Part shown: positions 1-64,000 of the stretch, in pieces
Layout of the letters: each line of letters starts with the position of its first letter
How positions within the stretch are numbered: position 1 is the first letter of the stretch
Assembly: GCF_002188465.1 (NCBI RefSeq)
Contig: NZ_NINW01000041.1
Location: 62,001-126,000 of the forward strand
From: Pigmentiphaga sp. NML080357
GTDB taxonomy: Bacteria; Pseudomonadota; Gammaproteobacteria; Burkholderiales; Burkholderiaceae_B
DNA length: 64,000 bases
Direction of reading: 5' to 3'
Translations under genes and position numbers: made by a program
The notes under the pieces: model-generated
Databases searched by the model: none
Told to the model about the DNA's origin: nothing
The model's input: the letters and a program-made list of their open reading frames with translations, nothing else

Positions 1-2619
1 GACGAGGCCGCGGCCCGGGACATGGGGCTGCGCCTCCTGAAGATAGGCGTTTCCTGGCCGCTCGAACCGGAATGCATCTGCGAATTCGCCGAAGGGCTGG
101 ACGAAATCCTCGTGGTCGAGGAAAAGCGCCAGATCATCGAATACCAGATCAAGGAGCACCTGTACAACGCCGCCATCGCCGCGCGGCCGCGAGTGGTCGG
201 CAAGTATGACGAAACGGGCGAATGGGTGCACGTCCCGCACGACGGCATCCTGCTCTCGCCCAACGGCGAACTGACGCCGGCGGCCATCGCCGGCGTCATC
301 GCCTCGCGCATCGCCAAGGTCATCGGCGCCGAGGCCCTCGGGCCGAGCGCCCGGCCGTATCTCGCCGCCCGCAAGCCGGCGGAGGGCTTCACCCGTCCCG
401 CTCAGGGGACGCCGCAACGCCTGCCCTATTTCTGCTCGGGCTGTCCGCACAACACTTCCACCAAGGTGCCCGAAGGCTCGCGCGCGGTGGCCGGCATAGG
501 TTGCCACTACATGGCACAGTGGATGAACCGCCGGACCGAAACGTTCACACAGATGGGCGGCGAAGGCGCGACCTGGATCGGCCAGGCCTTCTTCACGGAT
601 ACGCCGCATATCTTCGCCAATCTGGGCGACGGCACCTATTCCCACTCGGGGTCGCTGGCGATCCGGGCCGCGGTGGCCGCCGGCGTCAATATCACCTACA
701 AAATCCTCGTCAACGACGCGGTGGCCATGACCGGCGGACAACCGGTGGAAGGCGCGCCCACGGTCCCGCAGATACTGCAGCAGATGGTTGCCGAGGGCGT
801 GCCCCACCTCCGCCTGGTCGGCGACGATCCCGACGCGCTGGCCGAGCTGCCCGGACTGCCGGCGGGCATCGCCATCAGCCATCGCGACAAAATGGACGAT
901 ATCCAGCGCGAATTGCGGAACAAGCCCGGCGTGTCGGTCATCGTCTACGTGCAGACCTGCGCCGCGGAAAAGCGCCGTCGGCGCAAGCGCGGCAAGCTCG
1001 CCGACCCGCCGCGCCGGGTCGTCATCAACGAAGAAGTCTGCGAGGGCTGCGGCGACTGCGGCGTACAGTCCAACTGCGTGTCGATCCAGCCGCTCGAAAC
1101 GCCGCTGGGCCGCAAGCGCACCATAGACCAGAGCTCGTGCAACAAGGATTACTCGTGCCTGAAAGGCTTTTGCCCCAGCTTCGTCACGGTCGAGGGGGGG
1201 CGCCTGCGCAAGCCCGCCAGAAGCGCCGCGCCGCTGCCTACCGGCCTTCCGGCGCCGCGGATACCGGGACTGCATGAACCCTGCAACATCGCCATCACAG
1301 GCGTGGGCGGCACGGGCGTCATCACGATAGGCGCGCTGATGGGCATTGCCGCGCACCTCGAGGGCAAGGGCGTGGTGGTGCTCGACATGGCCGGGCTCGC
1401 GCAGAAAGGCGGGGCCGTCATGTCGCACGTCAGGCTGGCCGCCACGCCCTCGGCCCTGCACGCCACTCGCGTGCCGGCGGGCCGGGCCGATCTCATCCTC
1501 GGATGCGACCTGATGGTGGCCGCTTCGCTCGACGCTCTCGACATGATGTCGCCGGTGCGGACCCGGGCGGTGATCAACGCGGACGTAGCCCCCACCGGCG
1601 CGTTCACCCAGGATCCGGACTGGGCGATTTCGCCGCAGGCGATGCTGGAACAGGTCCAAGGGGCGACTCGCCACCTGGAGTCCCTCCAGGCCGGCGCCCT
1701 GGCGACCGCGCTGATGGGCGACTCCATCGCCACCAACGTCTTCATGCTGGGCTACGCGTGGCAGAAGAGCTGGATCCCCCTGGAGGAAAGCTCGCTGATG
1801 CGCGCCATCGAACTCAACGGCGCGGCGGTCGAGATGAACAAGGCCGCCTTCGCGTGGGGCCGCCAGGCCGCGCTCGACCCGGCGGCGGTCGCGGTGGCGG
1901 CAGGCCTGCGCCAATCCGGCACGGTGGTGATGATGCCGCCACGCACCCACTCGCTGGACGCGCTGCTCGCCGACAGGACGGCGCGCCTGACAAGCTATCA
2001 GCACGCGGCGTACGCCCGCCGCTACGAAGCCTTCGTGCGCGAAATCGCCGCCCAGGAAGCGGCGCGCACCGGCGGCACCCGCTTCGCGCGCGAAGTCGCC
2101 ATCAGCCTCTACAAGCTGATGGCCTACAAGGACGAGTACGAAGTCGCCCGCCTGTTCGTCGGCACGGGATTCTTCGACCGCCTCGCCCGCCAATTCGAAG
2201 GCGGCTACAGCCTGCGTTTCCATCTCGCCCCGCCGCTGTTCGCCCGGCGCGACGCCCACGGCCACCTGATGAAAAAGGCGTACGGCCCCTGGATGCGTCA
2301 TGCCTACGCGGTGCTGGCCAAGGCCAGGTTCCTGCGCGGCACGCCTTTCGATCCCTTCGGCTACACGGCCGAGCGGCGCGCGGAACGGGCGGCCATTCCC
2401 GACTATCAGGCGTCGATGCGGCGGGTGGCGGCCAAGCTCGCGCCTGAACGCCTGGAGACGGCGCTCGAACTGGCTCGCCTGCCGCAGGAGGTCCGGGGCT
2501 ACGGACATGTGAAGGCCGAACAGGCGAGGCAAGCCGAGCTGCGTCGGCGGCAATTGCTCGCGCGCCTGGAAGCCGAGCCTGACACGCGGAACCGGCCGGC
2601 CCCGCATGAAGCGGCCTGA
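1..2619 (+). CDS. Indolepyruvate (2-oxoacid):ferredoxin oxidoreductase, fused subunits, 5'-truncated by window
   Basis: The frame is open from base 1, so the true start lies upstream; about 872 residues of a protein that normally has about 1150 are visible. Enzymes of this family oxidatively decarboxylate aryl- or branched-chain 2-oxoacids to acyl-CoA, using thiamine diphosphate and Fe-S clusters. Seen here: the end of the pyrimidine-binding part, the TPP-binding region around bases 610-760 (GDGTYSHSG and NDAVAMTGGQP), a Cys-rich ferredoxin-like stretch at about 1030-1180 (CEGCGDCG, then further Cys), and the gamma domain beginning near 1285 (TGVGGTGVITIG). It ends 36 bases before the acyl-CoA dehydrogenase gene on the same strand, so they probably share a transcript. 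The preferred oxoacid cannot be read from the sequence. Confidence 0.93.
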   Translation, partial: DEAAARDMGLRLLKIGVSWPLEPECICEFAEGLDEILVVEEKRQIIEYQIKEHLYNAAIAARPRVVGKYDETGEWVHVPHDGILLSPNGELTPAAIAGVIASRIAKVIGAEALGPSARPYLAARKPAEGFTRPAQGTPQRLPYFCSGCPHNTSTKVPEGSRAVAGIGCHYMAQWMNRRTETFTQMGGEGATWIGQAFFTDTPHIFANLGDGTYSHSGSLAIRAAVAAGVNITYKILVNDAVAMTGGQPVEGAPTVPQILQQMVAEGVPHLRLVGDDPDALAELPGLPAGIAISHRDKMDDIQRELRNKPGVSVIVYVQTCAAEKRRRRKRGKLADPPRRVVINEEVCEGCGDCGVQSNCVSIQPLETPLGRKRTIDQSSCNKDYSCLKGFCPSFVTVEGGRLRKPARSAAPLPTGLPAPRIPGLHEPCNIAITGVGGTGVITIGALMGIAAHLEGKGVVVLDMAGLAQKGGAVMSHVRLAATPSALHATRVPAGRADLILGCDLMVAASLDALDMMSPVRTRAVINADVAPTGAFTQDPDWAISPQAMLEQVQGATRHLESLQAGALATALMGDSIATNVFMLGYAWQKSWIPLEESSLMRAIELNGAAVEMNKAAFAWGRQAALDPAAVAVAAGLRQSGTVVMMPPRTHSLDALLADRTARLTSYQHAAYARRYEAFVREIAAQEAARTGGTRFAREVAISLYKLMAYKDEYEVARLFVGTGFFDRLARQFEGGYSLRFHLAPPLFARRDAHGHLMKKAYGPWMRHAYAVLAKARFLRGTPFDPFGYTAERRAERAAIPDYQASMRRVAAKLAPERLETALELARLPQEVRGYGHVKAEQARQAELRRRQLLARLEAEPDTRNRPAPHEAA

Positions 2620-2655
2620 CCGGGCAAAGAACGAAAAACGACTGAGGAGGCTCGC

Positions 2656-3831
2656 ATGGCACGCTTGAACGGACCGGACTTCGGCCTGAACGACACGGTG
2701 GACATGCTGCGCGAGATCGTGCGCGGCTTCGCGGCCGGCGAGATCGCACCGCGCGCGGCGGCCATCGACCGCGACAACGAGTTTCCCGCCGACCTGTGGA
2801 AGAAAATGGGAGACCTGGGCCTGCACGGGCTGACCGTGGCGGACGAGTACGGCGGGACCGCGCTGGGCTATCTCGCCCATATCGTCGCCATGGAAGAGAT
2901 CTCGCGCGCGTCGGCGGCCGTCGGCCTTTCCTACGGCGCGCATTCCAACCTGTGCGTGAACCAGCTGCACCGGCACGGCACGGCCGGCCAGAAAGCCCGC
3001 TACCTGCCCAAGCTCGTGGCGGGCGAACACGTCGGCGCCCTGGCGATGAGCGAACCCGGCGCGGGGTCGGACGTGGTAAGCATGCGGCTGCGCGCCGACA
3101 AGCGCGGCGACCGCTACGTGCTCAACGGCTCGAAGATGTGGATCACCAACGGCGGCGATGCCGACACGCTGATCGTCTATGCCAAGACCGCCCCCGAGGA
3201 GGGCGCGCGCGGCATTACGGCCTTCATCGTCGAAAAGGGCTTCGCCGGACTGAGCTTCGGCGCCAAGCTCGACAAGCTGGGCATGCGGGGCTCCAACACC
3301 TATCCCGTGTTCTTCGACCACTGCGAGGTTCCGGAGGAAAACGTCCTGGGCGGCGTAGGCGACGGCGTGCGGGTCCTGATGAGCGGGCTGGACTACGAGC
3401 GAGCCGTGCTGGCCGGCGGGCCGCTGGGCATCATGGCCGCCTGCATGGACGCCGTGCTCCCCTACCTGCACGAGCGCAAGCAGTTCGGACAAAGCATAGG
3501 GGAGTTCCAGCTCATGCAGGGCAAGGTGGCCGACATGTACACCGCCTGGCAGGCGTGCCGGGCCTATGTCTACGCGGTGGGACGCACGTGCGACGGCCCC
3601 GGTCCGGGCCGCGCGCTGCGAAAGGACGCCGCGGGCGCCATCCTGTACGCGGCCGAGAAGGCAACCTGGATGGCGGGCGAAGCCATCCAGGCCCTGGGCG
3701 GCAACGGCTACATCAACGACTATCCGACGGGGCGCCTGTGGCGCGACGCCAAGCTCTACGAAATAGGCGCCGGCACGAGCGAGATCCGGCGCATGCTAAT
3801 CGGCCGGGAGCTGTTTGCCGAATCTCGTTGA
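2656..3831 (+). CDS. ivd: Isovaleryl-CoA dehydrogenase
   Basis: A 391-residue FAD-dependent acyl-CoA dehydrogenase that oxidises isovaleryl-CoA to 3-methylcrotonyl-CoA in leucine breakdown. Visible motifs are the flavin-contact segment EPGAGSDV (133-140), KMWITNGG (160-167), and the C-terminal [13 protein letters not shown] and GAGTSEIRR. Glu248 in LDYERA lies on the helix where isovaleryl-CoA dehydrogenases carry their catalytic base, unlike the C-terminal Glu of most other family members; this and the adjacent methylcrotonyl-CoA carboxylase genes support the substrate. A GAGGAG-like ribosome site lies just before the ATG. The next gene starts 23 bases downstream. Confidence 0.93.
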
Positions 3832-3854
3832 TCCTTCCAGGGGAGCCACACGCC

Positions 3855-5465
<1,611 letters not shown>

Positions 5466-5474
5466 AGGCTGTCC

Positions 5475-7457
5475 ATGTTCGAGAAGATATTGATCGCCAA
5501 CCGTGGAGAAATCGCCTGCCGCGTCATCCGCACCGCGCGCGCCCTGGGCATATGGGCGGTGGCCGTGCACTCGGATGCCGACCGCGATGCCCGGCATGTG
5601 CGCATGGCGGACCAGGCAGTGGCCATCGGCACGGACGCGGCACGCCGCCCGTATCTCGATATCGGCGCGATCCTCGACGCCGCGCGGCGGACCGGCGCCC
5701 AGGCCATCCATCCCGGATATGGCTTCCTGTCGGAGAACGCGGAATTTGCCGATGCCTGCGCACGATCGGGCATCGCATTCATCGGGCCGCCCGCCGAAGC
5801 GATACGCGCCATGGGCAGCAAGGACGCGGCCAAGGCGATGATGGAGCGGGCCGGCGTCCCCGTCACGCCCGGCTACCATGGCGCGGACCAGGACGCCGCC
5901 CTGCTCGCCGAGCAGGCGGCGCGCATCGGCTATCCGGTGCTGATCAAGGCGAGCGCGGGCGGCGGCGGCAAAGGCATGCGCCGGGTCGACCGGCCCGCCG
6001 ATTTCGCGGGCGCGCTTGCCTCCTGCCGGCGCGAGGCCGCGGCCGCCTTCGGCGACGATCGCGTGCTGGTGGAAAAATACATCGAACGGCCGCGCCACAT
6101 CGAATTCCAGGTCTTCGGTGACAGCCACGGCAACTACGTCCACCTGTTCGAACGCGATTGCTCGGTACAGCGGCGCCACCAGAAAATCCTGGAGGAAGCG
6201 CCCGCCCCCGGCATGACGGCGCAGCGGCGGGCCAGCATGGGCCATGCCGCGGTGGAAGCCGCGCGCGCGGTCGGCTATGTCGGCGCCGGCACCGTGGAAT
6301 TCATCGTCCGCCCCGACGGCGAGTTCTATTTCATGGAGATGAACACACGGCTCCAGGTCGAGCATCCGGTGACGGAAATGATCACCGGGCTGGACCTGGT
6401 CGAATGGCAGTTGCGCATCGCCGCCGGCCAGGCGCTGCCCTTGCCGCAGGAAGCCATCCCGCTGCGCGGGCATGCGCTGGAAGCACGCATCTACGCAGAG
6501 GATCCGGACAAGGACTTCCTTCCCTCGACCGGCATGCTGCGCCGCCTGGCCGAACCTCGCACCGGCCCCGATGTCCGCGTGGACTCGGGCGTCGAGCAAG
6601 GCGACGCCATCACGCCGCACTACGATCCCATGATCGCCAAGCTCATCGTGCGGGGCGACGACCGCCCGCAGGCGCTGGCGCGCATGCGCCAGGCGCTTGC
6701 CCAATACCGCATCGCGGGCGTGGCCAACAACGTCGACTTTCTCTCGCGCCTCGTCGCCACGCCCGCTTTTGCGCAGGGCGATATCGACACCGGCCTCATC
6801 GAGCGCGAAGCGGCACTGCTCTTCGCCCCCCGCCAGCCGCCGGAAGAAGCATGGCTGGCCGTGGCGCTGGCCGAAGTCCTGCGCGCCCGCGCCGCGGCCT
6901 CCCCGCTTCGTCGTTCGCCGTGGGAGCCGCACGATGGCTGGCGGCTGAACGGTCCGGCCGAGCGCCGGATGCGCCTGCGCCATGGCGGCTCCGAGCGGGC
7001 GGTACTCGTGCGTACCGCGGAAGCGGGCTATGAACTGGAGCTCGATGGCAGGACGATAGCCGCACGCGGCGAACTCGATTCCCAAGGAGAACTATCCGCG
7101 ACGCTCGGCGCGGATACGTTCCGCACCACGGTGCTGGCCGAGGGCAGCGACCGCCTGGTGTTCCTGGCGGGGCGGACGTGGCGCCTGGCCGATGCCGAGT
7201 CGCTGCCAGGCTGGACGGGCGGCGACGAAGCCCCGGGTGGACTGAGCGCGCCCATGCCCGGCAAGGTCCTCGCCGTCCTTGCCGAGCCCGGCCGTCTGGT
7301 GGAACCCGGCCAGCCCCTGCTGATCCTGGAAGCAATGAAGATGGAACACGCAGTCGCCGCGCCCCGGCGCGGCAAGGTGGTGGCCTTCCGCGTGGCACCG
7401 GGCGACCTCGTGGCCGAAGGCGACGAACTCGTGGATTTCGAGACGGAACCTGCGTAA
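5475..7457 (+). CDS. Methylcrotonyl-CoA carboxylase, biotin-carrying (alpha) subunit
   Basis: A 660-residue ATP-grasp biotin carboxylase fused to a biotin carrier domain. It begins with EKILIANRGEIACRVIRTA and carries the Gly-rich ATP loop ASAGGGGKGMRRV and the EMNTRLQVEHPVTE signature. The C-terminal biotinyl domain has EAMKMEH, with the biotin-accepting lysine at residue 622. It carboxylates the carrier and partners the preceding carboxyltransferase. No methylglutaconyl-CoA hydratase or HMG-CoA lyase gene follows: the next gene (nhaA) faces the other way, so the last two steps of leucine degradation must be encoded elsewhere. Confidence 0.94.
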   Translation: MFEKILIANRGEIACRVIRTARALGIWAVAVHSDADRDARHVRMADQAVAIGTDAARRPYLDIGAILDAARRTGAQAIHPGYGFLSENAEFADACARSGIAFIGPPAEAIRAMGSKDAAKAMMERAGVPVTPGYHGADQDAALLAEQAARIGYPVLIKASAGGGGKGMRRVDRPADFAGALASCRREAAAAFGDDRVLVEKYIERPRHIEFQVFGDSHGNYVHLFERDCSVQRRHQKILEEAPAPGMTAQRRASMGHAAVEAARAVGYVGAGTVEFIVRPDGEFYFMEMNTRLQVEHPVTEMITGLDLVEWQLRIAAGQALPLPQEAIPLRGHALEARIYAEDPDKDFLPSTGMLRRLAEPRTGPDVRVDSGVEQGDAITPHYDPMIAKLIVRGDDRPQALARMRQALAQYRIAGVANNVDFLSRLVATPAFAQGDIDTGLIEREAALLFAPRQPPEEAWLAVALAEVLRARAAASPLRRSPWEPHDGWRLNGPAERRMRLRHGGSERAVLVRTAEAGYELELDGRTIAARGELDSQGELSATLGADTFRTTVLAEGSDRLVFLAGRTWRLADAESLPGWTGGDEAPGGLSAPMPGKVLAVLAEPGRLVEPGQPLLILEAMKMEHAVAAPRRGKVVAFRVAPGDLVAEGDELVDFETEPA

Positions 7458-7478
7458 CCCGTCCGGCCGGGCAGGCAA

Positions 7479-7502
7479 GACCGCGCCCTTCCGGCGCGGG
7501 TC
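7479..7502. terminator. Possible bidirectional hairpin between convergent genes
   Basis: GACC-GCGCC pairs with GGCGC-(G)-GGTC around a 5-base loop, directly between the convergent methylcrotonyl carboxylase and nhaA stop codons. There is no clear T-run, so its role as a terminator is tentative. Confidence 0.35.
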
Positions 7503-8876
7503 TCAAGCGGACGCGGCGGGTCCGGGGGCCGTGCGGCGCCGCCGGACCCGCGCGGCGTAAAGCCTGCCGGCCGCCAAGCCGATCACGGCGGCAACGGAAG
7601 AAGCCAGCAATACCCCGAGCTTGGCGGCCCCCAGCATGTTGGAATCGTCGAATGCCAGCGTCGCAATGAAAATCGACATCGTGAAGCCGATGCCGGCCAG
7701 GCAGCCGACCAGCAGCACGCCGGTCCACGACATCCCGGGCGGCAAGCTGCCCCAGCCCAGGCGCACCGCGAGCCAGCTCGCCGCCATCACCCCGAGAGGC
7801 TTGCCGATGACCAGCGCCACCGACACGCCGAGCATCACCGTCATCGAACCCGGCTGGCCGAGATCCACGCCATCGAGGCTCACGCCCGCGTTCGCCAGCG
7901 CGAAAAGCGGCATCACTCCATAGGCTACCCAGGGATGCAGGGCCATCTGCACCCGCGTAACCGGAGGAATGAGTTCGCGCTGCGCCCAGCGCAACTCGCG
8001 CACCTGCCCGGCAATGCGATGGGCGTCCGCGGTGCCGGACCGACCCAGGAAGTCCGCGGCCCTGCGCAGCATCTCCAGCGGCGATTCGTGGCTGCGCGTG
8101 GGCAGGACGGGCGTCATCAGGCCCAGCACCACGCCCGCGAGGGTCGGATGCGCGCCGGTCTTGAGCAGGCCGATCCACAGCACCGCGCCGGGCAGCACGT
8201 AGGCATAGGCGGAACCGGCGCCTACCCATTGCAGGCCCAGCACCAGCAGGATGCCGGCGGCCGCCACGGCCAGCCCGCTGTAGTCGAGTCCGCCCGAGTA
8301 GAAGGCCGCGATGATCAATACGGCCACGATATCGTCGATGATGGCGAGCGCAAGCAGGAAGATCCGCACATTGCCGGGTATGGACTTGCCGAGCAAGGCC
8401 AGCACGCCCACGGCGAACGCGATGTCGGTAGCCGTGGGAACCGCCCACCCGTGGCTCTGCGGCGCCTGCCCGTTCAGCGCAAGGTAGATCAGGGCGGGCA
8501 CCGCCACGCCGCCCAGCGCCGCGGCCAGCGGCAACGCGGCCTGGCGCAGGCCGGCGAGGGCGCCCTCGTGGATCTCGCGCCGTATCTCCATGCCGACGAC
8601 CAGGAAGAACACCGTCATCAGCGCGTCATTGATCCAGAAATGGAGCGATTGCGAGACGACGGCATCGCCGATGCCAAAGGTCAACGGCGCATGCCAGAAG
8701 GCGTGGTAGCTGGCGGCGAACGGGGAATTCGCCCAGACCAGGGCGGCCGCGGCCGCCACCAGCAGCACGATGCCGCTGACGGCTTCGATGTGGAGGAAGC
8801 GTTCGAGGGTGAGCAGGGCCTTGGCGGCCAGATCTTGTGCGCGCGGCACGGGCCGGCGGGGAACATGTCGGTTCAT
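7503..8876 (-). CDS. nhaA: Na+/H+ antiporter NhaA
   Basis: A 457-residue inner-membrane antiporter that expels Na+ in exchange for protons. The sequence has about 12 hydrophobic segments and the family's ion-site aspartates: Asp151 in [11 protein letters not shown] and Asp181-Asp182 in [10 protein letters not shown]. The length is above the roughly 390 residues of E. coli NhaA, owing to an N-terminal extension (about 25 basic/polar residues) and a basic C-terminal tail. The gene is divergent from the MDR oxidoreductase gene across a 150-base spacer. Confidence 0.95.
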
Positions 8877-8967
8877 GGAAATATCCAGTCAATACCCGCA
8901 TCGGCGGCCCGACCGATGCCATGAACCTGTTCCGGGCATGTACAGCCGGAACACCCGGCGCTATTTT

Positions 8968-8999
8968 ATACGACTGGCTGCCTCATACGACTGGCTGCC
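8968..8999. repeat. Two direct 15-bp repeats in the nhaA/MDR spacer
   Basis: ATACGACTGGCTGCC occurs at 8968-8982 and again at 8985-8999, a 17-base period, in the 150-base divergent spacer. A separate inverted repeat (GCATCGG / CCGATGC, 8-base loop) lies upstream near 8900-8921. Either could be a regulator site; nothing identifies the regulator. Confidence 0.6.
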
Positions 9000-9026
9000 G
9001 CAACGGATCGAAAAGGAGGCCCGATC

Positions 9027-10031
9027 ATGAAAGCCGTCAAGCTCGCCGCGCCCGGAGGACTCGATCATCTCCATCTGGCCAACCTGCCCGACCCGGGCGC
9101 GCCCGGTCCCGGGGAAATCCGCGTGCGCCTGCACGCCAGCTCGCTCAATTACCACGACTACCTCGTCGCCCAGCGCACGGATGCGAAGTATTTCGGCCGC
9201 ATCCCGATGGCCGATGGCGCCGGAGAGGTCGAGGCGATCGGCCCCGACGTGGACGAATTCGCCGTCGGCGATGCCGTGGTCTCCACCTTCTTTCCCCACT
9301 GGCTGGACGGTGAGGCCCAGGTCGGCAATTTCTCTACCGTCCCGGGCGACGGGGTGGACGGCTACGCGCGCGAATGCGTCGTGCGCCCCGCCCACTGGTT
9401 CACGCGGGCGCCGAAGAACCTCGATCACGCCGAGGCCGCAACCCTCACCACCGCCGGCCTGACGGCATGGCGGGCGCTCGTCTGCGACGGCCGGCTCAAG
9501 GCCGGCGACACCGTGCTGGCGCTGGGCACCGGGGGTGTCTCGATATTCGCGCTGCAACTGGCCAAGGCCATGGGCGCGGCGGTCATCGTCACGTCGTCGT
9601 CCGACGAGAAGCTGGAGCGGGCACGCGCACTGGGCGCCGATCACACCATCAACTACAAGGCTGACCCGCAATGGGGCGACACGGTCCGCAGGCTCACGGG
9701 CGGGGGCGTCGACCACGTGATCGAGGTGGGCGGCCCCGCCACCTTGGCTCAATCCATCAAGGCCGTCCGCATTGCCGGCCACATCTCGCTCATCGGCGTA
9801 CTGACCGGCGGCAGCGGCGACATCCCCACCGCTGCGCTCATGGCCAAGCAGGCGCGGCTGCAGGGGCTCATCGTGGGCAGCCGGCGCCAGCAGCAGGACA
9901 TGGTGCGCGCCATCGAGGCCATTGGGTTGCGCCCCGTCATCGACAAGCGCTTCGGCCTGGACCAGCTCGCCGATGCGTTCCGCTATGAAGCGTCGCAAGC
10001 GCACTTCGGCAAGATCTGCCTGCAGTTCTAG
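9027..10031 (+). CDS. MDR-family NAD(P)-dependent oxidoreductase, zinc-independent type
   Basis: A 334-residue medium-chain dehydrogenase/reductase with an N-terminal GroES-like domain and a Rossmann domain holding LGTGGVSIFALQLAKAMGA. At the usual GHE catalytic zinc position it reads ADGAGEVEAIG, and no structural Cys cluster is visible, so it should be a zinc-free quinone oxidoreductase-like member even though homologues are often labelled zinc-dependent alcohol dehydrogenases. A strong AAAAGGAGG ribosome site precedes the ATG. The substrate is unknown. The arginase-fold gene follows 54 bases downstream on the same strand. Confidence 0.85.
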   Translation: MKAVKLAAPGGLDHLHLANLPDPGAPGPGEIRVRLHASSLNYHDYLVAQRTDAKYFGRIPMADGAGEVEAIGPDVDEFAVGDAVVSTFFPHWLDGEAQVGNFSTVPGDGVDGYARECVVRPAHWFTRAPKNLDHAEAATLTTAGLTAWRALVCDGRLKAGDTVLALGTGGVSIFALQLAKAMGAAVIVTSSSDEKLERARALGADHTINYKADPQWGDTVRRLTGGGVDHVIEVGGPATLAQSIKAVRIAGHISLIGVLTGGSGDIPTAALMAKQARLQGLIVGSRRQQQDMVRAIEAIGLRPVIDKRFGLDQLADAFRYEASQAHFGKICLQF

Positions 10032-10085
10032 ATCGTGAATCCGTAAGCGCGAACGGCCGGGAAACAGCCACTGACGGAGGCGCCC

Positions 10086-10979
10086 ATGCCGACTCTTCCC
10101 TATGCCATTCTCGAGGCCCCTTCTACGCTGGGCTTGGCGACGGACGGCGTAGAGCACTTGCCCGGCCGGCTCCTGGGCCTCGGTCTTGCGGAGCGCATCC
10201 GTGCGCGCCGCGCTGGGCGGCTGGCGGTCCCCCCCAAGCACCCCGTCCCCGATCCCCAGACCGGCGTCCTGAATTCCCAGGCAATTGCGGCGTGGTCGCC
10301 CAAGCTTGCCGACGCCGTGGAAACGATGCTTGACGCGGGCGAATTTCCGGTTGTACTGGGGGGCGATTGCACGATCGTGCTGGGCTCGATGCTCGCGTTC
10401 CGGCGGCGCGGCCGCTATGGCCTGCTCTTCATCGACGGCAACGCCGATTTCTTCCAGCCCGAGGCGGAGCCCAACGGCGAGGGCGCCTCGATGGACCTTG
10501 CCCTGGTCACCGGCTACGGCCCGCCGCACCTGACCGACATTGAAGGCCGCTGCCCCCTGGTCCGTCCCGAAGATGCCGTCGCGTTCGCGTATCGCGATCA
10601 TGAGGACCAGGAGGAGTACGGGAGCCAGCCGCTCCCCAAAGACCTCAAGGCGATCGACCTTCCCGCCGTGCGCGCGATGGGCATCGAGGTCGCGGCGCGC
10701 GCGGCGGTCGACCACCTGACGCGAAAGGAACTGGACGGTTTCTTCATCCATCTCGACGCCGATTGCCTCGACGACGCCATCATGCCGGCTGTCGACTTCC
10801 GCGTGCCGGGCGGGTTGTCGTGGGCCGAGCTTGGGGCCGTGCTCCGGGTTGCCTTGGCGAGCGGCAAGGCAGCCGGCATCGAGATCACTATCTACAATCC
10901 GCGCCTTGACGAGGACGGCGGCGCCGGACGCGGCCTGGCCGACGTGCTGGCCACAGCGCTCGGAACGGCAGCGCCATGA
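10086..10979 (+). CDS. Arginase/agmatinase/formimidoylglutamase-family protein with altered metal ligands
   Basis: A 297-residue ureohydrolase-fold protein. Arginases bind two Mn2+ through GGDH, DAHxD and xxDxDxxDP. Here the equivalents are GGDC (92-95), DGNAD (117-121) and HLDADCLDD (222-230). The aspartates are kept, but both histidine ligands are replaced, by Cys95 and Asn119. GGDC occurs, as I recall, in some divergent family members; Asn in the second motif is less expected. Activity as an arginase is therefore doubtful, and it may hydrolyse another guanidino/amidino compound, use a different metal arrangement, or be inactive. The ATG follows a GGAGG site. Confidence 0.82.
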
Positions 10980-11134
10980 ACACGGCGGGCAAAGCCCGCT
11001 TTCCGGCGCGGCCGGACGTATTCCGAAAGGCACATCATGAGCCGGCATGCGCCGCTTGCACTTTGTTTCAGTCACGCCTTGCGCCCGCCGCCCGCCGGCG
11101 GAAGATACGGAGAAAGCGTTGCCAAGGAGCGAGC

Positions 11135-11845
11135 ATGACCTACGAGTTCTGGTACTGGAACGGCATACCCGGACGCGGCGAGTTCGTCCGCCTGGCCCTG
11201 GAAGCAGGCGGCATCCCCTACCGGGAGTGCGCGCGCGAGCAGGGCGTGGAGACCTCCGACCTGGTGGCCGACATGACGGCGGACCGCCCTCATCCGCCCT
11301 TTGCGCCGCCCTATCTCGTCGCCGGCGACATGACCATATCGCAGACCGCCAACATCCTCCTCTTCCTGGGAGAACGCCACGGCCTCGCCCCGGCCGACCT
11401 GGCTGGGCGGCTATGGGTCAACCAGATCCAGCTCACCATCGCCGACATGGTGGCCGAGGCCCACGACGTGCATCATCCGATCGCCTCGGAGCTCTACTAC
11501 GAAGAGCAGAAGACCGAAGCCCGGCGGCGGGCCGAGCATTTCCGCGAACATCGCATGCCGAAGTTCCTGGGCTATTTCGAACGCGTGCTGTCCCGGCCGG
11601 GCGGCTGGATCGCGGACGGCGGGCGCTGGACCTACGCCGACCTCTCCCTCTATCACCTGGTCGATGGCCTGCTCTACGCCTTCCCCAAGCGCATGTCGAC
11701 GCTGGCGCGCGATTATCCGCAGGTCATGGCGCTGCATGAGCGCGTAAGCAATCTGCCCGAACTGCAAGCGTATCTGACGAGCGGCCGCCGCCTTCCATGG
11801 GGCGACGGCATATTCCGCCACTACCAGGAACTCGATGGCAACTAG
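11135..11845 (+). CDS. Glutathione S-transferase family protein
   Basis: A 236-residue protein with an N-terminal thioredoxin-like GST domain (about 1-82, including SQTANILLFLGERHG) and an all-helical C-terminal domain. Tyr7 in the first strand (FWYWNG) is where sigma/alpha-type GSTs place a catalytic tyrosine, and GIPGRGEFVRLAL resembles the usual first helix. I chose the ATG at 11135, preceded by CAAGGAGCGAGC, over an in-frame ATG at 10976 whose extension lacks GST similarity. The substrate is unknown; glutathione conjugation or peroxide reduction is likely from the family. Confidence 0.85.
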   Translation: MTYEFWYWNGIPGRGEFVRLALEAGGIPYRECAREQGVETSDLVADMTADRPHPPFAPPYLVAGDMTISQTANILLFLGERHGLAPADLAGRLWVNQIQLTIADMVAEAHDVHHPIASELYYEEQKTEARRRAEHFREHRMPKFLGYFERVLSRPGGWIADGGRWTYADLSLYHLVDGLLYAFPKRMSTLARDYPQVMALHERVSNLPELQAYLTSGRRLPWGDGIFRHYQELDGN

Positions 11846-11902
11846 CGGCGTTTGCCCGACCGGCACGACAGCGGGTACCCTTGGGCATCGCCTTTGGTCC
11901 GC

Positions 11903-12757
11903 ATGTCCATGCCATTCTTCGCCTCCCGCCTGCTGCTCGCCGCCACCGCGCTGGCCGTCCTGCCCGCGCACGCCGAAAGCTTCATCCGCCGCCTGCTCGA
12001 CAAACCGGTCCCGGGCGGCGTCGCGGTCGTTCCCCTGGGGGACGCCCCGACCGCACCCGTAGTGACCTATCGCGACCGCAGGACGATGGTGCTGCGCGAG
12101 GATGCCGGCGAGTGGATCGCCGTCGTCGGCATTCCGCTCGACGCCCAGCCGGGGATCCAGCAGATCTCGGTACAGGGGGAAGGCGGATCGCGCGCGCTGG
12201 ATTTCCAGGTGCGGGACAAGACCTACGCGGCGCAGCACATCAAGCTCAAGAACAAGCGGCAGGTCAATCCCGATCCGGCGGACCTGGCCCGCATCGAAAA
12301 GGAAATGGCCGAGCAGGTCGCCGCCTACCGGACGTTCGGGGCCCACGGACCGAGCAACGTCATGTTTGACCGCCCGGTGAACGGGGGACGCCTCTCCAGC
12401 CCCTTCGGCCTGCGCCGGTTCTTCAACGGCGAGGCGCGCAACCCCCATTCCGGCCTGGACTTCGCCGTCCCCGCAGGAACGCCGGTCAGGGCGCCGGCCG
12501 CCGGGAAAGTAATACTGGTGGGAGATTATTTCTTCAACGGCAAGACGGTCTTCCTCGACCACGGACAGGGGCTCATCAGCATGTTCTGCCACCTGTCGGC
12601 GATCGACGTGCAGCCGGGCCAGGAAGTCGCGCGCGGCGGCGCCGTAGGACGCGTGGGCGCCACCGGACGCGCGACGGGCCCTCACCTGCACTGGAATGTG
12701 AGCTTGAACGACGTCCGGGTCGACCCCGCGATATTCATCGGCGCGTTCAAGCCCTGA
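11903..12757 (+). CDS. M23-family metallopeptidase, probable peptidoglycan endopeptidase
   Basis: A 284-residue exported protein. The N-terminus (MSMPFFASRLLLAATALAVL then PAHA) is a signal peptide; an in-frame ATG at 11852 would bury it. The C-terminal half is a LytM/M23 domain: the zinc ligands are in HSGLDFAVPAGTPV and in GPHLHWNV, with an intervening DHGQGLISMFCHLS strand. Family members cleave peptidoglycan cross-bridges or act as activators of amidases. The N-terminal domain (about 30-150) resembles the beta-rich domain preceding M23 in cell-wall hydrolases. It is likely periplasmic. It is convergent with the DUF4168 gene. Confidence 0.9.
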   Translation: MSMPFFASRLLLAATALAVLPAHAESFIRRLLDKPVPGGVAVVPLGDAPTAPVVTYRDRRTMVLREDAGEWIAVVGIPLDAQPGIQQISVQGEGGSRALDFQVRDKTYAAQHIKLKNKRQVNPDPADLARIEKEMAEQVAAYRTFGAHGPSNVMFDRPVNGGRLSSPFGLRRFFNGEARNPHSGLDFAVPAGTPVRAPAAGKVILVGDYFFNGKTVFLDHGQGLISMFCHLSAIDVQPGQEVARGGAVGRVGATGRATGPHLHWNVSLNDVRVDPAIFIGAFKP

Positions 12758-12787
12758 AGGGCCGCACGGGCGGCCCCCGCGCGGCCG

Positions 12788-13192
12788 CTATTTGGCCATG
12801 TCGCGGGCGCGCTGCGCGAGACCCGGATTCTGTTCCACCGCCTGGCCGATACCGTTGAACTCGTCCACGGTCAGGCCTTCCGCGTGCACCGCGTCGACCA
12901 TCTTCTCGTCGGCTTCCTTGTGCACCTGCTGCTGGGCGGCGGAATCCGGCGCCGCATGCAGCTTGGGCGTGTACTCCTGCGAGATCATCGCGACCTTTTG
13001 CGCGGCACTGACGAACTTGCGCAGTTGATCGTCGGAAACGCCCTGCGTGGGCAGGGGCTGCGACGGAGCGACGCCTTGTGAAGGGGCCGGCGCGGGGGCA
13101 GGCGCGGGCGCCTGCCCGGCCGGCTGGGCCAGGGCAGCCGACGCCATTGCGATCAGGCAGGCCCCCAGGGCCGGGACATATGCTCGTTTCAT
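12788..13192 (-). CDS. DUF4168-domain exported protein
   Basis: A 134-residue protein with a signal peptide (MKRAYVPALGACLIAMASAA, cleavage after LAQ), a Pro/Ala/Gln-rich linker (PAPAPAPAPSQG), and a helical domain beginning near SDDQLRKFVSAAQKVAMI and ending with FNGIGQAVEQNPGLAQR, the DUF4168 pattern. I chose the start after GGAGAGTGCC; an in-frame upstream ATG at 13225 lacks a ribosome site. Function is unknown; the family is predicted periplasmic. Confidence 0.85.
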   Translation of the reverse strand: MKRAYVPALGACLIAMASAALAQPAGQAPAPAPAPAPSQGVAPSQPLPTQGVSDDQLRKFVSAAQKVAMISQEYTPKLHAAPDSAAQQQVHKEADEKMVDAVHAEGLTVDEFNGIGQAVEQNPGLAQRARDMAK

Positions 13193-13461
13193 GGCACTCT
13201 CCAATTGGGTTCCTAGTACCCCCATGGTGCCAAAGCCTGGGAATCCGCAGGTTGCGGTGTGTATGCGTGGAAGGCGGCCGTGGCCTCACACCCCGTTACA
13301 TGCCGCGCCTGGGCGGCTTGCCGGCCACGCGCGGACGAGCCGGTACGCGGCGCGGCATGCGGGTGCGCGCGGCGCGAGGCCCGCAATTCCCATGGCGGCC
13401 AGCCGGCGGCGGGTGCCGCGCCACCGCTTACATTTGGTGGCGTATGGCCGGCAGGCCGCCG

Positions 13462-14949
13462 CTAATGCATGCCTGCCGACGCATCCTTGGCTGCGGGACG
13501 GCTCGTGCGGCCGATGGAGGTCGCGGGGATCCAGGCCGTTGCCGCCATGACCAGGAGCGAAATGGCCAGTACCGCCCAGAACGTCAGGTGCAGGGAATGC
13601 TGCATCGCCTGCTGGATGGCGGGGCTCGCGCCCGCCGCGGACTCCAGCGCGCCCTTCAGTTGTTCCGAAGTGATGGGCGTATCCACCATCGCGCGGGCCA
13701 ATCCGAAATTGAACACGGCGCCCAACGCGGTCGCGCCTATCGTGCTGCCCAGATTGCGCGCGAAGATGTTCGAGGCCGTAGCGCTCCCGCGCTCGGAGAC
13801 GTCGACGATCTCCTGGATGAGCACTAGCGAGCACACGCCCATGAACCCCATGCCGAGGCCGACCACCAGCGACCCGGCGCCGGCCAGCACCGGCGAGTTG
13901 TCCGGCGCGAGCAGCAGGAACGCACAGGCGCCCAGCGGAACCAGGATACTGCCGGCGATCATCATGGTGCGCAGACCATAGCGGGGAAAGACCTTGGCGG
14001 CCACCGTGGAACCGACAGGCCAGCCCACCATGATCATGGTCAGCGCCAGACCCGCCACCACGGGCGTGCGATGCTGCACGCCCTGCACGTACATGGGCAG
14101 GAACGTCGTCAATCCCATGATGACCATGCTGCCCAGCAACATGGCGGCATTGGCCGCGGCGACCGGCCGCCTTCCCCACAGCGCGAACGACACCATGGGG
14201 TCCGCCGCCCGCCGCTCCTGCAGGACGAACAGGACGAGGAGGACGACGAAGGCGCCCAACGCGATCCAGGCCCGGGTCGCCTGCCCATCGCCCGCATCGG
14301 TCAATGCGATCATCAGCGCGGCCACGGCGGCGGTAAAGAGCGCGGCGCCCGGCACGTCGATGGACATCGGGCGCCGCTCGCGATGCTCATGGAGGAAGAA
14401 CACGAATCCGGCAGTGGCGAGCAGGGCCAGCGGCAGGTTCATCCAGAATATCCACGACCACGAGAACTGGTGGATGATCAAGGCCCCGAGCATGGGCCCG
14501 AGGACCCCGGATATCGCCCAAACGCTGGCGAGATAGCCCTGTATCTTGCCGCGCTCTTGCACCGGATACAGGTCTGCGACGATGGTCATGCCCACCGGCT
14601 GTATCGCGCCGGCGCCGATGCCCTGGATCAGCCGGAACACGATCATCGAAGGCATGGACCAGGCAAAGCCGGCCAGGACCGATCCCAGCAGGAACACGGC
14701 GATGCCGGCCAGCATCATGGGCTTGCGGCCGTAGATATCGGACAGCTTGCCGAACACCACCGTCATCGCGGTCTGGGTCAGCAGGAACGAGGCAAATACC
14801 CAGCTGTAGAGCTTCAGTCCCCCGAGATCGGCCGCGATCTGCGGCATGGCGGTGGCGACGATGGTCGCCTCGATGGCGATCATGAACATCGAAGCCATCA
14901 CCGACGCGATGACCAGGGGACGCGAAGAACGTGTAACGGAGGAAGACAC
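13462..14949 (-). CDS. MFS transporter, DHA2 (EmrB/QacA-like) drug efflux family
   Basis: About 495 residues with roughly 14 hydrophobic segments. MFS signatures include GKLSDIYGRKPMMLAG in the first cytoplasmic loop and the motif-C-like SGVLGPMLGALI, supporting a proton-driven drug exporter. The start is uncertain: I prefer the GTG at 14949 (VSSSVTRSSRP then the first helix), but the frame is open to an ATG at 15027 whose extension (rich in Pro and Tyr) does not look like an MFS N-terminus. No adjacent regulator gene is evident. The 269-base spacer downstream, to the DUF4168 gene, holds no gene I can support. Confidence 0.9.
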   Translation of the reverse strand: MSSSVTRSSRPLVIASVMASMFMIAIEATIVATAMPQIAADLGGLKLYSWVFASFLLTQTAMTVVFGKLSDIYGRKPMMLAGIAVFLLGSVLAGFAWSMPSMIVFRLIQGIGAGAIQPVGMTIVADLYPVQERGKIQGYLASVWAISGVLGPMLGALIIHQFSWSWIFWMNLPLALLATAGFVFFLHEHRERRPMSIDVPGAALFTAAVAALMIALTDAGDGQATRAWIALGAFVVLLVLFVLQERRAADPMVSFALWGRRPVAAANAAMLLGSMVIMGLTTFLPMYVQGVQHRTPVVAGLALTMIMVGWPVGSTVAAKVFPRYGLRTMMIAGSILVPLGACAFLLLAPDNSPVLAGAGSLVVGLGMGFMGVCSLVLIQEIVDVSERGSATASNIFARNLGSTIGATALGAVFNFGLARAMVDTPITSEQLKGALESAAGASPAIQQAMQHSLHLTFWAVLAISLLVMAATAWIPATSIGRTSRPAAKDASAGMH

Positions 14950-15162
14950 GATGGGAATCCGTGCGGGTGGAAGGGGACAGGGCACAACCTGGCGAGTGTA
15001 GAGCACCGGGGGATATCCCGGAAACATGCGGAGTCAGGCGTTTGTCAGGAAACCGGGCGCCGCGCTTGGTCGGCGTCATCATCCTGGTATACGCTTGGGC
15101 GGCACGCACTGCGCACGGGCCACGCCCGCATCGTAACGTTCCACCGCGCCAAGGAGATACGC

Positions 15163-15615
15163 ATGTCGATCACCAAGCCCCATTTCGCCGCACTGGCCCT
15201 GAGCCTGTTCATCGGCATCCCGGCCGCCCAGGCCCAGCTCCTGGATTCCGTCAAAGGCGCGCTGGGCGGCGGCCAGCAGTCGGGCGGCGGGGAAGGTTCG
15301 CTGCTCGGCGGACTGGGCGGCGCGTCGCTGCCCTCGCTGGGATCGGTGGGCACCGGCAACATCGCGGGCGTCCTGGGCTATTGCGCCAAGAACAATTACC
15401 TGGGCGGCGGCGCCGCATCGGTCAAGGACAAATTGCTGGGCAAGCTTGGCGGAGAACGGCAAGCCAGCGCGGACCCCGGCTACCAGGAGGGCCTCAGCGG
15501 CATCCTGGGCGGCAACAGTGGCAAGAAGGTGGAACTCGGCGGCGGCGGGCTCAAGCAGCAGATCACCGAAAAGGTCTGCGACCAGGTCCTGGAGTATGGG
15601 CAATCGCTGCTTTGA
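15163..15615 (+). CDS. DUF2501 (YjjA-like) exported protein
   Basis: A 150-residue protein with a signal peptide ending ...PAAQAQ, then a Gly/Ser-rich segment (LGGGQQSGGGEGSLLGGLGG). A C-terminal domain follows with CAKNNYLGG and VCDQVLEYGQSLL, the two cysteines suggesting a disulfide in the periplasm. This is the DUF2501/YjjA layout; function is unknown. A ribosome site AAGGAGATACGC precedes the ATG. Twenty-two bases later a second small gene follows on the same strand. Confidence 0.85.
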   Translation: MSITKPHFAALALSLFIGIPAAQAQLLDSVKGALGGGQQSGGGEGSLLGGLGGASLPSLGSVGTGNIAGVLGYCAKNNYLGGGAASVKDKLLGKLGGERQASADPGYQEGLSGILGGNSGKKVELGGGGLKQQITEKVCDQVLEYGQSLL

Positions 15616-15637
15616 AGACGCGAACAAAGGAGCCGCT

Positions 15638-15961
15638 ATGCGACATCACGACGCCAGCAAGTTGACGCAACGGTGGAACGCGCCCCCGGGCAGTCCTCCT
15701 CCTGCCCCGCTACTCGTGGAGGATTCGCTACCCGACGCCGAGAACAGGATCGGCACCCAGGCGAGCCTGCGCAGCGCCGCCGATCCGGCCGTGCTGGTCT
15801 ACGCCACCTTGCGCGAACGGGTTTCTCTCGAATTCACCGCGGAGATCACGGGTTTCAGCAACGGCGCTTCGCAATTCGACGGGATGGCGATAGGCGACAG
15901 CATCTCGTTCGACGAAAGCTACGTCGTCCGGTTCGGTGCGGACAGCCCCGGCAACGCCTAG
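15638..15961 (+). CDS. Hypothetical protein
   Basis: A 107-residue protein with a good ribosome site (AAAGGAGCC) before ATG. The N-terminal third is Pro-rich and probably disordered. The rest has alternating hydrophobic residues (VSLEFTAEITGFSNG, IGDSISFDESYVVRF) consistent with a small beta-rich domain. I do not recognise a family. It lies 22 bases after the DUF2501 gene and may be cotranscribed with it. Confidence 0.7.
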   Translation: MRHHDASKLTQRWNAPPGSPPPAPLLVEDSLPDAENRIGTQASLRSAADPAVLVYATLRERVSLEFTAEITGFSNGASQFDGMAIGDSISFDESYVVRFGADSPGNA

Positions 15962-15981
15962 CGAGCGGCCCCCGGGGCGCC

Positions 15982-16377
15982 TCAGGGCACGTGGCAGACC
16001 GCTTCGATGTTGTATCCGTCCGGGTCCAGCACGAAAGCGGCGTAGTAGTCGGCGTGGTAGCGCGGCCGCAGGCCCGGGGGGCCGTTGCTGCGGCCGCCCG
16101 CCGCGAGCGCCGCGCGGTAGAAGGCATCCACTTCGTCGCGGCTGGCGGCGCGAAAGGCGACATGGGACGGCGGGTCGAGCACCTTGCCCAGCGCGATGAA
16201 AAAATCGCCGGCCGGATCCTCGCCCACCACTCTGGCCTTGTGTCCGAACACCGCCATGTCGGATTCCCGTTTCCTGGCCTCGTATCCCAATGGCGCGAGC
16301 GCCTCGAGATAGAAAGCCATGCTGCGATCGAAGTCAGCGCTGGTGCGCGACCTGGTCACCGAGATTGCGCCGCCCAA
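15982..16377 (-). CDS. VOC-family (glyoxalase/bleomycin-resistance fold) protein, start uncertain
   Basis: The C-terminal 120 residues form a recognisable VOC domain: FDRSMAFYLEALAPLGYE, AFRAASRDEVDAFYRAALAAGG, and ADYYAAFVLDPDGYNIEAVCH, the last carrying the metal-site Glu. VOC proteins bind divalent metals and catalyse isomerisations or ring cleavage, or bind drugs. The N-terminus is odd: instead of a typical His-containing first strand it reads AISVTRSRTSADFDRS, and no ATG with a ribosome site lies near. I used a TTG at 16377; the nearest upstream ATG (16467) would overlap the start of the divergent regulator. A small indel in the first strand is possible. Confidence 0.7.
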   Translation of the reverse strand: MGGAISVTRSRTSADFDRSMAFYLEALAPLGYEARKRESDMAVFGHKARVVGEDPAGDFFIALGKVLDPPSHVAFRAASRDEVDAFYRAALAAGGRSNGPPGLRPRYHADYYAAFVLDPDGYNIEAVCHVP

Positions 16378-16465
16378 GGAACGATTGTTCGCCGGAGAAG
16401 ACGACGATGACGAGTGATCGACTCGGCGCCATGCATACGCTCCGCTTTCCGGGACGAGGCGCGGC

Positions 16466-17011
16466 ATGAGCGAGCGCAAACGCGACGGCATCGTGGAGGG
16501 CGGCGGCGAGCGCCTGCGCATCCTGTCCTCCGCGCACCTGGCCACCGGTCCGCATGCCGAGCTGTCCGAGCTGGAGTTCGGCCTCATCATCGCCCACAAC
16601 GCCTTCAGCCGCTGGGTGGTGCGCTGCATGGCGGCGGCGGGCGAGGCCGAACTCGCCATCACCGACGTACTGGTGTTGCATCACGTGCATCACCGCAAGC
16701 GCGGCAAGAAGCTCGCCGACATCTGCTTCACCCTCAATTACGAAGACACGCACGTCATCAATTATTCGCTCAAGAAACTGGCCGGCATGGGCCTGGTGCG
16801 CGGCGAGAAGATCGGCAAGGAGGTCTTCTACGCCACCACCGCCGAAGGCGCCGCCCTGATCGAGCGTTTCCGCGACGTACGCGGCCGCTGCCTGCTTCCC
16901 AGTATCGAAGGCGAACTGGCGGACGATGCCTCCCTGTCCGACGTGGCGCGCCGCCTGCGCATGCTCTCGGGCCTCTACGACCAAGCCGCGCGCGCGGCCT
17001 CATCGCTATGA
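16466..17011 (+). CDS. MarR-like winged-helix transcriptional regulator
   Basis: A 181-residue protein with a winged-helix core (about 60-150): [26 protein letters not shown] is the recognition-helix region and [21 protein letters not shown] the wing. It overlaps the 5-oxoprolinase gene by ATGA, so the two are translationally coupled and it very likely controls that operon. Its ligand is unknown; the link to a hydantoinase/oxoprolinase suggests a cyclic amide or amino-acid derivative. Confidence 0.82.
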
Positions 17012-20000
17012 CCGCTTCCTCCCGTCCCTCCCTCCCCGACGATGCCCGCTGGGAATTCTGGATCGATCGCGGCGGCACTTTCACCGACGTGATCGGACGC
17101 CGCCCGGACGGCTCGCTGACCACGGCCAAGCTCCTGTCGGAGAATCCGGGCCGCTACGAGGACGCCGCCGTGGAAGGCATCCGCCGGCTGCTCGGACTCG
17201 CGCCCGGCGAACCGGTCCCCGCCGAACGCATCGAGGTGGTCCGCATGGGCACCACCGTCGCCACCAATGCGCTGCTCGAGCGCAAGGGCGAACGCGTGCT
17301 GCTGGCAGTCACCCGCGGTTTTCGCGACGCGCTGCGCATCGCCTACCAGAACCGGCCGCGCCTGTTCGATCGCGAGATCGTGCTGCCCGAGCAGCTCGCG
17401 AGCCGCGTGGTGGAAATCGACGAGCGGCTGGCGGCCGATGGCAGTGTCGCCGCACCGCTGGACGAGCGCCAAGCCCGCGCCGAATTGGCCGATGGGCGCG
17501 CCCAGGGCTACCACGCCGTCGCCATCGCGCTGATGCACGGCTATCGCAACCCCGCGCACGAACTGCGCCTGGCGGATATCGCACGCGAGCTCGGCTACAC
17601 CCAGGTCTCGGTCTCGCATGCCGTCTCGCCGCTGATCCGCTTCATCGCCCGCGGCGACACGACCGTCGTCGACGCGTATCTATCGCCGGTACTGCGCCGC
17701 TACGTCGACCGTGTTTCCGCGGCGCTGCCCGGGGTGAGGCTGCAATTCATGCAATCGAGCGGCGGCCTGACCGACGCGCGCGCCTTCCAGGGCAAGGACT
17801 CGGTATTGTCCGGCCCGGCGGGCGGCATCGTCGGCATGGCCGGCGTGTCCGCCGCGGCGGGTTTCGACCGGGTGATCGGATTCGACATGGGCGGCACCTC
17901 GACCGACGTTTCCCACTATGCGGGCGAGTACGAGCGCACCTTCGACACGCTGGTGGCGGGGGTACGGCTGCGCGCGCCCATGATGAGCATCCATACCGTG
18001 GCGGCCGGAGGCGGCTCCATTCTGCGCTTCGACGGCACCCGGCTGCGGGTGGGTCCGGAATCGGCCGGCGCCGACCCCGGGCCGGCCTGCTACCGGCGCG
18101 GCGGGCCGCTGACCGTCACCGATGCCAACGTGATGCTGGGCCGTATCCAGCCGGCCCACTTCCCCGCCGTGTTCGGTCCCGACGGCAACCAGCCGCTCGA
18201 CGCCGAGGTGGTGCGTGCGCGCTTTGCCGAGCTGGCCGAGGAAGTCTCCCGCGCCACCGGCCGTCCCACCACGCCCGAATCGCTGGCGCGGGGATTCCTC
18301 GAGATCGCGGTCACCAACATGGCCAACGCGATCAAGCTGATTTCCGTCCAGCGCGGCTACGACATCACCCGCTATACGCTCACCACCTTCGGCGGCGCGG
18401 GCGGGCAACACGCATGCGCCGTGGCCGACGCGCTCGCCATGCCGCGCGTGCTGATCCACCCGCTCGCCGGCGTGCTTTCCGCCTATGGCATGGGCCTGGC
18501 GGTCGCCACCGCGGTGCGCGAGCGCTCGGTCGAACGACGCTTCGATGCCGCGGGCCAGGCCGAAGTCCGCCGCGTGCTCGACGAACTGGGTGCGGCAGCG
18601 CGCGACGAGCTGCTGGCCCAGGGCTGCGGCAGGGCCGACGTGCGGATAGCCAAACGTGTGTACCTGCGCTATGAGGGCACCGACACCGCCCTGCCCGTCC
18701 CGCTGGGCGAAGCGGCCACGATGCAGGCGGATTTCGAGCGTACCTACCGGCAACGGTTCGCCTTCCTGATGCCGGACCGGGCGCTCGTGATCGATTCGGC
18801 CGTGGCCGAAGCCACGGCCGACACCGGCCCGCAGGGCTCTCGCGCCGCGAGCTTCGTCCGGTCCGCGCGCCAGGCCGGCACCCGGCTGGAGCCCGCGGGC
18901 CGCGTCGCCGTGCACGCCGACGAGCAGTGGCAGGACGCCCCGCTCTACGCCGCGGCGGACCTGCGGGCGGGCGATGCCGTCGAAGGCCCCGCCATCATTT
19001 CCGACGCCAACGCCACCACGGTGGTCGACCCCGGCTGGCGCGCCACGGCCTCGGCCGGCGGCGACATCGTGCTCGAACGCTCGCGCCCGCGCCCGCAACG
19101 CCGCGCCGTCGGCACCGAGGCCGACCCGGTCATGCTGGAGATCTTCAACAATCTGTTCATGTCCATTGCCGAGCAGATGGGCTGGCGCCTGCAGAACACC
19201 GCGCACTCGGTCAACATCAAGGAGCGGCTGGACTTCTCGTGCGCGATCTTCGACGCGCAAGGCGACCTGGTGGCCAACGCGCCCCATATCCCGGTGCACC
19301 TTGGATCCATGGGAGCCAGCATCCGCGCGGTCATCGACGCCAGCCGAGGCACGCTGCAACCAGGCGACGTATATGTGCTCAACGACCCGTATGCGGGCGG
19401 CACCCACCTGCCCGACGTCACGGTGATCACGCCCATCTTCGACGAGGCCGGCACCAAGGTGCTGTTCTACGTCGGCTCGCGCGGCCACCACGCCGACATC
19501 GGCGGCCTGACTCCGGGATCCATGCCGCCCGATTCGCGCACCATCGACGACGAAGGCGTGCTGATCACGAACTTCCTCCTGGTGCGCGACGGTCGAATGC
19601 GCGAGACGGAAATGCGCGAGCTCTTGGCCAATGCGCGCCATCCCGCCCGCAACATCGACCAGAACATCGCCGACCTGCGTGCCCAAGTGGCCGCCAACGA
19701 AAAAGGCCGCGAGGAGCTCATGGCGATGGTGCGCTACTTCGGCCTGGACGTGGTGCAAGCCTACATGGGGCACGTGCAGGACAACGCCGAAGAGTCGGTG
19801 CGGCGCGCCATCAGCCGGCTGCGCGACGGCCGGTTTGCCGTATCGCTCGACAACGGCGCACAGGTCCGCGTGGCCGTCACCGTGGACCACGCCGCACGCA
19901 GCGCCACGCTGGACTTCACCGGCACCTCGGCGCAGTTGCCCAACAACTTCAACGCCCCCCGCGCAGTGACGTCGGCCGCGGTGCTCTATGTCTTCCGCAC

Positions 20001-20679
20001 CTTGCTCGACGAAGACATCCCCATGAACGCCGGAGGCTTGAAACCGCTCACCATCGTGGTACCGGAAGGCTCCATGCTCAATCCGCGCTATCCGGCGGCC
20101 GTCGTGGCCGGCAACGTCGAGACTTCCACCTGCGTCACGAACGCGCTCTACGGCGCGCTGGGCATCATGGCCAGCAGCCAGCCGACCATGAACAACCTGA
20201 CCTTCGGCAACGCCCGCCATCAGTACTACGAGACCATTTCGGGCGGGTCGGGCGCGGGCGGCAGATTCGACGAGGGCGGCGCCCTGGTCGGCGGGTTCGA
20301 CGGCACCTCGGTCGTGCAAACCCACATGACCAATTCCCGGCTGACCGACCCCGAAGTGCTGGAATTGCGTTTCCCGGTTCGGCTGGAACGCTACGAGATC
20401 CGCCACGGATCGGGAGGGACCGGACGCTGGCGTGGGGGCGACGGGGGGGTACGCACGCTACGGTTCCTGGAGCCCATGACGGTGTCGCTGCTGGCCAACG
20501 GCTGGCGCCATCCGGCGTTCGGACTGGCGGGCGGCCAGCCCGGCGCGCCGGGACTGGCGCGCGTGCTGCGGACCGACGGCCGTGTCGAATCGCTGGACCA
20601 TGCTGACCGGGCCGAGCTGCAAGCGGGCGACAGGGTGGAAATCGAAACGCCGGGCGGCGGAGGCTACGGCACCGCGTGA
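17008..20679 (+). CDS. 5-oxoprolinase / hydantoinase, fused HyuA-HyuB (ATP-hydrolysing)
   Basis: A 1223-residue fusion. Residues up to about 690 form the HyuA-like ATPase half, with [18 protein letters not shown] near the start and [16 protein letters not shown] in the middle. The remainder is the HyuB half ([25 protein letters not shown]-type metal region, [18 protein letters not shown]). Members open 5-oxoproline or hydantoins using ATP; fused forms of about 1200 residues are usual for 5-oxoprolinase (pyroglutamate to glutamate). The exact substrate cannot be fixed from sequence. The start overlaps the stop of the upstream MarR-like gene; the ATG at 17008 gives the expected N-terminus. Confidence 0.93.
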
Positions 20680-20727
20680 CGCTGCGTCCCCGGCGTCTCG
20701 CCGGGCCCTCTCAGGCAGCTGCCGTCG

Positions 20728-20913
20728 CTATTTGGACCGTTCCCGGTCGAGGTCCTGCACCTGGCGCCGAGGGTCCTCGTTCTTGAATCCGCCATAGCTG
20801 CTCTGGCCGGGATCGGCGCTGCGGCTGCGGATCTTGTCGCCGTGCTTCTTGGCATGCGCCCCGGTGTCGGGTTTCGCGAGCCGGTCTGTGCCGGGTTGCT
20901 TCGTATCGGTCAT
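20728..20913 (-). CDS. Small charged hypothetical protein
   Basis: A 61-residue, strongly hydrophilic protein rich in Lys, Arg, Asp and Gln (TDRLAKPDTGAHAKKHGDK, then YGGFKNEDPRRQVQDLDRER), with no hydrophobic core, so probably disordered. The start is set by GGGAGAGCATC before ATG; the frame extends further upstream without another good ribosome site. I do not recognise a family. It is convergent with the oxoprolinase gene. Confidence 0.7.
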   Translation of the reverse strand: MTDTKQPGTDRLAKPDTGAHAKKHGDKIRSRSADPGQSSYGGFKNEDPRRQVQDLDRERSK

Positions 20914-21097
20914 GATGCTCTCCCTGACGAACGAAGCGGCTACGCCGCAAGCACCGTTCCCAGGAAAGCGGGTTCTGCCCCTGCCATCGCCTCGAGGCAA
21001 CATAGACGAATCCTAGGGGCGTATTTCATTTAATCAATTGGCCGCGCAGGAGAGTACCCACTATCATGGCAAGCATTTGCCATAACTACGACGTTGG

Positions 21098-21199
21098 ATG
21101 GACCCCATGCTTCTGGGAGTATTGCTGGTCTGGGTGGCCTGTGCGCTGTTGGTCGTGTACACGGTAGAACGCAAGAGAAAAAAACAAGACGCCGCGTAA
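21098..21199 (+). CDS. Candidate one-helix small membrane protein
   Basis: A 33-codon ORF that starts MDPMLLGVLLVW, continues as a single hydrophobic helix (to about residue 21) and ends in a basic tail (ERKRKKQDAA). This is the layout of many small bacterial inner-membrane proteins with the tail in the cytoplasm. ATGs at 21098 and 21107 are both possible. The ribosome site is weak, so translation is unproven. The surrounding spacer is AT-richer than the neighbouring genes, consistent with a promoter. Confidence 0.45.
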   Translation: MDPMLLGVLLVWVACALLVVYTVERKRKKQDAA

Positions 21200-21249
21200 C
21201 CCATCCCGCCGGGGCGGTAACCATTCCCGCATCCGCCCGCATCCTCTCG

Positions 21250-21423
21250 TTACAAGCAGCCGACGGCAAAGCTGGCGAGCAGCCGCGACTCCGGCACGCC
21301 TCCCGAATGGCAGGCGAGGCGAAGAATCGCCGCATTGAGAAAGCAGACGATCAAGAAGGCAACGAGTACACGCAAGAACCGTTTGAGCAACGGTCGTCCG
21401 GGCTCGGCGTAGGAGCTTTCCAT
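21250..21423 (-). CDS. Candidate small single-pass membrane protein
   Basis: A 57-residue ORF starting MESSYAEPGRPLLKRF, followed by one long hydrophobic helix (LRVLVAFLIVCFLNAAILRL) and a short tail (CHSGGVPESRLLASF). Positive residues before the helix predict an N-in orientation. Upstream (higher coordinates, about 21424-21480) the DNA is strikingly AT-rich for this chromosome, as expected for a promoter. No family is recognised. The remaining 190 bases up to the phosphoesterase gene hold no other gene I can support. Confidence 0.5.
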   Translation of the reverse strand: MESSYAEPGRPLLKRFLRVLVAFLIVCFLNAAILRLACHSGGVPESRLLASFAVGCL

Positions 21424-21615
21424 AGCATTTTTGTTATTGATTCTAATTGCTAAATACGTTACAGCATCCTGCATTTATTCGCAATTATGGGGCTAACAAC
21501 AATAGCCTAGGACCGGACCCCGAAAACCTCTTTCTCCAGCACGCTCCTTCAACCGCTGGCCGCAATGGCCGCGTCACAAAGTCTCCCTAAGCTGCGCCGC
21601 TTTCGGGAGAAAAGT

Positions 21616-23565
21616 ATGTCAACGCGTTACATGAAGTCCGGGCGCGGTACTGTTGCCGCCGTGGCTCTTGCCGTCCTGTCCACGCTGGCCGCCTGCGGCG
21701 GCGGAGACGGCGACCCGGCCGTCGCCCCCGGCACGCCGGGTACTCCAGGCACGCCGGGCGAACCCAAGCCGTCCACCCTGCGCATCGGCATCCTGCCCGA
21801 CACCCAGGGCGGCGACGCCGGCGTGGCCCTGTATCCCATGAAGGCCATCCTGGACCTGTACGAACAATCCGGCGTCAACGTCGTCCTGGCCGTGGGCGAC
21901 CTGGTGGAGAACGGCACTCCCGCCGAATACGCGCAATGGCGAAGCATGGCAGAACGCTACAAGGGGAAGATGACCATCCTGCCCATCATGGGCAATCACG
22001 ATCCCAAGGGCATCGACCAGGACTGGTACGACACCGTCGAGGACTTCATCCCCGCCGACGCCCAGCACATGCCCGGCTCGGCCAACAAAAACTATGCGCT
22101 GGTGCGCGAGAACGTGCTGTTCATCAACATCTCGTACGGCTGGATCGAACGCGCGTACGATTTCGTGGAAAGCATGGTGAAGGAACACGGCGGCAAGGTC
22201 GACCACATCATCCTGCAGACCCACAACTCGTTCGCCGGCAATCGCTACGGCCTGGTGCGCGAGAATATCGTCGACGGCAGCCTGGCCATCGTCAACGACG
22301 CCAAGTTCCGCGAAGCCTACGACAAATACCGCAAGCTGTTCGCCGAGCACGACGTGATCTACGTCTCGGGCCACGAACACCACTATGCGCGCAGCTTCAT
22401 CCGCGACGACTCCGACCTGGGCTTCCAGCAGATCATCTCGGGCGACGCCGCCTACAAGGGCTATGAGACGCGTTTCGGAGAGCACGAGCGCATCCAGAGC
22501 GTGCTGATGCACAAGGTGCAACACGAAGATACCGGCTTTGTCGACGCCAACGCGTCCATCTTCACCGTCCAGGGCAAGATGCTGGACTATCGCTCCTACT
22601 TCGCGGCCCATTCAGTTACCGATAACGATCATGGCGCGAAGGAACTGGCTTCGCCCCAGTGGAAGCTGCTCGATCGCTTCGTCCGTTCGAAAGAGCGCTG
22701 CGAAAAGCTCGTGTTTCCCGCCAGCGTGCCCATGGACATCCAGCGCAACAGCATCTACGACCCCTCGTATCGCACCAGCTATTGCGTCTCCTCCAGCGGC
22801 GAGCGCGCCCGCCTGCTGGACGGCACCAACCGCGCATTCAACCGCTACGACACCCGCACCCGCGGCATGAGCGCCACGCCCGGCTATTCGTACGCCACCA
22901 GCAACATGGAAATGCTGTCGATGATGTACCGCTACATGTTTATCAGCGACGAGAGCTTCAGCCGCAACCTGAACAACAGCCAGCGCGCCCGGTTGGTGAA
23001 CGAAGGCACGCCCGACGAGGAAGTCGAGGTGCGCGAGACGACCATAGACCTGAAGAAGCTGGTGGCGCTGAACTGGCAGAAGAGCGGCGGCGATACCGTC
23101 TCCGACGTGTTGTGGGTAAGCGGTATCGCGGGGCAGACCGGCACCTACATCGATCCTTGGGGCCGCGTGAAAGACATCACCGCGCAAACCGGCCTGCCCG
23201 GCAGCTATGGCGACGGATCCGAGAACGGCAAGCTGCCGGTGCAATTGCCCGCGCATGCGACCCGGCAGTGGGAACTGAGCGCCGACCAGAGCGGCGACAC
23301 TTATGTGCTCGAATTCGCGCTGCCCGCCGGCCGCGATGCCGCCGCCACGGCATTGGCGCGTCGCGATGCGGAAGGCAAATGGGCCGCCCTGGCCCGGCCG
23401 GCGTGCGTCAGCAAGCTGCCCTACCAGGCGGCGTTCCTGACCGGCCTGCCCGGCGATATCGACGCTTCGTGCGCGGGCGCCGTGGTGGTCGGTTACGACG
23501 CGGCGAAGTCGGCCTACTGGGCACGGCTCAACGTGGAAGGCGCGTTCGCGCTGATAGCGAAGTAA
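21616..23565 (+). CDS. Calcineurin-like metallophosphoesterase, lipoprotein
   Basis: A 649-residue protein with a lipoprotein signal (hydrophobic run ending LSTLAAC, lipid-modified Cys27) and a GTPGTPGTPGEP linker, so probably anchored in the outer membrane. The phosphoesterase domain shows the five metal blocks in order: LPDTQGG, VGDLVENG, MGNHD, QTHNSF, SGHEHHYAR. After about residue 330 comes a large extra region with no motif I know. It may act on phosphoesters or nucleotides outside the inner membrane. I chose the ATG at 21616 with GGGAGAAAAGT before it rather than 21565, which adds a polar stretch before the signal peptide. Confidence 0.88.
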   Translation: MSTRYMKSGRGTVAAVALAVLSTLAACGGGDGDPAVAPGTPGTPGTPGEPKPSTLRIGILPDTQGGDAGVALYPMKAILDLYEQSGVNVVLAVGDLVENGTPAEYAQWRSMAERYKGKMTILPIMGNHDPKGIDQDWYDTVEDFIPADAQHMPGSANKNYALVRENVLFINISYGWIERAYDFVESMVKEHGGKVDHIILQTHNSFAGNRYGLVRENIVDGSLAIVNDAKFREAYDKYRKLFAEHDVIYVSGHEHHYARSFIRDDSDLGFQQIISGDAAYKGYETRFGEHERIQSVLMHKVQHEDTGFVDANASIFTVQGKMLDYRSYFAAHSVTDNDHGAKELASPQWKLLDRFVRSKERCEKLVFPASVPMDIQRNSIYDPSYRTSYCVSSSGERARLLDGTNRAFNRYDTRTRGMSATPGYSYATSNMEMLSMMYRYMFISDESFSRNLNNSQRARLVNEGTPDEEVEVRETTIDLKKLVALNWQKSGGDTVSDVLWVSGIAGQTGTYIDPWGRVKDITAQTGLPGSYGDGSENGKLPVQLPAHATRQWELSADQSGDTYVLEFALPAGRDAAATALARRDAEGKWAALARPACVSKLPYQAAFLTGLPGDIDASCAGAVVVGYDAAKSAYWARLNVEGAFALIAK

Positions 23566-23573
23566 GGCGGAAG

Positions 23574-23631
23574 GCGAAACTCCGCTACGGAAACGTGCCG
23601 CCAAGCGGCACATGCCACGGCGGGGTTTCGC
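23574..23631. terminator. Two-part bidirectional hairpin
   Basis: GCGAAACTCCGC pairs with GCGGGGTTTCGC (one G-T) and encloses a perfect inner hairpin, GTGCCGC-CAA-GCGGCAC. It lies exactly between the convergent phosphoesterase and EamA stop codons, so it can serve both. Confidence 0.6.
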
Positions 23632-23636
23632 TGCGT

Positions 23637-24584
23637 TCAGTCCTCCTCGAGCGGCGTAGCCGGGCCCGCCCTTCGGGGCCGGCGCGTCACCACCAGGATG
23701 CCGCCGGCCGCGATCAGTCCCGCCCCCACGTAGCTCCAAGCATCGAGCATCTCGCCCCAGAACACCCAGCCGAACAAGGTGGCCCAGATCAATCCCGAAT
23801 AGTCGAACGGGGCCACGACGGCCGGGGGCGCAAGCCGGAAGGCATGCGTGATGAAGGTCAGGCCCAGCGTGCTGAAGGTCGCCAGTCCAACCATTCCGGC
23901 GAATTGACGCATGTCGATCGGCTGCCACACCCACGGCTGCAGCAGCGCGCTGGCCGCCACCTGGGCCACGACGATGTAGAAAGCGGTGGTGGCCAGGCCT
24001 TCGCGGGAACTGATGCGGCGCGCGCTCAGCATCATGACCGCATAGCCGACGGCCGCCAGCAGCGGCAGGACGGCGGCCGGATGGAACCCGCCCCACCCTG
24101 GCCGCACGACCACCAATACGCCGGCAAAGCCGGCCAATACCGCGCACCATGCCGAAGCGCCGACGCGCTCCTTGAGCACCACGACCGACAGCAGCGTCAC
24201 GAAGAGGGGGGCCGAGAAGGCGATTGCCGTCGCCTCGGCCAGGGGAATGTGGGTCAGGCTCAGGTAAAAGCAGAATGCCGCCGCGACGTTGATGGCCCCG
24301 CGCGCCAAGTGGAGAAAGGGATGTGCGGTGAAGAGAGCCTGAACGCCGCTCGTGCGGATGGCGATCAAGGCCACGACCGGCGCGGCGATCAGTCCGCGCA
24401 TGAAGACCAGCTGCAGGGGGGAGAAATGCTCGCCCAGCCACTTGGCGAAGCTGTCGCTGACGGTCAGGCAGAAGCAGCCGAAAAGAATGCAGCCTATGCC
24501 CCGCGCGATCGCGGGCTGTCTCGTATCGAATGCGGCGGCAGGCAATAGGGGCCCCGATATGGTCACGATTCCAGCCCCTATCAT
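23637..24584 (-). CDS. EamA/DMT-superfamily transporter
   Basis: About 315 residues with ten hydrophobic segments arranged as two EamA repeats (first about 30-160, second about 170-300). The family exports small metabolites or amino acids; the substrate is not predictable here. I chose the ATG at 24584 (MIGAGIVTISGP); the longer frame to 24698 would run over the start of the divergent TetR gene. The two genes share an 86-base spacer, so the TetR protein may regulate this transporter. Confidence 0.85.
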   Translation of the reverse strand: MIGAGIVTISGPLLPAAAFDTRQPAIARGIGCILFGCFCLTVSDSFAKWLGEHFSPLQLVFMRGLIAAPVVALIAIRTSGVQALFTAHPFLHLARGAINVAAAFCFYLSLTHIPLAEATAIAFSAPLFVTLLSVVVLKERVGASAWCAVLAGFAGVLVVVRPGWGGFHPAAVLPLLAAVGYAVMMLSARRISSREGLATTAFYIVVAQVAASALLQPWVWQPIDMRQFAGMVGLATFSTLGLTFITHAFRLAPPAVVAPFDYSGLIWATLFGWVFWGEMLDAWSYVGAGLIAAGGILVVTRRPRRAGPATPLEED

Positions 24585-24670
24585 AGTGGGCGCGGCCGCC
24601 TCCCTCGGGATGGCCCTTGGTACACTCCCCGACTCAGCGAACCAGCGACGATCGACGCACCCGCCTCCCC

Positions 24671-25279
24671 ATGACCTCCAGGATCCAAAGCCGCCCAAGA
24701 ACGAAACCGGCCGAAGAGCGGCGCGACGACCTGATGAACGCCGCGCAGGAGCTGTTCCTGCGGCAAGGGGTCGCCTCGACCACGATCGAGCAGATCACCA
24801 CCGCGGCCGAGGTCGCGAAAGGGACCTTCTACCTGCACTTCACGTCGAAGGAAGACGTACTGGCCGCGCTGCGCCAGCGATTCATCGAGGATTTCGTGGA
24901 GGGACTCAAGACTGCCACCGCGAAACGTCCCAAGAAAGACTGGAAAGGCAAGTTGTCGACCTGGGCGCAAGCCAGCATCACGGGCTATCTCGACGCGGTT
25001 CCCCTGCACGACGTCGTCTTCCACGAGTTCCACCCCCATGCGCGCGAACAGCACAACGACAACCTGGTCGCGGACCATCTGGCGGCGCTGCTCGCCGATG
25101 GCGCCGCCGACGGCGCCTGGTCGGTGGACCATCCGCGCCTGACCGCCGTGTTCCTTTTCGCGGGAATACACGGGATCGTCGACGACGCGCTGCTTGCTCC
25201 GCCGCCCATCGACCGGAAGCGGCTGATACGCAAGGCCCAGGAGATCTGTTTCAAGGCGGTAGGCCTGGCCGCCGATTGA
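24671..25279 (+). CDS. TetR-family transcriptional regulator
   Basis: A 202-residue one-domain-plus-ligand-domain repressor. The N-terminal HTH is clear: DDLMNAAQELFLRQGVASTT, EQITTAAEVAKGTFYLHFTS. The C-terminal 140 residues are helical and ligand-specific. It sits between a divergent EamA gene and a same-strand ABC pair; a perfect 21-bp palindrome in the promoter of the ABC pair (25334-25354) is a likely target. Confidence 0.9.
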   Translation: MTSRIQSRPRTKPAEERRDDLMNAAQELFLRQGVASTTIEQITTAAEVAKGTFYLHFTSKEDVLAALRQRFIEDFVEGLKTATAKRPKKDWKGKLSTWAQASITGYLDAVPLHDVVFHEFHPHAREQHNDNLVADHLAALLADGAADGAWSVDHPRLTAVFLFAGIHGIVDDALLAPPPIDRKRLIRKAQEICFKAVGLAAD

Positions 25280-25306
25280 ACGCCGCCGCGGATACCATCC
25301 GCTGTT

Positions 25307-25325
25307 GAAAACGATTCGCAATATC
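25307..25325. promoter_or_regulatory. Fur-box-like site upstream of the ABC pair
   Basis: GAAAACGATTCGCAATATC matches the canonical 19-bp Fur consensus (GATAAT-GATAAT-CATTATC) at 13 of 19 positions by my count. Its reverse complement (GCGAATCGTTTTC core) resembles Fur boxes I recall from betaproteobacteria. It lies immediately upstream of the predicted -35 at 25328. This suggests iron control, but direct evidence is lacking. Confidence 0.5.
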
Positions 25326-25327
25326 AC

Positions 25328-25356
25328 TTGACTTATGACTGGCAGTCAGTCATATT
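25328..25356 (+). promoter_or_regulatory. Predicted sigma-70 promoter with embedded 21-bp operator
   Basis: TTGACT (25328-25333) and CATATT (25351-25356) are 17 bases apart. Lying between and slightly into the -10 is a perfect inverted repeat, TATGACTG-GCAGT-CAGTCATA (25334-25354). A TetR-type repressor bound there would block RNA polymerase. The ABC gene starts at 25386 with GAGGTG before its ATG. Confidence 0.6.
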
Positions 25357-25385
25357 TTTTCGCACATCGCGAAAACGAGGTGATC

Positions 25386-27101
25386 ATGGGCGGCAACCTA
25401 CTCATGTTGGCGGGAACGGTCCGGACGGCCATCGCGGCCAGCGTACTGCTCGGCCTTGCCATTACCGCGGGATATGTCCTGCAGGGTCTTTTCCTGGCGT
25501 CGGCCCTTGCCGCGCTTTTCCGGGGCAGCTCCTTCGCGGGCGTGGCGCCATGGATCGCCGCCTTCGTTGCCGTCGTCGCGCTGCGTGCCGCCCTCGTCTG
25601 GGCCAGCGAGATGGCCGCGCAGGCCACGGCGCAAGCCACGAAGGAACGCCTGCGCGGGCGGCTCATCGCCAAGCTCGTCGAACTCGGCCCGGGTTATCTC
25701 CAGCGCCGCCAGACCGGCGAACTCCTGGCCACCGTCGTCGACGGCGTGGAAGCGCTGGAAGCCTACTTCAGCCGGTACCTGCCCGCGATCTTCATCGCCG
25801 CCATCGGCTGCCTGGGCGTCATCGCCTGCCTGGCCGTCGTCGACTGGCGCTCGGCGCTCATACTCGCCGGCTTCGTCGCGGCGCTGCCGCTCGCGGACCA
25901 GCTCTGGCTCCGCTGGCGCCGGCCGAAATCGTCCGGCGTCTTCGCCGCCATGGGAGCCTTCGCGGCGTATCTCCTGGATAGCCTCCAGGGCATCGTGACC
26001 TTGAAGGCGTTGGGCGCGGCGTCACGGCGGCGGACCGCGCTGGCGCACCACGCGGCCGAGCTGCGGCGCGAATCCATGGCCACACTGGCGGTCAACCTGA
26101 TGCGATCGGGGTTCACCGGGCTGCTGACGCTCGGCGGCATCGCCACAGTACTCGTCTTCAATGCGCAACGGGTGGCAATGGGAGAACTCGCCCCCATCGC
26201 CCTCTTCATGACGCTTTTTCTCGCACGCGAGGCCTTCCGCCCGCTCGAGCGCCTGGAGAAGGAATTTCACACCGCCTGGTCGGGAAGCGGCGCGGTCGCG
26301 CCGATTGCCGAGCTGCTCGACGCGGCGCCCCTGGTCCGCGATCCCGCCTTGCCGGCCAGGCGGCCCGAGCGCTTCGACATTGCTTTCGAAAACGTCGGCT
26401 TTTCTTACGGACAGGGACGCGCCGCCCTCTCGTCCCTCGCGTTCTCGGTGGCGGAAAACGAATTCGTCGCGCTCGTCGGCTCCTCGGGCGCCGGCAAATC
26501 GACGATCGTCTCGCTGCTCCTGCGCTTCTTCGATCCCCAATCCGGCGCCATCGTCATAGGCGGCACGAACATCCGCGACCTGTCGCTCGGCGACCTGCAT
26601 GCGCTCGTCAGCGTCGTCTCGCAGGACACCTACCTCTTCCACGGCACCATCGAGGAAAACCTCCGTATGGCCAGGCCGGATGCCAGCCGCGAGGAAATCC
26701 GGGCCGCGGCGAAGGCCGCGTATGCCGACGATTTCATCATGGACCTGCCGAGCGCCTACGAAACGCCGGTAGGCGAGCGGGGCGCCTACCTGTCCGGCGG
26801 GCAGCGGCAACGCATCGCCATCGCCCGGGCGCTGCTGAAGCAGGCGCCGATCCTCGTCCTCGACGAAGCAACCTCGAGCGTCGACCCCGCGAGCGAACGA
26901 GCCATCCAGGCGGCCCTCGACACGCTCGTCGGCCAGCGCACGACGCTGGTCATCGCCCACCGCCTTTCCACCATCCGCAAGGCCGACCGGATTCTCGTGC
27001 TCGACGACGGCCGCATCGCCGAGGAAGGCCGCCACGACGATCTGCTCCAGCGCGGCGGCCTCTACGCAAGACTCGCTCTCGCTCAAGGAGAAACCGCATG
27101 A
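25386..27101 (+). CDS. ABC transporter, fused permease-ATPase, half 1 (CydD-like architecture)
   Basis: A 571-residue half-transporter: six hydrophobic segments (about 1-300), then an ATPase domain with Walker A GSSGAGKST, signature LSGGQRQRIAIARALL, Walker B ILVLDEATSSVD and the H-loop in AHRLST. The membrane half resembles CydD-type exporters (VDGVEALEAYFSRYLP). It overlaps the second half by ATGA, so they form a heterodimer. Exporter-fold pairs of this kind include siderophore importers (YbtPQ/IrtAB type) and thiol exporters; the upstream Fur-like box favours an iron role, which is inference. The ATG at 25386 is chosen for its GAGGTG site; a start at 25335 would lie inside the operator. 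Confidence 0.85.
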   Translation: MGGNLLMLAGTVRTAIAASVLLGLAITAGYVLQGLFLASALAALFRGSSFAGVAPWIAAFVAVVALRAALVWASEMAAQATAQATKERLRGRLIAKLVELGPGYLQRRQTGELLATVVDGVEALEAYFSRYLPAIFIAAIGCLGVIACLAVVDWRSALILAGFVAALPLADQLWLRWRRPKSSGVFAAMGAFAAYLLDSLQGIVTLKALGAASRRRTALAHHAAELRRESMATLAVNLMRSGFTGLLTLGGIATVLVFNAQRVAMGELAPIALFMTLFLAREAFRPLERLEKEFHTAWSGSGAVAPIAELLDAAPLVRDPALPARRPERFDIAFENVGFSYGQGRAALSSLAFSVAENEFVALVGSSGAGKSTIVSLLLRFFDPQSGAIVIGGTNIRDLSLGDLHALVSVVSQDTYLFHGTIEENLRMARPDASREEIRAAAKAAYADDFIMDLPSAYETPVGERGAYLSGGQRQRIAIARALLKQAPILVLDEATSSVDPASERAIQAALDTLVGQRTTLVIAHRLSTIRKADRILVLDDGRIAEEGRHDDLLQRGGLYARLALAQGETA

Positions 27102-28867
27102 ACACGCTGTCGCTCGACCCGGGGCGCACCCCGGCCAAGGCCGCTCCCGACGGTCTCCGGGGCCTGATCCCGCTCGTTTCCCGGCGCAAGCTCGTCTTCG
27201 CGCTGACCGTCGTCTCGGGCATCCTCGCCCAGGCAGCGACGGCGACGAGCCTGGCGATAGGCGCCTGGCTCGTCGGCCGGGCCGTGACCGGGACGAGCCC
27301 CGCGGAACTCGTCTCCCACGCCTGGATGCTCGGCATCGCCGTCCTCATCGCCAGTCTCGCCCGATGGTGGCAGGCGCACGTGTCGCACGAGCTGGCCTTT
27401 GCGCTCATCGAGGTGCTGCAAGTGGGCATCTACGACGGCCTGGAGCGCGCCGCGCCCGGCGCCGTGCTCGGCCAGCGCACCGGCGAACTGGCCTCGGTCG
27501 CGACCGGCGACGCCGAGACCATGGAGTGGTTCTATGCGCACCTGCTCGGCGACTACGTCGGCGCCATCGTCGTGCCCCTCGCCACCCTGGTCGCGCTGGC
27601 GTTCATCCATCCGCTCGTTGCCCTCGCCTTGCTGCCCTTCCTTCCGCTCGTCGCCTCGGTGCCGTTCTGGCTCGCCCGACGCGCCGGCGAGCAAGGCCGC
27701 GCCCTCAATGCCGCGCTGGGCCGCCTCAACGCGGATGTGGTCGAAGGCATCCAGGGCCTGCGCGAACTGGCCATCTTCGGGCAAACCGGCGCCTACCTGC
27801 AGCGTATCGCCGACGGCACCCGCTCGGTGGCTGCGGAACAGTATCGCTACGGCGCGCGTTCCGGGCTCGAGCAGGCGGCCATCGACGCCTTGCTCGCGCT
27901 CGCCGTCCTGGCGTCGGCGGTCGTAGGCGTGCTGCTGTCCTCGTCCGGCCGGCTCGACATGGCCGCCCTGCCACTCATCCTGGTGCTGGCCGGCGCCACG
28001 CTGGCCCCCCTCACCGAGGTCACCCAGACCGCGCGCAAGCTGGGCGAACTGCGCGCCGGCGCGCGCCGGATCCTCGCCATCTTCCACCAGCGGCCGCAGG
28101 TCGCGGACCATGGGTCGAAACCCGCTCCCAAAGAGGCCTCGGTGCGATTCGACAGCGTCCGCTTCGGCTATGGCGGCGGCCGCGGGGCCGTGCTGGAGGG
28201 CGCGTCCTTCACCATTCATCCCGGCGAGACGGTCGCGTTGGTAGGGCGTTCGGGCGCAGGAAAAAGCACGTGCGCCAACCTCCTGCTCCGTTTCTGGGAC
28301 GCCGATGCCGGCGCGGTGCGCATCAGCGGCGTCGACGTCCGCGATCTCCCGCTCGCCACGCTGCGCCAGCAGGTATCGGTCGTGCCGCAGGACGTCCATC
28401 TGTTCAACGAGACAATCGCCGACAACATCCGCCTGGGGCGCCCGGACGCCACGCAACGCGAGATCGAGGAGGCCGCCCGGCTCGCCCAGGCGCACGATTT
28501 CATCATGCGCTTGCCGCACGGCTATGACACGCCATGCGGAGAACGCGGGGCGCTCCTGTCCGGCGGGCAACGCCAGCGCATCGCCATCGCCCGGGCCCTG
28601 CTGCGCGGATCATCCGTCCTCATCATGGATGAAGCGGTGTCCAACCTGGATACGGAAAACGAACGAGCCCTCCAGGCCGCGATGGCGGAAATCCGCCGTC
28701 ATCGCACGGTCCTGGTCATCGCGCACCGGCTTTCCACCATCCGCGGCGCCGACCGCGTCCTCGTGCTCGACGGCGGCCGCATCGCGGAACAGGGCACCCA
28801 CGAAGAGCTGGCCGCTCGCGGCGGGGTTTATGCAAAGCTGATCGCCACGCCGGAAGCCATGCAATGA
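27098..28867 (+). CDS. ABC transporter, fused permease-ATPase, half 2 (CydC-like architecture)
   Basis: A 589-residue partner of the preceding half-transporter, overlapping it by four bases. It has six N-terminal hydrophobic segments and an ATPase domain with Walker A GRSGAGKST, signature LSGGQRQRIAIARALL and Walker B VLIMDEAVSNLD. Both ATP sites of the heterodimer therefore look competent: neither half has the degenerate signature or Walker B seen in many asymmetric exporters. The membrane half has CydC-like text (VVEGIQGLRELAIFG). The transported compound is not known. The gene ends 34 bases before the convergent ArsR-like gene. Confidence 0.85.
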   Translation: MNTLSLDPGRTPAKAAPDGLRGLIPLVSRRKLVFALTVVSGILAQAATATSLAIGAWLVGRAVTGTSPAELVSHAWMLGIAVLIASLARWWQAHVSHELAFALIEVLQVGIYDGLERAAPGAVLGQRTGELASVATGDAETMEWFYAHLLGDYVGAIVVPLATLVALAFIHPLVALALLPFLPLVASVPFWLARRAGEQGRALNAALGRLNADVVEGIQGLRELAIFGQTGAYLQRIADGTRSVAAEQYRYGARSGLEQAAIDALLALAVLASAVVGVLLSSSGRLDMAALPLILVLAGATLAPLTEVTQTARKLGELRAGARRILAIFHQRPQVADHGSKPAPKEASVRFDSVRFGYGGGRGAVLEGASFTIHPGETVALVGRSGAGKSTCANLLLRFWDADAGAVRISGVDVRDLPLATLRQQVSVVPQDVHLFNETIADNIRLGRPDATQREIEEAARLAQAHDFIMRLPHGYDTPCGERGALLSGGQRQRIAIARALLRGSSVLIMDEAVSNLDTENERALQAAMAEIRRHRTVLVIAHRLSTIRGADRVLVLDGGRIAEQGTHEELAARGGVYAKLIATPEAMQ

Positions 28868-28901
28868 GCCCGCTCCACGCCGCACGTGCAGCCTGGCCGC
28901 C

Positions 28902-29606
28902 CTACTGGCCCGGCACGGCCGCATCGACGCCCAGCATCTCGCGCAGCGCGATCCGGCCCGGCGGCGTCAGCGTCAGCGCCCGCGATCCCGGCGTACGCCG
29001 CAGCCATCCCCGTTCGCAAAAGGCGGCCAGCATCCCGACGCCCAGCGGACCGGCCACGTGATGCGTGCGTTCCGTCCAGTCCAGGCACAGTCTCGCCAGC
29101 CCTCGCCGCGTAGGCCGCAACGCCCCCACGTCCAGCCCGATGCTGCCGAACCAGCGCATTCCCGCCGGCGTGACTTCACAGCGCTTCTCGGGCAGCGCGA
29201 CCACATAGCCGCGCTGCTGCAATCCATGCATCACCGCCACGCCCAGCTGCCCAGCGAGATGGTCGTAGCAGCATCGCGCGAATTGCAGGGACCGCGCCTG
29301 GCGGCTCGGCGGCGGCAGGCGCGGAGGTCTCGCGGCGCTGATGGCGGCAAGCTGCTCCAGCGCCTGGGCGACCTCCGGACCGCTCAGGCGATAGTAGCGG
29401 TGGCGCCCCTCGGTCTCGACGGTCAACAGCTGTCCTTGCACGAGGCGAGTCAAATGGGCGCTGGCCGTCTGGGCCGTCACACCCGCCGCATGGGCGAGTT
29501 CTCCCGCCGGGCGGGCGCTGCCGTCGAGCAACGCCATCAGCATGGCGGTACGGGCCGGTTCGGCGATGAGGAAGGCGGTGGCGGCGATGTTGGCATGTGC
29601 GGGCAT
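28902..29606 (-). CDS. ArsR-type winged-helix transcriptional regulator
   Basis: A 234-residue protein with an N-terminal ArsR-like HTH (about 1-95: IAEPARTAMLMALLDG, ELAHAAGVTAQTASAHLTRL, VETEGRHRYYRLSG). The C-terminal domain, longer than in classic 100-residue ArsR proteins, contains a CCYDHLAGQLGV segment. No CXC metal site like that of arsenic/cadmium sensors is in the HTH, so the signal is probably organic. It is divergent from an MFS pump gene across 104 bases and most likely represses it. The start follows GGAGTTTCGCC. Confidence 0.85.
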   Translation of the reverse strand: MPAHANIAATAFLIAEPARTAMLMALLDGSARPAGELAHAAGVTAQTASAHLTRLVQGQLLTVETEGRHRYYRLSGPEVAQALEQLAAISAARPPRLPPPSRQARSLQFARCCYDHLAGQLGVAVMHGLQQRGYVVALPEKRCEVTPAGMRWFGSIGLDVGALRPTRRGLARLCLDWTERTHHVAGPLGVGMLAAFCERGWLRRTPGSRALTLTPPGRIALREMLGVDAAVPGQ

Positions 29607-29710
29607 GGCGAAACTCCGGTCTTTCTTCCGATAGCGTAGCGCCATCCGGCGTTGCGACGTTTCGACGCGGAACGAAGCATCGAAGGCGGCGGACGGCGTA
29701 CATTGGCCTC

Positions 29711-31099
29711 ATGGACGACCGACATCCTTCTCCGCCACCGCCATCCCGCATCAAGGGCGACCAGGCGCCATCGCGTTCGAGGCGGACACTGTTCACACTA
29801 TGCCTGGCGGTCCTGGTCGCGCAAATCGACACCTCGGTAGTCAACCTTGCCGTAAGGCCCATAGGCGTCCATTTCTCCGCCAGCGTCGCGCAATTGCAGT
29901 GGGTGGTGGACAGCTACAACCTGGTCTATGCTTCGCTGCTGCTGACGGGCGGACTGCTGGCGGACCTGTACGGACGGCGCCTGACCTTCATGCTGGGCAC
30001 CGCGCTTTTCACCGCCGCGTCACTCCTTTGCGCCGCCGCGCCGACCGTGAACCTCCTGATCGCCGGCCGCGCGATGACCGGGCTCGGTTCGGCATTGATG
30101 CTGCCGGCGTCGTTGGCGATCATCCGGATAGCCTGGCCGGACCCGGCACGCCGTGGCCGCGCACTCGGCGTCTGGGCCGGATGCAACGGCGCGGCGCTCG
30201 CGATCGGCCCGACCCTGGGCGGCTTCCTGGTGGCCAGCCATGGCTGGCGTTCCGTGTTTCTCATCGTCGTGCCGCTGGGCGCCGCAGCCTTGGCGCTGGC
30301 AATGCCGACACTGGACGAATCGCGCGGCGAGCGCCGGCGATCGTTCGACGGGCCGGGCCACGCCTGCGGCATTCTCGCCCTGGGCGGCCTGGCGCTGGCC
30401 GCGATCGAAATGGAGCGCTCCTGGCTGGTCGCCGCCGCCTTGCTGGTCCTTGCCCTGCTGAGCCTGGCCGGTTTCGCATGCCTGGAGGCCAGGCAAGGCG
30501 CCCGCGCGCTGGTGCCCCTCGACATGTTCCGCCTCCGAGCGTTCCGCGCCGCGCTGGGTGCCACCGCGGGCATGACCTTCGGCATGTACGGCGCGTTGTT
30601 CCTGGTGCCTCTGACCTGGCAGGGAACCGGCCGTCTCTCTTCCGCAGAGGCCGGCGTCGCGCTGTTGCCGATGGCGCTGGCCTTCGTGCTCGTCTCGCCA
30701 CGATCCGCCGCCTGGGCGCGACGGCACGGCGAACGCCTGCTCACCAGCGGCGGCGTGGCGACGATCGGCGCCGGCCTGTTGCTGCTCGCGATGACGGCAG
30801 GCGCCCGGAGCCTGGCCTGGCCCGAGCTGGGGCTCGTTCTCACCGGCATCGGCATGGGTTGCGCCACGGGTCCGCTGATGGGCATGGCCGTCTCGGCGGT
30901 CGCGGCAGAACGGGCGGGCACTGCCGGGTCGCTCGTGAACGTGGCGCGCATGGCTGGCGCCACGCTGGGCGTGGCGGTGCTGGGCACCTTGTACGGGATA
31001 TCGGACGGCGGCTACGCGGGCCTGCGGGACGCCATGCTGGCGGGAGGCCTCGTTCCGCTGGCAGGAGCGCTGGCCGCCTGGATTGGGGGACGGCGCTGA
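29711..31099 (+). CDS. MFS transporter, drug:H+ antiporter type
   Basis: A 462-residue multi-pass protein beginning MDDRHPSPPPPSRIKGD before the first helix. MFS signatures are VVDSYNLVYASLLLTGG and GLLADLYGRRLTFMLG, and AIGPTLGGFLVASHGWRSVF is the antiporter motif. It is likely to export a toxic compound sensed by the divergent ArsR-type regulator. The ATG at 29711 was preferred; the upstream open frame (29597) is rich in Arg and overlaps the regulator start. Confidence 0.87.
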   Translation: MDDRHPSPPPPSRIKGDQAPSRSRRTLFTLCLAVLVAQIDTSVVNLAVRPIGVHFSASVAQLQWVVDSYNLVYASLLLTGGLLADLYGRRLTFMLGTALFTAASLLCAAAPTVNLLIAGRAMTGLGSALMLPASLAIIRIAWPDPARRGRALGVWAGCNGAALAIGPTLGGFLVASHGWRSVFLIVVPLGAAALALAMPTLDESRGERRRSFDGPGHACGILALGGLALAAIEMERSWLVAAALLVLALLSLAGFACLEARQGARALVPLDMFRLRAFRAALGATAGMTFGMYGALFLVPLTWQGTGRLSSAEAGVALLPMALAFVLVSPRSAAWARRHGERLLTSGGVATIGAGLLLLAMTAGARSLAWPELGLVLTGIGMGCATGPLMGMAVSAVAAERAGTAGSLVNVARMAGATLGVAVLGTLYGISDGGYAGLRDAMLAGGLVPLAGALAAWIGGRR

Positions 31100-31222
31100 C
31101 GCAGCCGCTGCGCGAGTCGAGGCGGGCCGGCGCTGTCCCAGGACTTCGATCCCCTATATCATCGCCAAAGACGCCGGGCCGTCCGATCCTGCGGGCCACC
31201 CTCGGCCCGCCCCTACCCGAGA

Positions 31223-32566
31223 ATGCCGATGGCTGCCAGCGAACCGACCCCGCCCCAGGAAATATCGCGCGGCTCCCTGACGATCGCCGCCCTGTCGACG
31301 ATCGTCGAATGGTACGACTTCACGCTGTACCTGTACTTCGCGACGGTGCTCTCCAGAGTCTTCTTCGGTGGAGGCGACACCTCGCTGCTGGCCGCGCTGG
31401 CGGGCTTCGCCGTCTCCTACTGCATGCGTCCTTTGGGCGCCATGGCGTTCGGGCACATCGGCGACCGCTTCGGCCGCCGCAAGACGCTGCTGCTGTCCAT
31501 GGCGCTCATGACGGCGGCCATGCTGGCCACCGCCTTGCTGCCCGCATTCGACCGGATCGGCGCGGCCGCCGGCGCGCTGCTGCTCGTTCTTCGATGCCTG
31601 ATGGCCTTCTCGGTAGGCGGCGAATACACGGGCGTAGTGGCCTATCTCCTCGAAGGCGCGAGACGGGACAGGCGGGGCCTCGTCACCTCCCTGGCATCGG
31701 CGGCCAGCGAAGTAGGCGCGCTCCTGGCGGTCGCCGTCTCCGCCCTGACCGTGGCGCTTCTGGACGGACCGGAACTCGACGCGTGGGGATGGCGCATTCC
31801 CTTTTTCGTCGGCGCCGCCCTGGCGGCGGGCATATGGATCGCCCGCTCGGCCATGCAGGAGTCGCCGGACTTCGAAAGGCAACAGCGGCAAGGAACCATT
31901 CCCCGCTCTCCCCTGCGCCACACGCTGACCCACCATCGCATGGCCTTGCTGCGTACCTTCGCCATCTCGGCGCTGGGATCCATCACCTACTACGTCGGCA
32001 TCACCTACGTGCCGGCCTTCCTCACCTCAGCCGGCGGGCGGACGGAAGGCGAATCGCTGTGGCTGTCGACGCTCGCCGCGCTGGCCGTCATCCTGATCAC
32101 CCCGGCAGCCGGCGCATTGTCGGACCGCATAGGGCGCAAGCGGGTGCTGATGGGATTGGCGATCCTGGGCGCGGTCCTTCCGCTGTTCATGTTCGCCCGC
32201 ATGGCGCATGGCACCTACCTCCAGGTTGCGCTGGGCGCCGTCGTCCTCGCCCTGGTGGCCGGAGGCGTCAGCGCCGTCGGGGCTCCCGCCACGGCCGAAC
32301 AATTTCCCGGCGAGGGTCGCCTGAGCGGACTGGCCCTCGGCGCCACCGCGGCAACCGCGGTATTCGGCGGGCTGACGCCGTTCCTCGCCGAGCTGCTGGT
32401 CAACACCACGGGATGGACGGCGGCGCCGGGATTGATGATCTCTCTGGTCGCGGTTGCGGTGCTGCCCGTCCTCAACGGAATGCCGGAAACCAGTCCGATG
32501 ACGGCGTCGTCGTCGATGGCGAAGCGCTTGCGGCTCCGTTCGGAAGCGCGGCTGCCGGACGACTAG
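31223..32566 (+). CDS. MFS transporter, metabolite:H+ symporter (MHS) family
   Basis: A 447-residue protein of about 12 membrane segments. The opening (ALSTIVEWYDFTLYLYFATV), the loop GHIGDRFGRRKTLLLSMAL and VGGEYTGVVAYLLEG are characteristic of the MHS group (citrate, alpha-ketoglutarate, proline/betaine, shikimate uptake). It therefore probably imports an organic acid or osmolyte. The start could be 31223 or the second ATG at 31229. No obvious regulator is adjacent; the following 208-base spacer holds no gene. Confidence 0.87.
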   Translation: MPMAASEPTPPQEISRGSLTIAALSTIVEWYDFTLYLYFATVLSRVFFGGGDTSLLAALAGFAVSYCMRPLGAMAFGHIGDRFGRRKTLLLSMALMTAAMLATALLPAFDRIGAAAGALLLVLRCLMAFSVGGEYTGVVAYLLEGARRDRRGLVTSLASAASEVGALLAVAVSALTVALLDGPELDAWGWRIPFFVGAALAAGIWIARSAMQESPDFERQQRQGTIPRSPLRHTLTHHRMALLRTFAISALGSITYYVGITYVPAFLTSAGGRTEGESLWLSTLAALAVILITPAAGALSDRIGRKRVLMGLAILGAVLPLFMFARMAHGTYLQVALGAVVLALVAGGVSAVGAPATAEQFPGEGRLSGLALGATAATAVFGGLTPFLAELLVNTTGWTAAPGLMISLVAVAVLPVLNGMPETSPMTASSSMAKRLRLRSEARLPDD

Positions 32567-32774
32567 CGGCCGATGATGCCTACGAGAACGACCGCCATCC
32601 ATTCCTTGGCGCCGAACTGGCAGCGATCATCAAGCCCCCCCGGCAGCGGGGCTGGACCCGCTCTAATGCATCGGCCAGGCGAACCAAGCGGCGCCTGCAT
32701 TCGCCAACGCAGCGTGCGCCCGCCCCGTCCCCCTGACGTTCGCCTGCCTAACGGCATGGCTTCATGCAGCCTCC

Positions 32775-33974
32775 TCATTCTGTCTGCCTGCGGCCGACCG
32801 CGATCCGATAAGCGCCCAGGGCCGTCAAGGTCAGGAATATCTGGACCACTGCGCAGGCTATCGCCGGATCGGAGCCATGGCCGACCAGCGTGGTCCCCAG
32901 CGCCCCCGCCGCCATTTGTCCGAATCCGTACAGCCCCGCCGCCGACCCCGTCAGCCCCGGCGCCACGGAAAGCGCACGCGACAGCGCCGCGGGGCTGGAC
33001 AGGCCGCACCCCACGGTCAGCGTGAAGGTGATGGCGATCAGCAGCGGGACATTGAGCCAACCCATGGACTGCACGCCCAGAAACACCACGGCCATGACCA
33101 GGCTCAGCCCGGCACCCAGATAAAGAAAGAGCTCGGTCTTGAAACGGCCGACCAGGCGCCGGGTCAGCGCCGAGCCCATGCTGGCGCCGACGATGGTGAC
33201 CGCCGCGAACCAGCCGATCTGCGATATGGCCAGGTCCAACTGGTCGTGCACGATATAGGGTGCCGTGGCCAGGTAGGGATAGAGCGCCGTGCTCGAACAT
33301 GCGCCGCCCACGGCAAACCCGAGGAACCGCCTGTTGCTCACCAATTGACCGTAATCCTTCGCGATCCTGCCGAAGGCCAGGGAAGAACGGTCCAGGTTGG
33401 TCTCGGGCAGCAGCCGCCAGGCGCACAGCACCATCACGCCGGCAATGCATACCAGGAAAACATAAACGGCCCGCCAGCCAAAACTGTCCGCCAGGAACGA
33501 GCCGAGTATGGGCGAGATGCCCGGCCCCACCAGCGTCAGCAGATTCAGCAGCGCGAGGTCTTTCGTGGCGCGCTCCGGCGTGGAGATGTCGCGCACGATC
33601 GACCGGCCCAGGGTGATGCCGGCGGCGCCTCCCAGCGCCTGCGCCAGGCGCGCCGCCAACAACCACTCGAGCGAAGTCGCGAACAGCGCGAAAACACTCG
33701 CGACAAGGTACAGGCCCAGCCCCGCCAGGAGCGTGGGCCTGCGCCCGATGGTGTCCGAAATGGGACCATAGATCAGTTGCCCGAATGCCAGGCCCAGGAC
33801 GTACAGCGTGATGGTCTGCTGCATGCCGGAAGGGCTGGCCCCGAGATCGGCCCCCGCGAGCGGCAGGGCCGGCATGAAAATGTGCATGGCCATCGTGCCG
33901 CTGAGGGTGACCAGCACCAGCAGCCACAGCGGGGCACGGACGACAGGCGAGAAGGGTTGCCGCAGGTTTTTCAT
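32775..33974 (-). CDS. Bcr/CflA-type MFS multidrug efflux transporter
   Basis: A 399-residue protein with about 12 helices. The start (MHIFMPALPLAGADLGAS) and YGPISDTIGRRPTLLAGLGL are typical of Bcr/CflA exporters. The ATG at 33974 overlaps the stop of marR by ATGA, so the two genes are translationally coupled and the pump is under MarR control. A longer open frame upstream (to 34355) is just read-through of the marR region. Confidence 0.9.
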   Translation of the reverse strand: MKNLRQPFSPVVRAPLWLLVLVTLSGTMAMHIFMPALPLAGADLGASPSGMQQTITLYVLGLAFGQLIYGPISDTIGRRPTLLAGLGLYLVASVFALFATSLEWLLAARLAQALGGAAGITLGRSIVRDISTPERATKDLALLNLLTLVGPGISPILGSFLADSFGWRAVYVFLVCIAGVMVLCAWRLLPETNLDRSSLAFGRIAKDYGQLVSNRRFLGFAVGGACSSTALYPYLATAPYIVHDQLDLAISQIGWFAAVTIVGASMGSALTRRLVGRFKTELFLYLGAGLSLVMAVVFLGVQSMGWLNVPLLIAITFTLTVGCGLSSPAALSRALSVAPGLTGSAAGLYGFGQMAAGALGTTLVGHGSDPAIACAVVQIFLTLTALGAYRIAVGRRQTE

Positions 33975-34441
33975 GGCTGCGCATCGAAACGGCGCGCGAT
34001 CTTCTCCAGTGCGTGGCGGGTGATCCGCAGCTCGTCGGCCGTAAGACCGTCGAGCATGCTCGCCTCGATCTCCATGCTTTTCGCCACGATCCGCGCGGCC
34101 AGGCGCCGCCCCTGAAGGGTAAGGCGGATGGACTTCGCACGACGGTCCTCTTCCGCCGTCTCCCACTCCACCAGCCCCATCTCGCGCAACTGGGACAGGA
34201 TCCGCACCAGCGAGGATTTCTCCAGGGACAGGCTCTCGGCCAGGTCCTTCTGGCGCACCGCCGGGACGCGCGACTCGTAAAGGGCGAGCAAGGGCGCGCG
34301 CGTGGCGTCGGTGAGCCCCATCTCCTTGAAGTGCTGATCGACCGAGCGGCGCCATTTGCGGTAGACCGCGCCGACCAGGCGGCCGAAGCGGGAGCGGACG
34401 TACTCGTCGTCCCGGGGTGGACTGGACAAATTAGGTTGCAT
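33971..34441 (-). CDS. MarR-family transcriptional repressor
   Basis: A 156-residue MarR protein: helix region FGRLVGAVYRKWRRSVDQ, HTH VRQKDLAESLSLEKSSLVRI, and wing WETAEEDRRAKSIRLTLQG with the conserved Asp-Arg pair. It heads an operon with the Bcr/CflA pump. I chose the ATG at 34441; a TTG at 34477 would add 12 residues lying inside the operator-like inverted repeat. That repeat (34430-34483) spans the start codon and leader, so the protein very likely represses itself. Confidence 0.9.
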   Translation of the reverse strand: MQPNLSSPPRDDEYVRSRFGRLVGAVYRKWRRSVDQHFKEMGLTDATRAPLLALYESRVPAVRQKDLAESLSLEKSSLVRILSQLREMGLVEWETAEEDRRAKSIRLTLQGRRLAARIVAKSMEIEASMLDGLTADELRITRHALEKIARRFDAQP

Positions 34442-34483
34442 GCGAACTATTTTCTCGCAAAAATGGTTCGCATGCAACCTAAT
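34430..34483. promoter_or_regulatory. Perfect 18-bp inverted repeat at the marR start (operator)
   Basis: ATTAGGTTGCATGCGAAC (34430-34447) is repeated in perfect inverted form at 34466-34483, with an 18-base spacer. Each arm itself contains a near-palindromic TTGCATGCGAA core typical in size of a MarR dimer site. The arm centres lie about 36 bases apart. The marR start codon is inside the lower arm. Confidence 0.8.
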
Positions 34484-34488
34484 CGCGT

Positions 34489-35157
34489 TCAGCGTCCCAG
34501 TCGCGAAGCCGTAAACGCCTTGTGGTTTTCGATCTCGCGATAGACGTCGCCATCTTGCCGGCCCTTGAGCGTCTCGTCGCCGTCCACACGCCAGTGCATC
34601 AACCTCATGTCGCCGGGCTTCCAGCCCTTCTCGCAGGCGCCGAGGCGCTTCATGTGTGTGAAGACCAGGTCACGGCGCTGGGCGGACCCGCTTCGGTCCG
34701 TAACGGCGGATTCGGCGCGAGTCTCGTCGCGGCTCAAGAACAGCGTGGCGTGCCGGATATCGATGTTGTGTGCGGTGGGAGAACGGCCAGTGCAATGCAT
34801 GGCCCAGGAAAGCGTATTGCCCGAGAATTCCGGCCGCGGATCCTCGCAGCTTTCTTGGCGGCGAGCGGCGCTCGCCTGTCGTTCCCTAACCTCGAGCTCA
34901 TGGAGCGCACGGCTGGCCCTGGCGTCGAGGCAGACATTCCAGACTTTCCGGACCTCGAGCGTCCTCCCTCCATCCCTGACCGTGGCGGTCTGGGACATCT
35001 GCCATAGCCCTTCGTTGCGAGCCGGCAGGTTTGGGGGAAACTCGAACGCGAATGCGGTGGCGCACGAGCCGGCTGCCAGCGCCGAGACGAGAGCGCGCGG
35101 AAAGAACCCCGGCCTCCTGTGCACATCGCCCCTAACCTGCGGCAGTTGTTTCACCAT
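34489..35157 (-). CDS. DUF3617-domain exported protein
   Basis: A 222-residue protein with a basic N-terminus and a hydrophobic segment (ALVSALAAGSCATAFAF), probably a signal peptide. A domain follows that begins NEGLWQMSQTATVRDGG and contains CLDAR, SCEDPRPEFSGN and MHCTGRSPT. This is the usual DUF3617 order (GLWxxx near the start, conserved Cys, a beta strand ending in a Cys). Function is unknown; likely periplasmic. It lies immediately upstream of marR on the same strand (48 bases), but marR has its own operator there. Confidence 0.8.
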   Translation of the reverse strand: MVKQLPQVRGDVHRRPGFFPRALVSALAAGSCATAFAFEFPPNLPARNEGLWQMSQTATVRDGGRTLEVRKVWNVCLDARASRALHELEVRERQASAARRQESCEDPRPEFSGNTLSWAMHCTGRSPTAHNIDIRHATLFLSRDETRAESAVTDRSGSAQRRDLVFTHMKRLGACEKGWKPGDMRLMHWRVDGDETLKGRQDGDVYREIENHKAFTASRLGR

Positions 35158-35346
35158 ATCTATGAGCCTCAGTATCCGGCGGCCGTCTTGCTGCGCCGCT
35201 CCTCGGCATTTTAGTCGTCGAGAAACTGCATGCGCCGAAGAAGACCGGCGGCGGTCCGTATCGAAGCTTCCACCGTGCCCGGGTACTGTCCCGGCGCGCT
35301 CGACGGTACACTGCCTCACGCCGGCACTCGGCCACGGGAGGATCGC

Positions 35347-35802
35347 ATGGGTATTTTTGGTTTTCTCAGGAAGAAAAAAATGCCGCCGACCATCGAAGCC
35401 GGCATGGCCTCGCAGGCCGAGGACTTCATCGCCGCCTTCTCGGCCGACGGCTCGCCGATAGACGCCTCGAAGCTGGACTACTCCGCCGCCTCGCTAACGC
35501 TGGTCGACCAGGTTCTGGACGACTTCTACCGACGGCAGGCGCCGCTACCCGACGACCTGCACTTTCTCGCGTCGGCCTACGTCTTCGAAACCGCCCGCCG
35601 CGAATTCGGCGGCCGCTACATGCGGGGGGATGACGACAACCCCTTCGTCCTCGTCATCGAACCGGGCGACGCGCAGATCGGCGTCTTCGTCATGGGCAAG
35701 GTCAAGGGGCGTGCGGTCAACGGTCCGGAAGACAGCCTGCCCTTTTTCTACGAAGGGATCGCGCCGCTGGTCACACGGGGCGAAAGCGCCACGCTGATCT
35801 AG
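35347..35802 (+). CDS. Hypothetical protein
   Basis: A 151-residue protein with a strong ribosome site (GGGAGGATCGC). It starts MGIFGFLRKKKMPP (an amphipathic basic N-terminus) followed by a mixed alpha/beta region: helix SAASLTLVDQVLDDFYRRQ, FVLVIEPGDAQIGVFVMGKV and a C-terminal PLVTRGESATLI. I do not recognise a named family; the layout resembles immunity or phage-type domain proteins, but nothing neighbouring supports a specific role. Confidence 0.72.
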   Translation: MGIFGFLRKKKMPPTIEAGMASQAEDFIAAFSADGSPIDASKLDYSAASLTLVDQVLDDFYRRQAPLPDDLHFLASAYVFETARREFGGRYMRGDDDNPFVLVIEPGDAQIGVFVMGKVKGRAVNGPEDSLPFFYEGIAPLVTRGESATLI

Positions 35803-35859
35803 CGCGGTGCCAGCCTTTGGCAGGCGCTGACGAACGTCGAGGCCCGCTGCACGGGCGGA

Positions 35860-36627
35860 TCAACGGCTCTCGCTCGCTTGCCGGTCATCGCAAAGCGCGG
35901 CCGGCCCGGCGGCACATTCGGCCAGCGCCGGCTTTGCCGGTTCATCCGCATAGCTGATCGCGTACTCCAGCAACGCGACGACCTGATCGGGGCGCTCGCG
36001 CTGGCCCAGCGCATAGAAGGCCACGAGATAGAAGCAGCAGGCAAGGATCAAGGGCGTCCACAGGAAAAAATTGCTGTTCTCCTTGAGTAAGGTGCTGGCC
36101 GATACCGAGGCGGCCGCCAAGGCTGGAAACAAACCCAGCTTGCGCAGATCCCCTGCCAGCACCGCCGCACGCCCGTCGAAGGAAGACCAGCGGTGGCGAT
36201 ACTGCAACAGCCCGTACTCCAGCGTCGGCTTGTCGAAGGCCCACAGTCTCTCGAGAAACGCGGCATCGCCATGCAACTCGCTCTTGAGCGTCGCGAAGAT
36301 GGCGGCAAAGCGCTGTCGGCGATGGCGCCACACCGCCTGCGTGACGCCGGCGGCAACCGTCGCCAGATAGAGGATGGCGAATAGCAGACTGAGGAAGTAA
36401 ATGGCGTAAACCGGCACGGGAACGCCCTGTACGGGGCCCTCGGATGCAAAGCGGTACCACGCCGCGACGGCCACGAAGACGAGGATGCTGGCAATGAATC
36501 CGCCCATCAGCCAGTTTTCAGCGCGCTGCATGCGCCGTGATGGCGCAAACGTGGCGTCTCCTTTGGCAGAGCCCGTCATTTCCTCCAGAAGCTGGAACAG
36601 GGCATCCAGCTTGTCGCTGCGAAGCAT
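35860..36627 (-). CDS. Hypothetical membrane protein with four predicted helices
   Basis: A 255-residue protein. Hydrophobic segments fall at about 40-61, 74-98, 170-186 and 192-216, separated by a roughly 70-residue polar segment after the second (HRRQRFAAIFATLKSELHG). The N-terminal 35 residues are polar and likely cytoplasmic. No family is recognised. The next gene on this strand, a nuclease, lies 37 bases upstream. Confidence 0.75.
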   Translation of the reverse strand: MLRSDKLDALFQLLEEMTGSAKGDATFAPSRRMQRAENWLMGGFIASILVFVAVAAWYRFASEGPVQGVPVPVYAIYFLSLLFAILYLATVAAGVTQAVWRHRRQRFAAIFATLKSELHGDAAFLERLWAFDKPTLEYGLLQYRHRWSSFDGRAAVLAGDLRKLGLFPALAAASVSASTLLKENSNFFLWTPLILACCFYLVAFYALGQRERPDQVVALLEYAISYADEPAKPALAECAAGPAALCDDRQASESR

Positions 36628-36664
36628 GTAGTCACCTCCCGATTGGACAAGCCCCTAATCTTAC

Positions 36665-37144
36665 TTAGAGGCTGCCCCGTTTCCGGTACGTCCACGGCGC
36701 GACAGGCGCCGGCAGCGCCCACAGGCCACGCCGCTCCGCCTTCGCCTCGCCCTGCAGGTCGACCAGCGCGCGTTCCGCGTTGAACTTGGGATAGACCCAT
36801 GCATACCCATGGCGCAGCATCGTTTCTTGCACGCTGCCGTGGCCGCAATCGACATCGCCCAACGTGCGGCCATAGCGATCCTTGCCTCTGCGCAACAACC
36901 GGGCCGGCGCGCCGACGGGACACAGCGCCCGCAGGAAATCACGCGACGAAACCCCGCTGGCCTGGCCGATTTCCGGTGCATCGATCCGCTCCAGGCGCAC
37001 CGGGATGCTTTTCTTTTGCAAAGGACACTGCAGGCGCATCGTGTCGCCGTCATGAACGGACGCCACAGTGCAGACCTGGGCCGCGACGGCGCAGGGCAAG
37101 GCAAGGGCGAGGACGGACATGGCTTGCCGGACGATGGATGCCAT
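36665..37144 (-). CDS. Secreted thermonuclease (SNase-like) family protein
   Basis: A 159-residue protein with a signal peptide (MASIVRQAMSVLALALPCAV then AAQ) and a staphylococcal-nuclease fold: VHDGDTMRL (metal-site Asp), PVRLERIDAPEIGQ (Arg and Asp/Glu pair) and RYGRTLGDV (second catalytic Arg). It probably degrades nucleic acid in the periplasm or outside. An in-frame ATG at 37198 would add a polar leader before the signal peptide, so 37144 was chosen. Confidence 0.85.
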   Translation of the reverse strand: MASIVRQAMSVLALALPCAVAAQVCTVASVHDGDTMRLQCPLQKKSIPVRLERIDAPEIGQASGVSSRDFLRALCPVGAPARLLRRGKDRYGRTLGDVDCGHGSVQETMLRHGYAWVYPKFNAERALVDLQGEAKAERRGLWALPAPVAPWTYRKRGSL

Positions 37145-37288
37145 GGACAGCGAGGGGAAATGCGCGGGGGAGTTCGAGAAGGAGCGGGGGGACATCAAAC
37201 AATGCTACGCGGGGTCGGGACCAAGAGTGGCGATCTTACCAAGGACAAGGGAAGAGCTCTCGTGTCCTGGAAAGCCACACAAATATTA

Positions 37289-37336
37289 TGGTGCCGGGGC
37301 CGGAATCGAACCGGCACGCCTTGCGGCGGGGGATTT
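37289..37336 (-). repeat. Truncated copy of the tRNA-Leu 3' half (candidate att site)
   Basis: These 48 bases repeat 40451-40499 (49 bases) in direct orientation, with a single one-base deletion in the acceptor strand (CCCGGC for CCCGGGC). The copied part runs from the last anticodon base through the variable arm and T-arm to CCA; the 5' half of the tRNA is missing, and the acceptor and anticodon stems no longer pair, so it should not be functional. This is the usual shape of an attachment-site remnant left by tyrosine-recombinase integration at a tRNA 3' end. Confidence 0.75.
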
Positions 37337-37658
37337 GCAGTCGCGGCCACTGTACCGGCGACATAGGCTAGATGCCCGCATACCATTCATAGCCACGATC
37401 CTCCCAATATCCTCCTCGCCACCCGGTATGCGGCCCAGGGCAGCGCCCCGCCATTGCCCGATGGCGCTCCCTCCTTCCACGCAGTCGTGCCGGGTGATCC
37501 GGGTGCGCTACGGCATGCCTTTCAGGTCGGCGAGCGACAGGCTTAGCGGCTGCTGGTGAGCCAATGGCGCGGCGCAGGGCTTTGCCCTGCGTAGACCTGC
37601 ATGGCCGGCAGAGCGGAACACGGAATGCGCCGCTACGATGACGCCACAGCTCTTAATC
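37337..37658. other. 322-base spacer without a supported gene
   Basis: Lies between the tRNA fragment and the aldehyde dehydrogenase stop. I see a hairpin (CGCAGGGC-TTT-GCCCTGCG, 37573-37591) without a T-run, and short open frames on both strands with no recognisable domain. It may hold debris of a former gene. Confidence 0.5.
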
Positions 37659-39038
37659 TCAGCTGTCCAGCCCGCCCATTAGCACGTACTTCACTTCGAC
37701 GTATTCCTCGATACCGTAGAAGCTGCCTTCGCGCCCGTAACCGGATTGCTTGACACCGCCGAATGGCACTGACGCCGTACCGACCGACCCTGAATTCAGG
37801 ATCACCATGCCTGCCTGGATATCCCGGGACATGCGGAATGCCCGCCCGACGTCCCGCGTATAAACATAGGCCACCAGCCCGTATTCGGTATTGTTGGCTC
37901 TTTCGAGCACCTCATCCTCGCAGCCAAAACGGTAGACGGGAAAGACGGGCCCGAAGATTTCGGTACGGGCTATCGCCATTTCGTCATTCAGGTCGGTCAG
38001 GATAGTCGGCTCGTAGAACAGCCCGCCCTTGGCATGGGGCTTGCCTCCCAGCGGTGTCGACGCCCCCCGCCGCCGAGTGTCTTCAACCAACCGCGCTACC
38101 TTGTCGAAGCCCGCCTGATTAATGAGCGGGCCGACGACGAATTCCTGTTGCATTCCGCTGTCCACGCGCACCTGGGCAACTTTTTCGGCCAGGGCGGCAA
38201 CGAAGCGGTCATGTATGGCCTCCTGCACATAGATGCGGTTGGGCGAAATACAAACTTGCCCCGAATTCCTGAGCTTGGCGGCCACCAGGCCCGCCACGGC
38301 CTGCTCCAAGTCGGCATCGTCGAAGACGATGAACGGCGCGTTGCCTCCCAGTTCAAGCGTCATCTTCTTCAGTGCGCGCCCGCTGGCAGTCGCCAGCAGC
38401 TTGCCTACCGCGGTGGACCCTGTGAAGGAAATCTTGCGGATGCGGTCGTCCTGTGTAAACAGTTCCCCGATGGCTTGCGGGTTTCCTGTCACCATCTCGA
38501 ATACGCCCTCGGGGATGCCCGCCTTGCGGGCGTACTCCAGCAGTTTGTATGCCGTCAGCGGCGTTTTCTCGGACGGCTTGATCACCATCGTGCAGCCCGC
38601 CGCCAGCGCCGTGGCTACCTTGCGGGTAACCATCATGAAGGGAAAGTTCCAGGGCGTGATGGCTGCAGTGGGTCCGACAGGCTCTTTCACGACCAGAACA
38701 GCGGCATTGCCGGCGTGCGACGGAATGGTGTCGCCATACACCCGTTTGGCTTCTTCGGCATACCACTCGATGAAACCGAGCCCGTAGTCGATTTCACCCA
38801 GGGCTTCGGCGAGACACTTGCCGTTTTCATAGACCATGATTTCGGCGAAGACTTGCTTATCAGCGCTTACCAGTTCGAACCAGCGGCGAAGCATGTCGCC
38901 GCGTTCCTTCGCCAGGGTGCGCGACCAGCCGGGGAAGGCACGGCAAGTTCGGTCTATGGCGGCCTTGACCTCGGCGACGCCCATGTCGGGGGCTTGCCCG
39001 ACGATGGACCCATCGGCGGGATTGTTGACGTTGATCAT
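37659..39038 (-). CDS. NAD(P)-dependent aldehyde dehydrogenase, succinate-semialdehyde dehydrogenase-like
   Basis: A 459-residue aldehyde dehydrogenase. Catalytic features are present: PWNFP (oxyanion Asn131), FTGSTAVGK (cofactor loop), Glu229 in LELGGNAPF and nucleophile Cys263 in NSGQVCISPNR. The best text match from memory is the GabD-like group (succinate-semialdehyde or related). The N-terminus begins directly with NPADGSIVG, so about 20 residues usual upstream are missing; the ATG at 39038 follows GGAG at a fair distance, while one at 39065 adds MATTGAANI. It is divergent from an AraC gene that probably controls it. It lies in the putative island and looks less GC-rich than neighbours. 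Confidence 0.9.
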   Translation of the reverse strand: MINVNNPADGSIVGQAPDMGVAEVKAAIDRTCRAFPGWSRTLAKERGDMLRRWFELVSADKQVFAEIMVYENGKCLAEALGEIDYGLGFIEWYAEEAKRVYGDTIPSHAGNAAVLVVKEPVGPTAAITPWNFPFMMVTRKVATALAAGCTMVIKPSEKTPLTAYKLLEYARKAGIPEGVFEMVTGNPQAIGELFTQDDRIRKISFTGSTAVGKLLATASGRALKKMTLELGGNAPFIVFDDADLEQAVAGLVAAKLRNSGQVCISPNRIYVQEAIHDRFVAALAEKVAQVRVDSGMQQEFVVGPLINQAGFDKVARLVEDTRRRGASTPLGGKPHAKGGLFYEPTILTDLNDEMAIARTEIFGPVFPVYRFGCEDEVLERANNTEYGLVAYVYTRDVGRAFRMSRDIQAGMVILNSGSVGTASVPFGGVKQSGYGREGSFYGIEEYVEVKYVLMGGLDS

Positions 39039-39098
39039 GATGTTTGCAGCTCCAGTTGTTGCCACTTCGGGCCGAGCGAAATGCGGCGGCCGGCGTTT

Positions 39099-39149
39099 GA
39101 ATAATAGTTATCGGTAAACTGGAGATGAATGGCTTTCAGTCTATTATTC
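39099..39149. promoter_or_regulatory. Paired inverted 9-bp sites in the ALDH/araC spacer
   Basis: GAATAATAG (39099-39107) recurs as its reverse complement at 39141-39149. The sites are about 42 bases centre to centre (four helical turns) and lie midway in the AT-rich 188-base divergent spacer. They are a plausible target of the AraC protein. Confidence 0.5.
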
Positions 39150-39226
39150 TTGCCTAATCCTATGAATTCTGAAATTTCGAAGCAGTCCCAGAAAACTATC
39201 CGTCCTGGTCTGGGGAGGGCCTGGCG

Positions 39227-40189
39227 GTGAGTGCAGCAGACAACGCCGCCACACGGGGCGCGCGCACCCGGGACAGGCGCTTGGCGGCCATGCTGGAACG
39301 CCTGGCGCCTTGCGAGGGATACAACCTGAGTGCCCTGCCCGATGTCAGGTTCTTGCGGTCCAACCGTCCCTTGTCCGCCGTGCCGGTACTTTACGACCCT
39401 GGCATCGTGTTCGTGTGCCAAGGCAGGAAGCGCGGGTATTTTGGCGACCAGGTCTACCTGTACGACGACCAGCACTATCTGGCGGTTTCGGTGCCCGTGC
39501 CGTTCACCATGGAAACCGACGCCAGCGCCCGGGAACCGCTGCTGGCGATCTACATGCACCTCGACTTGAAGCTGGCCGCGGATTTGATGTTGCAGATCGA
39601 CCAACATGGCGGGATAGAACCCGGGCAACCGCGCGGCCTGATGTCCACGCCAATGGACTCGCGGTTATGCGAATCCCTGGTGCGTTTCCTGGAGGCCATG
39701 AGTCGCCCCCTCGAATCCCGGATACTCGGTCCGGCACTGGTTCGGGAAATCTACTTCCATGTGCTCACCGGAGAACAGGGCGCTTCGATGCGGGCGGCGC
39801 TGGCCATGCACGGGCAGTTCGGCAAGATCGCCCGCGCGCTGCGCCGCATCCACGCGTCGTTCAACGCCGATTTCAGCGTCGAACAGCTGGCGCGAGAAGC
39901 GGGAATGAGCGTGCCCACCTTCCATACGCACTTCAAGGCGGTAACCCATACTTCGCCCCTGCAGTACGTAAAGTCGATACGCCTGCACCAGGCCCGCCTG
40001 TATATGGTGCGCAATGGCATGACGGCCGCGGCGGCAAGCGCCGAAGTCGGCTATGACAGCCCCTCTCAGTTCAGCCGTGAGTTCAAGCGCCTGTTCGGGC
40101 GCAGCCCAGTTGAAGAAGTCAGGCGGATGAAGGCGGACTTCGCCGTTCCGCCCGCCCATGCGGCTTCTGTGTATGTGTCGTCACATTGA
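39227..40189 (+). CDS. AraC-family transcriptional regulator
   Basis: A 320-residue regulator with a cupin-like N-terminal domain (about 30-190: VPVLYDPGIVFVCQGRK, YLYDDQHYLAVSVPVPF) of the AraC_N type. A C-terminal double HTH follows (FSVEQLAREAGMSVPTFHTH, and GYDSPSQFSREFKRLFGRSP). The frame has no ATG near the N-terminus; GTG at 39227 follows GGGGAGGGCC and gives a sensible start. It is divergent from the aldehyde dehydrogenase and probably activates it in response to an aldehyde or precursor. Confidence 0.9.
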   Translation: MSAADNAATRGARTRDRRLAAMLERLAPCEGYNLSALPDVRFLRSNRPLSAVPVLYDPGIVFVCQGRKRGYFGDQVYLYDDQHYLAVSVPVPFTMETDASAREPLLAIYMHLDLKLAADLMLQIDQHGGIEPGQPRGLMSTPMDSRLCESLVRFLEAMSRPLESRILGPALVREIYFHVLTGEQGASMRAALAMHGQFGKIARALRRIHASFNADFSVEQLAREAGMSVPTFHTHFKAVTHTSPLQYVKSIRLHQARLYMVRNGMTAAAASAEVGYDSPSQFSREFKRLFGRSPVEEVRRMKADFAVPPAHAASVYVSSH

Positions 40190-40211
40190 GAATCTGACCG
40201 CCGATCGCCAT

Positions 40212-40390
40212 TCAACGCGAGACAGCGTCGTGCAACAACTCGCGCGGGCCAGCTGTCATCCATGGGGAGAGCTTGCGTTTCTTGATTCGCCATCCGTCTT
40301 CAGTGCGCACCGCGGTCCACCGGTTGGCGACGCGGAAAATCTTGTGCCCTGCGAAAGTCCATGGTTGGGCGACTTCGATTCCAGTGCATT
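40212..40390 (-). pseudogene. Remnant resembling the C-terminus of an NTF2/SnoaL-like protein
   Basis: The reverse strand encodes FAGHKIFRVANRWTAVR followed by TEDGWRIKKRKLSP. The aromatic-Arg pattern and the DGWRI ending are common at the last strands of SnoaL-like and ring-hydroxylase beta proteins. No start or N-terminal domain exists: upstream sequence is the tRNA-Leu terminator. A frame change downstream (about 40245-40275) gives further plausible text (PMDDSWPARVVARR). It looks like a decayed 3' gene end within the island. Confidence 0.35.
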
Positions 40391-40410
40391 GCAGGGCGCA
40401 CCTAAAGATA

Positions 40411-40443
40411 AAAAAGCCGCTCTGCATTGCAGTAGCGGCTTTT
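40411..40443 (-). terminator. Rho-independent terminator after tRNA-Leu
   Basis: AAAAGCCGCT (40412-40421) pairs perfectly with AGCGGCTTTT (40434-40443) and, read on the minus strand, is followed by T residues. It lies 8 bases past the tRNA 3' end. Confidence 0.8.
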
Positions 40444-40450
40444 CAAATTC

Positions 40451-40535
40451 TGGTGCCCGGGGCCGGAATCGAACCGGCACGCCTTGCGGCGGGGGATTTT
40501 GAGTCCCCTGCGTCTACCAATTTCACCACCCGGGC
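40451..40535 (-). tRNA. tRNA-Leu, anticodon CAA
   Basis: An 85-base class II tRNA with CCA encoded. The acceptor stem GCCCGGG/CCCGGGC pairs perfectly over 7 bp; the anticodon stem is GGGGA/TCCCC with loop CTCAAAA (anticodon CAA at 40501-40499). It has the long variable arm expected of tRNA-Leu (CGCC-GCAA-GGCG), and the T-arm is GCCGG-TTCGATT-CCGGC. It reads UUG codons. A partial direct copy of its 3' half at 37289-37336 marks it as an integration target. Confidence 0.95.
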
Positions 40536-40626
40536 AGGTTCCGGCACGAGCGACCGGAAGGAGGGAAGCCCTAAATTATACCCACAATTTAGGGTACTCT
40601 GTGCCCTCATCAACCAGGAGCAAGCC

Positions 40627-40908
40627 ATGGCTCACGCAAGCGCCCGTCACATCCTCGTATCCACCGAAGCCCAGTGCAATGAATTGAAAGCCGCGATCAA
40701 GGGCGGCGCCGATTTCGCCGATGTGGCACGCCAGCACTCGAGCTGCCCTTCCCGCGCCGCCGGCGGCGATCTCGGTACCTTCGGGCCCGGCCAGATGGTG
40801 CCGGAATTCGACAAGGTGGTGTTCAGCGCCCCCGTCAATGTCGTCCAGGGGCCGGTCAAGACCCAGTTCGGCTATCACCTGGTGGAAGTCACCAGCCGGC
40901 AGGACTGA
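40627..40908 (+). CDS. ppiC: Parvulin-type peptidyl-prolyl cis-trans isomerase
   Basis: A 93-residue single-domain parvulin, the size of E. coli PpiC. Family motifs: [13 protein letters not shown] at the N-terminus, [36 protein letters not shown] and [13 protein letters not shown]. It catalyses proline isomerisation in folding proteins and has no signal peptide, so it is cytoplasmic. The start follows CAGGAGCAAGCC. It lies downstream of the tRNA gene on the opposite strand. Confidence 0.93.
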
Positions 40909-41047
40909 GGGCAACCGGGCGGGACCGCCGCGCCATCGAGGCGGGGCCGTCCCCCTCACGAAGGGCCCGGCGGAGTTCCCGCGGATAGGCCAGCCCCGGG
41001 GCGGGTTATCATGGCTGGTTTTCCGTAGATTTTTCAAGCCCTTAGCC

Positions 41048-43203
<2,156 letters not shown>

Positions 43204-43369
43204 AATGCCCCCTCTCGGCTCCACCGCGTCCAACCAGGCGCTCGCGGCCACTGGTCAGCACGGTGGAATCGATGTGGGTTATCCCTAGAAAGGGCCTGGA
43301 TCCGCCCCAGGCGGCCTGGGCTACAATTTTGAGTTATTTTCGACGCAAGTCCTTGATTCCGGAGAAGAA

Positions 43370-43717
43370 ATGCTGACAACCAACGCGCTCGCCAACGTCC
43401 TGGCGCAAGCTCCTGCGGCCGGCGGTGAAGGCGCCCTGATGGGCATGCTGCCCATCGTCCTGATGTTCGTGATCCTCTATTTCCTGATGATCCGTCCTCA
43501 GATGAAGCGCCAGAAGGAGCACAAGAACATGGTGGCCGCGCTGGCCAAGGGCGACGAAGTCGTCACGGCGGGCGGCATCCTCGGGAAAGTGGCCCAGGTC
43601 AACGACACCTACATCTCGATGGAAATTTCCCGCGACGGCGACAAGGCGGTGGAAGTCCTGGTCCAGAAGACCGCGGTCCAGACCGTCCTGCCCAAGGGCA
43701 CCATCAAGGCTCTGTAA
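43370..43717 (+). CDS. yajC: Preprotein translocase subunit YajC
   Basis: A 115-residue single-pass inner-membrane protein. Helix at about 25-43 (MLPIVLMFVILYFLMIRPQ) followed by the family's QMKRQKEHKNMVAALAKGDEVVTAGG and a short beta domain. It binds the SecDF complex. GGAGAAG precedes the ATG. A terminator-like hairpin lies between it and secD. Confidence 0.96.
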   Translation: MLTTNALANVLAQAPAAGGEGALMGMLPIVLMFVILYFLMIRPQMKRQKEHKNMVAALAKGDEVVTAGGILGKVAQVNDTYISMEISRDGDKAVEVLVQKTAVQTVLPKGTIKAL

Positions 43718-43764
43718 GCCGGGCGCTCGCGTCCGTGCCGCGTGGCGGCACCGATGCACTGCCG

Positions 43765-43794
43765 GGGGCGGGCGCCAGGCGCCGGCCCCTTTTT
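43765..43794 (+). terminator. Rho-independent terminator-like hairpin between yajC and secD
   Basis: Stem GGGGC + GGCGC pairs with GCGCC + GCCCC around a 3-base loop, with one G-G mismatch, followed by five T's (43790-43794). It would end, or reduce, read-through from the queA-tgt-yajC transcript into secD. Confidence 0.7.
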
Positions 43795-43863
43795 CGCATT
43801 TCGCGGCATGGCCCCCAGCGGGCCGCGGCGCCGGTGCGCCAGCCTTCCGAGGTTTGATTACCG

Positions 43864-45735
43864 ATGAATCGCTATCCTCTCTGGAAGTACATCATGATCG
43901 CCGTGGTGATCGTGATCGGCTTCATCTACACCTTGCCGAACTTCTTCGGCGAATCCCCCGCCGTCCAGGTCTCCAGCGCCAAGTCGACCGTCAAGGTCGA
44001 CAATTCCATGATGGAACGGGTGGAGCAGACCCTGCAGGGCGCGGGCATTCCCAACACCGGCCTCTATTTCGAGCAGAACGGTCCGGTGGGCACGGTGCGG
44101 GTGCGCCTGGCCTCGCCCGACCAGCAGCTGCGCGCACGCGACCTGCTGGAAAAGACCCTGAATCCCGATGCTTCCGACCCGAGCTACGTGGTCGCGCTGA
44201 ACCTGCTGTCGGCCTCGCCCGCCTGGCTGCGCGCGCTGCACGCGCTGCCCATGTACCTGGGCCTGGACCTGCGCGGCGGCGTGCACTTCCTGCTGCAGGT
44301 CGACATGAAGGGCGCGCTGACCAAGCGCTACGACGCCATGACGGGCGACGTGCGCTCGCTGCTGCGCGACAAGAACATCCGCCACAACGGCATCGACCGC
44401 GTCGGCCAGACCATAGAGATCAAGCTGCGCGACGCCGCGACGCGCGATGCCGCGCGCGACGTGCTGCGCAACGGCCTGCCCGACCTGCAGCTGACCGACC
44501 AGGACGCCGGCGGCGACTTCAAGCTGGTGGGCGCGCTGAGCCCGCAGGCCATCAAGACCGCCCAGGACAACGCGCTGCGCCAGAACATCACCACCCTGCA
44601 CAACCGGATCAACGAGCTGGGCGTGGCCGAGCCGGTGATCCAGCAGCAGGGCGCGGACCGCATCGTGGTGCAATTGCCCGGCGTGCAGGACGTGGCCAAG
44701 GCCAAGGACATCCTGGGCCGCACCGCCACGCTGGAAGTCCGCCTGGTCGACGATTCGCCCGAGGCCACGAGCGCCCTGGCGAGCGGCACGGTGCCCTTCG
44801 GCCTGGAGCGCTATACCGACCGCGACGGCCGCCCCGTACTGGTGCGCCGCCAGGTCATCCTGACCGGCGAGAACCTGCAGGACGCCCAGGCCGGTTTCGA
44901 CGGCCAGACGCAGCAGCCCGCCGTGCACCTGACGCTGGACGCCAAGGGCGCCCGCATCTTCCGCGACGTGACCCGCGACAACGTGGGCAAGCGCATGGCC
45001 ATCCTGCTGTTCGAGAAAGGCAAGGGCGAGGTCGTGACCGCGCCCGTGATCCGGACCGAGATCAGCGGCGGCCGCGTGCAGATTTCCGGCAGCATGACCA
45101 CGCCGGAAGCCAACGATACCGCCCTCCTGCTGCGCGCCGGCTCGCTGGCCGCGCCGATGGAGATCATCGAGGAACGCACCATCGGCCCCAGCCTGGGCGC
45201 GGACAACATCCAGAAGGGCTTCCACTCGGTGGTGTACGGCTTTGCCGCCATCGCGATCTTCATCATCCTGTACTACGGGCTGTTCGGCGTGTTCTCGGTG
45301 ATCGCGCTGGCGGTGAACCTGCTGCTGCTGATCGCGCTGCTGTCCATGCTGCAGGCCACGCTGACGCTGCCCGGCATCGCGGCCATCGCGCTGACCCTGG
45401 GCATGGCGATCGACGCCAACGTGCTGATCAACGAACGGATACGCGAGGAGTTGCGTAACGGCGCGGCGCCGCAACAGGCCATCCACCTCGGTTTCGAGCG
45501 GGCCTGGGGCACCATCCTGGACTCCAACGTGACCACGCTGATCGCCGCCGTGGCACTGCTGGCCTTCGGTTCGGGGCCGGTGCGCGGCTTCGCCATCGTC
45601 CATACGATAGGCATTCTGACCTCGATGTTCTCCGCCGTCGTCGGCGCGCGCGCGCTGGCCAACCTCTGGTACGGCCGCCGCAAGAAGCTCGCCAAGATAT
45701 CGATCGGCCAGGTCTGGAAACCCAAAGAGGTCTGA
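43864..45735 (+). CDS. secD: Protein translocase subunit SecD
   Basis: A 623-residue inner-membrane subunit that uses the proton gradient to help pull exported proteins through SecYEG. One N-terminal helix (MIAVVIVIGFIYTLPNFF), a large periplasmic part with the signature YLGLDLRGGVHFLLQVD, and five C-terminal helices (from about 460) with GMAIDANVLINERIREE. Length is standard. It lies 5 bases before secF. Confidence 0.97.
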   Translation: MNRYPLWKYIMIAVVIVIGFIYTLPNFFGESPAVQVSSAKSTVKVDNSMMERVEQTLQGAGIPNTGLYFEQNGPVGTVRVRLASPDQQLRARDLLEKTLNPDASDPSYVVALNLLSASPAWLRALHALPMYLGLDLRGGVHFLLQVDMKGALTKRYDAMTGDVRSLLRDKNIRHNGIDRVGQTIEIKLRDAATRDAARDVLRNGLPDLQLTDQDAGGDFKLVGALSPQAIKTAQDNALRQNITTLHNRINELGVAEPVIQQQGADRIVVQLPGVQDVAKAKDILGRTATLEVRLVDDSPEATSALASGTVPFGLERYTDRDGRPVLVRRQVILTGENLQDAQAGFDGQTQQPAVHLTLDAKGARIFRDVTRDNVGKRMAILLFEKGKGEVVTAPVIRTEISGGRVQISGSMTTPEANDTALLLRAGSLAAPMEIIEERTIGPSLGADNIQKGFHSVVYGFAAIAIFIILYYGLFGVFSVIALAVNLLLLIALLSMLQATLTLPGIAAIALTLGMAIDANVLINERIREELRNGAAPQQAIHLGFERAWGTILDSNVTTLIAAVALLAFGSGPVRGFAIVHTIGILTSMFSAVVGARALANLWYGRRKKLAKISIGQVWKPKEV

Positions 45736-45740
45736 ACACC

Positions 45741-46673
45741 ATGGAATTTTTCCGCATCCACAAGACCATCCCGTTCATGCGCCATGCGTTGGTGCTGAAC
45801 ATCATCAGCCTGGTCACCTTCCTCGCCGCGGTGTTCTTCATCGCCACCAAGGGCTTCCACCTGTCCATCGAGTTCACCGGCGGCACGGTCATGGAAGTGG
45901 CCTATCCGCAGGCGGTGGAGCTGGACAAGGTCCGCGCCACCGTCGCGCAGAAAGGGTATAGCGACTTCCAGGTGCAGAACTTCGGCACCTCGCGCGACGT
46001 GATGATTCGCCTGCCCAACATCGAGGGCAAGACCTCGACGCAGCAGAGCAACGAAGTCATCGAGGCCCTGAAAGCCTCCGACCCGAGCGTGGAACTGCGG
46101 CGGGTGGAATTCGTCGGCCCGCAGATCGGCAAGGAGCTGGCCCACGATGGCCTGCTCGCGCTGCTGTTCGTGGTGATCGGCATCATGATCTACCTCGCCT
46201 TCCGCTTCGAATGGAAATTCGCGGTGGCCGGCGTGGTGGCCAACTTGCACGACGTGGTCATCATCCTGGGCTTCTTCGCGTTCTTCCAGTGGGAGTTCTC
46301 GCTTCCCGTGCTGGCCGCGGTGCTGGCGGTGCTGGGTTATTCGGTGAACGAATCCGTGGTCATCATGGACCGTATCCGCGAGAACTTCCGCAAGCAGCGC
46401 AAGGCCACGGTCAAGGAAGTGATCGACAGCGCCATCACGGCCACCATCTCGCGTACCATCATCACCCACGGCTCGACCCAGATGATGGTGATCGCGATGC
46501 TGATCTTCGGCGGCCCGTCGCTGCACTACTTTGCGCTGGCCCTGACGATCGGCATCTGGTTCGGTATCTATTCTTCGGTGTTCGTGGCCGCGGCCATCGC
46601 GATGTGGCTGGGCGTCAAGCGCGAAGACCTGGTCAAGCCGCTCAAGAAGGATACGGGGGAAGTCGTCGGTTGA
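45741..46673 (+). CDS. secF: Protein translocase subunit SecF
   Basis: A 310-residue partner of SecD with six helices. Motifs: FTGGTVMEV after the first helix, and GYSVNESVVIMDRIREN in the middle of the membrane part, the family's proton-site region. It is cotranscribed with secD and followed by a strong terminator. Confidence 0.97.
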   Translation: MEFFRIHKTIPFMRHALVLNIISLVTFLAAVFFIATKGFHLSIEFTGGTVMEVAYPQAVELDKVRATVAQKGYSDFQVQNFGTSRDVMIRLPNIEGKTSTQQSNEVIEALKASDPSVELRRVEFVGPQIGKELAHDGLLALLFVVIGIMIYLAFRFEWKFAVAGVVANLHDVVIILGFFAFFQWEFSLPVLAAVLAVLGYSVNESVVIMDRIRENFRKQRKATVKEVIDSAITATISRTIITHGSTQMMVIAMLIFGGPSLHYFALALTIGIWFGIYSSVFVAAAIAMWLGVKREDLVKPLKKDTGEVVG

Positions 46674-46709
46674 CCGGCGGTCGCTTTCGACTTCGACCTC
46701 GGACTCTGC

Positions 46710-46735
46710 ACGCCCGGCGCCGCCGGGCGTTTTTC
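46710..46735 (+). terminator. Rho-independent terminator after secF
   Basis: ACGCCCGGC and GCCGGGCGT form a perfect 9-bp stem with a 3-base loop (46710-46730), followed by a T-run (46730-46734). It closes the secDF transcript. Confidence 0.88.
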
Positions 46736-46773
46736 ATTGCAGCCGCCGCTATCCCCTAGGCATGGAGCTTCGG

Positions 46774-47664
46774 ATGAATCCGCGATTCGACCTTCTGACC
46801 CTGCAACTGCTGCGCAGGGTGGACGAGACGGGCAGCGTGGCGCGTGCCGCCGAATCGGTCCACCTGACGGCCTCGGCTGCCAGCAAGCGCATCCTGGAGC
46901 TGGAGTCCCAGCTGGGTATCGCGCTCCTGGTCAGGCGCCCCGAAGGCGCCCGGCTGACCGCGGCCGGCCGCGCCGTCGCCCAGCGCACGGAGCGCGTGCT
47001 GGATGAACTGCGGGCACTGCAGGGCGATCTTGCCGGCTTCTCGGCCGGGACCTCGGGTACCGTCCGGATCGCCTCCAACACGTCCGGCATGTGCGCCGGC
47101 CTCGCCGACCAACTGGCCCGCTTCGCGGCCGACTTCCCCGCCATACGGATTTCGGTGACGGAAGCCACGAGCGCCGCGGTCGTGGAAGCGGTGGCCAACG
47201 GCTCCGCCGACCTGGGCATCGCCCATGCCAGTGCGCAGGCCGGGGCCTTGCGCAGCATGCCGTACGCGCGCACGCCGCTCGTGCTGGCCGTACCGTCAGG
47301 GCACGAACTGGCGGAAAGAACATCGGTGAGCCACGAGGAAACGCTGCGGTTCCCGCACATCGCGCGCGCCGCCGGCAGCGCGCTGGCGCAATTCTCGGGC
47401 CCCGTCGAACCCGACCCTACCCGCATGCCGCCGGTGGCAACCCAGGTAACCAGTTTTCCGGCGGTATTTTCGCTGGTGAGCGCCGGGCTGGGCGTGGCCG
47501 TCGTGCCGGCCGCGCCGGCGGAATGGCACGTGCCCGCGAATGTACGGCTGGTGCCATTGTCCGACGATTGGGCCAGCTTCGAATTGCGCCTGGTCATCGA
47601 CCCGGGCGTCGTCCCCTCCCCGGCCACCGCGCGCCTGTTGCAGGTGCTGCAGGCCGGCTCCTGA
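46774..47664 (+). CDS. LysR-family transcriptional regulator
   Basis: A 296-residue LysR protein: N-terminal HTH (LLRRVDETGSVARAAESVHLT, ASAASKRILELESQLG) and a periplasmic-binding-like effector domain (from about 88). I prefer the ATG at 46774, preceded by TGGAGCTTCGG, to one at 46762. It is convergent with the Bug protein gene downstream, so whether it controls that cluster is uncertain. Confidence 0.9.
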   Translation: MNPRFDLLTLQLLRRVDETGSVARAAESVHLTASAASKRILELESQLGIALLVRRPEGARLTAAGRAVAQRTERVLDELRALQGDLAGFSAGTSGTVRIASNTSGMCAGLADQLARFAADFPAIRISVTEATSAAVVEAVANGSADLGIAHASAQAGALRSMPYARTPLVLAVPSGHELAERTSVSHEETLRFPHIARAAGSALAQFSGPVEPDPTRMPPVATQVTSFPAVFSLVSAGLGVAVVPAAPAEWHVPANVRLVPLSDDWASFELRLVIDPGVVPSPATARLLQVLQAGS

Positions 47665-47736
47665 GCAACCGGCGCACGCGGCGGCCCACGGCTGTCCGCC
47701 GGCATGCGCCGCCGGGGAGAGACCCCTGCGGGGCGA

Positions 47737-48708
47737 TCAATCGATCGTGACCGCCGCGTCCCGCACGACCTTGCTCCATTTCTTCTTGTCGGCCGCGATC
47801 AATGCCGCGAACGCGTCGACCGAGTCGGCCGCTGGCTCGTAGCCGTTGCCGATCAGCTTCTGCCTAACCTCCGGTCTCGCCACGTAGGCCTGCATCGCGG
47901 CATTCCATTTCCCGACGACTTCGCGCGGCGTGCCCTTGGGCGCGGCGACCCCCCACCACTCGTCGGCCACATAGCCCGGCAGGCCGGCCTCGGCCACAGT
48001 GGGCACGTCCGGAAAGCTCGCCGCGCGCGCGGCGCCGGTGGTGGCCAGCAACTTGACCTTGCCTGACTTGATGTACGGAGTGGCCGGTCCCAGGATCGCG
48101 AACATCATCGAGATCTGCCCGCCCAGCAGATCGTTCAGCGCCGGGCTGGTGCCGCGATAGGGAACGTGCCGGATGTCGATCTGCGCCATGGATTTGAACA
48201 GCTCGCCTGGCAGGTGGCCCGCGGCGCCATTGCCCGCCGAGCCGAAGGTCAGCATGCCGGGCTTGCTCTTGGCCAGGGCGATGAGCTCCCGGATGGAATC
48301 CACGTTCAGCGAGGGGTGCACCAGCACGCCGAACACGGTCGCGGCCACCCGGCTGACCGGCGTGAATTGCGCGTCAGGATCATAGGGCAAGGACTTGTAC
48401 AAGCTGGGATTGATTGCCGAGACGCCCGCTGTGGTCATCAGCATGGTATAGCCGTCGGGCTTGGCCGAGGCCACCGCGGCGGCCCCTATGGCGCCGCCCG
48501 CGCCTGGCCGGTTCTCGACGATGACGGGCTGGTGCCATTGCCTATCGAGTTCGCGGGCCAGTTCGCGCGCCAGGATGTCGGTGCCGCCCCCGGCGGGAAA
48601 CGGCACCACCAGCCGGATCGGGCCGGAAGGATAGGGCTCGCCCGCGTGGGCCGGATTCATGCAGGCGAGCGCGAGGCCGGCGGCCAGCAGCGTTCGGATC
48701 GGTTTCAT
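47737..48708 (-). CDS. Bug-type tripartite tricarboxylate transporter substrate-binding protein
   Basis: A 323-residue periplasmic binding protein: signal peptide MKPIRTLLAAGLALACMNPA then HAGE, Bug domain with IRLVVPFPAGGGTDILARE and NRPGAGGAIGAAAVASAKPDGY. These proteins bind carboxylates; the family is hugely expanded in Bordetella and relatives and is often found without membrane partners, as here. It overlaps the PrpF-family gene by ATGA, so the ligand is probably the substrate or product of that pathway. Confidence 0.93.
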   Translation of the reverse strand: MKPIRTLLAAGLALACMNPAHAGEPYPSGPIRLVVPFPAGGGTDILARELARELDRQWHQPVIVENRPGAGGAIGAAAVASAKPDGYTMLMTTAGVSAINPSLYKSLPYDPDAQFTPVSRVAATVFGVLVHPSLNVDSIRELIALAKSKPGMLTFGSAGNGAAGHLPGELFKSMAQIDIRHVPYRGTSPALNDLLGGQISMMFAILGPATPYIKSGKVKLLATTGAARAASFPDVPTVAEAGLPGYVADEWWGVAAPKGTPREVVGKWNAAMQAYVARPEVRQKLIGNGYEPAADSVDAFAALIAADKKKWSKVVRDAAVTID

Positions 48709-49832
48709 GCGTGGACTTCCTTGGCTGATTCGGTATGGAGCGCTTCGAGCGTGGACTCCGGGAAATAGACGGTCCCGGCGAACAGCCGCCGGGCGGTGCG
48801 CAGCAGGCTTGCCGAGCGGATGTCGACGCCGCCCGCGCCCTGGAAGGCATCGATATCCACGTGCAGGATGCCCGCCGGATGCTCGATCGCCACCTTTCCC
48901 GCGGCGGCGGCCCCGGCGACGCGCGCCGCGACGGACCCTGGTACCTGCGCGGCGGCGCCCAGGCACACCGCGCCGGTCACGGCGAACGAGGTATGGCAGG
49001 TATAGGGCATGAAGTACCTGGCGGCGACCGTGCCGCCGCTGCGCGCCTGGGCCACCGTCACGAGCTTGGGCATTTCCAGCCGCGACACGTCGCCCAGCCC
49101 CATCGCCCGGCCGGCCGCGCAGCGCACGCGCTCGACGCGGGCCAGCAGTTCGGGTTGGGCATTGATGGCCTCGGCCGTTTCGTACCCGGTCATGCCCAGC
49201 GCCGCGGCTTCGACGATGGCCATGGGGACGGCCGCATCGATACAACTGACCTCCAGGCCTTCCATCCTGTCGACCGCGTTGCCGGTGGGAAGCAGCTTGC
49301 CGGTCTTGGCGCCGGCCACATCGCAGAAACGCAGCCAGACGGGGGCCGCCGTACCGGCCACGCCGTCGATCGCGGCATCGCCGGCGTAGACCGCGCGGCC
49401 GTCGCGCGTGCATACGGTCGCCACGATACGCTTGCCGGTATTGACATTGAAGATCGCGACCTCCGTGGATGCGCCGGAGGCCGGCACCAGCCCTTCGTCG
49501 ATGGCGAAAGGACCGACGGCGGCCAGCATGTTGCCGCAGTTCACCGAATAATCGATAGTGTTCTTGTGCACGCATATCTGCGCGAACAGGTAGTCGACGT
49601 GCACGTCCGGCCGGTCGCTGCGCGAAATGATGGCGACTTTGTTGGTGAGCGAATCGATGCCGCCGATGCCGTCGATGCGGCGCGGTTCCAGCGCCCCCAT
49701 GAGCCGCAGCAGCGCGGCATCGCGGCGGGGGCCCGGCGGGGGCAGGTCTTCGGCCAGGAAGAACGGCCCCTTGGACGTGCCGCCTCGCATCAGGACGCAG
49801 CGCAGTCCCAGCTGATCGGAAAATGCTTGCAT
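48705..49832 (-). CDS. PrpF/4-oxalomesaconate tautomerase-family protein
   Basis: A 375-residue two-lobe isomerase of the diaminopimelate-epimerase fold, PrpF group. It begins LRCVLMRGGTSKGPFFLAEDLP and has a Cys near SVNCGNMLAAVGPFA and a second in YTCHTSFAVTGAVCLG. Members isomerise 2-methylaconitate (PrpF) or 4-oxalomesaconate (gallate/protocatechuate 4,5-cleavage). No prpB/prpC or acnD gene is near, so the aromatic-pathway tautomerase role is more likely. It is divergent from the amidase and coupled to the downstream Bug gene. Confidence 0.88.
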   Translation of the reverse strand: MQAFSDQLGLRCVLMRGGTSKGPFFLAEDLPPPGPRRDAALLRLMGALEPRRIDGIGGIDSLTNKVAIISRSDRPDVHVDYLFAQICVHKNTIDYSVNCGNMLAAVGPFAIDEGLVPASGASTEVAIFNVNTGKRIVATVCTRDGRAVYAGDAAIDGVAGTAAPVWLRFCDVAGAKTGKLLPTGNAVDRMEGLEVSCIDAAVPMAIVEAAALGMTGYETAEAINAQPELLARVERVRCAAGRAMGLGDVSRLEMPKLVTVAQARSGGTVAARYFMPYTCHTSFAVTGAVCLGAAAQVPGSVAARVAGAAAAGKVAIEHPAGILHVDIDAFQGAGGVDIRSASLLRTARRLFAGTVYFPESTLEALHTESAKEVHA

Positions 49833-49967
49833 GGTTTTCCTCCTTGCGGCGAAGTCTGGCCCGCCCCCGCCTCCGCTGGCAAACGAACATTTGGCGCGGG
49901 GGACGCGAAAAAATTTCGCGCCCCCGGGGGTGCCCGGCGCCGGTTCGGCTTGCGCATACTGGCGGCC

Positions 49968-51284
49968 ATGCACTCTTTCGATCTCTCGATAACCTCGGCG
50001 AGCGGCGTCGCCGAGGCCTTGCGCCGCGGCACGCTGCCGCCCGCCGAACTGGCCCGTGCCATCGTCGATCGCCATGCCGAACTCGAACCCGCGCTGCGGG
50101 CCTGGAGCTGGTTCGATCCGCTGCGAATCGAACAGGCCTATCGCAGCCTTGGAACTGCCGATGCCCTGCCCTTGCTCGGCGTGCCCGTCGGCATCAAGGA
50201 CATTATCGACGTGGCAGGCATGCCGACCGGCCTCGGCCTGCCGGGTCCGGCCGCCGGCACGGCGGCGCGCGACGCGGCCTGCGTCGCCATGCTGCGTGCG
50301 GCGGGAGCCGTGCCGGTCGGCAAGACCGTCACCGCGGAGCTGGCCTTCTCTCATCCCGGTCCCACCCGCAATCCCCATGCCGCCGGCCATACCCCCGGCG
50401 GCTCCTCCAGCGGATCCGCCGCCGCGGTGGCGGCGGGCATGGTGCCGCTCGCGCTGGGCACGCAAACCGGCGGGTCCGTCATACGGCCCGCCGCGTATTG
50501 CGGCGTCGTAGGCGTCAAGAGCTCGCTGCATGCCGTGCCGTCGGCCGGCGTGGCGCCCGTCGCCGACAGCCTCGACTGCGTCGGCTGGTTCGCCCGCTCG
50601 GTGGAGGACGCCGCCATGGCGGGACGAGCGCTGCTGCCCTGGACGGGAGAAGCGCGCCCTCGCGCCCGCCATTGGCGCGTGTTGCGGCTGGACGCCGAAG
50701 CGCTCGGCCCGCTCGCCCCCCAAGCCCGGCAGGCCCTGGAAGATGCGGCCGCCGCGCTGTGCGAAGCCGGGCATCGAGTCGTTCCATCGGCAATGCCGGA
50801 ACGCCTGCAGGCCCTGGCCCGCTGCCACCGTCGCGTCATGCTGTACGAGCTCGCGCGTTCGCTGATGCCTGTCGCCCGCACACGGGGGCACGAGCTGAGC
50901 GCCGTACTGCGCGAGGCGATCGACACCGGCCTTGCCATCGGCGCCGGCCAGTACCGCGAGGCCCTGGCGCAGGCCGCATCGGAACGGACGTCTTTCAGCC
51001 GTGAGCTGGAGGATTACGATTTCATCCTGACCGCGAGCGCGGCGGGAGAAGCGCCGGCCGGCCTCGGCCATACCGGGGACTCCACTTTCAACCGGGTATG
51101 GTCGGTACTGGGGTGGCCCGCCATTCATCTGCCTACGGCATGGTCCGGCAACGGACTGCCGCTGGGCGTGCAACTGGTCGCCCGGCATGGGGAGGACGAG
51201 CTCCTGCTGTCCTACGCCGCCCTGGCTCATCCGCTGCTCGATCGGCGCGCGCGGGCGATGCCTGGCCGGAGTCGTCCGGCGTAA
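49968..51284 (+). CDS. Amidase (amidase-signature family)
   Basis: A 438-residue amidase. The Ser-cisSer-Lys triad is present: Lys in VGIKDIIDV, Ser in TPGGSSSGSAAA and Ser in QTGGSVIRPAAYCG. It hydrolyses an amide to acid plus ammonia; substrate unknown. The ATG at 49968 is preceded by no strong ribosome site; the open frame upstream is read-through. It sits in a cluster with a dioxygenase and a tautomerase, so it might release an aromatic acid from an amide. Confidence 0.9.
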   Translation: MHSFDLSITSASGVAEALRRGTLPPAELARAIVDRHAELEPALRAWSWFDPLRIEQAYRSLGTADALPLLGVPVGIKDIIDVAGMPTGLGLPGPAAGTAARDAACVAMLRAAGAVPVGKTVTAELAFSHPGPTRNPHAAGHTPGGSSSGSAAAVAAGMVPLALGTQTGGSVIRPAAYCGVVGVKSSLHAVPSAGVAPVADSLDCVGWFARSVEDAAMAGRALLPWTGEARPRARHWRVLRLDAEALGPLAPQARQALEDAAAALCEAGHRVVPSAMPERLQALARCHRRVMLYELARSLMPVARTRGHELSAVLREAIDTGLAIGAGQYREALAQAASERTSFSRELEDYDFILTASAAGEAPAGLGHTGDSTFNRVWSVLGWPAIHLPTAWSGNGLPLGVQLVARHGEDELLLSYAALAHPLLDRRARAMPGRSRPA

Positions 51285-51312
51285 GCCTGGGCCGGCGAAT
51301 GCGTGCCGCCGG

Positions 51313-52230
51313 CTATCGCGCCACGCCGACCCGGTGCGCCACCGCCACGAGCGAAGCCACGAAAGGCTCGACCAGCCGGGGCACTTCGCGCCCCTTCTTG
51401 GTAATGCGGTAGAAATCGATCTCGACCGAAGGCCGCTGCAGCCGGGCCACCTCCACGCCCAGGCGCAGACAGGTGGGCAAGGCGAAAGACGGCACGAATC
51501 CGATGCCAAAGCCGCCCGCGGCCATGGCGATGATGGTCGGCATGCTTTCGTAGGCAGGCCGCTCTTCGTGGGCTCGCCCGATTCTTTCCAGGTAGGCGTC
51601 GATCAGGCCCTGGCTCGGATCGGCCGATGCGAGAATGGGCAGGGTGGGCAGTTGCGCCCAGCTCGTGGTAGGCAGGCCGCCGTCGCGGGCGGGCTTGAGC
51701 TTGAGCACGCCGGGCCGGGCGATGCAGAGCAAATGGCACTTGAACAGCGACAGCCGTTCGGTGGCCGAAGCCGGGTTGGGCTGCGCGCAAAAGCCGACGT
51801 CCACTTCGCCGCTTTCCACCATCGCCAGTATCCGTTCCTTGTTGACGTCGCGCAGCCGGACCGTGACCTCGGGCTCGGCCTTCGCGAAATGCTCGCAGAC
51901 CTCGGCAAGAAAGCTGGCGGCGACCACGGGCGCCACCGCCACGGTCAGCACCCGCTTCGCATGGGCGCTGATCTTGCCCAGCGCCAGGCAGGCGTCCCCG
52001 AACTCGGCCAGCATGCGTTCGACGCGGGGCACGAGTTGCAGCCCCGCGGGCGTCAGCGAGACGGCTCGCGTCGTCCGATCGAACAGGCGGCAATCGAACT
52101 GGGTCTCGAGGTCGCGCATCATCGCGCTCAAGCCGGCCTGGGTGATGTGCAGCTGCTCGGCCGCGCGCGTAAAGCTCTGCAATCGCGCCAGGCACAGGAA
52201 AGCCTTCAACTGACGGGTGGAGACATTCAT
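51313..52230 (-). CDS. LysR-family regulator of the dioxygenase operon
   Basis: A 305-residue LysR protein: HTH AFLCLARLQSFTRAAEQLHI, AGLSAMMRDLETQFDCRLF, then an effector-binding domain from about 90. It is divergent from the dioxygenase genes, with a 122-base spacer that holds two related CTTGTTA-type sites, so it most probably controls them. Confidence 0.92.
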   Translation of the reverse strand: MNVSTRQLKAFLCLARLQSFTRAAEQLHITQAGLSAMMRDLETQFDCRLFDRTTRAVSLTPAGLQLVPRVERMLAEFGDACLALGKISAHAKRVLTVAVAPVVAASFLAEVCEHFAKAEPEVTVRLRDVNKERILAMVESGEVDVGFCAQPNPASATERLSLFKCHLLCIARPGVLKLKPARDGGLPTTSWAQLPTLPILASADPSQGLIDAYLERIGRAHEERPAYESMPTIIAMAAGGFGIGFVPSFALPTCLRLGVEVARLQRPSVEIDFYRITKKGREVPRLVEPFVASLVAVAHRVGVAR

Positions 52231-52238
52231 AAAAAGTG

Positions 52239-52280
52239 CTTGTTAGTTAACAAGACTTCGTGACTTTACTTGTTAAACAG
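52239..52280. promoter_or_regulatory. Probable LysR-type binding sites in the dioxygenase spacer
   Basis: CTTGTTA-GT-TAACAAG is a perfect 16-base inverted repeat (52239-52254). CTTGTTAAACAG (52269-52280) repeats its left half 30 bases further on. Such a strong site plus a weaker one near the target gene is typical of LysR control. Confidence 0.6.
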
Positions 52281-52352
52281 CCCACCGTCTAATGGCGCCC
52301 ATCAGGAGGCGGAGACACGGACGCGCCGCCATTTCCACCCTGCGGCAGAGCC

Positions 52353-52853
52353 ATGACGGAATCCCCGAACACGACATTGATCGAGCTGCTTCACACCGAG
52401 GCGCTATACCTCGACGAACAGCGCTGGCAAGAGTGGCTGTCCCTGTATGAACCCGACGCGGTGTACTGGGTACCGGCCTGGAAGGACGATCACCTTCCCA
52501 CGAACGACCCGTCGAGCGAAATCTCGCTCATCTATGCGGCGGGCCGCCACCGGCTGGAGGAACGCGTCAAGCGCGCCACCGGCACGAAGTCCCTGGCATC
52601 CCAGCCGCTGCCCCGCACGATGCATTGCATCAGCAATCCGATAGTGAGCGCGGGCGCCAGCGGCGATGCGTGGCTGGTCCGGTCTTACTGCGTCACGCAC
52701 ATCTACGACTTGCGCACCGAGACGCTGCGCAGCGCGGCCAGCCGCTGCGAGCACACGCTGGTGATGCGGGACGGCCAGCCCCGCATCGCGCGCAAGAAAG
52801 CGCTGCTGATCAACGACAAGGTGCCGACCGTGCTCGATTTCTATTGCATCTGA
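52353..52853 (+). CDS. Aromatic-ring-hydroxylating dioxygenase, beta subunit
   Basis: A 166-residue small subunit with the cystatin/NTF2-like fold: LLHTEALYLDEQRWQEWLSLY, DAVYWVPAWKDD and SRCEHTLVMRDGQPRIARKKALLIND. It stabilises the alpha subunit in an (alpha-beta)3 enzyme. It lies 12 bases before the alpha gene. The reductase and ferredoxin needed for electron supply are not encoded nearby. Confidence 0.93.
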   Translation: MTESPNTTLIELLHTEALYLDEQRWQEWLSLYEPDAVYWVPAWKDDHLPTNDPSSEISLIYAAGRHRLEERVKRATGTKSLASQPLPRTMHCISNPIVSAGASGDAWLVRSYCVTHIYDLRTETLRSAASRCEHTLVMRDGQPRIARKKALLINDKVPTVLDFYCI

Positions 52854-52865
52854 CAGGAAGGAACG

Positions 52866-54233
52866 ATGGCGATGAACACGACGCCAAGGGACGCGATGCC
52901 CACCGTCCAGCGCCCTCTCCGGCAAGCCGAGCTCGACCGCCTGCTGGACGACCGCGCCGGCGAGGGCATTTTCCGCATTCATCGCGATGCCTTCACGAAC
53001 CCGGCCGTCTTCGAGCACGAGCTGGCATCGATCTTCGAAAGCACCTGGGTCTTCGTCGGCCTGGGCTCGCAACTGAAGGCATCGCACGATTTCTTCACCA
53101 CCCGCATCGGCCGCCAGCCGGTCCTGGTCACCCGCGACGGCGGCGGCACGCTGCACTGCCTGCTGAACTCCTGCCGCCACCGCGGCATGGTGGTCACGGC
53201 GCAGCGCGGCGGCAATCGGCGCACCCATACCTGTCGCTATCACGGCTGGGTCTACGGCAGCGACGGCGCCAACCAGTACGTCGCCAACCAGGCCGAGGGA
53301 CGCTATCCCGGCTGGTTCCGATCCGCCGACCATGGTCTGGCGCCGGTGGCCCGCTTCGACAGCTACCGGGACTTCCTTTTCGCCAGCCTGTCGGACGACG
53401 TGCCGCCACTGTCCGAATACCTGGGCGACGCCCGCGCGTTCCTGGACCTCATCGCCGACCAGGGTCCCGACGGCCTGGAGTTCGTGCCCGGAAACGCCGG
53501 CTATACGTTCAATGCCAACTGGAAGCTGCAGTTGGAAAACTCGCTGGACATGTACCACTTCTCGTCCACCCACGCCTCGTACGTGGAACTGCTGGCGCGC
53601 CGCGAGACCGATGCCTACGCCGGCGGCCCGCCGCCCGCGACGTCGGAAACCCAGGGCACGTTCAGCTTCGGACACGGGCATGCGGTGACGTGGCGCGAAA
53701 GCCGCGCGTCGGAAACCCTCCTGGCGCGGCGCCGCGCGGCCTACTCGGCCACGATGGACGAGCCCCGCCTGCGATGGGCCTTGCGAGCCAAGAACCTGAC
53801 CATCTTCCCCAACCTGCAGATCGTGGACAACGTCACGAGCACCATGCTGCGCGTCATCCACCCGCTGGCGGTGGACCGGACGGAAATGCGGACCCATTGC
53901 CTCGCGCCCAAGGGCGAGGATGCCGACATACGCACCGCCCGCATCCGCGACTACGAGGACTTCTTCAATGCCAGCGGCCTGGCCACGCCGGACGACAACG
54001 TGGCGTACGAGCACAGCCAGGCCGGTTTCGCCGCCAGGGCGGCGGGCTGGACCGCCGGCTACCTGCGCGGCCTGGAGACGGACGGCATGCCGTCCATCGA
54101 TGCCTACGCCGCCGAACTCGGCATGCGCCATGTCGACGGCCGCCTCGGACCGAGGACCCTGGGCGACGAGACCTGCTTCCACGACGGCTACCGTGAATGG
54201 CATCGGCTGATGCGGCGCGCGCTGGAACGGTAG
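52866..54233 (+). CDS. Aromatic-ring-hydroxylating dioxygenase, Rieske alpha subunit
   Basis: A 455-residue catalytic subunit. The Rieske [2Fe-2S] ligands are Cys103, His105, Cys123 and His126 (CRH-X17-CRYH). The mononuclear iron region is ENSLDMYHFSSTH, with Asp228, His231 and His236, and a later acidic residue (about 370, IRDYEDFF or PDDNVAYE) supplies the remaining ligand. It adds O2 to an aromatic ring to make a cis-diol or catechol. The substrate is not clear; benzoate-, salicylate- and anthranilate-type enzymes share this size. The start follows CAGGAAGGAACG. Confidence 0.94.
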   Translation: MAMNTTPRDAMPTVQRPLRQAELDRLLDDRAGEGIFRIHRDAFTNPAVFEHELASIFESTWVFVGLGSQLKASHDFFTTRIGRQPVLVTRDGGGTLHCLLNSCRHRGMVVTAQRGGNRRTHTCRYHGWVYGSDGANQYVANQAEGRYPGWFRSADHGLAPVARFDSYRDFLFASLSDDVPPLSEYLGDARAFLDLIADQGPDGLEFVPGNAGYTFNANWKLQLENSLDMYHFSSTHASYVELLARRETDAYAGGPPPATSETQGTFSFGHGHAVTWRESRASETLLARRRAAYSATMDEPRLRWALRAKNLTIFPNLQIVDNVTSTMLRVIHPLAVDRTEMRTHCLAPKGEDADIRTARIRDYEDFFNASGLATPDDNVAYEHSQAGFAARAAGWTAGYLRGLETDGMPSIDAYAAELGMRHVDGRLGPRTLGDETCFHDGYREWHRLMRRALER

Positions 54234-54297
54234 CGGCTGCCCGGCGCCTCGGGCCGGCATTCGCATCCCCCATCCATACCAATAAACGGAGACAACC

Positions 54298-55269
54298 ATG
54301 TCGATACGTCGAAACATCCTCGGCGCCGCGCTCGCGGTGGCGGCGTTCGTGGCCGGCCCTGCCGCGGCGCAGGACGCCTACCCGCAAGGCCCGGCGACCA
54401 TGATCGTGCCCTTTCCCGCGGGCGGTCCCACCGACGTCCTGGCCCGCATCGTGAGCCAGCAATTGGCGGAAACCTGGAAGCATCCGGTGATCGTCGACTA
54501 CAAGCCCGGCGCCAGCACCATGCTCGGCACGGCCGCCGTCGCCAGGGCAGCGCCGGACGGCTACACCATAGGCGTGGTCAATTCGGCCTACGTAATCAAC
54601 CCCAGCCTGCAGAAGAAACTGCTCTACAAGAACGACGACCTGGCCGCGGTCACGCAATTGATACGCGTGCCGCTGGCCATTGCCGCCAACCCCGGCGCGC
54701 CGTTCAATACGCTCGACGAGCTGGTCGACTACGCCAAGCGCCATCCCGGCGCGGTGACCTTCGCCAGCCCCGGCACCGGCGGCACCTCGCATCTGGCCGG
54801 CGAACTGCTGGCTCGCCGCGCGGGGGTGGACCTCGTCCACGTCCCCTACAAGGGCAGCGCGCCGGCCCACACCGACGTCATCGGCGGGCGCGTCATGGTC
54901 ATGATCGACCCCATTTTTTCCCTCATGCCGCACATCCAGTCCGGCCGCTTGAAAATGCTGGCCACGACCGGCCCCAAGCGCGAAGCGGCCTATCCGGACT
55001 ATGCCGCGGTTGCGGAGAAATATCCCGGCTTCTCGGTGCAGGCGTTCATCGGCCTGGTCGTCCCGGCAGGCACGCCGGCGGCGATCATCGACAAGATCCA
55101 GCGCGACGCCGCGGCCGCGCTGGCCATGCCCTCGGTCAAGCAGCGCGTGGAGGGCCTGGGCATGGCGATCGTGGCCTCCCGTCCCTCGGAATTCGAGAGC
55201 CGGATCAAGACGGAGACGGAACAATGGGCGCGGGTCATCCGCGACGCGAAGATCGAACTGCAGGACTGA
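54298..55269 (+). CDS. Bug-type TTT substrate-binding protein
   Basis: A 323-residue periplasmic binding protein with signal peptide (RRNILGAALAVAAFVAGPAAA then QDA) and Bug motifs MIVPFPAGGPTDVLARI and DYKPGASTMLGTAAVARAAPDG. It lies 64 bases after the dioxygenase alpha gene on the same strand and probably binds the aromatic acid substrate. No TctA/TctB membrane genes are adjacent. Confidence 0.93.
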   Translation: MSIRRNILGAALAVAAFVAGPAAAQDAYPQGPATMIVPFPAGGPTDVLARIVSQQLAETWKHPVIVDYKPGASTMLGTAAVARAAPDGYTIGVVNSAYVINPSLQKKLLYKNDDLAAVTQLIRVPLAIAANPGAPFNTLDELVDYAKRHPGAVTFASPGTGGTSHLAGELLARRAGVDLVHVPYKGSAPAHTDVIGGRVMVMIDPIFSLMPHIQSGRLKMLATTGPKREAAYPDYAAVAEKYPGFSVQAFIGLVVPAGTPAAIIDKIQRDAAAALAMPSVKQRVEGLGMAIVASRPSEFESRIKTETEQWARVIRDAKIELQD

Positions 55270-55340
55270 GCCTTCCGCACCGCTTCGATGCCGGCGTGGG
55301 CAATGGCACAATAGGGCTCCTCCGTGTCGACGGTGCCTCT

Positions 55341-56021
55341 ATGCCCACTCCAAGCAAAATCCGCGTCTGGGACCTGCCCACCCGAATTTTCCATTGGCTG
55401 CTGGTAGCCTGTGTCGTCGGCGCATTCGTCACCATCAAGGTCGGCGGCCTCTGGACCGAATACCACATGCTGTTCGGCTATGCGGTGCTGGGCCTGATCC
55501 TGTTTCGCATCGTCTGGGGCTTCGTGGGCAGCAGCCATGCCCGCTTTTTCCGTTTCGTGCGCGGCCCCGGCGCCATCCTGGCGTACTTGAAGGGAACCAT
55601 GCCGCGCACGCCCGGCCACAATCCGCTGGGAGCGCTGTCCGTCCTGGCCATGATCCTGCTGCTGGGCTGCCAGGCGGTCACGGGCCTTTTCGCCAACGAC
55701 GACATCTTTACCGAAGGTCCGCTGGCAAGCCGCGTCGGCAAGGAGCTGTCGGACCGGCTCACGGGCCTGCACAAGCTCGACGAGTGGCCCATCCTGATCC
55801 TGCTCGGCCTGCACGTGGCCGCGATCATCTGGTATCGCCTGGCCAAGAAGCAGAAACTGACCAGCGCCATGGTGACCGGCGATGCGCCGGCTTCCGAATT
55901 CGGCCCCGAGACGGACTCCGCACGCGACACCGCGGGCACGCGCCTACTGGCCCTCGTCATCGCAGCCATCGTCGCCGCCGTGGTCTACGGCATCGTTTCG
56001 TTGCGGCCGGCCGGCTTCTGA
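55341..56021 (+). CDS. Cytochrome b561-like diheme/monoheme membrane cytochrome
   Basis: A 226-residue protein with four to five helices. The start (KIRVWDLPTRIFHWLLV) with a His in the first helix, EYHMLFGYAVLGLILFRIVW and GLHVAAIIWYR give heme-ligand histidines typical of the bacterial cytochrome b561 / Ni-Fe-hydrogenase-type cytochrome b group. It moves electrons between quinol and a periplasmic partner; a cytochrome c' gene lies 1.6 kb downstream on the other strand. A C-terminal helix (LALVIAAIVAAVVYG) ends the protein. Confidence 0.85.
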   Translation: MPTPSKIRVWDLPTRIFHWLLVACVVGAFVTIKVGGLWTEYHMLFGYAVLGLILFRIVWGFVGSSHARFFRFVRGPGAILAYLKGTMPRTPGHNPLGALSVLAMILLLGCQAVTGLFANDDIFTEGPLASRVGKELSDRLTGLHKLDEWPILILLGLHVAAIIWYRLAKKQKLTSAMVTGDAPASEFGPETDSARDTAGTRLLALVIAAIVAAVVYGIVSLRPAGF

Positions 56022-56039
56022 TCGCTACCGGCCCGGCGC

Positions 56040-57464
56040 TCAGTCGAAGCGACCGCCGTGGTGGCCGCCGCGCCCTTCCCCGTTTCCGTGGCTCGCGGGC
56101 CCGCGGCCGAAGTCACGCCCGCCGAACTCGCGGCCGGCGAATTCCCGGCTCCCGGCGTCACGGCCGCTGAACCCGCGCCCGCCCTGCGGCCCATCCATTC
56201 CGCGCCCCGGCCCGGCTTCGGGACGCGGCCCCGCTTGCACACCGCCGGCATCGCCACGGCCGACGCTCCAGCCGCCTTCCCGGCCGCCTTGCCCGCCTGC
56301 CGGCGGCCTCGAAGCCACGGCGCCGGGACCGCGGCCGGCATCCTGACCGGCGTCGGCCCGCTGCCCGCCCGGACGGCCGTCTAGCCTGCCGCCGGGCGTC
56401 CCGCGGTCGCCCGGGGCGGAGCGGCTGCCGTCGAAACGGCTGCCGTGGTTCCCGTCGAAGCGTCCGCCGGCCGTCCCCCGGCCGTCTCCATGTCCCGGGT
56501 CCCGGTCGCGCAACGTGGTGCGATCGATGTTGGGCAGGTCCCGCCGCCAGGCGTCGGCACGGGCCCGGTAGGCTTCCCGGGCGGCGAAGTGCGCGGCCGG
56601 GTCGCCGCCGTAGAACTGCCGCGCCCTGCCGGGATCCCCGTAGGCCACGTTGCGGCGATGATAGGGATCATGCCGCCATTCGACGTGTCGGAAGCGGGTG
56701 CGGTTGAAGTTGTTGTAGTTGTAGATATTGACCACGTTCACCCGATGCGCGTGCCAGTCGTAGCCGCCCCAGAGGGCATGGCCGATGAACAGTCCCACGC
56801 CGAACGAGAACACCACGCCGGCGGCGACGTAGCCGGGCGGATACCAGTAGAACGGCGTATAGGCCGGATAGAGCCACGGGCCGTACACGACAGTGGGGTT
56901 GTAGACCGGGACATAGACGACGTCGGGGCGGGCTGGCTCGATGCGGATGACCGTCGCGCCGCCGGAAGCGGGGGCCACGGTCACCGTCTGCTCGGGGCCG
57001 GACTTCAGGTTGCCGGCCGCCTGCGCCCGCGCCCGCAGCGCCTGGACCTGGTCCATCAGGGCGTCCTGCTGAGCCAGGAAGACGTCGCCCAGGCGGGTGG
57101 TCCAGGTCAGGCGGTCATTCATCATGGCCAGGACGTTGGGGAAGGCCACCAGCGACTTGACGCTGGGATCCCAGTCCTGGTCCTGCAAGGCCGCTTCCAG
57201 CTCCGCGCCCTTGAGATCGGGATGGGCTTTTTGCCAGCGCGCGGCCTCCACCACTTCCAGCGGATAGGTGGAGGCCATCAGGACCTGCGAAAGCAGCGCG
57301 TCGGGATACAAGGCGATCGGCGCGGCCAGTTGTTCCAGCTCGGCCGTCTGGGCGAGGCTGCCGCGGGTGGAGACCGTGGTCTGGGCGGCGACCGGCACAG
57401 GCGTGCCGGCCACGGTGGAAAAGGCCGCGGCCATGCACAAAGCGATTTTCGGGACGGAAGCCAT
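56040..57464 (-). CDS. DUF3300-domain exported protein with Gly/Arg-rich tail
   Basis: A 474-residue exported protein: signal peptide (MASVPKIALCMAAAFSTVAG), an alpha/beta region matching DUF3300 (LEQLAAPIALYPDALLSQVL, ASTYPLEVVEAARW, LVAFPNVLAMMNDRLTW, YNPTVVYGPWLYPAY), and a roughly 140-residue tail full of Gly, Arg, Asp and Phe (for example GGRGFSGRDAGSREFAGREF). The tail is certainly disordered. Function is unknown. The start is after GGGGGG in a purine-rich region; the longer frame to 57551 lacks signal-peptide logic. Confidence 0.85.
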   Translation of the reverse strand: MASVPKIALCMAAAFSTVAGTPVPVAAQTTVSTRGSLAQTAELEQLAAPIALYPDALLSQVLMASTYPLEVVEAARWQKAHPDLKGAELEAALQDQDWDPSVKSLVAFPNVLAMMNDRLTWTTRLGDVFLAQQDALMDQVQALRARAQAAGNLKSGPEQTVTVAPASGGATVIRIEPARPDVVYVPVYNPTVVYGPWLYPAYTPFYWYPPGYVAAGVVFSFGVGLFIGHALWGGYDWHAHRVNVVNIYNYNNFNRTRFRHVEWRHDPYHRRNVAYGDPGRARQFYGGDPAAHFAAREAYRARADAWRRDLPNIDRTTLRDRDPGHGDGRGTAGGRFDGNHGSRFDGSRSAPGDRGTPGGRLDGRPGGQRADAGQDAGRGPGAVASRPPAGGQGGREGGWSVGRGDAGGVQAGPRPEAGPGRGMDGPQGGRGFSGRDAGSREFAGREFGGRDFGRGPASHGNGEGRGGHHGGRFD

Positions 57465-57513
57465 GGCGGCCCCCCTTGTCAGAAGTACACGGGTATTCGA
57501 CCGCCGGACCACG

Positions 57514-57544
57514 AAAAAAGCCAGGGCGGACCCTGGCTTTTTTT
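57514..57544 (-). terminator. Bidirectional rho-independent terminator
   Basis: AAAAAAGCCAGGG (57514-57526) and CCCTGGCTTTTTT (57531-57543) form a perfect stem with a CGGA loop, flanked by an A-run on one side and a T-run on the other. On the minus strand it ends the cytochrome c' transcript, 41 bases after that gene, before the DUF3300 gene. Confidence 0.9.
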
Positions 57545-57585
57545 GAAACAACCGGCTTACAAACGAGGAAAGCTATTTCGATCGA

Positions 57586-58044
57586 TTACCGATTGCGGAA
57601 GTTGTCGTGGCAGGCCTTGCAACTGGCGCCCACCGCGCCATAGGCGGTCCGCACCTGGGCCAGGTCCCCGGACTGGGCCGCCGCGACCAGCTTGGCGATA
57701 TCCCCCTGCAAACGCTCCTGGCCTTGCTTGAACTTGGCGTTGTCGGACCACACCGCCGGCCGGGCGCCGCCCCCTTCCGTTCCCTCGCCGAACGCGCTCC
57801 AAGGCAGCTTGGACATCATGGCGACGATGGCCACGTCGGCCTGCACCTGTGCCGGATCGTACGGCTGCTGTCCGCGCACCACCGGCGCGATGCGGCCGAA
57901 GTGATTGGACATGACGGTAAGCACCGACTGGCGGTACTTGATGGCGTCCTCGGGTTTGGCGAACTGGGCGGCCGCGGTGGCGGGCAGCAGCATCGGCGCC
58001 GCGGCAATACAGGCTACGGACAGTACGCGCGCAAGCTTCTTCAT
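57586..58044 (-). CDS. Class II cytochrome c (cytochrome c')
   Basis: A 152-residue periplasmic protein with signal peptide (MKKLARVLSVACIAAAPMLL then ...AAAQ) and a four-helix bundle. The single heme site CKACHDNFRNR is at the extreme C-terminus, the class II arrangement. FAKPEDAIKYRQSVLTVMSN is the first helix. It may take electrons from a membrane cytochrome or bind NO/CO, as family members do. The ATG at 58044 is preferred over a long upstream frame. Confidence 0.9.
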   Translation of the reverse strand: MKKLARVLSVACIAAAPMLLPATAAAQFAKPEDAIKYRQSVLTVMSNHFGRIAPVVRGQQPYDPAQVQADVAIVAMMSKLPWSAFGEGTEGGGARPAVWSDNAKFKQGQERLQGDIAKLVAAAQSGDLAQVRTAYGAVGASCKACHDNFRNR

Positions 58045-58160
58045 CAAGGGCTCCTGGGTGGAACGAGAAGGGAGTTGGACCAGCGGGAAAATAAACCAGG
58101 CAGACGATCCTGCCAACGACTTCGATGCGAGGACCTCGCGGAGGTTCCATGGGAGGGAAG

Positions 58161-58233
58161 CCCACCCCCTTGCGGCCTTCGGCCGCTCCCCCTCAAGAGG
58201 GCGGCACTGGCGGACCGGCAAAGCCGGATCCGC
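58161..58233 (+). repeat. Intergenic repeat, left copy
   Basis: Composed of a short palindrome GGCCTTCGGCC, the run TCCCCCTCAAGAGGGCG and GGCGGACCGGCAAAGCCGGATC. Its reverse complement is similar to 58383-58453 with substitutions that keep base pairing (CTGGCGGAGCCAG, CCCCCTCGAGGGGG), suggesting a conserved RNA or DNA structure. Confidence 0.65.
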
Positions 58234-58382
58234 TGTGCCCTGGGGTACGACCAGGCTGGCGGGGAACGGCGATTCTGCCTTTTGCCTTCGCGTAACCACC
58301 GAGCAACTGTGCCTACCTCTACGCTGGCAGCCAGCGAAGCACCGACACCCCAACCCAAGATAACAGTACTAGACCCGGGATG

Positions 58383-58453
58383 CGGCGGATCTGGCTCCGC
58401 CAGTCCGCCCGCATCGCCCCCTCGAGGGGGACGCGCGCAGCGCGGAGGGGGGG
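58383..58453 (-). repeat. Intergenic repeat, right copy (inverted)
   Basis: Inverted relative to 58161-58233. It has CTGGCTCCGCCAG, a perfect CCCCCTCGAGGGGG palindrome and GCGCGCAGCGC. It ends exactly at the purB stop codon, so it could act as the purB transcript's end structure. Confidence 0.65.
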
Positions 58454-59932
<1,479 letters not shown>

Positions 59933-59955
59933 TTAGGCCCTCCGGTTTTCGCCCT

Positions 59956-60570
59956 ATGAAATTGATCGGCTCGTTGGCCAGCCCTTTCGTCCGCAAAGTC
60001 CGCATCGTCCTGGCAGAGAAAAAACTCGACTACCAGTTCGAACAGGAAAACGTGTGGGCCGAAGACACGCGCATCCAGGACTCCAATCCGCTGGGGAAGG
60101 TACCCTGCCTGATCATGGAGGACGGCGGCGCCGTGTTCGATTCGCGCGTCATCGCCGAGTACCTGGACACCATCACGCCGGTCTGTCGCCTGCTGCCGCA
60201 GTCCGGCCGCGACCGCGCGGAGGTCAAGTGCTGGGAAGCGCTGGCCGACGGCCTCCTGGACGCCGCCGTGCTAATCCGCGCCGAGCACACCCAGCGGCCG
60301 GAAGCCCTGCGCAGCGCGAGCTGGATCGCCCGCCAGCAAGGCAAGATCGATGCCGCGCTGGAAGCCATGGAAACGGGCCTGGGCGAAAAGCCCTTCTGCG
60401 CGGGCAACAGCTATACGCTGGCCGACGTCGCCGTGGGCTGTGCGCTCGGCTACCTGGATTTCCGCTATCCGGAGCAGGACTGGCGCAGCAGCCACCCGCG
60501 GCTGACGCGGCTGCTCGACAAACTGTCGCAGCGCCCCTCGTTCATCGACACCGACCCGCGCAAGGCCTAG
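59956..60570 (+). CDS. Glutathione S-transferase
   Basis: A 204-residue GST: thioredoxin-like domain (MKLIGSLASPFVRKVRIVLA, with Ser9 where beta-class enzymes have Cys, then NPLGKVPCLIMEDGG and FDSRVIAEYLD) and a C-terminal helical domain (SYTLADVAVGCALGYLDFR). It is probably a detoxifying or housekeeping GST. It is divergent from purB; a possible -10 (TATACT, 59892-59897) lies in the shared spacer. Confidence 0.93.
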   Translation: MKLIGSLASPFVRKVRIVLAEKKLDYQFEQENVWAEDTRIQDSNPLGKVPCLIMEDGGAVFDSRVIAEYLDTITPVCRLLPQSGRDRAEVKCWEALADGLLDAAVLIRAEHTQRPEALRSASWIARQQGKIDAALEAMETGLGEKPFCAGNSYTLADVAVGCALGYLDFRYPEQDWRSSHPRLTRLLDKLSQRPSFIDTDPRKA

Positions 60571-60700
60571 CCGGCCGTTCGCCCCGCCTCCCCCGCGGCC
60601 CGGCCAGGCGCCGCATGACCATGCCGGCGACTCGCCCGGGCCGCGGGCGATTTCCGCCCGCTGCTATGCTTGACTCCGTTTTCGCACGAAGGAGGCTTGC

Positions 60701-62329
60701 ATGTCCTGGTTCACCGCCCGATACACCACCTTCTGGCTGGCCGTGCTGGGCACCGCGGTGTTCGGAATCGTCGCCCTGTACGACCCCGACTGGAGCGTCC
60801 TTGCGCTGATGTTCGCCGCCCTGGTGGTACTGGGCATCGTCGACCTGCTCCAGAAAAAGCACGCCATCCGGCGCAATTACCCGATCCTGGGCAACCTGCG
60901 TTTCCTGTTCGAATTCATCCGGCCCGAACTGCGCCAGTATTTCTTCGAGGACGACACCAAGGCGGCGCCGTTCTCCCGCAACCAGCGCTCCATCGTCTAC
61001 CAGCGGGCCAAGCAGGACATCGACAAGCGCCCCTTCGGAACACAGGAAGACGTCTACGAGCGGCGCTACGAATGGATCAACCACTCGATGGCGCCCGTGC
61101 ACATCGAGAACTTCGATTTCCGCGTCACCGTGGGCGGGCCGGACTGTACCCAGCCCTACAGCGCCTCGGTCTTCAACATCTCGGCCATGAGCTTCGGCGC
61201 CCTCTCGGCCAACGCGGTGCTGGCCCTGAACACCGGCGCGCGCAAAGGCAACTTCGCCCACGACACCGGCGAGGGCGGCATCAGCCGCTATCACCGCGCG
61301 CCGGGCGGCGACCTGATCTGGAACATCGGCTCGGGCTACTTCGGCTGCCGGGACGCCGACGGCAACTTCAGCGAGGAAGCCTTCGTCGCCAACGCCACGT
61401 CGCCGCAAGTCCGCATGATCGAGATCAAGCTCTCGCAAGGCGCCAAGCCCGGGCACGGCGGCATCCTGCCGGGCGCCAAGGTCACGCCCGAGATCGCCGA
61501 GGCGCGCGGCGTGCTGACAGGCGTGGATTGCAATTCGCCCTCGCGGCACGGCGCCTTCTCCACGCCGATCGGCCTGATGCAGTTCGTGGCGAGACTGCGC
61601 AAGCTGTCCGGCGGCAAGCCGGTGGGCTTCAAGCTGTGCGTGGGCCATCCCTGGGAATGGTTCGCCATCGTCAAGGCCATGCTGCAGACCGGCATCACGC
61701 CGGACTTCATCGTGGTGGACGGCGCCGAAGGCGGCACCGGCGCGGCGCCCGTGGAGTTCACCGACCACGTGGGCGTGCCGCTGCAGGATGGCCTGCTGCT
61801 GGTCCACAACACCCTGGTGGGCGTCGACCTGCGCGACAAGATACGCATCGGCGCCTCGGGCAAGATCATCACCGCCTTCGACATCGCACGCACGCTGGCG
61901 CTGGGCGCGGACTGGTGCAACAGCGCCCGGGGCTTCATGTTCTCGCTGGGTTGCGTCCAGGCTCAGGCCTGCCACACCGACAAGTGCCCGACCGGCGTCA
62001 CGACGCAGGACCCGCTGCGCCAGAAGGCGCTGGTCGTGCCGGACAAGGCCGAACGGGTCTACAACTTCCACCGCAATACGCTGCGGGCGCTGAGCGAGCT
62101 GGTCTCGGCGGCGGGCCTCGACCATCCCTCCAAGCTGAGCGCCGAGCACATCGTCCGCCGCGTATCGGGCAACGAAGTGAAGCTGCTCGCCGGCCTGTTC
62201 CCCTTTCTCAAGCGCGGCGAACTGCTGGCCGGTTCGTCCTCCTATGCGGTCTATCGGAAATACTGGCCGATGGCGCAGGCCGAGTCGTTCGAGGCCATGC
62301 TGCCGCAGACCGAGGCCGCGACCGCCTGA
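60701..62329 (+). CDS. Membrane-anchored glutamate-synthase-like FMN protein
   Basis: A 542-residue protein. Two N-terminal helices (about 6-24 and 28-48), then a single-copy glutamate synthase central/FMN barrel: MSFGALSANAVLALNTGA, GEGGISRYHRAPGGDLIWN, GAKPGHGGILPGAKV, VVDGAEGGTGAAPVEF and CVQAQACHTDKCPTGVTTQ, the last giving three cysteines for a 3Fe-4S cluster. The amidotransferase and GltD parts are absent. Homologues are labelled FMN-binding glutamate synthase family; the acceptor and donor here are unknown, and the membrane anchor suggests coupling to the quinone pool (inference). Confidence 0.88.
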   Translation: MSWFTARYTTFWLAVLGTAVFGIVALYDPDWSVLALMFAALVVLGIVDLLQKKHAIRRNYPILGNLRFLFEFIRPELRQYFFEDDTKAAPFSRNQRSIVYQRAKQDIDKRPFGTQEDVYERRYEWINHSMAPVHIENFDFRVTVGGPDCTQPYSASVFNISAMSFGALSANAVLALNTGARKGNFAHDTGEGGISRYHRAPGGDLIWNIGSGYFGCRDADGNFSEEAFVANATSPQVRMIEIKLSQGAKPGHGGILPGAKVTPEIAEARGVLTGVDCNSPSRHGAFSTPIGLMQFVARLRKLSGGKPVGFKLCVGHPWEWFAIVKAMLQTGITPDFIVVDGAEGGTGAAPVEFTDHVGVPLQDGLLLVHNTLVGVDLRDKIRIGASGKIITAFDIARTLALGADWCNSARGFMFSLGCVQAQACHTDKCPTGVTTQDPLRQKALVVPDKAERVYNFHRNTLRALSELVSAAGLDHPSKLSAEHIVRRVSGNEVKLLAGLFPFLKRGELLAGSSSYAVYRKYWPMAQAESFEAMLPQTEAATA

Positions 62330-62334
62330 ATCAT

Positions 62335-63075
62335 TCAGGCGAAGCCGCCGTTGGCCCGCAGCACCTGGGCATTGACCCAGCCGCCGTCCGGACCGGCGAG
62401 GAACGACACCACGCCGGCGATGTCCTCCGGCGTGCCCAGACGCTCGAGCGGCGGCAGCTTGGCCATCTGCGCGATCTGCTCGGGACTCTTGCCGTGGAAG
62501 AACAGCTCGGTGCCGACCGGCCCCGGCGCGACGGCATTGACGGTAATGCCGCGTCCGCGCAGCTCGTTGGCAAGCACGCGCACCAGGCCTTCCACGCCCG
62601 CCTTCGACGCGATGTAGGGACCATAGGCCGGGAACGACCTGGCAATCACGCTGGTGGACAAGGCAATGATGCGGCCGCCCTCGCCCACGTGGGCCGCGGC
62701 CTGGGCCAGCACCAGGAACGCGCCGCGCAGGTTGGTGGCGATCACCTTGTCGAAATCCGCCAGGCTGCTTTCGGCGATGCGCGCCATGGGCAGAATCCCG
62801 GCGCTGTTGACCACCACGTCGATGCGGCCCAGCTCGCGCTTGGCGGCCGCGAACAGCTCGGCGACCTGCTCGGGCCGTCCGACGTCGCCCTGGATCGCGA
62901 TGGCCTGGCCACCGGCGGATTCGATTGCGGCCACCGTCTGCTCGGCGGCAACCGTATTGCCGGCATAGTTGACGACGACGGCGAAGCCATCGGCGGCAAG
63001 GCGCTTGGAGATGGCTTGACCGATGCCGCGAGAACCGCCCGTGACCAGGGCGACGCGAGAAATATCCGTATTCAT
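62335..63075 (-). CDS. Short-chain dehydrogenase/reductase (SDR)
   Basis: A 246-residue classical SDR: cofactor loop GGSRGIG (13-19), NSAG (90-93), catalytic Ser in IALSTSVI and Tyr154-Lys158 in YIASK. It probably uses NADPH to reduce a carbonyl (substrate unknown). The ATG at 63075 is 114 bases from the divergent LysR start, and the spacer has an inverted repeat that may be its operator. Confidence 0.93.
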   Translation of the reverse strand: MNTDISRVALVTGGSRGIGQAISKRLAADGFAVVVNYAGNTVAAEQTVAAIESAGGQAIAIQGDVGRPEQVAELFAAAKRELGRIDVVVNSAGILPMARIAESSLADFDKVIATNLRGAFLVLAQAAAHVGEGGRIIALSTSVIARSFPAYGPYIASKAGVEGLVRVLANELRGRGITVNAVAPGPVGTELFFHGKSPEQIAQMAKLPPLERLGTPEDIAGVVSFLAGPDGGWVNAQVLRANGGFA

Positions 63076-63144
63076 GGAACGCTCCGTTGGAAGGTGGGAT
63101 ACCGTGGCACCCATTCTCCTTGTTAATTTCCATGAAATAAATAC

Positions 63145-63156
63145 GCCAAAATTGGC
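63145..63156. promoter_or_regulatory. Inverted repeat in the SDR/lysR spacer
   Basis: GCCAA-AA-TTGGC, a short perfect inverted repeat in an AT-rich stretch of the divergent spacer, is a plausible LysR site controlling the SDR. Confidence 0.4.
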
Positions 63157-63189
63157 AATAAAATTCAACACCACACAACAATTGCCGCC

Positions 63190-64000
63190 ATGGACCGATT
63201 CGACTCGCTGCAGCTCTTCACTCGCATCGTGGAACTGGGCAGCTTCAGCCGCGCCGCGGCCGCGCTCGACATTCCGCGCGCCACCGCCACGCATGCGATC
63301 AAGGAACTCGAGGGACGGCTGGGCACCCGGCTGCTGGACCGCACGACACGCCACGTGCGGCCGACTCCCGATGGCCAGGCGTTCTATGAACGGTGCGTGC
63401 ACGTCCTGAGCGAACTGGACGACGCCGAATCCTCGTTGCGGCACCTCGCCGCCAACCCGCGCGGCGTGCTGCGCGTGGACCTGCACGGCACACATGCGAC
63501 GCAGGTCATCCTGCCGCGCATCGACGAGTTCCGCGCTCGCTATCCCGGCCTCGACCTGGTCGTCAGCGGCGGCGACAGATTGGTCGATCTCGTGCGGGAA
63601 GGCGTGGACTGCGTGGTACGCGCGGGCAAGCCCCGGGACTCGACGCTCGCGGCAAGGCGCCTGGCGGTCATGCCTCAGATCGTCTGCGCCAGCCCCGCCT
63701 ACCTGGCCCGGTTCGGCACGCCCCGCCACCCTGACGAGCTCGCGGCGCACCAGGCGGTGAAATTCTTCTCGAGCAGCGGCGCCGTGGATTACCCGCTGGA
63801 ACTGATCGTCGACGGGCAGTTGCGCACGTTCGCACTGGACGGCTGGGTATCGGTCAACGATGCCGAGAACTACGTCATCTGCGGCCGGCGCGGCTGCGGC
63901 CTGGTCCAGTTGCCGCGCTTCCACGTGGAAGAGGACTTGCGCGCCGGGCGCCTGGTCGAAGTACTGGGGGCGTGGGCCAGCCCCGCCATGCCGCTGGCCG
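63190..64000 (+). CDS. LysR-family regulator, 3'-truncated by window
   Basis: The first 270 residues of a protein normally about 300 long; no stop before the window end. The HTH is clear (LFTRIVELGSFSRAAAALDI, ATATHAIKELEGRLG), with an effector domain from about 90. It is divergent from the SDR gene and likely regulates it. Confidence 0.9.
   Translation, partial: MDRFDSLQLFTRIVELGSFSRAAAALDIPRATATHAIKELEGRLGTRLLDRTTRHVRPTPDGQAFYERCVHVLSELDDAESSLRHLAANPRGVLRVDLHGTHATQVILPRIDEFRARYPGLDLVVSGGDRLVDLVREGVDCVVRAGKPRDSTLAARRLAVMPQIVCASPAYLARFGTPRHPDELAAHQAVKFFSSSGAVDYPLELIVDGQLRTFALDGWVSVNDAENYVICGRRGCGLVQLPRFHVEEDLRAGRLVEVLGAWASPAMPLA

Follow-up and report, generated by a model that had tools for sequence, protein, structure and literature searches.

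Introduction

Cis-mobilizable elements (CIMEs), as defined in the excerpted text of PMC5704250, retain attL and attR and are devoid of recombinase and transfer genes. At the genomic islands of Bordetella petrii, alternative repeats allow extra core DNA to travel along, according to the excerpts of PMC2717098. Stable RNA genes at such sites can also be interrupted: tmRNA is described in part of PMC11915505 as a common island target with group I introns in its T-loop, and part of PMC4033280 reports group I introns in bacterial tRNAs, tRNA-Leu(UAA) among them, citing the suggestion of Randau and Soll (2008) that split tRNA genes may impede integration in archaea. Here we analyse a window (the whole stretch of 64,000 nucleotides) from Pigmentiphaga sp. 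NML080357, in which an earlier note had proposed a mini-island bounded by a tRNA-Leu gene and a repeat of its 3' half. We find that the enclosed DNA is best read as a CIME-like islet that has decayed and has no integrase, and thus as an element of a known kind.

Results

A 3.1-kb islet between tRNA-Leu(CAA) and a copy of its 3' half

The islet between the tRNA and the copy spans 3.1 kb and holds an intact aldehyde dehydrogenase (ALDH) gene, an intact AraC regulator gene and gene scraps. Window coordinates are as follows.

36665..37198, minus strand: left flank, staphylococcal-nuclease-like (SNase) gene (Pfam), common to congener G004, with 83% DNA identity to that locus (L039) up to window position ~37257
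37289..37342, minus strand: truncated direct copy of the tRNA-Leu(CAA) 3' half (positions 31-85), attR-like, from alignment to the intact tRNA
37343..37369, no strand: ~27 bp between passenger and tRNA copy, candidate attachment arm of a lost element, no match in G133
37370..37556, minus strand: molybdopterin oxidoreductase gene remnant in two pieces, one being the C-terminal end with its stop, the middle missing (match to L228 11657-11785 and 12072-12120)
37659..39065, minus strand: ALDH, intact, 468 aa (Pfam PF00171; NCBIfam)
39227..40189, plus strand: AraC-family regulator, intact, 320 aa (Pfam AraC_N, HTH_18)
40190..40409, minus strand: SnoaL_4 gene remnant, the C-terminal 61 of 273 residues in two frames, broken off near the terminator (tblastn and Pfam of the G133 protein; DNA alignment)
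40410..40450, minus strand: native-type tRNA terminator hairpin adjoining the intact tRNA, resembling what follows the tRNA in G010 and G005 and the far copies in G001 and G007
40451..40535, minus strand: intact tRNA-Leu(CAA), the presumed attachment gene, 3' end towards the islet (ARAGORN; Rfam RF00005)
40627..40908, plus strand: right flank, PpiC-type prolyl isomerase (Pfam), adjoining the same tRNA in six congeners (in G006, its 5' half)

The intact tRNA proposed in the earlier note is called by ARAGORN and scores 53 bits against the Rfam tRNA model; an Rfam scan of window positions 36000-42000 returned nothing else. The truncated direct copy is equally real, matching the tRNA without gaps over 49 nt at 96% (37294-37342 against 40457-40505, direct orientation) and in local alignment over tRNA positions 31-85 at 94.5% (37289-37342). 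The one-base deletion noted there is a G that the copy lacks within its acceptor part, and the anticodon of the copy carries two further mismatches. Searching the copy region against its own genome (59 contigs) yielded itself, the intact tRNA and, at another locus, one 86% match to the 3' exon of a tRNA-Leu that contains an intron; since the matches are limited to the copy and tRNA-Leu genes, it is not background. The alternative that the fragment arose by chance, or by an old duplication common to the family and without connection to mobile DNA, is very improbable, and no evidence in its favour was found: the 49-nt match recurs nowhere in the genome outside tRNA-Leu genes, and the partial copies of relatives are patchy in occurrence and vary in their distance from the tRNA.

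The two intact genes claimed between the repeats were confirmed by their Pfam domains, and the suspected third-gene remnant proved to be the end of a SnoaL_4 protein gene. For the ALDH, the nearest curated model is succinate-semialdehyde dehydrogenase, with a score under that model's cut-off. Both genes are under purifying selection, with dN/dS of about 0.08 for AraC and 0.10-0.12 for ALDH. The regulator presumably controls the divergently placed ALDH, which may be why the pair survived. The full-length relative of the second remnant, at the opposite end, carries PF00174. GC content is lower than the 66-67% of the flanks in the two genes and, as the earlier note had stated of the spacers, between them (ALDH 60.4, AraC 63.1, spacer 39066-39226 49.1%). 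It was also right about the integrase: seven matches to the tyrosine integrase family PF00589 were found in the genome, none on the window's contig.

The passenger is foreign and has decayed

The passenger matches G136, which belongs to a different genus within the family, at 92.4% identity over 2704 bp, and G133 at 87.2% over 2746 bp, whereas the queA-secF genes of these genomes are only 78-80% identical to the window (79-80% for the genus of the 92.4% match). As the passenger match to another genus lies far above that of core genes, the islet DNA is, judged by sequence identity, horizontally acquired. At the protein level, AraC is 97% identical to its G136 and 95% to its G133 counterpart, and ALDH 95% to that of G136. 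Had the ALDH/AraC block stood at this site in all relatives, the insertion would have been in doubt; it is absent from this site in all nine congeners in which the tRNA site was seen (none was found in G009). AraC relatives (E <= 1e-60) occur in only two of ten congeners, at no more than 64% identity and off the tRNA contig. For PpiC of the right flank, identity is 92-96% in the six congeners where it was found, against at most 83% among the 80 genome-contig matches listed, mostly Pseudomonas, so that this listing supplied no congener for comparison.

Relative to the G133 locus the islet is ~3.3 kb shorter, a 3.15-kb stretch being reduced to ~0.1 kb and a 0.29-kb stretch to 9 bp. The missing DNA most likely reflects deletion in the window lineage, although for the larger stretch an insertion into G133 is conceivable. 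Decay is thus supported by gene remnants at both ends together with this shortfall. In G133 and G136 the passenger homologue is surrounded by ordinary metabolic genes, and no tRNA was found within 14-18 kb around it, so that there is no sign of the passenger on an integrase-bearing element. The ~27-bp candidate arm is absent from G133 in the DNA alignment, and its exact pattern had no match in viral contigs; among the fetched loci it occurred just in three taken from the own genome.

tRNA-Leu(CAA) is a shared attachment site

Five of ten congeners (G001, G002, G003, G006 and G007) have partial tRNA copies at a distance of 4-40 kb from the tRNA. Of ten far copies seen in loci of relatives, eight start at tRNA position 31-34, one at position 27 and one at position 51. 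Such 3' halves with a break in the anticodon loop also occur in other genera, some adjoining a tyrosine integrase. The scan for larger islands suggested in the earlier note did find PF00589 beside the tRNA or far copy, in five of eight candidate ORFs, all from other genera (L044, L046, L047, L266, L268); the remaining three are a DUF6119 protein (L045), an integrase N-terminal match below cut-off (L048) and ApbE (L270). Among ten ORFs scanned from the congener loci L034 and L038, none matched PF00589. These comparisons are good evidence that integrative elements use this tRNA 3' half, and in this family tRNA-Leu(CAA) serves more than one kind of element.

The search for an empty site gave a divided answer. 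The block is missing from the site in these congeners, but no clean empty junction was present among the nine with the site seen; in G004, which has the closest synteny on the SNase side, the match stops at window position ~37257 and a different 3.9 kb follows.

The terminator constrains how the islet arose

In a tRNA-integrated genomic island the terminator is expected beside the far copy, since an element that enters the tRNA 3' end in one step displaces it to that position; this is the arrangement of G001 and G007. In the window the hairpin adjoins the intact tRNA and none is evident after the copy at 37289-37342. This order is the opposite of the one that a single integration step produces, so that copy and passenger may stem from separate events, or the element brought its own terminator.

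Separate events are a possible, if doubtful, account: the copy would be the attR scar of an older, deleted island, and the ALDH/AraC piece would have entered independently past the terminator, by illegitimate or homology-driven recombination at a hot spot tolerant of insertions. In keeping with this, the terminator has stayed beside the tRNA, the right junction falls within SnoaL (~40392-40410) and not at the tRNA end, and the passenger of relatives sits among ordinary metabolic genes with no tRNA nearby; yet two events are required, one of them with a left boundary no more than ~30 bp from the copy (37370 versus 37342). Movement by outside enzymes, the other possibility raised in the earlier note, is unlikely. 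Here a foreign integrase would have excised a circle of tRNA 3' half, terminator and passenger, chromosomal DNA that lay between two tRNA-Leu 3' halves, and integrated it at the recipient tRNA, giving the order tRNA-terminator-passenger-copy. The terminator position is accounted for, and in the excerpts of PMC2717098 the repeat of a neighbouring island lets Bordetella petrii GI1 excise with core-genome DNA; however, a donor with the passenger beside tRNA-Leu was not found, and the recipient's own terminator, expected after the far copy, is absent or decayed.

We consider the chances slightly better than even that the islet is a decayed remnant of an integrative element with tRNA-Leu(CAA) as its attachment gene. 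A tyrosine integrase would have recombined in the anticodon loop, and the attR that it left would be the truncated 3' half (37289-37342). The enclosed DNA is a piece of a metabolic locus, present also in another genus of the family, that encodes a SnoaL-like protein, the AraC regulator, ALDH and a molybdopterin oxidoreductase; it has no integrase and is ~3.3 kb short of G133, most likely through deletion. The direct tRNA copy, foreign origin, decay and use of the site speak for this reading, whereas the lack of a clean empty site, the unmatched arm, the passenger homologues away from any tRNA, the absence of PF00589 among the congener ORFs scanned and the terminator on the wrong side speak against it.

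Putative intron-bearing replacement tRNAs in relatives

At this tRNA, relatives carry a more unusual class of element, which cuts the tRNA in the anticodon loop. It brings an apparent replacement tRNA-Leu(CAA) with a group I intron-like insert at seven of eight junctions, the eighth lying at a contig end. The L034 intron reaches 19.8 bits in Rfam (E 0.013) against a gathering cut-off of 50 bits, and at the gathering threshold no intron was reported in L034, L044 or L045. The group I intron-like call relies on the conservation of 19 of the 20 CAA-type loci in an alignment that omits L257, and on their consensus fold, a thermodynamic consensus and not a group I model, in which 18 of 92 pairs have both sides changed at least once.

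Three further readings of the copy and the bases beside it were rejected. The copy is not the 3' exon of an intron-tRNA, as its preceding bases mismatch the intron ends of L034, L044 and L045. A by-eye likeness of the bases beside the copy to integrase upstream regions, suggestive of an integrase start, did not hold, since most of that stretch is terminal sequence from the molybdopterin oxidoreductase gene. An arm in common with the intron-tRNA elements was discarded because alignment scores fell under the mean of shuffles.

Discussion

The islet illustrates how tRNA sites gather and erode foreign DNA yet keep a useful gene pair, and is in itself ordinary, if well resolved. Of wider interest is the site, where the tRNA is split by an element class that apparently puts an intron-bearing copy in its place. 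We hypothesise, with about even confidence, that the intron lets the replacement tRNA work while its attachment core is concealed from the integrase, so that a ribozyme would serve as self-immunity, and that the window copy is a scar of traffic at a contested site; this concerns the element class of relatives, the kinship of the islet with it being an assumption. These elements would make the idea that split tRNA genes may impede integration directly testable in bacteria. Among the titles and abstract openings of the matches listed from the open-licence literature on islands, attachment at tRNAs and group I introns, we found no report of intron-bearing replacement tRNAs on integrative elements. 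The intron-tRNA elements resemble tmRNA-gene group I introns (excerpts of PMC11915505) in that an intron interrupts a tRNA-like gene, and likewise those in tRNA-Leu(UAA) and other tRNAs (PMC4033280, as excerpted); the excerpted text of these papers describes no element that brings an interrupted gene to replace the target it cuts.

In common with tRNA-associated islands, the islet has a direct repeat of the tRNA 3' end around DNA of foreign origin; an integrase of its own is lacking. Bordetella petrii GI1-GI3 are likewise bounded by duplicated tRNA 3' ends, but use tRNA-Gly, carry integrases and have 18-bp repeats (PMC2717098, in part). Also comparable are the Dehalococcoides ssrA islands without integration module (excerpts of PMC3146451), also integrase-less cargo with att repeats at an RNA gene used repeatedly; they occupy the tmRNA gene and carry reductive dehalogenases, whereas the islet is a single 3-kb unit at tRNA-Leu(CAA). 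A further comparison is with the CIME of PMC5704250, as excerpted. At the sequence level attL and attR are kept with the cargo, and recombinase and transfer genes are absent, the latter as judged from the islet's few ORFs; the terminator position is atypical, and att activity putative. CIMEs derive by deletion from an ICE or IME, whereas the missing DNA of the islet is seen against a chromosomal-type relative. Like a CIME, the islet has no means of movement of its own, and a resident integrase of this specificity might excise it through its two att-like ends.

Layout of the islet at tRNA-Leu(CAA)

The sole tRNA of the window, which lies in contig C58:62001-126000 of the Pigmentiphaga genome (G000), is a tRNA-Leu(CAA) gene that, together with a partial copy of its own 3' half, encloses an islet of 3.1 kb. 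Leftward from the tRNA, the islet reads as follows.

40451-40535, minus strand: intact tRNA-Leu(CAA)
40410-40450: terminator hairpin, the first feature
40190-40409, minus strand: gene remnant in two frames, matching 61 C-terminal residues of a 273-residue SnoaL_4 protein
39227-40189, plus strand: AraC regulator, intact
37659-39065, minus strand: aldehyde dehydrogenase (ALDH), intact
within 37370-37556: molybdopterin oxidoreductase gene, two pieces
last stretch before the tRNA copy: about 27 bp that match nothing in G133
37289-37342: partial direct copy of the tRNA 3' half, tRNA positions 31-85

The earlier note had described the direct copy with its single deletion, the two genes and a remnant of a third, and all of these hold, with the deletion being one G missing from the acceptor part; two mismatches to the intact tRNA lie in the anticodon. 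The absence of an integrase extends to the whole contig, on which none of the seven tyrosine integrase matches of this genome falls. Apart from the intact tRNA, the copy is matched in this genome only at 86%, by the 3' exon of a tRNA-Leu on a different contig that is interrupted by an intron. One such interrupted gene, probably of the UAA kind, is found at about 2697-3034 of locus L051 (G000:C31), where ARAGORN misses a tRNA-Leu carrying a group I intron-like insert.

The passenger is foreign, decayed and partly retained

The DNA between the tRNA and the copy is foreign. Over 2704 bp its ALDH-AraC block shares 92.4% identity with G136, a genome of another genus; with G133 of that same genus the figure is 87.2% over 2746 bp, and with four more genomes 74-77%. 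In the control region from queA to secF the identities are 79-80% with G136, 78-80% with G133 and 91% with the congener G004. AraC relatives at E <= 1e-60 occur in 63 of 268 family genomes, our own counted, and in only two of the ten other congeners, at no more than 64% and on a contig other than that of their tRNA. The GC content of the islet is lower than that of its flanks. The block stands in differing contexts in G136 and G133, because in G136 a pectate-lyase-like gene (L227 9770-11041) follows it in place of the intact SnoaL neighbour. An ORF beside the homologous G133 locus (L228 12285-12863) resembles a toxin catalytic domain in Pfam, at a score under the cut-off (E 3e-4, 20.6 vs 25.9 bits).

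The decay proposed earlier is evident in the cut SnoaL gene and in missing stretches of the G133 arrangement. A 0.29-kb stretch within the G133 oxidoreductase is reduced to 9 bp in the window; since the G133 genes are full-length, this gap and the SnoaL cut are losses in the window. The 3.15 kb between oxidoreductase and ALDH in G133, with a TetR gene, two unassigned ORFs and a cytochrome b561, corresponds to about 0.1 kb in the window, most likely again a loss, an insertion in G133 being the less likely reading. ALDH and AraC show dN/dS of 0.08-0.10 against G136 (dS about 0.21) and 0.08-0.12 against G133, and the gene pair has therefore been kept.

A hot spot in relatives

The tRNA-Leu(CAA) site is a hot spot. 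In a survey of 40 relatives and our own genome, same-strand partial 3' halves lie near this tRNA in at least five of ten congeners and also in G011, G012, G016, G018 and G023, among the matches listed. Ten far copies (partial 3' halves away from the tRNA) in relatives' loci start at tRNA position 31-34 in eight cases, and at 27 and 51 in one each. Integrases occur at this tRNA in relatives: five of eight candidate ORFs scanned beside the tRNA or far copy match the tyrosine integrase family PF00589, every one from other genera, and none of ten ORFs scanned in congeners' loci L034 and L038 does.

The acceptor part was read in 13 far copies, the window's included: one G fewer in three (window, L047, L268), one G more in two (L037, L038), other damage in three (L041 first copy, L045, L048) and an intact G run in five, the variety that unused tRNA ends should display. 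Over 48-49 nt, one-base deletion included, the window's copy is matched at 100% in G145, G016, G228, G217, G112 and G114, and in G217 the matching stretch forms the 3' exon of a tRNA with an intron. The identical one-G deletion recurs across genera with differing adjoining sequence (L047 18308-18360, L268 13130-13181, window 37289-37342).

Elements that cut the tRNA and bring an intron-bearing copy

In seven genomes of five genera (G006, G225, G112, G135, G122, G116 and G131), the native tRNA is cut; elements of this class are seen at loci L034 1695-2255 with 15561-15614, L265/L266, L267/L268, L269, L270, L271 and L279. The 5' half (positions 1-39) is followed by 187-197 bp and a complete tRNA-Leu(CAA) with a 234-251-nt insert after about position 36, and in six of the seven a 3' half (positions 33-85; 32-85 in G006) follows on the same contig at a distance of 14-78 kb, G131 having candidate 3' halves on another contig. 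Positions 33-39, which make up the anticodon loop, are present in both halves. This junction is seen in 8 of the 268 family genomes, and seven of these have the intron-bearing tRNA behind it; the contig of the eighth, G193, ends after about 120 bp. Among 12 genomes compared, no near-identical uninterrupted copy is listed for these seven, whose longest uninterrupted matches (71-91% identity) may be other leucine tRNAs, and uninterrupted copies occur in G217 (100%) and G208 (88%) of the remaining five.

A sub-threshold Rfam match in L034 (none reaches the gathering threshold in L034, L044 and L045), strong conservation and base pairs altered at both positions suggest that the insert is group I intron-like. 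By sequence, the intron-bearing gene seems to replace the tRNA cut by the element; we infer that it may be spliced and that the insert may have a role in immunity. In G135 and G112 a PF00589 integrase lies beside the far copy. Conjugation genes are encoded near the intron-tRNA in the scanned G006 and G112 (TrbI; CagX in G006; TrbE/TraG-like in G112). G224 has two tRNA-Leu(CAA) genes with introns at a distance of 5 kb (L273 6801-7135 and 11810-12130), which suggests tandem elements. At E <= 1e-30, 77 of the 268 genomes carry an intron-bearing tRNA-Leu gene of some sort. Both the CAA kind and a conserved kind that is probably UAA are among them; of 30 loci inspected by eye, 20 have a CAA-type 5' exon and 10 a UAA-type one. 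The elements that cut the tRNA are not part of the window, and only the shared target connects them to the islet.

Origin of the islet

An element inserting at a tRNA 3' end is expected to leave the terminator after the far copy, as is found in G001 and G007, whose partial copies are far from the tRNA. In the window it is the intact tRNA that still has the terminator behind it, with none evident beyond the far copy; either the element carried its own terminator, or passenger and copy arrived in separate events. Because of this position we lean only slightly towards a single-element origin, and consider two separate events less likely. Comparison of the tRNA-Leu region with relatives, a check that the earlier note proposed, yielded no clean empty site. 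The right-flank gene PpiC adjoins the tRNA in six congeners (G002, G003, G004, G005, G006 and G008; in G006 its 5' half), and the sequence after the tRNA is related in G002 and G003 and different in the others. G004 shares the left flank, SNase, with the window up to about 37257, followed by 3.9 kb of different DNA.

The islet looks like a cis-mobilizable element (CIME), described in PMC5704250 as having lost integration and transfer genes and kept its ends. Integrase-less islands of a like sort are reported at ssrA of Dehalococcoides (PMC3146451), and in Bordetella petrii core DNA is reported to be taken along by way of alternative repeats (PMC2717098).
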